This document shows positions 1 to 24,805 of a stretch of DNA of 24,805 nucleotides, piece by piece; the first letter of the stretch is position 1; every line of letters starts with the position of its first letter. Both the position numbers and the translations under genes were made by a program. Under the pieces are notes generated by a model that did no database searches, was not told where the DNA came from, and saw only the letters and a program-made list of their open reading frames with translations. Location: contig JAVCCG010000140.1 of assembly GCA_030765605.1 (NCBI GenBank), positions 1 through 24,805 on the forward strand, in the 5' to 3' direction. The stretch is from Candidatus Alcyoniella australis (lineage in GTDB: Bacteria; Lernaellota; Lernaellaia; JAVCCG01; Alcyoniellaceae).

Positions 1-157
1 GCTCAACCACGTCTTGCAGCGTCTCGCGCAAGATGCGGCCCAGGTCGGCGCGCTCCAGCGTACGCGCGTCGATCCGGTTGAGTACGGTCAGCAGCCGGCT
101 GCCGACCAGCGGCGCGTCCTCGGCGTTGGGCAATTGCGGGCGGCGTTTGGGGCTCAT
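1..157 (-). CDS. Partial ORF downstream of argF, possible signalling/GAF-type N-terminus
   Basis: An open frame starts with ATG at 157 and runs off the left edge, so only the first 52 residues are visible. The ATG overlaps the argF stop codon (ATGA), which implies translational coupling and membership of the same operon. The peptide begins MSPKRRPQLPNAEDAPL and continues into an amphipathic helix (LLTVLNRIDARTLERADLG, then RILRETLQDVVE). A helix like this often precedes a GAF domain in sensor proteins, but this is only a resemblance. No catalytic motif lies in the visible part, and the product cannot be named. The usual partner after argF would be argG; the visible N-terminus does not look like argininosuccinate synthase. 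Confidence 0.6.
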   Translation of the reverse strand, partial: MSPKRRPQLPNAEDAPLVGSRLLTVLNRIDARTLERADLGRILRETLQDVVE

Positions 158-1059
158 TTAAGCAGATCCGCCAGCAAGGCCTTTTGCACGTGCAGCCTGT
201 TTTCAGCCTCGTCGAACACCGCGGACTGCGGCCCCTCGATGACTGCCTCGCTGACCTCCATTTCGCGATAGGCCGGCAGGCAGTGCAGGAATATCGCCTG
301 GGGCTTGGCCAGCGCCATCAGCGCCTCGTCGACCATGAAGCCCTTGAAAGCCTTGATGCGCTTGGGATCTTTTTTCATGCCCATGCTCACCCAGGTGTCG
401 GTGGCCACCACGTCGGCGTCGCGCGCGGCCTCGTGCGGATCGCGCGTGAGCAGCAGTTTGCCCGGACGATCGGCCTGGGCGCGTTCGAGGATCGCGCGAT
501 CCGGATCAAAGCCGCGGGGCACGGCCATCCGCAGTTCGAAACCAAGCCGCGCAGCCGCGTTGATCCAGGAGTTGGTCATGTTGTTGCCGTCGCCGATCCA
601 GGCCACGACCGGTTTGCGGATCGAGCGCAGCCGCTGCTTGATCGTCATCAGGTCGGCCAACACCTGGCAGGGATGCAGCAAATCGGACAGGCCGTTGATT
701 ATCGGCACGCTGGAGTATTGGGCAAACTGCTCGAGCACGCTGTGCTCGAAGGTGCGGATCATGATCCCGTCCACCATGCGCGAGAGCACGCGCGCGGTGT
801 CCTTGATCGGCTCGCCTCGTCCAAGTTGTGTGTGCTCCGGCGCCAGGAACAGCGCGTGACCGCCCAGTTGGGTCATCGCCACCTCGAAGCTGACCCGCGT
901 GCGCGTCGAGGGCTTCTCGAAGATCATCGCCAGGCTCTTATCGGCCAGCGCGCGGCTGCGTTTGCCCGCGCAAAGTTCGGCCTTGCCCTTGATCGCCGTG
1001 TTGATCAAGCGTTCGATCTGTGTGCCGCTGAGGTCGTACAGCGAGAGGAGGTGTTTCAT
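154..1059 (-). CDS. argF: Ornithine carbamoyltransferase
   Basis: This cytoplasmic enzyme joins carbamoyl phosphate to ornithine to make citrulline in arginine synthesis. The 301-residue product has the usual length and all family signatures: the carbamoyl-phosphate loop STRTR at residues 51-55, HPCQ at 129-132, an ornithine-binding SMG at 225-227 (in DTWVSMG), and HCLP at 259-262. The SMG loop and HCLP favour ornithine over aspartate transcarbamylase. The ATG at 1059 lies 9 nt after the hslU stop, and an AGAGGA Shine-Dalgarno sequence overlaps that stop, so argF is the distal part of the dprA-hslU operon. Its own stop overlaps the next start. Placement of an arginine gene behind hslU is reminiscent of deltaproteobacterial operons. 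Confidence 0.96.
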   Translation of the reverse strand: MKHLLSLYDLSGTQIERLINTAIKGKAELCAGKRSRALADKSLAMIFEKPSTRTRVSFEVAMTQLGGHALFLAPEHTQLGRGEPIKDTARVLSRMVDGIMIRTFEHSVLEQFAQYSSVPIINGLSDLLHPCQVLADLMTIKQRLRSIRKPVVAWIGDGNNMTNSWINAAARLGFELRMAVPRGFDPDRAILERAQADRPGKLLLTRDPHEAARDADVVATDTWVSMGMKKDPKRIKAFKGFMVDEALMALAKPQAIFLHCLPAYREMEVSEAVIEGPQSAVFDEAENRLHVQKALLADLLK

Positions 1060-1068
1060 CGCAATCCT

Positions 1069-2972
<1,904 letters not shown>

Positions 2973-3056
2973 CTTTTCTCCTCTAATCAACCATCAAGTA
3001 TAAACCAGCCGCGATCATCAAGCAGCGCCCTGCGGTATGGGCAATCGGCGGCCATT

Positions 3057-3977
3057 CTACTTCTTTTTCTTTTTACGCGCCCGCGGGTGCGCACTGTCGT
3101 AGACCTTGTTCAGCAGATCGAGGCTGACGTGAGTGTAGCGCTGGGTGGTCGAGAGCGAGCTGTGTCCGAGCATCTCCTGGATCGAGCGCAGGTCCGCGCC
3201 GCCGTCGAGCAGGTGCGTGGCAAAGCTGTGGCGCAATGAGTGCGGACTGGCGTCGGATGGCAGGCCCGCGGCCAGCAGGCAGCGCTTCATCACCGTGCGC
3301 ACCCAGCGCTGGCTCAGGCGTGAGCCGCGCAGATTGATGAACAGCGGTTCGCCGTCGGCATCTTCATTGGCACGGGCGCGGATCGGGCCGCGTTGTTCGA
3401 TCCAATCATCGATCGCGGTCAGCGCCGCGCGGCCCACGGGCACCAGCCGCTCTTTATCGCCCTTGCCGCGCACGCGTACCAACCCAAGATCCGGGTCAAC
3501 GTCGTGCACATCCAGGCCCACGGCTTCGGCCACGCGCAGACCGCTGGAGTACAGCAGCTCGAGCAGCGCCAAATTGCGCTTGCCCGCCGGAGTCGTGCTG
3601 TCGGGCATCGAGAGCAGGCCGAAGACCTGGTCCACGGTCAAGGGCGTGGCCAGCGGATGGTCCTGTTTGGGATTGTGGATGCGCGCCGTGGGGTCGCGGT
3701 CGATCACTTCGTGCCGCATGCAGAACTTAAAGAACGAGCGTAGGGCCGCCATGTGGCGCATGCGCGTGGCCTTGCCGCAGCGTTTGCCAAGCTGGGCCAA
3801 ATAGCGCCGTAGCAGCAGTTCGTCCACCGCGCCCCAGTCCGGCTCCGACTGGTCGTCTTCGCCTGCGATAAATCGCGCCAAGTCATGAAGGTCGCTTTGA
3901 TAGGAACGCAGCGTGGCCTCGGAGGCCGAGAGTTCGAAGCGTAGATATTCGGCAAAGCGTTCCAGCAGCGGCCACAT
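3057..3977 (-). CDS. xerC: Tyrosine recombinase XerC
   Basis: This is a site-specific recombinase of the phage-integrase family; XerC with XerD resolves chromosome dimers at dif. The 306-residue product has an N-terminal SAM-like core-binding domain (about 1-90) and a catalytic domain with the full set Arg148 (GLRVAEAVGL), Lys172 (GKGDKER), His246 and Arg249 (HSLRHSF), His272 (MLGHSSLSTT) and Tyr281 (QRYTHV). The ATG at 3977 gives the typical N-terminus and leaves a 7-nt gap after trmFO; an upstream in-frame extension would overlap trmFO. The C-terminus is a run of basic residues (RARKKKKK). XerC is preferred over XerD from the gene order trmFO-xerC-hslV-hslU, which is an inference. An 84-nt gap separates it from hslV. 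Confidence 0.93.
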   Translation of the reverse strand: MWPLLERFAEYLRFELSASEATLRSYQSDLHDLARFIAGEDDQSEPDWGAVDELLLRRYLAQLGKRCGKATRMRHMAALRSFFKFCMRHEVIDRDPTARIHNPKQDHPLATPLTVDQVFGLLSMPDSTTPAGKRNLALLELLYSSGLRVAEAVGLDVHDVDPDLGLVRVRGKGDKERLVPVGRAALTAIDDWIEQRGPIRARANEDADGEPLFINLRGSRLSQRWVRTVMKRCLLAAGLPSDASPHSLRHSFATHLLDGGADLRSIQEMLGHSSLSTTQRYTHVSLDLLNKVYDSAHPRARKKKKK

Positions 3978-3984
3978 GCCTACA

Positions 3985-5310
3985 TTATACGGCCAGCAGC
4001 GGCTGGACCCAATCGACTGCCCAGCGTTCAATTTCCGCCATCGCGCGGTCGGCCTGGGATTGCTTGCGATCGCGCTTGCGCGTGCCCTGGGGCGGCGGGG
4101 GGAACAGGCCGAAGTGGATGTTGCTGGGCTCGAACGGGCGTTCGCGCGCCCCGCTGACGTGCTCGATCAGCGAGCCGAGGGCCGTGGCCCGCGGCGGGGG
4201 CGGTAGCTCGATCTCGCGCATTTGCGCCGCGGCGCTCAGTCCGGCGAGCAGGCCCGAGGCGATCGACTCGACGTACCCCTCGACTCCGGTGATCTGTCCG
4301 GCAAAGCGCAGTCGCGGCAGCGAGATCAGCCGCTGGCGATCGTCGAGCAACCCCGGGCTGTCCAGGAACGTGTTGCGGTGGATTGAGCCGTAACGCAAGA
4401 ACTCGGCGTTGCGCAAGGCCGGGATCAGCCGAAACACGCGGTCCTGCTCGGGCCACTTGAGACGGGTCTGGAATCCGACCAGGCTGTAGCATGAGCCTTC
4501 GTTATTTTCGCGGCGCAGTTGGACCACGGCGAACGGCCGCGCGTTGCCTCGCGGATCGCTGAGCCCCACCGGCTTGAGCGGCCCGTGGGCCAGGGTCAGC
4601 GGTCCGCGCTGGATCATCACCTCGATCGGCAGGCAGCCCTCGAAAAAGCGCGCGTGCTCGAACTCGTGCTGTCGCACGCGATCGGCAACAGCCGCAGCCT
4701 CGATGAAGCGTTCGTATTGCTCCTGGTCCAGCGGACAGTTGAGGTAGTCCTCGGGATCGCCGCGGTCGTAACGCGAGGCGTAAAACGCGTGCTCCAGATC
4801 GATGCTCGCCGCGTCGACGATCGGGCTGGTGGCGTCGTAGAAGTGCAGCGACTCGCGTCCGCAAAGCGTTGCCACCTGCGCGGCCAGCTCGTCGGAGATC
4901 AGCGGACCGGCCGCGATAATCACCGGCCCCTCGGGAATGCACTCCACGTGTTCGCGCTTAAGCTCGATCAGCGGCTGGGCCGCGATCTGTTCCTCCACAT
5001 GTGTGGAGAGCTGATCGCGGTTCACGGCCAGGGCCGCGCCCGCGGGCACGCGGCAGCGCTCGGCCGAGGCGATCAGCAGCGAGTCCAGGCAACGCAGCTC
5101 GGCTTTGAGCAGGCCCGGGCCGCTGACCAGCCGATCGGAGCGCAGCGAGTTGGAGCAGACCAGCTCGGCCAAGCCTTCGCCTGAGTGCGCCGGGGTGCTG
5201 CGCTGGGGGCGCTGCTCATAGAGCTTGACGCGTACGCCGGCCCGCGCGGCCTGCCAGGCGGCCTCGCATCCGGCCAGCCCTCCGCCGATGATCGTCAGCG
5301 TTGGATGCAA
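3985..5310 (-). CDS. trmFO: Methylenetetrahydrofolate-tRNA-(uracil-5-)-methyltransferase TrmFO
   Basis: TrmFO is a folate- and FAD-dependent enzyme that makes m5U54 in the T-loop of tRNA. The 441-residue product opens with an FAD-binding IIGGGLAGCEAA and has the family cysteines Cys52 (VCSNSLRSD) and Cys226 (FFEGCLPIE). These match the catalytic and FAD-linked cysteines known from the Bacillus enzyme. Other typical blocks are GPLKPVGL, RYGSIHRNTF and GQITGVEGYVES. The start is a TTG at 5310; it lies 7 nt after the topA stop and no better start exists. It is in the middle of the dprA-hslU run. The C-terminus extends with a basic segment (TRKRDRKQSQ). Confidence 0.95.
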   Translation of the reverse strand: MHPTLTIIGGGLAGCEAAWQAARAGVRVKLYEQRPQRSTPAHSGEGLAELVCSNSLRSDRLVSGPGLLKAELRCLDSLLIASAERCRVPAGAALAVNRDQLSTHVEEQIAAQPLIELKREHVECIPEGPVIIAAGPLISDELAAQVATLCGRESLHFYDATSPIVDAASIDLEHAFYASRYDRGDPEDYLNCPLDQEQYERFIEAAAVADRVRQHEFEHARFFEGCLPIEVMIQRGPLTLAHGPLKPVGLSDPRGNARPFAVVQLRRENNEGSCYSLVGFQTRLKWPEQDRVFRLIPALRNAEFLRYGSIHRNTFLDSPGLLDDRQRLISLPRLRFAGQITGVEGYVESIASGLLAGLSAAAQMREIELPPPPRATALGSLIEHVSGARERPFEPSNIHFGLFPPPPQGTRKRDRKQSQADRAMAEIERWAVDWVQPLLAV

Positions 5311-5317
5311 ATTCGGC

Positions 5318-7753
5318 CTACTGTTCTTTAGCGGTCTCTTTAGCGGTTTCGTCAGCGGTTTCTTTAGCGGTCTCGTCAGCGGTCTCGTCGGGTTTGACGT
5401 ATTCGCAGCCCTCGTTGGGGCAAAATACTACGTCGCTGTCCTTGTCGTATTTCTCGGCCAGCAGCGCATTACCGCACACCGGGCAGGGTCCGGGCAGCGG
5501 ACGGTGCGGCGTGGTGAACTCGCATTCCGGGTAGTTGGCGCAGCCGTAGAAGCGCTTGCCGCGCCCCTTGGGCCGCTTTTCCTGCAGCTCGCCGCCGCAC
5601 TCGGGGCAGGGGACTTGCACCGGGATCGGCAGCGTACCCTTGCACTTGGGGAAGCGCGAGCAGGAGTAGAACTTGTTGCCCACGCGCGAGCGCCGGATCA
5701 GCATCGCGGCCTCGCAGTCGGGACATTTGACGTCGTCCGGCGCGGGCTCGGGAGCGGACTTGCGTTTGGCCGAAAATGTATTGCGGCACTCGGGGTAGTT
5801 CGAGCAGGCGTAGTAGGGGCCGAAGCGTCCCTCGCGCAAGAGCATCGGGCTTTGGCACTTCTCGCATTTGAGGTCTGTTGCCTCGTCGTGCAGTTCGACG
5901 ATAGCGCCGTTTTCGTCGCGCTTGAAGTTCTTGGTGTTGCTGCATTCGGGGTAGGCGGTGCAGGCCAGGTAATCGCCCTTGCGGCCGAACTTGATCGCCA
6001 TCGGCGCGCCGCATTTATCACAGGCCACGTCGATCTGGCGCCCTTTGAACTTGAGGTTGGCCATTGCCTCGTCCGCGTGGGACAGGCGCTCGGAAAACGG
6101 GCCGTAGAATTCGACGAGCAGGTCGCGCCACTGTTTGCGGCCATCCTCGATCTCGTCCAGGCTCTGTTCCATCTGGGCGGTGAACGCCACGTCGAGCACC
6201 TCGGGAAAGGCCTCGATTAAAAGTTCGGTGACCACGCGCCCCAGGTCGGTGGGCGAGAACGAACCCTTGATCCGCAGCACGTACTCCTTGTCGATGATCG
6301 TCGAGATGATCGAGGCGTAGGTGCTCGGACGGCCGACCCCGCGCTGCTCGAGCTCGCGGATCAGCGTGCTCTCGGTGAAGCGCGGCGGCGGCTGGGTGAA
6401 CTTCTGTTCGGCTTGGATGCTGCGGAAATCGAGCGACTGATCCTGCGCCAGCGGGGGCAGCTTGTCGCCGTTGTCTCGATCGTCGCCATCGCCGTTGTCG
6501 CGCAGCTCCTGGTAGAGCTTGAGAAATCCGGCGAAGAGCTCGACGCTCCCCTTGGATTGCAGCGTGTAGTCGCCGCAGACGATGTCCGCGGTGGTGAGCA
6601 GAAAGCGCGCCGCGGCCATCTGGCTGGCCACGAAGCGGTTGTAGATCAGCGCGTAGAGCTTGAGCTGGTTCGCGTCCAGGCTCTCGCGCAGCGACTCGGG
6701 CGTGTTGGCCAGGCTGGTGGGCCGAATCGCCTCGTGCGCCTCCTGGGCGTTTTTGCCCGAGCGGAAGAAGTTGGGCTTCTCAGGCACGAACTCCGGGCCG
6801 AAGCTGGCGCCGATGTGCTCGCGCACCTCGGTAATCGCCTCGGGTGCCACGCGCACCGAGTCGGTCCGCATGTAGGTGATCAGTCCCTCGCCGGACTGCA
6901 CGCCCTCGTACAGGCGCTGGGCGACCGACATGGTCTTGCGCGCGGGAAAACGGAAGCGGCGGTAGGCCTCCTGGGCCAGGCTGCTGGTGATGAACGGCGG
7001 CGCCGCATGTCGGCTGGATTCGCGCTGCTGCACCTTGTCTACGCGGTACGATCCGGACTCGAGATACTGACGCACCTGCTCGGCGCGTACGCCGTCGACG
7101 ATGCGCAGCTTCTCGCCCTGGTACTTAATCAGCTTGGCGCGGAACTCCGGCGGCTGAGCAGCCTCCAGCATCACGTGTACGTTCCAATATTCCTCAGAGA
7201 CAAAGGCCTCGATTTCGATCTCGCGGTCGACGACAAGCCGCAGCGTTACCGATTGAACGCGCCCGGCGCTCAGGCCGTACTTGACCTTCTTCCACAGCAA
7301 CGGGCTGATCTGGTAGCCCACCAGCCGATCGAGCACGCGCCGCGCGCGGTGGCTGTCGTACTTGTTCGAGTTCAGTTCCGCGGGGTTGCTCATTCCCTCT
7401 TTAATGCCGCGGCGGGTGATCTCGTTGAACAGCACGCGATAGACCTCGCTTCCCTTGGGAAGCTCCTGGGCGATGTGCCAGGCGATGGCCTCGCCCTCGC
7501 GGTCGGGGTCGGGCGCCAGGTAGATTTTATCAGCGCTCTTGGCAGCGCGCTTGATCGCGTCCAGATCCTTGCCACGGCCGTGGATCGTCTGGTACTCGGG
7601 CTCGAAATGGTTTTCCAGGTCCACGCCCAGGGTCTTCTTGGGCAGATCCTTGACGTGCCCCTTGCTGGCCAACACTATAAATCCCTTGCCCAGCACCTTG
7701 CCGATTGTGCGCGCCTTGGCGGGCGACTCGACCACGATCAGGCTCTGTGTCAT
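5318..7753 (-). CDS. topA: DNA topoisomerase I
   Basis: This type IA topoisomerase relaxes negative supercoils. The 811-residue product has a Toprim domain with Glu9 and the DPDREGEA acidic motif (82-89), the catalytic Tyr294 in LITYMRTDS, and RGVGRPSTYA (471-480). Five C-terminal four-Cys zinc ribbons follow (about 578-604, 630-656, 677-704, 716-744 and 757-783). The chain ends in a low-complexity tail of DETA/KETA repeats (788-811). The ATG at 7753 is chosen because a GGAGG site precedes it and it overlaps the dprA stop (ATGA); upstream in-frame codons are dprA sequence. The typical enzyme has three to four zinc modules, so this one is at the upper end. Confidence 0.96.
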   Translation of the reverse strand: MTQSLIVVESPAKARTIGKVLGKGFIVLASKGHVKDLPKKTLGVDLENHFEPEYQTIHGRGKDLDAIKRAAKSADKIYLAPDPDREGEAIAWHIAQELPKGSEVYRVLFNEITRRGIKEGMSNPAELNSNKYDSHRARRVLDRLVGYQISPLLWKKVKYGLSAGRVQSVTLRLVVDREIEIEAFVSEEYWNVHVMLEAAQPPEFRAKLIKYQGEKLRIVDGVRAEQVRQYLESGSYRVDKVQQRESSRHAAPPFITSSLAQEAYRRFRFPARKTMSVAQRLYEGVQSGEGLITYMRTDSVRVAPEAITEVREHIGASFGPEFVPEKPNFFRSGKNAQEAHEAIRPTSLANTPESLRESLDANQLKLYALIYNRFVASQMAAARFLLTTADIVCGDYTLQSKGSVELFAGFLKLYQELRDNGDGDDRDNGDKLPPLAQDQSLDFRSIQAEQKFTQPPPRFTESTLIRELEQRGVGRPSTYASIISTIIDKEYVLRIKGSFSPTDLGRVVTELLIEAFPEVLDVAFTAQMEQSLDEIEDGRKQWRDLLVEFYGPFSERLSHADEAMANLKFKGRQIDVACDKCGAPMAIKFGRKGDYLACTAYPECSNTKNFKRDENGAIVELHDEATDLKCEKCQSPMLLREGRFGPYYACSNYPECRNTFSAKRKSAPEPAPDDVKCPDCEAAMLIRRSRVGNKFYSCSRFPKCKGTLPIPVQVPCPECGGELQEKRPKGRGKRFYGCANYPECEFTTPHRPLPGPCPVCGNALLAEKYDKDSDVVFCPNEGCEYVKPDETADETAKETADETAKETAKEQ
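5324..5389 (-). repeat. 12-bp tandem repeat at the 3' end of topA
   Basis: About five units of a 12-bp repeat (plus-strand pattern TC-TTT/GTC-AGCGGT-T/C) encode alternating DETA and KETA tetrapeptides at the C-terminus of topoisomerase I. The unit length is a multiple of three, so changes in copy number would keep the frame. The repeat ends at the stop codon. It probably forms a disordered or helical charged tail; no function is known to me. Confidence 0.85.
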
Positions 7754-8916
7754 CGATCCTCCAGGTTGCTTAAGTAAAGGTGGCCCGGCAGCACCCGCAC
7801 CACACTTTTTATCTCGAGTTCGTAAAGGTTGACCAGCACCTCGTTGCTGGGCATGTCGCAGTCCAGCGCGATCTGGTCCAAGTGCCGCGGCTCGGCGTCG
7901 AGGCAGGCGACGATTTTGCTCTGGGCCTCGGAAAGCGTAGGCGGCACGATCGGCGTTGCGCTGCGTCGATGTTTCGCCGGAACGCTCGCTGAGAACTTCA
8001 GCGCCTCGAGGATGTCCGCGCCGCTCTCGACCATCCCGGCGCCGTCTTTGATCAGTCGGTGGCAGCCCTGACCGTTGGCGCGGTCGACCATGTGCGGCAC
8101 GGCGAACACCTCGCGCCCCTGTTCCAGGGCGTAGTTCGCCGTGATCAGCGCGCCGCTGCTTAGACCGGCCTCGACCACGCAGGTCGCCCAGCACAGCCCG
8201 GAGATGATCCGGTTGCGCGAGGGGAAGTTGCGACCCTCGGGCTCGACGCCCGGCGGAAAGTCGCTGATCACCGCGCCGTTTAGCGCCACGCGCTGGAACA
8301 GCTCCTCGTTCTCGTCGGGGTAGACCACGTCGATGCCGCAACCCAAGACCGCAATCGTGCGGCCGCCGGCGAGCAGCGCGGCCTCGTGGGCCTCGGTGTC
8401 CACGCCGCGGGCTCCGCCGCTGACCACGGTCACTCCGGCCAGCGCCAGGTCCGTGGCGATGCTGCGGGCGGTGCGCAGACCGTAGTCGCGGGCCGAACGC
8501 GAGCCGACGATCGCCACCGCTCGAGCGTCAGCCTCCTCGAAACTTCCCTTGATCCACAGCAGCGGCGGACGGTCGCGCAGTTGCGTGAGCAGCTCGGGGT
8601 ACTCCGAGTCGCCCAACAACAGCGGGCGCGCTCCGACCTTCGCCGCAACCCGCAGCGCCTCGCGCGCCGCGCTCAGGTCGGCCGCCTTGCGCAGTTCCTC
8701 GATCAACACGGATTTGCAGCGCGGCAGCTTGCGGATCAGTTCGGGCCGATGCTGCGCAGATTGGAACACCGCCGCCGGATCGCCGCAGGCGTCGATCAAC
8801 TGGCGGTAGGTAACGTTGCCCACGCCCGGCGTCAGGCTCAGCGCCACGGCGTTGAGCGTGCGTAGCTCGAGCGCTGCGGATACTGCTGGGTCGCTGTGTT
8901 GCTCGGCGGTCTCCAT
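7750..8916 (-). CDS. dprA: DNA-processing protein DprA (Smf)
   Basis: DprA binds incoming single-stranded DNA and loads RecA during natural transformation; it is present in many non-competent bacteria too. From the ATG at 8916 the product is 388 residues: an N-terminal HhH/SAM-like part (LTPGVGNVTYRQLID, about 29-42), a Rossmann-fold core with IVGSRSARDYG (137-146), VSGGARGVD (165-173), GCGIDVVYP (192-200), PSRNRIISG (232-240) and EAGLSSGALITA (249-260), and a C-terminal winged-helix DML1-like domain (about 325-385). A TTG at 8955 is in frame, but it is part of a -35 element and has no ribosome site, so it is rejected. No Shine-Dalgarno sequence precedes 8916. Its stop overlaps the topA start. 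It heads the topA-hslU-argF operon. Confidence 0.94.
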   Translation of the reverse strand: METAEQHSDPAVSAALELRTLNAVALSLTPGVGNVTYRQLIDACGDPAAVFQSAQHRPELIRKLPRCKSVLIEELRKAADLSAAREALRVAAKVGARPLLLGDSEYPELLTQLRDRPPLLWIKGSFEEADARAVAIVGSRSARDYGLRTARSIATDLALAGVTVVSGGARGVDTEAHEAALLAGGRTIAVLGCGIDVVYPDENEELFQRVALNGAVISDFPPGVEPEGRNFPSRNRIISGLCWATCVVEAGLSSGALITANYALEQGREVFAVPHMVDRANGQGCHRLIKDGAGMVESGADILEALKFSASVPAKHRRSATPIVPPTLSEAQSKIVACLDAEPRHLDQIALDCDMPSNEVLVNLYELEIKSVVRVLPGHLYLSNLEDR

Positions 8917-8925
8917 CGAGGCGCG

Positions 8926-8955
8926 GTGATACCATCGGATCGGAGCCACAGTCAA
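8926..8955 (-). promoter_or_regulatory. Sigma-70-type promoter candidate for the dprA operon
   Basis: Read on the minus strand, TTGACT (8955-8950) is followed by an 18-bp spacer and TATCAC (8931-8926). The ATG of dprA begins only 9 nt after the -10 element, so the transcript would start at or just before the start codon. The site lies downstream of the terminator of the preceding LysM operon, where a new promoter is expected. The -10 match is 4 of 6. Confidence 0.5.
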
Positions 8956-8978
8956 GTCGGAGGGGTTGCACGAGGATG

Positions 8979-9009
8979 AAAAAGGGCGGCGTCGAAATCG
9001 ACGCCGCCC
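8979..9009 (-). terminator. Intrinsic terminator of the lipoprotein-LysM operon
   Basis: A perfect 11-bp GC-rich inverted repeat (GGGCGGCGTCG, 8984-8994, against 8999-9009) with a 4-nt loop is followed on the minus strand by five T residues (8983-8979). It lies 27 bases beyond the stop of the LysM gene and before dprA, so it separates the envelope operon from the housekeeping operon. Confidence 0.9.
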
Positions 9010-9036
9010 GATTGGTCTTTGGGATTGCGGGGGAGG

Positions 9037-10080
9037 TTAGAGCTGGTCGGAGACGATTTTGTCGCCGAGCTCGATCTGTATCAGCGAGTTGGTGATCATC
9101 GCGGTGGAGTGCTCATTGCCGACCTTGATCACGATCAGGTTGCCGATGTAATAGTCGGGCACCTTGCGTTTGTTGTTGGCCTCGCGGTAGATCGAGAAAC
9201 TGTTGCCGATCTCCACGCCTTGCTCGCTGCCCACGTCGATGAACACCGTATTATACTCGGCCTCGACCGTCAGGTTGGTGTCGAAGTAGAAGATCTCGCC
9301 GCTGATATCTTTGTCGGTCATGCTCAGCGAGATCTGCAGCGGACGGTCGTCGTATTTCATCAGCATGTGGCCCGGCTCGATCTCTTCAAGCGTATTGCGG
9401 ATCGCGCCGTAGTACACGTAGCGGTCGCGGTTGTCTTTGTAGACCGCGTCGACCGTTTCCAGTTCGCCTCTGAAGTTGACCAGGTAGCCGCCCTTGATCT
9501 TGTCGTCGATGGTGAACACGGCCAGGCGGTCGCCGATCTGGATGTTCTGATCCTGGTCGTAGTCGAACCAGACGCTGTCGTAAGTGCCAAGGATCTTGCG
9601 GTCGTCGATGTTCTCGATGATCTCGCCCGAGCCCTTGAGCTTTTCGTCGGAGATGAAGTCGATACGGTTGGCCTGGGTCTTGTACACGAACAACGAATCG
9701 AATCCGGGCATCTCCTCAATGTAGATCGGCGGAAGCTTGACCTGCTGCTGAGTGGGGTCGATCTGTTTGCCCTCGGGCGTATGGTAGACGACCTTGACGG
9801 TGCTGATCTGCAGCACGTCGCCCGGATAGATCCAGTGCGGGTCCTCGACCTGAGGGTTGAGCTCCCAGATGTCGGGCCATGACCAGGGCTTGGCGTAATA
9901 GTTCCCTGCGATATCCCACAGCGTGTCGCCGGACTTAACCGTGTAGCTGACGACTTCGATTTCTTCAGTGATCAGCTGTTCCTGTAATTGCGCCTGACCC
10001 ATAACCTGGGCTGCGGCGGCGACGGGCAGCAGTGAAATCACGAAGCATAGCGTGGTGATCCACCAGCTCTTGAAGGTCAT
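9037..10080 (-). CDS. Secreted LysM-domain protein
   Basis: The 347-residue product begins with a signal peptide (basic start, hydrophobic 7-20, AAAA cleavage region near 21-25) and then a LysM module at about 44-92 (SYTVKSGDTLWDIAGNYY, ending in YPGDVLQI). LysM modules bind peptidoglycan, so the protein is probably periplasmic and attached to the cell wall. The remaining 250 residues are beta-rich and acidic, with no family I can name. The ATG at 10080 has a GGGAGGG site 7 nt upstream; an in-frame TTG two codons earlier is less likely. The gene follows the TPR lipoprotein by about 20 nt and ends before a strong terminator. LysM proteins next to dprA are common in deltaproteobacteria by my recollection, but the terminator argues for separate transcription here. 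Confidence 0.88.
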   Translation of the reverse strand: MTFKSWWITTLCFVISLLPVAAAAQVMGQAQLQEQLITEEIEVVSYTVKSGDTLWDIAGNYYAKPWSWPDIWELNPQVEDPHWIYPGDVLQISTVKVVYHTPEGKQIDPTQQQVKLPPIYIEEMPGFDSLFVYKTQANRIDFISDEKLKGSGEIIENIDDRKILGTYDSVWFDYDQDQNIQIGDRLAVFTIDDKIKGGYLVNFRGELETVDAVYKDNRDRYVYYGAIRNTLEEIEPGHMLMKYDDRPLQISLSMTDKDISGEIFYFDTNLTVEAEYNTVFIDVGSEQGVEIGNSFSIYREANNKRKVPDYYIGNLIVIKVGNEHSTAMITNSLIQIELGDKIVSDQL

Positions 10081-10102
10081 TAGCAATCCCTCCCTACGGA
10101 TG

Positions 10103-10963
10103 CTAGGGCAGGCCTTCCAGCCGCTGTTGAGCCAGCGTGGCCTGCTCCGAGTTCGGGTCTCTTCTGATCAGCAATTCATAAGCCGATCTTGCCCGAACCT
10201 TGTTGCCTAGATATTCGTAGCACAATCCGATCTTGAAAAGCGAGCCCTGAATTTGCGAATCGTACCCGAACTTTAACACCTTATCGTATTCGATCAATGC
10301 CTGGGACCAGTCCTTGAGCTCGAAGTAGCACTCGCCGAGCAGGAACTGGGCCCGCGGCACGCGGTCCGATTTGGGGAAACCGCGGATCAGGCTGTTGATC
10401 TCGAAGATCGCCAGACCGAAGTCGCGCGAGTCGTACAGGGCCCGGGCTTTATCAAAGGCTTGGTCCGCCTGGCCGTCCGAGCTCAGATCGTTCTCACCAC
10501 CGCTGGCCGGTGCGCAAACCTCGGGCAATGCCGCGCCTTGGGGCGGGGCGCTGATAATCTCGCCCTGATCTGTGGCATTCTCGGTCGAGTTGGCTGAATC
10601 GTTTTCGCGGTTGCCCAGTTGAGCCATTGAGATGCCGGCCAAACCCCGCGACCGTTGAGGGTCGATGAATCCGCCGTTGGATTTCGCGGCAGGGGCGGAG
10701 CCGCCGATGATCACCTGCGGACGCACGAACTCGCGGTTGAAGCGATCGAGATCCTGGCGGTTGTTCTGCACCGCCTCGTGCAGTACGAGCATCGAGTTGT
10801 TCAGCTCCTCAAGGCGGATCGCCAGATTGGCGGTCGTGCGTTGCAGCTCGATCAGCTGAGTCTGTAAGTCCTGGATTTGGCGGGTATAGTCCGAGCGGCT
10901 CGTGCAGCCGTACAGCGGCGCGAGTAGTAATAAGCCGACCAATACAAGGCTGTACCTAATCAC
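10103..10963 (-). CDS. TPR outer-membrane lipoprotein, YbgF/CpoB- or BamD-like
   Basis: The product has a lipoprotein signal (VIRYSLVLVGLLLLAPLYGC, lipobox LYGC), a coiled-coil segment (heptads in QIQDLQTQLIELQRTTANL and onward), a low-complexity linker and a C-terminal TPR array (AFDKARALYDSRDFGLAI, FLLGECYFELKDWSQALIEYD, IGLCYEYLGNKVRARSAYELL). This order of coiled coil then TPR resembles CpoB/YbgF of the Tol-Pal system, but no tol or pal gene is nearby, so the role is inferred as envelope upkeep. The GTG at 10963 is chosen because it gives a 20-residue lipoprotein signal; a TTG at 11008 would add 15 residues and also fits the mapped promoter. It is co-transcribed with the LysM gene downstream. 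Confidence 0.82.
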   Translation of the reverse strand: MIRYSLVLVGLLLLAPLYGCTSRSDYTRQIQDLQTQLIELQRTTANLAIRLEELNNSMLVLHEAVQNNRQDLDRFNREFVRPQVIIGGSAPAAKSNGGFIDPQRSRGLAGISMAQLGNRENDSANSTENATDQGEIISAPPQGAALPEVCAPASGGENDLSSDGQADQAFDKARALYDSRDFGLAIFEINSLIRGFPKSDRVPRAQFLLGECYFELKDWSQALIEYDKVLKFGYDSQIQGSLFKIGLCYEYLGNKVRARSAYELLIRRDPNSEQATLAQQRLEGLP

Positions 10964-11028
10964 CGGCCCCGCTTGCCGGCCCGCATTATCGCCGATAATC
11001 CGAGCCAAACGCTGTTTTTCGTAATTGG

Positions 11029-11057
11029 AAGATACGTTGCACCGTGGTGTTTGTCAA
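11029..11057 (-). promoter_or_regulatory. Sigma-70 promoter of the lipoprotein-LysM operon
   Basis: On the minus strand, a perfect TTGACA -35 (11057-11052), a 17-bp spacer and TATCTT (11034-11029) form a near-consensus promoter. A T/A-rich stretch just upstream (about 11058-11085) could act as an UP element. Transcription should start near 11022. Confidence 0.8.
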
Positions 11058-11138
11058 CAAAAAAAACAATATTAATTAAGTGCGTTATGCAACTTTGTTA
11101 AAGCGATGGTTAAGGTCGTGGCCGACCCTTGGCCCGGG

Positions 11139-12356
11139 CTAGTCGGGCATCATCGAGAGTGCGATGATCGCGGCGCAGACTGCCAGCGCCACGATCAGCA
11201 CCGCCCAGATCGCCCAGCGCGGCGCGCGTTTTTTTGCGGCCGAATCCGGCGCGGCGGGCTCGAGCTGCGTCTGTTTCTCAACGTCTTGAACATCGGTCGG
11301 CAGCTCGTCGGCCGCTTGCGGCGTGTCGGACGAGGTGAGGAATTCGCCGAACAGCTCGCGCGCCTCCTGGTGAACCTCGTCTCCGGTGCGGTCCAGGAAC
11401 GAACGCGTGGCCGTGTTCGCGTCGGCCGGGGGCTGTTGTTGATCCTGGTCAGCGGGCTGCTGCTCGGGCACGAACATATCGATCGAGTCCTCGCGCTTGG
11501 GCTGCTCGGGCTCAGGCTCCGGTTCGGGCTCGGGCTCGGGCTCGGCGATCCGGGGTACGAACGGCTGCAACAGGGTCCAGAACAGGCTCAGGTCGGCCAG
11601 CCGCTTTGCCGGGTCGGGCTCGCAGGCCGCGGCCACCAACTCGTCGAGATCCTCGGGAATATCGCCTGAGACCTGACGCGGTCGAGCCGGTCCGCGTCGG
11701 TTGATCTGGCCGGTGAGCATCTGCATTAAGATCATGCCCAGGGCGTAGATGTCGGCGCGGCGATCGACGTTGCCGCCGAAGCTCACCGCCTCGGGCGCCA
11801 TGAAGTGGTAGACGTCGCCCAGCCCCAGCTGGATCGAGGCGAAGCGCGAGAACGGCAGCAGATGCGAGGTGCCGAAGTCGCTGAGCAGGATCTCAAAATC
11901 GTCGTCGAGCTCGCCGCGCAGCAGCACGTTTCCCGGCTTGAGGTCGCCGTGCACCTTGTCCGGCGGGATGTTCCAAAGCAGTCGCGCCAAGCGGTCGCAG
12001 ATTGCCGCGGCCTGCTCCAGGGGCAGCGCACCCTGGGCCTGGGCCAGCAGCCGATCGAGCCCTTGGCCGCTCACCAGCGGCATCAGCACGGCCTTGCGTG
12101 TCTCGTGCTGCACAAAGGCCAACGGCGTTACCACCCCCTCGCAGCGCGGAGTCGCCGCGCGCAGCACCTGCTCGATGCGTTCAAGCTCGATCGATTGGGG
12201 GATCGTGCGTTCGAGAAACAGCTTGAGCGCCAGGACCGAGCCGTCCTGGGAGTCCTTGACGCGGTAGACCTCGGCCAGGCCGCCGCTGCCGATGTAGCTC
12301 AGCACTTCGTAGCGCTGGGCCAGTATGTCACCGGGCGAGTAGCTTCTGGTAATCAT
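11139..12356 (-). CDS. Tail-anchored Hanks-type Ser/Thr protein kinase
   Basis: The 405-residue product has a protein kinase domain (about 16-268): glycine loop GSGGLAEV (23-30), ATP lysine Lys45 (LALKLF), catalytic loop HGDLKPGN (136-143), DFGTS (160-164), APE (187-189) and a conserved Asp202 in RADIYALG. The HRD arginine is replaced by Gly, so it is a non-RD kinase. An EPEPEP linker (271-284) and a Gln/Asp-rich low-complexity stretch follow. One membrane helix (381-401) lies at the extreme C-terminus with only a few residues beyond it, so the kinase faces the cytoplasm on a tail anchor and has no extracellular sensor domain. No Shine-Dalgarno sequence precedes the ATG at 12356. Substrates are unknown; the upstream C25 peptidase and the downstream envelope operon are on the same strand. 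Confidence 0.9.
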   Translation of the reverse strand: MITRSYSPGDILAQRYEVLSYIGSGGLAEVYRVKDSQDGSVLALKLFLERTIPQSIELERIEQVLRAATPRCEGVVTPLAFVQHETRKAVLMPLVSGQGLDRLLAQAQGALPLEQAAAICDRLARLLWNIPPDKVHGDLKPGNVLLRGELDDDFEILLSDFGTSHLLPFSRFASIQLGLGDVYHFMAPEAVSFGGNVDRRADIYALGMILMQMLTGQINRRGPARPRQVSGDIPEDLDELVAAACEPDPAKRLADLSLFWTLLQPFVPRIAEPEPEPEPEPEPEQPKREDSIDMFVPEQQPADQDQQQPPADANTATRSFLDRTGDEVHQEARELFGEFLTSSDTPQAADELPTDVQDVEKQTQLEPAAPDSAAKKRAPRWAIWAVLIVALAVCAAIIALSMMPD

Positions 12357-12369
12357 GTTTTAATTGTCA

Positions 12370-12397
12370 GCTATATCGAGGTTTAAGCGTTTTTTAA
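12370..12397 (-). promoter_or_regulatory. Weak promoter candidate for the kinase gene
   Basis: On the minus strand TTAAAA (12397-12392), a 16-bp spacer and TATAGC (12375-12370) lie just before the kinase ATG, in a 90-bp AT-rich gap after the peptidase gene. Each hexamer matches 4 of 6. Start of transcription would be within a few nt of the ATG. This is weak evidence; read-through from the peptidase gene is equally possible. Confidence 0.25.
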
Positions 12398-12446
12398 TGT
12401 GTCACATCCGCGGTGCGCTGTCCATCTTGCATCATCTTCAATTTTT

Positions 12447-14609
12447 CTATTGGCAGCCGCACGAGTCGTCGTCATCGTCGTCGTCGCCGCCAACATCGTC
12501 GTCGCCGCTGTCGTCATCGTCGTCGTCGCCGCAGCCCTCGTCGATCTCGCCGTTGCAGTTGTTGTCCACGCCGTCGTCGCAGACCTCGTCCGCATCGGGA
12601 TTGATCGCGGCGTCGCCATCGTCGCAGTCGTCCTGGCAGACCATGAAGCCGTCAAGGTCGAGGTCGACCTCGTCCGCGCCCGGCGCGCCGTCGCAGTCGT
12701 TGTCGATCCCGTCGCATTGCTCGGGGTTGCCCGGGAAGCGCAGCGCGTCGCGGTCGTCGCAATCCAGTCCGTCGCACTGCGCGCCGTCGACCCCGTCGTC
12801 GTCCCAGTCGCAGTCAAAGAGCATCGGCGTCTGCGGATCGCCGAACAGCAGCAGCTCGTACATCTGGTAGCGCATCATCGTGTTCGGGTCGAGCAGCGCG
12901 ATGTTGGCCTCGCGGCTGTAGTCGTGGGCCGCGCCGAGCTCGTGGATATCCTCGGTGAACAGCGCGTCGGCAAAGGTCCAGTCGTAGACGCTGCTCGGGC
13001 CGTCCAGCCGCCCCTCGAGGTAGAAGCCGTAACGCGAGTTGGCGATGTAGGCAAACGCTCCGGCCCCGGTCTTGTCGGTGAAGTACTCGACGATGCAATC
13101 GCCCGAATAGTAGCCGCCGTAGGTCGAACGCGAATCGATCGAGCCCGCGTAACAGCCGTGGGACCAGCCCAGGTAATAGGTGGTGTTGGTCAGGTCGTAA
13201 ACGTCGGAAGTGTAGAAGGACATGTTGGACGTGACGTTGCTGTGGCCGCAGTGGTTGACCCACTGGTGCTCGTTGCTGTTGATGTTGTTGACGATCGCCG
13301 AGTAGCTCAGCGTGCCCAGGTCGGAGTACAGCCGCGTGGCGTCGACCTCGTCCATGTGGTCGTGAATCAGGTTCTTGATGTCGCCGCCGGAGGTGTACGA
13401 ATCGAGCGTCTCGCCCACGAGCATCACCTTGCGCGGCGCGCCGTTTTGCTCGAAGCCCATGATCTTGGCGATCTGGTTGTTGGCCTCGTCCACCGTGTCC
13501 GCGGCAATTCGGCCCACGCTGAGCTCGTACATCAGGTCGACCTCGCCGCCGCCCTCGCCGTCGGTGGGCTCGCCGAACTTATCGTCGCCGTCGAAGTTGT
13601 ACGAGCCGTCCAGGCAGCCGAAGTACAAATCCGAGGCCATCACCGTCTCGGTGTAGGTCGTGGGGCCGTCGGGGTCGATCCCGGTGACCCACAGCATGCG
13701 CATCGGCGCGGTCCAGCCCGCGGGGTTCGAGCCGTCGACATCGCCGACGATCAGCAGAAAGCGCGTGCCCCAGTTGGCGTAGATGTCCTGGGCGAACGCG
13801 CGCACCTTGGCCGTGAGGTCCGCGCCGCTGTAGTTGGCCTCCACGTCGGTCAGGGTGTAGACCGTGGCGCTCAGGCCCCAGACCGCGGCCTTAAAGTCGG
13901 CCAGCGTCTGCATTGTCGCGGCGAACGAGGCCGGGCAGAGGATCACGTATTCGTACTCCTCGGTCGGCGATTTATCGGCCGCGTACAGCGCCAGGTACGA
14001 TGGATTGTCCACCAGCCGCGCCAGGGTCTCAAGGTCGGACGCCGATCCGCGAAACGGCATCTGCGGCTCGATCGGCTCGACCGTCCGGGGCGCGGTCTCG
14101 ATGCTGATATCCATCTGACGGGCGTGGGTCAGTCGGCCGCTGAGCGGCTCGTACTGGGTCGGTTGCAGCCGCAGCGGCAGGATCTGCACGCCGAGTTTGC
14201 GCTGCACGTCGAAGACCTCTACCCCTTCGCCGGGGTAGGCGCTTTGGCTTAGGTAGACCGCGGGATCGCGCCAGCGCGGGCCGGGCGTGGCGTCGGTCTC
14301 GCCGCAGAGCTTGCGCAACGCTCCCACAGGCGCCAGCTCGAGATCCTGTTCGAGCAACATCACGTCGCCGGGAGTTACGCGCACCGACAGCAGCCGGCTT
14401 TGCGGCGGCAGCGCCACGTAGACCGTGCGCACGGGCATCGCGGGTCGACCCGGCACCGCCAGCATTGGCGATTGGGACTCAAGCTCGACGCCCTGGGCGC
14501 CGAAGTGCAGTTGCGGCTCGGTAAAGCTGTAGCTCAAATTGATTGTGGCGGCCGCAGCGGGCACGGAGAGCGTCGCGATCAGCGCGGTCAGCAGCAGTAG
14601 ACGTCGCAT
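12447..14609 (-). CDS. Secreted C25 (gingipain-like) cysteine peptidase with MopE-type metal-binding repeats
   Basis: The 720-residue product has a signal peptide (MRRLLLLTALIATLSVPAAAA), an N-terminal beta-rich propeptide-like part (about 22-205), and a peptidase C25 domain (about 215-595). The domain holds VGD (288-290), ASDLYFGCLDG (325-335), VGRI (366-369), the likely catalytic His456 (NHCGHSN) and the nucleophile Cys486 (WSHGCYAGS), 30 residues apart. Next come Cys/Asp repeats of the MopE-like type (CDGLDCDDRDAL, CDGIDNDCDG, CDDGVDNNCNGEIDEGC), which likely bind Ca2+ or another metal. The end is an Asp-rich tail finishing in SCGCQ. The ATG at 14609 has a GGAG site 5 nt upstream; a longer in-frame start would precede the signal peptide. 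The protein is probably exported or displayed on the surface. Confidence 0.88.
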   Translation of the reverse strand: MRRLLLLTALIATLSVPAAAATINLSYSFTEPQLHFGAQGVELESQSPMLAVPGRPAMPVRTVYVALPPQSRLLSVRVTPGDVMLLEQDLELAPVGALRKLCGETDATPGPRWRDPAVYLSQSAYPGEGVEVFDVQRKLGVQILPLRLQPTQYEPLSGRLTHARQMDISIETAPRTVEPIEPQMPFRGSASDLETLARLVDNPSYLALYAADKSPTEEYEYVILCPASFAATMQTLADFKAAVWGLSATVYTLTDVEANYSGADLTAKVRAFAQDIYANWGTRFLLIVGDVDGSNPAGWTAPMRMLWVTGIDPDGPTTYTETVMASDLYFGCLDGSYNFDGDDKFGEPTDGEGGGEVDLMYELSVGRIAADTVDEANNQIAKIMGFEQNGAPRKVMLVGETLDSYTSGGDIKNLIHDHMDEVDATRLYSDLGTLSYSAIVNNINSNEHQWVNHCGHSNVTSNMSFYTSDVYDLTNTTYYLGWSHGCYAGSIDSRSTYGGYYSGDCIVEYFTDKTGAGAFAYIANSRYGFYLEGRLDGPSSVYDWTFADALFTEDIHELGAAHDYSREANIALLDPNTMMRYQMYELLLFGDPQTPMLFDCDWDDDGVDGAQCDGLDCDDRDALRFPGNPEQCDGIDNDCDGAPGADEVDLDLDGFMVCQDDCDDGDAAINPDADEVCDDGVDNNCNGEIDEGCGDDDDDDSGDDDVGGDDDDDDDSCGCQ
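12453..12560 (-). repeat. Imperfect GAC trinucleotide repeat coding the Asp-rich tail
   Basis: The 3' end of the C25 peptidase gene is a run of GAC/GAT codons interrupted by Ser, Gly and Val codons (seen as CGTCGTCATCGTCGTC on the plus strand). It encodes blocks of six, three and seven Asp residues. Such repeats are prone to slippage. On the opposite strand it creates a long false open frame. Confidence 0.75.
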
Positions 14610-14707
14610 GTTCACTCCATGGGTTTGTCTCGCAGAAAATAGCACCTCGCGCGTTTGGAAAAAAGATGCCGCGCGCGCGGAGCGCTGAAAGTTTTTACGT
14701 TACGCAA

Positions 14708-14737
14708 TTGCATGTATCCGGGTGATGTATTTATAGT
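14708..14737 (+). promoter_or_regulatory. Promoter candidate for the radical SAM gene
   Basis: TATAGT at 14732-14737 is a good -10 element; 18 bp upstream is TTGCAT (14708-14713), a poor -35 (3 of 6). The region is AT-rich against a GC-rich background and lies 25 nt before the start codon. It sits in the 152-bp gap between divergent genes. Confidence 0.4.
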
Positions 14738-14761
14738 CTGCCTCTATTTGGGAGTAGGGAC

Positions 14762-16255
14762 TTGGCCAAGATTATCTTGATTCAATCATCGTCGGACTAT
14801 CCGGAGCGGGTGGTCAGTCAGCCCATCGGGCTGATGAGCGTGGCGGCCTGCCTGCGCCAGGTCGGGCACCAGGTATCGATCTACGACGACAACTTGCTCG
14901 ACCAAGGTCCGCAGGCCGCAGCCGCAATGGTGGCGCGCGAACGGCCGGACGTGGTCGGCCTGACCGCGGTGAGCATCGAGATGCCGTTCGTGCATCGCGC
15001 GGCCACGGCGATCAAAGACCGGGTTCCCGGGCTGCCGCTGGTGATCGGCGGGGCCCACGCCACGGGCGATCCGCTGCGCACGCTGGCCGATCCCAACATC
15101 GACTACGTGGTGGTGGGCGAGGGCGAACGGACTTTCGTCGAGCTGGTCCAGACCTTGGGGCGCGGGGGCGATCCGCAGCAGGTGCCGGGGTTGGCCCTGC
15201 GCAGCGACGGGCTGCCGCTGTTGACCGCGGAGCGCGTGCCGATCGAGGACCTCGACGCATTGCCCTTGCCCGCATATGAGCTGATCAACGTGCCGGCCTA
15301 CTTCGACGTGTTTCGTTCGAGCATCCTGTTCAAACGCCGCGAGCACATGGCGCTGTTTACATCGCGCTCGTGCCCCTACAAGTGCATCTATTGCTTCTCG
15401 GTCACTGGCGGCAAATACCGCGTGCGTTCGGCCGAGGCCGTGGTCGAGGAGATCGACTATCTGGTCGCCGAGTACGGCATTCGCGAGGTGGCGTTCCAGG
15501 ACGAGGTGTTCAACCTACAGCCCGAGCGGGTCAAGGCGATCTGTCGGCTGCTGATCGATCGGCCCTACCGCGTGGCGATCTCGCTGGTCTCCGGCGTACG
15601 CGGCGACATCCTCGACCGCGAGACCGTGCGGCTGCTGGCGCGCGCCGGAGTTTACCGCACGGCGTTCGGCATTGAGAGCGCCAGCCCGCGGATACAACGC
15701 GAGATCCGCAAGAATGTGGACCTCGAGCGGCTGACCGAGGCTGTGCACTGGTTCCACGACGAGGGCGTGATCTGCCACGGATTTTTCATGATCGGCCTGC
15801 CCGGCGAGACCCAAGAGGAGGCGCGCAGCACAATCAAGATGTCCTGCGAGCTGCCGCTGGACTCGGCCGGATTCGCCAATCCAGTGCCGATGGTCGGCTC
15901 GAGCTGGTACAAACAGATCGTGGCCCAAGCCGGTACCGAGGCCGTAGTCGAATACAACCAGACCTACCACCATTCGGCCACCAACTACTCGGCGATGGAC
16001 GACGTGACCCTCGAGCGCATGCGCCGATTGGCCTATCGCAGGTTTTGGCTGGGCAATTTGCGCGTCCTGCGGTTGCTGTTCAAGGTTCCGCTGAGCCTCA
16101 AGCTCTATTCCAAGCTGGCGCGCGCCGCGCTCTACCGCTTTTTCCCGCAGCTTTCGGCGATCAAGGTCGAGGCGCCGGCCGCAACGGCTGCTGCTGCTGA
16201 TTTAGTGAGTAACGGACCGCAGCCGGTCCCCGCCGCGACGATCAGTCCCGACTGA
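14762..16255 (+). CDS. B12-binding-domain radical SAM protein
   Basis: The 497-residue product has an N-terminal cobalamin-binding-type Rossmann domain (about 1-140: QPIGLMSVAACLRQ, GLTAVS, VIGGAHAT, YVVVGEGE) and a radical SAM domain with the 4Fe-4S motif Cys204-x3-Cys208-x2-Cys211 (SCPYKCIYC), followed by AFGIESASP and GFFMIGLPGET. The canonical DxHxxG cobalamin motif is not seen, as in many members of this class. Such proteins methylate or rearrange lipids, cofactors or natural products; the substrate cannot be told from sequence. The start is TTG at 14762 with GGGAG 7 nt upstream. The C-terminus is Ala/Pro-rich (APAATAAAA) and its stop lies inside the end of the convergent PAS gene. Confidence 0.85.
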   Translation: MAKIILIQSSSDYPERVVSQPIGLMSVAACLRQVGHQVSIYDDNLLDQGPQAAAAMVARERPDVVGLTAVSIEMPFVHRAATAIKDRVPGLPLVIGGAHATGDPLRTLADPNIDYVVVGEGERTFVELVQTLGRGGDPQQVPGLALRSDGLPLLTAERVPIEDLDALPLPAYELINVPAYFDVFRSSILFKRREHMALFTSRSCPYKCIYCFSVTGGKYRVRSAEAVVEEIDYLVAEYGIREVAFQDEVFNLQPERVKAICRLLIDRPYRVAISLVSGVRGDILDRETVRLLARAGVYRTAFGIESASPRIQREIRKNVDLERLTEAVHWFHDEGVICHGFFMIGLPGETQEEARSTIKMSCELPLDSAGFANPVPMVGSSWYKQIVAQAGTEAVVEYNQTYHHSATNYSAMDDVTLERMRRLAYRRFWLGNLRVLRLLFKVPLSLKLYSKLARAALYRFFPQLSAIKVEAPAATAAAADLVSNGPQPVPAATISPD

Positions 16256-17009
16256 CCTTTCCGCGTTCCGATATATCCTGGACAAAACCGTCGATCCACT
16301 TGACGTGGCCTTGATCGTCCAGGCAGGGGTGCGAGGTGCACAAGACCTTGAGCAGCGAGCCGTCCTTGCGACGCAGACGCAGCCGCTTATCGCGCACTTC
16401 GTCGTTGAGCATCACTTCCTCGACCGCCAACTTGCGCTCCAGCGGATTTTCGTAGAGCTCGGACACGGGCATGCGCTTGAGCTCCTCGGCCGAGCCGTAA
16501 CCCAGCATCCGCGCCAACGAACGATTGGCGTAGAGGTAGCGGCCCGTGGGGCCGGGGGTCGTGCGATAGATGCCCAGGCTGATGTTGTCCATCAGCGAGC
16601 TGAACATCTGTTGGATGTCGTCCAGGCGGCCCTGCAGTTCGTGTTGGCTGCTCACGTCGCGGGCGATGATCGTCCCGCCGCAGATAAAGCCATGTTCGTC
16701 GTGGATCGGGCCGGAGCTGACCAAGACCGGCACCTCGGCGCCCGAGCGGGTTTTGAATTGCGTCTCGAAATCGTGGATCGGTTCCGCCGGAGGCAGCTCA
16801 TTATCCCCAAGTTTTGAGCCGGACAAAATCAGCCCCAGATAGGCCACGCACAGCTCGTCCCGGGTATAGCCCAGCATTAATTCCGCTGCCTCGTTGGCCG
16901 CGACGATCGCCCCCTGGGTGTCGATCACCAGCAGCGTGTCGGGGCACGAATCGATCAGCGCGTCGACCACGCGCTCGGGTAGGGTGTCGAGTAAATCGTG
17001 TAGAGCCAT
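16242..17009 (-). CDS. Stand-alone two-PAS-domain sensor protein
   Basis: The 255-residue product consists of two PAS domains and nothing else: PAS-1 about 15-125 (LLVIDTQGAIVAANEAAELM, ending in IARDVSSQHEL) and PAS-2 about 130-250 (GIYRTTPGPTGRYLYANRSL, LRLRRKDGSLLKVLCT, DGFVQDISER). No kinase, GGDEF, HTH or methyl-acceptor region follows, so it must act through a partner, or be the remnant of a larger sensor. The ATG at 17009 has no Shine-Dalgarno sequence; a TTGACA element 31 nt upstream suggests a leaderless transcript. Its 3' end overlaps the radical SAM gene by 14 nt on the opposite strand, and it diverges from flavodoxin. Confidence 0.85.
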   Translation of the reverse strand: MALHDLLDTLPERVVDALIDSCPDTLLVIDTQGAIVAANEAAELMLGYTRDELCVAYLGLILSGSKLGDNELPPAEPIHDFETQFKTRSGAEVPVLVSSGPIHDEHGFICGGTIIARDVSSQHELQGRLDDIQQMFSSLMDNISLGIYRTTPGPTGRYLYANRSLARMLGYGSAEELKRMPVSELYENPLERKLAVEEVMLNDEVRDKRLRLRRKDGSLLKVLCTSHPCLDDQGHVKWIDGFVQDISERGKVSRD

Positions 17010-17016
17010 AAAAAAT

Positions 17017-17046
17017 TACAATCGGACGCGGCCGGACGATTGTCAA
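17017..17046 (-). promoter_or_regulatory. Promoter candidate for the PAS gene
   Basis: On the minus strand a perfect TTGACA (17046-17041) precedes the ATG at 17009. A spacer of 17-18 bp leads to GATTGT or ATTGTA, both poor -10 elements; TGTAAT lies at a spacing of 20. Any of these places the transcript start within a few nt of the ATG. The weak -10 suggests the promoter is activated. Confidence 0.4.
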
Positions 17047-17061
17047 GCGTTGGGCAACGCT
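17046..17061. promoter_or_regulatory. Dyad operator candidate next to the PAS promoter
   Basis: AGCGTTG-GG-CAACGCT is a perfect 7+7 bp inverted repeat with a 2-bp centre. It touches the upstream edge of the TTGACA -35 element of the PAS gene, where an activator or repressor could act. The binding protein is unknown. Confidence 0.4.
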
Positions 17062-17110
17062 GGGCCGCGGCGGAAGCTCGATCAATAATCTGGGTTTAAA
17101 GCACAAACCC

Positions 17111-17122
17111 TGATTTAGATCA
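17111..17122. promoter_or_regulatory. FNR/CRP-type site candidate upstream of flavodoxin
   Basis: TGAT-TTAG-ATCA matches the core of the FNR/CRP-family palindrome (TTGAT-N4-ATCAA). The centre is about 73 bp before the flavodoxin ATG. No good -35 follows, but weak -10-like T/A-rich sequence occurs at 17144-17150, a geometry near that of class II activation. A redox- or oxygen-responsive regulator would make sense for a flavodoxin. A single site can arise by chance. Confidence 0.35.
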
Positions 17123-17189
17123 TTCCATTGCCGGGCCGATCGCTTTTAACTGGCCGCATGAGAGCCAGGACCCCCCGCAGGAGAAACGG

Positions 17190-17696
17190 ATGGCAAGCAT
17201 CGGCATCCTTTACGGATCGATGAGCTTCAATACGCGCAAGGCAGCGCTGCTGATCAAGAACATGCTTAACAACGGCAGCAACGTGCACGATATCGCCGAT
17301 TGCACGGCCGAGGACTTGTTGGAGTACCAGACCCTGATAGTCGGTACCTCGACCTGGGGCTTCGGCGACCCGCAGCCGGATTTGGAGGAATTCCTGCCCC
17401 AATTGCAAAAGCTCGACCTGCAGGGCAAGAAGGTCGCGCTGTTCGGCGTGGGAGACCAGCGGGCCTACCCCGACTCGTTCGTCAACGGACTGCGACCGCT
17501 GTACGAGGCGCTCCTTGCATGCGGAGCCGAGGTGATCGGCCGTTGGTCCGCCGAAGGCTATGATTTCATCCACTCGACGGCCTTGGAGGACGGGCGCTTT
17601 ATCGGCCTGGTTCTCGACGAGGACAACCAATCTTCGATGACCGTCGAGCGGGTCCGAGCCTGGGTCGAGCAGCTGCGCGTTGAGCTCGGACTGTGA
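17190..17696 (+). CDS. Long-chain flavodoxin
   Basis: The 168-residue product is a small FMN electron carrier. It has the phosphate-loop region LYGSMSFNTRKAALLI (a variant of the usual T/S-x-TGxT), GTSTWGFGDPQPDLEEFLPQ (isoalloxazine-side loop with the Trp) and FGVGDQRAYPDSF, a hallmark of flavodoxins. The insert after this, LACGAEVIGRW and GYDFIHSTAL, indicates the long-chain type. The ATG at 17190 has GCAGGAG upstream. It probably replaces ferredoxin under iron limitation or serves reductive enzymes such as radical SAM proteins; a radical SAM gene lies 1 kb away. It is a single-gene unit and diverges from the PAS gene. Confidence 0.9.
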   Translation: MASIGILYGSMSFNTRKAALLIKNMLNNGSNVHDIADCTAEDLLEYQTLIVGTSTWGFGDPQPDLEEFLPQLQKLDLQGKKVALFGVGDQRAYPDSFVNGLRPLYEALLACGAEVIGRWSAEGYDFIHSTALEDGRFIGLVLDEDNQSSMTVERVRAWVEQLRVELGL

Positions 17697-17736
17697 GCAT
17701 CGATGATCCGCCCCCCAACAGAGAAGTGGGGGAGAT

Positions 17737-17758
17737 AATAATGTTGGATAACATTATT
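17737..17758. repeat. Perfect hairpin in the intergenic repeat region
   Basis: AATAATGTT-GGAT-AACATTATT forms a 9-bp stem with a 4-nt loop. It is AT-rich and lies 41 bp after the flavodoxin stop. It lacks a GC stem and T-run, so it is not a classical terminator, though an adjacent C5/G5 hairpin (17712-17732) precedes it. Confidence 0.7.
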
Positions 17759-17852
17759 TAGTAGGCGCGAGCAGGGCATTGGCGAGTGGTTTTCATAAAC
17801 TACTCACCTTGCCACCTCCCCCAATGTTTCTACGCGGAAAAGGTCGTGGCGC

Positions 17853-17925
17853 TACGACCAGCGAACTACGCGAGTTTTGTGGCACCTCTAAGGTGCCGCG
17901 AGTTTCGCTGCGGCTCCAAGCCGCC
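17853..17925. repeat. Direct repeat copy 1 (two 28-bp hairpin units)
   Basis: The first 53 bp (17853-17905) are identical to 17991-18043, and the following 20 bp match at all but about four positions. The copy contains unit A (17870-17897), a hairpin GGCACCT-CTA-AGGTGCC, and unit B (17898-17925), a hairpin GCGGCT-CCA-AGCCGC. Both units begin GCGAGTTT. Confidence 0.9.
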
Positions 17926-17947
17926 AAAGATCGTTTTAACGATCTTT
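17926..17947. repeat. Perfect 10-bp-stem palindrome between the repeat copies
   Basis: AAAGATCGTT-TT-AACGATCTTT is a perfect 10+10 inverted repeat with a 2-bp centre, directly abutting repeat copy 1. CGATCTTT recurs at 17960-17967. Confidence 0.8.
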
Positions 17948-17990
17948 ACCCTCCCTCCCCGATCTTTGGTCGCGGAGTGGATCGTTGGAT

Positions 17991-18063
17991 TACGACCAGC
18001 GAACTACGCGAGTTTTGTGGCACCTCTAAGGTGCCGCGAGTTTTGTGGCGGCTCTAAGCCGCC
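17991..18063. repeat. Direct repeat copy 2 (two 28-bp hairpin units)
   Basis: Unit A (18008-18035) and unit B (18036-18063) are tandem 28-mers, both starting GCGAGTTTTGTGGC and ending GCC. They differ only at four positions, which fall in pairs on opposite arms of the stem: GGCACCT-CTA-AGGTGCC against GGCGGCT-CTA-AGCCGCC. Base pairing is thus kept. The period to copy 1 is 138 bp. Confidence 0.9.
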
Positions 18064-18207
18064 CGGGCGCGGGGTGGGTCGTGGCATTACAACCAGCGTA
18101 CTGCGCAAGCCGTGGCGCAGATCTATTGCGGCCCTGACGGGCGTCTGCTAATTTAGCTTTTTCCCAGACGCATCATCGATGTGGGCTGACATCCTACCGG
18201 GTACCTG

Positions 18208-18978
18208 ATGAAAATCTCAGTCTTAGCCAGCGGCAGCAAGGGCAACTCGACCTATATCCAGAGCCAGGGCGTGCGGCTGCTGGTCGACGCCGGGCTGACG
18301 TTAAAGGAACTGACCGTGCGCTTGGCGCAGTGTGGAGCTGACCCTGCGGATCTGGACGGCGTGTTCGTAACCCACGAGCACATCGACCATCTGCGCGGCG
18401 TGGGGCCGCTGGCACGCAAGCACAATGTGCCGGTCTTTGCTGCCCAGCCGGTGCTGGACCGTCTGCGCAGTCAGGGACGGATTCCCGAGCCGCGGCGGAT
18501 TCGTTCGGGAGTTGAGGTCAACGTCGGGCCGTTGAGTGTGCGGCCGTTTCCAATCAGCCACGATGCCAACGAGCCGCTGGGCTACGTGCTGGCGAGCAAT
18601 GGATTTAAACTGGGCTACGCCACGGATCTGGGCATTGCCACCAAACTGGTGGCGCACCATCTGGCCGGCTGCGACGCGCTGGTGCTGGAGAGCAACCACG
18701 ATCCGCAGATGCTGCTCGACGGGCCGTATCCGCCCGATCTCAAGGCGCGGATCAAGGGGCGTCGCGGGCATCTGTCCAACCAGCAGAGCGCCGAGCTTTT
18801 GGTCTCGCTGTTGCACGATCGGCTGCGCTGGGTGTTTCTGGCGCACCTGAGCGAGGAGAACAACAAGCCCGAGCTGGCCCTGGCCTGCGCGCGGCGTAGC
18901 GTGGCCGGACTGTGTTGCCCGGAGTTGACAATCGTGGCCGCCGACCAGCACCGGCCAACCGAGCTGATCGAGTTATAA
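18208..18978 (+). CDS. MBL-fold metallo-hydrolase, YycJ/WalJ-like
   Basis: The 256-residue product is a metallo-beta-lactamase-fold hydrolase with the metal motif THEHIDH (His56, His58, Asp60, His61), an N-terminal LASGSKGNSTYI, later metal His at SHDANEPLGY, Asp in YATDLG, and LSNQQSAELL/FLAHLSEENN. These match the YycJ/WalJ family of putative DNA-processing exonucleases. The exact activity is not shown by sequence. The ATG at 18208 has only a weak GGGT upstream. It lies 12 nt before purB and reads in the same direction, so the two are likely co-transcribed; it directly follows the hairpin-rich region, which may be part of its leader. Confidence 0.88.
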   Translation: MKISVLASGSKGNSTYIQSQGVRLLVDAGLTLKELTVRLAQCGADPADLDGVFVTHEHIDHLRGVGPLARKHNVPVFAAQPVLDRLRSQGRIPEPRRIRSGVEVNVGPLSVRPFPISHDANEPLGYVLASNGFKLGYATDLGIATKLVAHHLAGCDALVLESNHDPQMLLDGPYPPDLKARIKGRRGHLSNQQSAELLVSLLHDRLRWVFLAHLSEENNKPELALACARRSVAGLCCPELTIVAADQHRPTELIEL

Positions 18979-18990
18979 GGGGGGAAGTCT

Positions 18991-20307
18991 GTGATCCCAC
19001 GTTATTCACGCGAGAAAATGGCCGGGATCTGGACCGACAAGTCGCGGTTCGATATCTGGTTCGAGATCGAGCTCGCAGCCCTTGAGGCGATGGCCGCCGA
19101 GGGGATCGTACCCGCAGCGGCCTGGGAGCAGGTCCGTAGCGAGGCGGTGGAGGTCCGGATCGACCCCGAGCGCATTCTCGAGATCGAGGCGCGCACGCGG
19201 CACGACGTGGTGGCGTTCATCTGGCACATCGGCGAGCAGATGGGCGAGGGCCGGCGTTGGCTGCACTTTGGCATGACCAGCTCCGATGTGCTGGACACCT
19301 GCTACGCGATCCAGATTTGCCGTTGTGCGGATATTCTGCTGGACGATCTGGAGCAGTTGGCCGCGGCGCTCAAGGAGCGCGCCTTGGAGCACAAGCAGAC
19401 GCTGATGATCGGCCGCAGCCACGGGATTCACGCCGAGCCGATCACCCTGGGGCTCAAGCTGGCGATCTGGTACGACGAGACCCGGCGCAACATCGAGCGG
19501 CTGCGGGCCGCACGCAAGAGCATGGCCGTGGGCAAGCTCAGCGGAGCGGTGGGCACCTTCGCCCATCTGCCGCCGCAGGTCGAGGCCCGGGTCTGCGCCA
19601 AGCTCGGGCTCGATCCGGCTCCGGCCTCGAACCAGATCGTACAGCGCGACCGGCACGCGCAGTTCTTCACCACCCTGGCGGTGATCGGCGGCACCATGGA
19701 AAAGATCGCCACCGAGATCCGCCATCTGCAACGCACCGAGGTCTACGAGGCTGAGGAGCCGTTCGCCGTGGGCCAGACCGGCAGCTCGGCCATGCCGCAC
19801 AAGCGCAACCCGATCCGCTCGGAGAACCTGTGCGGCATCGCGCGACTGATGCGCTCCTATGCAATGGCCGCGTTGGAGAATCAGGCGTTGTGGCACGAGC
19901 GCGATATCAGTCACAGCTCGGTCGAGCGCATGATCGGGCCCGACGCCACCGTGACCCTGGATTTCGGCCTCGACCGGCTCGCCCGGCTGATCCGCGGCTG
20001 GGTGATCTACCCCGAGCGCATGAAGCGCAACCTCGCGCTGATGGGCGGGCTGGAGGCCAGCCAGTCGCTGCTGCTGATGCTGGCGCAAAAGGGGCTGCCG
20101 CGCGACGAGGCTTACAAGCTGGTGCAACGCAACGCGATGCAGGTTTGGGAGCAGGGGGCCGACTTTAAAAAGACGTTGCTCGCCGACGCTGAGCTGATTG
20201 GGCACATCGGGGTCGAGGCGATCGAGCAGGCGTTGGACATCGGGCGTCACACGCGCTACGTGGACGAGATCTTCGCGCGTGTCTTCGGCGCGCAGGAGGC
20301 CGATTGA
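18991..20307 (+). CDS. purB: Adenylosuccinate lyase
   Basis: PurB acts twice in purine synthesis, releasing fumarate from SAICAR and from adenylosuccinate. The 438-residue product has the fumarase/aspartase superfamily signature GSSAMPHKRNP (264-274) on the flexible loop with the catalytic Ser, TSSD (96-99), the catalytic His in GRSHGIHAEP (141-150) and His71 in RHDVVAF. The start is GTG at 18991 with AAGGGGGGAAG just upstream. Its stop TGA overlaps the TTG start of purF by two bases, so the two are coupled. Length and N-terminus (MIPRYSREKMAGIWTD) match the Bacillus/Thermotoga-type enzyme. Confidence 0.96.
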   Translation: MIPRYSREKMAGIWTDKSRFDIWFEIELAALEAMAAEGIVPAAAWEQVRSEAVEVRIDPERILEIEARTRHDVVAFIWHIGEQMGEGRRWLHFGMTSSDVLDTCYAIQICRCADILLDDLEQLAAALKERALEHKQTLMIGRSHGIHAEPITLGLKLAIWYDETRRNIERLRAARKSMAVGKLSGAVGTFAHLPPQVEARVCAKLGLDPAPASNQIVQRDRHAQFFTTLAVIGGTMEKIATEIRHLQRTEVYEAEEPFAVGQTGSSAMPHKRNPIRSENLCGIARLMRSYAMAALENQALWHERDISHSSVERMIGPDATVTLDFGLDRLARLIRGWVIYPERMKRNLALMGGLEASQSLLLMLAQKGLPRDEAYKLVQRNAMQVWEQGADFKKTLLADAELIGHIGVEAIEQALDIGRHTRYVDEIFARVFGAQEAD

Positions 20308-21707
20308 ACGACGACCGTTTTCACGACGAGTGCGGCGTGATCGGGATCTACGGCCATCCCGAGGCTTCCAAGCTGGCCTACCTCGGACTCTACGCCCTGC
20401 AGCACCGCGGCCAGGAGAGCGCGGGGATCGCGGCCTACAACGGCAAGCGGGTCGAGCTGCACCGCGGAATGGGGCTGGTCAACGAGGTCTTCGACGACCA
20501 GGCGCTGGCCGCACTGCCCGGTTCGACGGCTATCGGCCACGTGCGCTATTCGACCTACGGCCAGAGCGTAGCGGCCAACGTCCAGCCGCTGGCGGTCGAT
20601 TATGCGCGCGGCTATCTGGCAATCGCGCACAACGGCAGCCTGGTCAACGCCGGACGAATCCGCGAACATCTCGAGCGCGAGGGCTCGATCTTCCGCACCA
20701 GCACCGACACCGAGGTGCTGGCGCATTTGATCGCCTCGAGCCGCGCCGACGGGTTTCTCGGCCGGCTGCTCGACGCGCTGAGCCGCGTGCACGGCGCGTA
20801 CTCGCAGACGATCATCACCGAGCAGATGCTGATCGGCGTGCGCGACCCGCTGGGCTTCCGGCCGCTGGTGCTGGGCCGCCGCAGCGACCGCACCTGGGTG
20901 CTGGCCTCCGAGACCTGCGCCCTGGACCTGATCGAGGCCGACTTCGTGCGCGAGGTGGAGCCCGGCGAAATCGTAATCATCCACCAGGGCGACCTGCACT
21001 CGTACTTCCCGTTTCCCAAGCAGCGGCTGCGGCAGTGCGTGTTCGAGTACGTCTACTTCGCGCGACCCGACTCGTTCATCTTCGGCCACGACGTCTACGA
21101 CGTGCGGCGCAGGATGGGACATCAACTGGCGTTGGAGCAACCGGCGGAGGCCGACGTGGTGTTCTGCGTGCCCGACTCGGGCGCGACCGCGGCCCTGGGC
21201 TACGCCGAGCAGCTCGGGATGCCGCTGAGCAACGGCCTGATCCGCAACCACTACGTGGGCCGCACGTTCATCGAGCCCGCGCAGTCGATCCGCCACTTCG
21301 GCGTCAAGGTCAAGCTCAACCCGATCCGCGCCGTGATCAAGGGACGGCGCTGCGTGGTGATCGACGACTCGATCGTGCGCGGCACCACCATGCGCAAGAT
21401 CGTGCGCATGATTCGCGCGGCCGGCGCGACCGAGGTCCACTTGCGGATCTCGAGCCCGCCGACCGTCGGCCAGTGCCACTACGGCATCGACACCCCGACC
21501 CGCGAGGAGCTGATCGCCGCGCGGCTCGACCTGGAGGGAATCCGCGAGTTTATCGGCGCCGACAGTCTGGGCTACCTCTCGATCGAGGGCATGCTTGCAG
21601 CCATCGGCGACAACCAAGACGACTTCTGCTGCGCCTGCTTCAACCACGACTATCCGATCGAGCCCGAGAAAGAGGGCTCGCGCAGGCAGATGACGCTTTT
21701 CGACTGA
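20304..21707 (+). CDS. purF: Amidophosphoribosyltransferase (Fe-S, propeptide type)
   Basis: PurF makes phosphoribosylamine from PRPP and glutamine, the committed step of purine synthesis. The 467-residue product has an N-terminal Ntn glutaminase domain with the nucleophile Cys10 behind a 9-residue propeptide (MNDDRFHDE), and a PRTase domain with the PRPP loop VVIDDSIVRGTT (351-362). Four likely 4Fe-4S ligands are present, Cys245, Cys391, Cys442 and Cys445 (FCCACF), as in the oxygen-sensitive Bacillus-type enzyme and unlike E. coli. The TTG start at 20304 overlaps the purB stop and has AGGAGG four bases upstream. Confidence 0.96.
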   Translation: MNDDRFHDECGVIGIYGHPEASKLAYLGLYALQHRGQESAGIAAYNGKRVELHRGMGLVNEVFDDQALAALPGSTAIGHVRYSTYGQSVAANVQPLAVDYARGYLAIAHNGSLVNAGRIREHLEREGSIFRTSTDTEVLAHLIASSRADGFLGRLLDALSRVHGAYSQTIITEQMLIGVRDPLGFRPLVLGRRSDRTWVLASETCALDLIEADFVREVEPGEIVIIHQGDLHSYFPFPKQRLRQCVFEYVYFARPDSFIFGHDVYDVRRRMGHQLALEQPAEADVVFCVPDSGATAALGYAEQLGMPLSNGLIRNHYVGRTFIEPAQSIRHFGVKVKLNPIRAVIKGRRCVVIDDSIVRGTTMRKIVRMIRAAGATEVHLRISSPPTVGQCHYGIDTPTREELIAARLDLEGIREFIGADSLGYLSIEGMLAAIGDNQDDFCCACFNHDYPIEPEKEGSRRQMTLFD

Positions 21708-21719
21708 CGGGTTATAACA

Positions 21720-22289
21720 ATGGACATGAAGATCGACGTACGGCAACTAAAACAAGAGCTGGTCGAGCTGGTGCGCGAGCGCAGCTACGAGCAACGACGC
21801 GTGGTCTTGGCCTCGGGCCGCGAGTCGGACTTCTACTTCGACGGCAAGCAGACCACGCTGCACCCGCGCGGCGCCTACCTGGTCGGCACGCTGCTGTTCG
21901 AGCAGCTCAAGCTCGGACCGGCGGTGCAGGCCGTGGGCGGCCCGACTCTCGGGGCCGACCCGATGGTCGCTTCGCTGGCGCTGGTCAGCTCGCTGCGCGA
22001 CGAGCCGATCCCGGCGTTCATCGTGCGCAAGGAGCCCAAGGGGCACGGCACCATGTCCTGGATCGAGGGCGGCAAGAACATCCCGGATGGCGCGCAGGTC
22101 GCAGTGGTCGAGGACGTCGTCACCACCGGCGGCTCCACGCTCAAGGCCATCGGCCACATTGAGGATGCCGGATTTAAGGTGCTGCGCGTGATTTGCCTGG
22201 TCGACCGCCAGGAGGGCGGAGCGGAGAACCTGGCGCAGCACGGCTACAAGCTCGAGCCGCTGCTGACCCGCGAGGAGGTTGCCCGATGA
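21720..22289 (+). CDS. pyrE: Orotate phosphoribosyltransferase
   Basis: PyrE converts orotate and PRPP to OMP in pyrimidine synthesis. The 189-residue product has LASGRESDFYFDGKQTTLHP (30-49), GGPTLGADP (73-81), FIVRKEPKGHGT (100-111) with the catalytic-loop lysines, and the PRPP motif VVEDVVTTGGST (129-140). The ATG at 21720 is 12 nt after purF; a second in-frame ATG two codons later is possible. There is no strong Shine-Dalgarno sequence (ACGGG about 9 nt upstream), so coupling to purF may help. Its stop overlaps the next start (ATGA). Confidence 0.95.
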   Translation: MDMKIDVRQLKQELVELVRERSYEQRRVVLASGRESDFYFDGKQTTLHPRGAYLVGTLLFEQLKLGPAVQAVGGPTLGADPMVASLALVSSLRDEPIPAFIVRKEPKGHGTMSWIEGGKNIPDGAQVAVVEDVVTTGGSTLKAIGHIEDAGFKVLRVICLVDRQEGGAENLAQHGYKLEPLLTREEVAR

Positions 22290-22915
22290 AGCGCCGACTG
22301 ATTGCGCTGGCGGTTGCGCTGCTGCTCGCGGCCCTGGCCGTGGGCTGCTCCAAAAACGTGGACCTGGAACGCAGCTACCGGGGCACGCGCGGTTCGTACT
22401 TCTCGATGCTGCAAAACTGGACCCGCGGCGACAAGGTCTACGACGGTCTGGACTGCGTGCTGCAGGCGCGGGCCACCCTGATCAGCGAGCCGATGGAAAC
22501 GGCGCTCAACGCCGAGCGTGCGCGTAGCCACGGCCCGGCCAAGGGCGTCTCCGCGCCCGAACGCGACGTGCTGGGCGTGGCCGTGCGGCCCGAGCTGCAG
22601 CTGGTGATGCTGGCGCTGTACACCCAGAAAAGCGCGGCCAACGACATCGCGCGTCAGCCCTCGAGCTGGAGCGTGTGGCTGCAAAACGAACGCGGCGTCA
22701 CGGTCCAGGCCGAGTCGATCATCCCGGTCAAGGTTCGGCCCGAGGAGCTGCGCGAGCTGTTCCCGTATCTCGACGGCTGGAGCACCCCGTACCTGGTGCT
22801 GTTCCCGGCCCAAGACGATCAGGGCGCGGCACTGTGGGACGAGCAGACCGCAACGCTCGACTGCATTGTCAGCGGACCCATCGGCCGTGCCCAAATGACC
22901 TGGCGCTTTAAATAG
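22286..22915 (+). CDS. Lipoprotein of unknown function
   Basis: The 209-residue product starts with a lipoprotein signal (MKRRLIALAVALLLAALAVG) and lipobox Cys21. The mature part is rich in charged and aromatic residues, with no repeats and no family I recognise. It contains VLQARATLISEPMETALN, LYTQKSAANDIA, and a C-terminal ending GRAQMTWRFK; the arrangement suggests a beta-rich periplasmic domain. The ATG at 22286 overlaps the pyrE stop (ATGA), so it is translated from the nucleotide-synthesis operon. A longer in-frame upstream region is pyrE in another frame and is rejected. It precedes the two-TM protein by 22 nt; the pair may work together in the envelope. Confidence 0.82.
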   Translation: MKRRLIALAVALLLAALAVGCSKNVDLERSYRGTRGSYFSMLQNWTRGDKVYDGLDCVLQARATLISEPMETALNAERARSHGPAKGVSAPERDVLGVAVRPELQLVMLALYTQKSAANDIARQPSSWSVWLQNERGVTVQAESIIPVKVRPEELRELFPYLDGWSTPYLVLFPAQDDQGAALWDEQTATLDCIVSGPIGRAQMTWRFK

Positions 22916-22937
22916 CAAAACAGAGGACAATACAGCG

Positions 22938-23690
22938 GTGAGATCGAGATTCCTGGTTCTTGGGCTATTCATCGGCACGCCCATCGGCTTTTTAGCCCTG
23001 GCGGTCTTTTGCACGATCTCGCTGTCCATGAGCGAGGGGCGCGCGGCGATGCACGCGCTGAACTTTCTCGGACTGCTGTTCGCCGTGGGCGGCCTGGTGT
23101 TCAGCGCCTTCTGGGCCTTGGAGCTGGCGCGCATGGGGCGCAGCCACATGCGGCTGGTGTTCACCTCCGACGAGCTGGAGCATGAGCTGGTCGAGCTGGC
23201 CGCACGCGAGTTGCTCCACGAGGAAGCCAAGCAACTGCTTGACCAGGCCAAGGCCGATGTGGCCCAGCTGCGCTCGTATCGCTACAACACCTTGCAGAGC
23301 TTCCTGATCAGCCACGCGGCGCATTTGCTGCGCGACCGGCTGAACCTGCTGGCGCGCATCGAGCGCGAGGCCAAGATCAGACAGGCCAAACAGACCGAGC
23401 AGGCCAAGAAGGCCAAAATCCAGGCTCAGCAGGAAAAAGCAGAGGACGCCTCACCATCGAGCGTGGGCTATCGCGGGGCCCTGATTATCGAAGATATCCC
23501 CGGCGAGGGCGAGCTGCTCAAGGAAGTCCGCGCCCAGATCGAGAGCGTCGATGCGCTGTCCGAGGCAATGAAAATGGTCAACGCCTTTGAGCAACAGCTC
23601 GAGACGGACGCCTCCCTGGACCCTGATACGCGCGCGGGGCTGGTCAAGAAGATCAAAGACGAGATGTACGGCCGCTACTACGAGAAGTAG
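22938..23690 (+). CDS. Two-TM coiled-coil membrane protein of unknown function
   Basis: The 250-residue product has two membrane helices (about 5-29 and 41-63), then a long charged helix likely to form a coiled coil (about 78-170: ELEHELVELAARELLHEEAK, later REAKIRQAKQTEQAKKAK), and an acidic C-terminal part (180-250). The bulk is probably cytoplasmic. No family is recognised. The start is GTG at 22938 with AGAGGA about 11 nt upstream, a long spacing. It follows the lipoprotein gene by 22 nt and ends the plus-strand run; the lipoprotein may be its periplasmic partner, which is an inference from adjacency alone. Confidence 0.78.
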   Translation: MRSRFLVLGLFIGTPIGFLALAVFCTISLSMSEGRAAMHALNFLGLLFAVGGLVFSAFWALELARMGRSHMRLVFTSDELEHELVELAARELLHEEAKQLLDQAKADVAQLRSYRYNTLQSFLISHAAHLLRDRLNLLARIEREAKIRQAKQTEQAKKAKIQAQQEKAEDASPSSVGYRGALIIEDIPGEGELLKEVRAQIESVDALSEAMKMVNAFEQQLETDASLDPDTRAGLVKKIKDEMYGRYYEK

Positions 23691-23696
23691 GGCGGG

Positions 23697-23984
23697 CTAG
23701 CGCACACAGCGCGTGTGCCCGTTGTGGTTGACGTTGCTCATGTCCACCGAGCCCAAATCGAAATTGACGAGCCACGCCTGGTCGTCCAGGTCCACGACAG
23801 TGGAACCCGACCAATAGGCTTGGCCGTCATTGGGCAGTTCCAGAGGCCCGTAATTGCCGCCGTTGGGTCCTTCGCTTTGACATGGATAGCACGCCTCATC
23901 CTGGCAATCGGAATCCAGACACTCGTCCGTTATCCCGCACGCTCCGCCGGTCTGTGTGGCCTCGCACGTGACGCTCGTTGAAGA
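23697..23984 (-). pseudogene. 3' remnant of a DUF1566-type surface protein gene
   Basis: On the minus strand an open frame of 95 codons ends with TAG at 23697 and is closed upstream by an in-frame TAG at 23985, with no start codon before its last few codons. The peptide contains GNYGPLELPNDGQAYWSGST, then a DDQAWLVNFDLGSVDMSN block, and the end NGHTRCVR. This matches the C-terminal pattern of DUF1566 (Lcl C-terminal) domains, which typically read YWSS-x-AW-x-VNF and finish with RCVR. Before it is a Cys-rich stretch (CGITDECLDSDCQDEACYPC). The N-terminus and most of the domain are missing, so this is a decayed or truncated gene. It begins 7 bp past the two-TM gene, which is convergent with it. 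Confidence 0.7.
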
Positions 23985-24045
23985 CTATGACGTGATCGAG
24001 TAATTCGTTGATTCCATTGACGGACGAGTTTTGGCGAGGGACAGG

Positions 24046-24611
24046 TTATTTTTCCGTTTCGTCGCCATTCGCCTCTTTCTCTTTGGCTTCCTTCACGCGG
24101 GTCAGCAGCGCCACGGCCCATTCGGCGGGTGTGGTCTGCGGACCGCTGCTCGTGTCGCGCTGCGCTCGCGTGGTCTTGAGCGATTCGAGTTGCTTACGCA
24201 GCAGCACGTCGAACTCGCCGATAGCGCCTTGCCCTCGATGGCGCGATACCACCGCGTGAAGTAAAAAGCCGCCATCGCTGCCTGAATCTGGTCGGTGGAT
24301 TTGTTGAGATCGAAGTCGTGGCGGATCGCTTCGAGGGTCCGGTCGAATAGCTCCTGGTCCTGCTCGTCGAGAATGCGCTTCACGTAAGCCCCGTGGATCA
24401 GGCCGTTGAGGTTGCCGCGCAGTTTTTCAGGCGGCGCGCCGCCATGATTCTTCGGGTTCGCACCGTGCATGCGGCAGACCGTGTAGCCTTCCACGGCGGG
24501 ATGGGTGCAGCGCTGCCCATTTTTCTTCGTGCGGGCCGTGCAGCGCGTCACGTGGTGACCGAAACTGTCGACCCAATCCTGCTCCGCTGGTAAATTCTGC
24601 TTGGAAGCCAC
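24046..24611 (-). pseudogene. Frameshifted phage-type Cys/His-motif protein
   Basis: From GTG at 24611 (AGAGG about 9 nt upstream) the frame reads MASKQNLPAEQDWVDSFG and carries Cys24, Cys35, Cys46 and His49 in CTARTKKNGQRCTHPAVEG and TVCRMHG, then NHGGAPPEKLRGNLNGL. The C-x10-C-x10-C-x2-HG arrangement followed by HGG is a motif I associate with phage packaging (small terminase-like) or related proteins, but the name is uncertain. Near 24224-24229 the frame breaks: adding one base would join RWYRAIEGK to AIGEFDVLLRKQLESLKTTR, and the second half then runs to 24046. The whole would be about 189 residues. Either a real 1-nt deletion or a sequencing error explains it. Confidence 0.65.
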
Positions 24612-24634
24612 TATTTCCACCTCTCACTTCTGGG

Positions 24635-24787
24635 ATCGCCCGCCGCCAAATCGCCGACCGGCGCGAGGCCGCTTACCCGTACATCGAGGTCTTCTACAAT
24701 GGCAAACGCAAACACTCGACCAATGGCAACCTGAGCCCGGTCGAATACGAAAGACGTTTCGAATGTCAGGCTGCTATGGCAGCATAA
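24635..24787 (+). mobile_element. C-terminal remnant of an IS3-family transposase
   Basis: The plus frame ending at TAA 24785-24787 reads RQIADRREAAYPYIEVFYNG, then KRKHSTNGNLSPVEYERRFE. The pattern YIE-x-FYN-x-x-R-x-HS-x-x-x-x-LSP-x-x-YE is the end of IS3-family OrfB (rve) transposases. About 50 residues remain; the DDE catalytic core is absent because the sequence upstream belongs to the start of the Cys/His-motif gene. The bases after the stop (GAACCGTCCACTAAAC) look like the inner part of an IS terminal repeat, cut by the window edge. The element is therefore 5'-truncated. Confidence 0.75.
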
Positions 24788-24805
24788 GAGAACCGTCCAC
24801 TAAAC

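Follow-up and report, generated by a model that had tools for sequence, protein, structure and literature searches.

Background

What is the block of repeated hairpins that lies 5' of an operon for an MBL-fold protein (18208-18978) and PurB (18991/19018-20307), and does it belong to that operon or to something spread through the genome? The window (the whole stretch of DNA analyzed; 24,805 nucleotides) is contig C140 in a draft genome of Candidatus Alcyoniella australis that totals 4.29 Mb on 157 contigs; several of the contigs end in repeats of this kind. A sequence-only reading had offered a new dispersed repeat of the REP/MITE type, a structured non-coding RNA, and a leader for the purB operon. 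The most likely answer is a new family of REP-type spreading repeats rather than a purB regulatory RNA, and we regard it as quite probable that the block is a cluster of hairpin repeats that are dispersed, non-autonomous, and specific to the genome, and that work like the REP/BIME/REPIN elements.

The block in the window

The four 28-bp units of the sequence-only reading, in two pairs 138 bp apart, were located in the sequence as described. The A units, GCGAGTTTTGTGGCACCTCTAAGGTGCC, sit at 17870-17897 and 18008-18035 (spacing, 138). The B unit of copy 2, GCGAGTTTTGTGGCGGCTCTAAGCCGCC (18036-18063), differs from A at only two paired stem positions (A-T to G-C and C-G to G-C), which makes two stem base pairs in all, as had been read. 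For copy 1, the identity of the A unit and the loop CCA of the B unit, GCGAGTTTCGCTGCGGCTCCAAGCCGCC (17898-17925), were read correctly, but three differences in the prefix of this B unit had been omitted. The direct repeat in the block is longer than the 28-bp unit (114 nt, 82% identity, 138 apart), and has a third member.

The actual repeat unit is about 66 bp and is made up, in this order, of a body in which GCG arms enclose an inner hairpin, the linker GCGAGTTTTG, and a 7-bp tip hairpin with the loop CNA; the consensus in the window orientation is CGCGGRGNNGGTCGTNNNNTTACGACCAGCGNACTACGCGAGTTTTGN-GGCNNCT-CNA-AGNNGCC. In scoring with the covariance model R1, which was built from 71 units, unit 1 (about 17833-17898, + strand; 83.1 bits) contains unit A of copy 1 and is composed of the body hairpin CGCGG...GGTCGTGGCGCTACGACC, the linker, and the tip hairpin GGCACCT-CTA-AGGTGCC. 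It is followed by an additional linker and tip hairpin with the stem GCGGCT-CCA-AGCCGC (17898-17925, + strand; partial match, 27.7 bits), which is unit B of copy 1. Unit 2 (about 17971-18036, + strand; 86.6 bits, the top-scoring copy of the genome) contains unit A of copy 2, and is likewise followed by an additional linker and tip hairpin, GGCGGCT-CTA-AGCCGCC (18036-18063, + strand; partial match, 32.4 bits), which is unit B of copy 2. Unit 3 (18068-18131, + strand; 48.4 bits) is the further member of the direct repeat; it is full-length, with a decayed tip hairpin of which the pairs are broken.

The extra perfect palindromes that had been noticed around the units are present as two AT-rich sequences, for which no strand is given: AATAATGTT-GGAT-AACATTATT (17737-17758), of a kind that accompanies the arrays, and AAAGATCGTT-TT-AACGATCTTT (17926-17947), the commonest accompanying palindrome with about 30 copies. 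Between the former and unit 1 lies a fragment (17764-17820, + strand) of a longer palindromic intergenic repeat, the GGTTTTCATAAACT.. family, with eight intergenic copies among the loci analyzed, the window included. An inverted repeat that encloses the block (17698-17710/18169-18181) was considered and is probably due to chance, because each arm is itself near-palindromic (ATCGAT). Note that the block in the window is atypical of the family in its surroundings: the flanking genes both point right, and there is no contact with a stop codon.

As a separate observation, the window (12447-14645) and the loci L013 and L019 encode secreted-looking proteins that end in a long Asp-rich tail and, behind it, a Cys motif (..DDDDDDSCGCQ, ..SGDDDDD..GCCG), which is possibly a C-terminal sorting signal of the lineage.

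Copy number and distribution

The search of the genome and its relatives with a covariance model, which the sequence-only reading had proposed as a check, found 163 copies in the own genome and none in six other genomes of the class. With the block as the query, blastn gave 74 matches in the own genome. The repetition is far beyond chance: the 14-mer GCGAGTTTTGTGGC occurs 38 times in the own genome against 0 for the reversed control, and the tip-hairpin pattern SCRSCTCNAAGSYGS occurs 280 times against 11 for the control, the relatives being at the control level. A looser pattern occurs 92 times in the own genome and once in the six other genomes of the class. Blastn over 59 other genomes gave no match, a scan of viral contigs with the exact pattern gave none, and a scan of 84,980 species with the exact degenerate pattern gave one match only (L063), apparently within a coding stretch and judged to be due to chance. 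Rfam gave no match for the window, nor for the arrays at six further loci. As far as these searches reach, only the Alcyoniella species or its unsampled close relatives carry the repeat. A copy and its nearest counterpart at another locus share about 91% identity (median), which does not point to a recent burst.

Covariation of the stems

Among the 71 aligned copies, the tip stem takes several forms (GGCACC, GGCGGC, GGCAGC, CCCGGC, and GCCGGC) around the constant apex CTCNAAG. In these copies, columns 54-64 hold A-T in 39 and G-C in 32 (none broken), columns 55-63 hold G-C in 38 and C-G in 31 (two broken), and columns 52-66 hold G-C in 50 and C-G in 14 (three broken); the pair counts come from related copies and hence are not independent events, and at least three pairs have switched. 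The covariation score was 0.237, compared with 0.119 in shuffles and at most 0.097 with the partner slid. The tip stem is thus kept by paired changes, so that the hairpin and not its letters is conserved, which upholds what the sequence-only reading had argued from the units of the window. The inner hairpin is weaker (76% of the cells paired). Departures from pairing in the stems comprise 33 G-U and 35 A-C, that is, they are equal between the strands; accordingly, nothing indicates that the RNA of one strand is selected, and strand-specific selection on RNA found no support. For the window units, the + strand folds much more stably than its shuffled versions (z = -3.7 and -5.3).

Arrangement and companion repeats

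Adjacent model hits form 47 pairs in direct tandem, most of them spaced by -2 to +3 nt (usually about 1 nt), and three head-to-head pairs; tandem units elsewhere in the genome are about 64-69 nt from start to start. In addition, 26 intergenic CCGCG-N-CGCGG junctions were found, most with outward-facing tips on either side, and the two halves of such dimers often come from different sub-families. The clearest minimal element (L117:2436-2570) runs from a TAG stop codon to the stop codon of the convergent gene, with a tip hairpin next to each of them and CCGCG-A-CGCGG in the middle, about 45 nt from either hairpin. The eight-unit array at L141:2419-3356 lies between convergent tRNA genes and starts 1 nt past the 3' end of tRNA-Leu.

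Other repeats accompany the arrays. A second hairpin family consists of AT-rich perfect palindromes (AAAGATCG/AATAATGT/AATATTGT/AAATATTG), of which the stems interchange while the palindromy is kept (61 intergenic sites in the analyzed loci). Longer palindromic families (GGTTTTCATAAACT.., CGAAATTTCTTAAT.., and CGTTTTAGTTAAT..) adjoin the arrays, and imperfectly palindromic intergenic repeats of greater length (about 200 bp), often ending in GGCGAGC../..GCTCGCC, are found in mid-array (L076:2641, L105:2639, L077:2709, L093:2642, L135:2410, L098:64, and others); several contigs end in them.

Location relative to genes

The gene context was analyzed for 80 genome stretches and the window (81 sequences), with genes assigned by a simple, purpose-written codon-usage caller and not by a published one, so that the gene borders are approximate; the loci were selected for holding copies, and the control for gene orientation was drawn from those same loci. 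Although the loci are 84% coding, 209 of the 228 tips are intergenic. Intergenic regions with tips lie between convergent genes in 34 of 65 cases, compared with 10 of 114 for those without tips (Fisher's test, 2e-10). Of 62 tips that face the 3' end of a gene, 34 stand at most 5 nt from its stop codon, whereas 7.9 are expected by random placement (maximum, 18 in 1000 permutations); for tips that do not face the gene, the figure is 2 of 64. On the start side, none of 37 tips is within 5 nt of the start codon (median distance, 135 nt). Because one array abuts the 3' end of tRNA-Leu, a single example, the target may be gene 3' ends generally and not stop codons alone.

A stop codon is present in the loop of the outward tip (TTAGAG/TTTGAG) in 64 of 91 tips, and in six genes the TGA in the hairpin loop (CTTTGAG) is the stop codon itself: L136:2672-4357 (nadE), L123:2555-3904 (rimO), and genes at L128, L080, L097, and L116. 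The own NadE ends in KDRRLPIT-RHL*, of which AGG CAC CTT TGA is contributed by the hairpin; in the orthologue comparison, NadE of relatives ends in PITNRFRDA*, PITNRYRDE*, or a longer sequence. Similarly, the own RimO ends in SDDFGCL*, compared with YDLFADLIL*/YDLFAALVEVDPA* or longer in relatives. Judged from these comparisons, the C-termini of NadE and RimO are shortened or altered relative to their orthologues, with a copy in place of the last codons. Such ends are what an insertion into the last codons would leave, and they are the best evidence here for mobility; note that the species is alone in its genus, so that there is no true empty site to compare and no transposition event was directly seen.

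A candidate for the mobilizer

The hairpin repeat is probably mobile, and we infer its mobilizer, as well as any effect on gene 3' ends. One Y1-transposase gene is present in the genome, an intact RAYT (REP-associated tyrosine transposase; C95:13478-13834; L062:1829-2401) that matches NF047646 of NCBIfam with 146 bits (cut-off, 80). The RAYT gene and its flanks do not recur elsewhere in the genome, and no unit above noise was found in the 5-kb stretch around it. Y1 transposases are also present in six of the six relatives, none of which has the repeat. Since the flanks of the RAYT gene are unique and the relatives carry Y1 transposases without the repeat, its role in moving the repeat is plausible by analogy only. 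Two further observations concern these genes. About 180 nt past the 3' end of the RAYT gene, at about L062:1639-1652, 14 nt match the unit linker (GCCCGCAAAGCTCG). Another genome of the class, G005, has 23 Y1_Tnp matches, several of them full-length with near-identical scores, that is, an expanded IS200/RAYT-like family.

Under the REP-like reading, copies would have spread within the genome through transposition or copying of hairpin-forming single-stranded DNA, on which the single RAYT (an HUH/Y1 transposase) may act in trans. The arrays may have grown as units were duplicated in tandem and inserted next to older ones. Copies would persist where insertion is least harmful, immediately after genes and above all between convergent genes, and once transcribed there, the hairpins may in addition obstruct 3' exonucleases or ribosomes at termination, as the REPs of E. 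coli have been shown to do. A bolder form of this reading, which we put forward as a speculation with little weight, is a mobile hairpin adapted to gene ends: its loop would supply a stop codon, it would land in or behind the last codons and be harmless there even in essential genes (nadE and rimO), and it would be moved by a RAYT that needs neither the GTAG tag nor linked copies.

Alternative explanations

The strongest rival is that the repeat is a host RNA element of gene 3' ends, that is, bidirectional terminators, mRNA 3' stabilizers, or translation-termination attenuators at convergent gene pairs, kept by selection. This explanation, which is compatible with a mobile origin, is possible, though we consider it clearly less likely than the REP-like reading. 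The outer hairpins within 5 nt of the stop codon, the strong enrichment between convergent genes, and the folding of the + strand of the window units all speak for it, as do the REPs of E. coli, which can stall ribosomes when they are at most 15 nt from the stop codon and which block exoribonucleases (reported by RepRanger; PMC12306157). Against it, the repeat is absent from all six same-class relatives. No U-tract follows the stop-proximal hairpin, and terminator-like sites in the window block are at the chance level (one found, 0.5 expected), so that the one match to an intrinsic terminator was set aside; furthermore, the equal G-U and A-C departures give no sign of selection on a single RNA strand, and translation plays no part where an array abuts a tRNA gene. 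The repeat could also be a MITE-like element that depends on a conventional (non-RAYT) transposase, or could form the ends of a larger palindromic element. This would fit the longer palindromic families that share intergenic regions with the arrays, and also the RAYT gene not flanked by units. We consider it unlikely: no transposase gene with a unit at its ends was noticed in a non-systematic look, and the internal hairpins, outward tips, and adjacency to stop codons are traits of REPs.

The two remaining explanations concern the block in the window in particular. That it is a regulatory RNA leader for the downstream operon was suggested by its position 5' of the MBL-fold and purB genes and by its strong fold (z = -6.9). 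This explanation, and with it the structured RNA of the sequence-only reading, is now very improbable, because the genome has about 160 copies in other places, most of them at gene 3' ends, and none of the 37 start-side tips is within 5 nt of a start codon; the region also has no Rfam match, and is made up of several stacked copies and other repeats, as are many unrelated intergenic regions. A leader RNA dedicated to purB is thus contradicted by genome-wide copies that avoid gene starts, whereas the dispersed repeat that the same reading had suggested is borne out by the intergenic copies found with the model. The period of 138 nt is divisible by three, and open reading frames of 92 and 121 amino acids (17779-18057 and 17786-18151) cross the block, from which a repeated coding sequence could be imagined. 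We dismiss it almost entirely: most tandem units elsewhere are out of frame at their spacing, the substitutions track stem pairing and not codons, and the copies lie outside the predicted genes. The frame is not kept in other arrays, and on this ground a coding repeat was rejected.

With the REP-like reading preferred, the family brings a poorly sampled lineage of bacteria into the range of REP-like repeats. Its approximately 160 natural hairpins, many at near-zero distance from stop codons, are useful for the question of whether such repeats are passengers or tune mRNA ends, and the combination of untagged REP-like hairpins with a RAYT that carries no copies would probe the reach of the GTAG rule and of the REPtron rule.

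Comparison with known repeat systems

The family is REP-like with an unusual half-unit of two hairpins. Since the hairpin has no adjacent GTAG or CGTC tag and copies do not flank the RAYT gene, we use the term REP-like, and membership among the REPs (repetitive extragenic palindromes) is not proven. What it has in common with REPs is many dispersed intergenic copies, a covarying stem with a short loop (within a longer unit), and location at gene 3' ends. Two inverted units are present as in a REPIN or BIME, while many other units are in direct tandem; as for a REPtron, the genome has a RAYT gene, but one that copies do not flank.

MITEs and the Correia/NEMIS-type repeats are, like the present repeat, non-autonomous, dispersed, palindromic, and intergenic. 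The outward tips here are inverted, but no terminal inverted repeats with a target-site duplication and no autonomous partner were identified, with no empty site at hand; moreover, the stems covary and the tips face outward at gene ends. The CGTC-tagged REP families are alike in being REP-like repeats without an associated transposase gene (PMC3733652), and differ in stem length, loop length, and the CGTC tag.

The GTAG-tagged REP families (E. coli, Pseudomonas, and the SMAG of Stenotrophomonas) differ from the present repeat in that no GTAG stands beside the tip here; instead, about two thirds of the copies have GYAG, and only at a distance of about 6 nt from the inner hairpin (in reverse complement, CTAC for GTAG in 37 of the 71 units; GCAG in 9 of the 71; both away from the stem). 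The half-unit here has two hairpins and 66 bp, compared with 20-50 bp for REPs, and the intact units are mostly in direct tandem, whereas head-to-tail dimers are rare in REP families. The likeness is otherwise close: as described by Di Nocera et al. (PMC3733652), these families are high-copy short intergenic palindromes in sub-families with alternative complementary stem residues, with loops of 2-3 nt, many of them CMA (CNA here), and with head-to-head dimers. They lie a few bp from gene 3' ends (within 20 bp) with a preference for convergent pairs, and their termini sometimes supply the stop codon.

Compared with the REPIN and BIME elements (GI-GIII of P. fluorescens and the BIMEs of E. coli), the present repeat has no cluster beside the RAYT gene, the halves of its dimers are often of different sub-families, and AT-rich palindromes from a second family are interspersed in its arrays. 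Shared with them, as reported by Bertels and Rainey (PMC3116915), are head-to-head inverted doublets with hairpin ends, compensatory changes, tandem arrays with insertions beside existing copies, and a single-copy RAYT. The statement of the sequence-only reading that no named family fits therefore stands at the level of the family, for which there is neither an Rfam match nor a GTAG or CGTC tag, but not beyond that level: alternative complementary stem residues, 3-nt loops, head-to-head dimers, and location at gene 3' ends are standard features of REPs (PMC3733652, PMC3116915).
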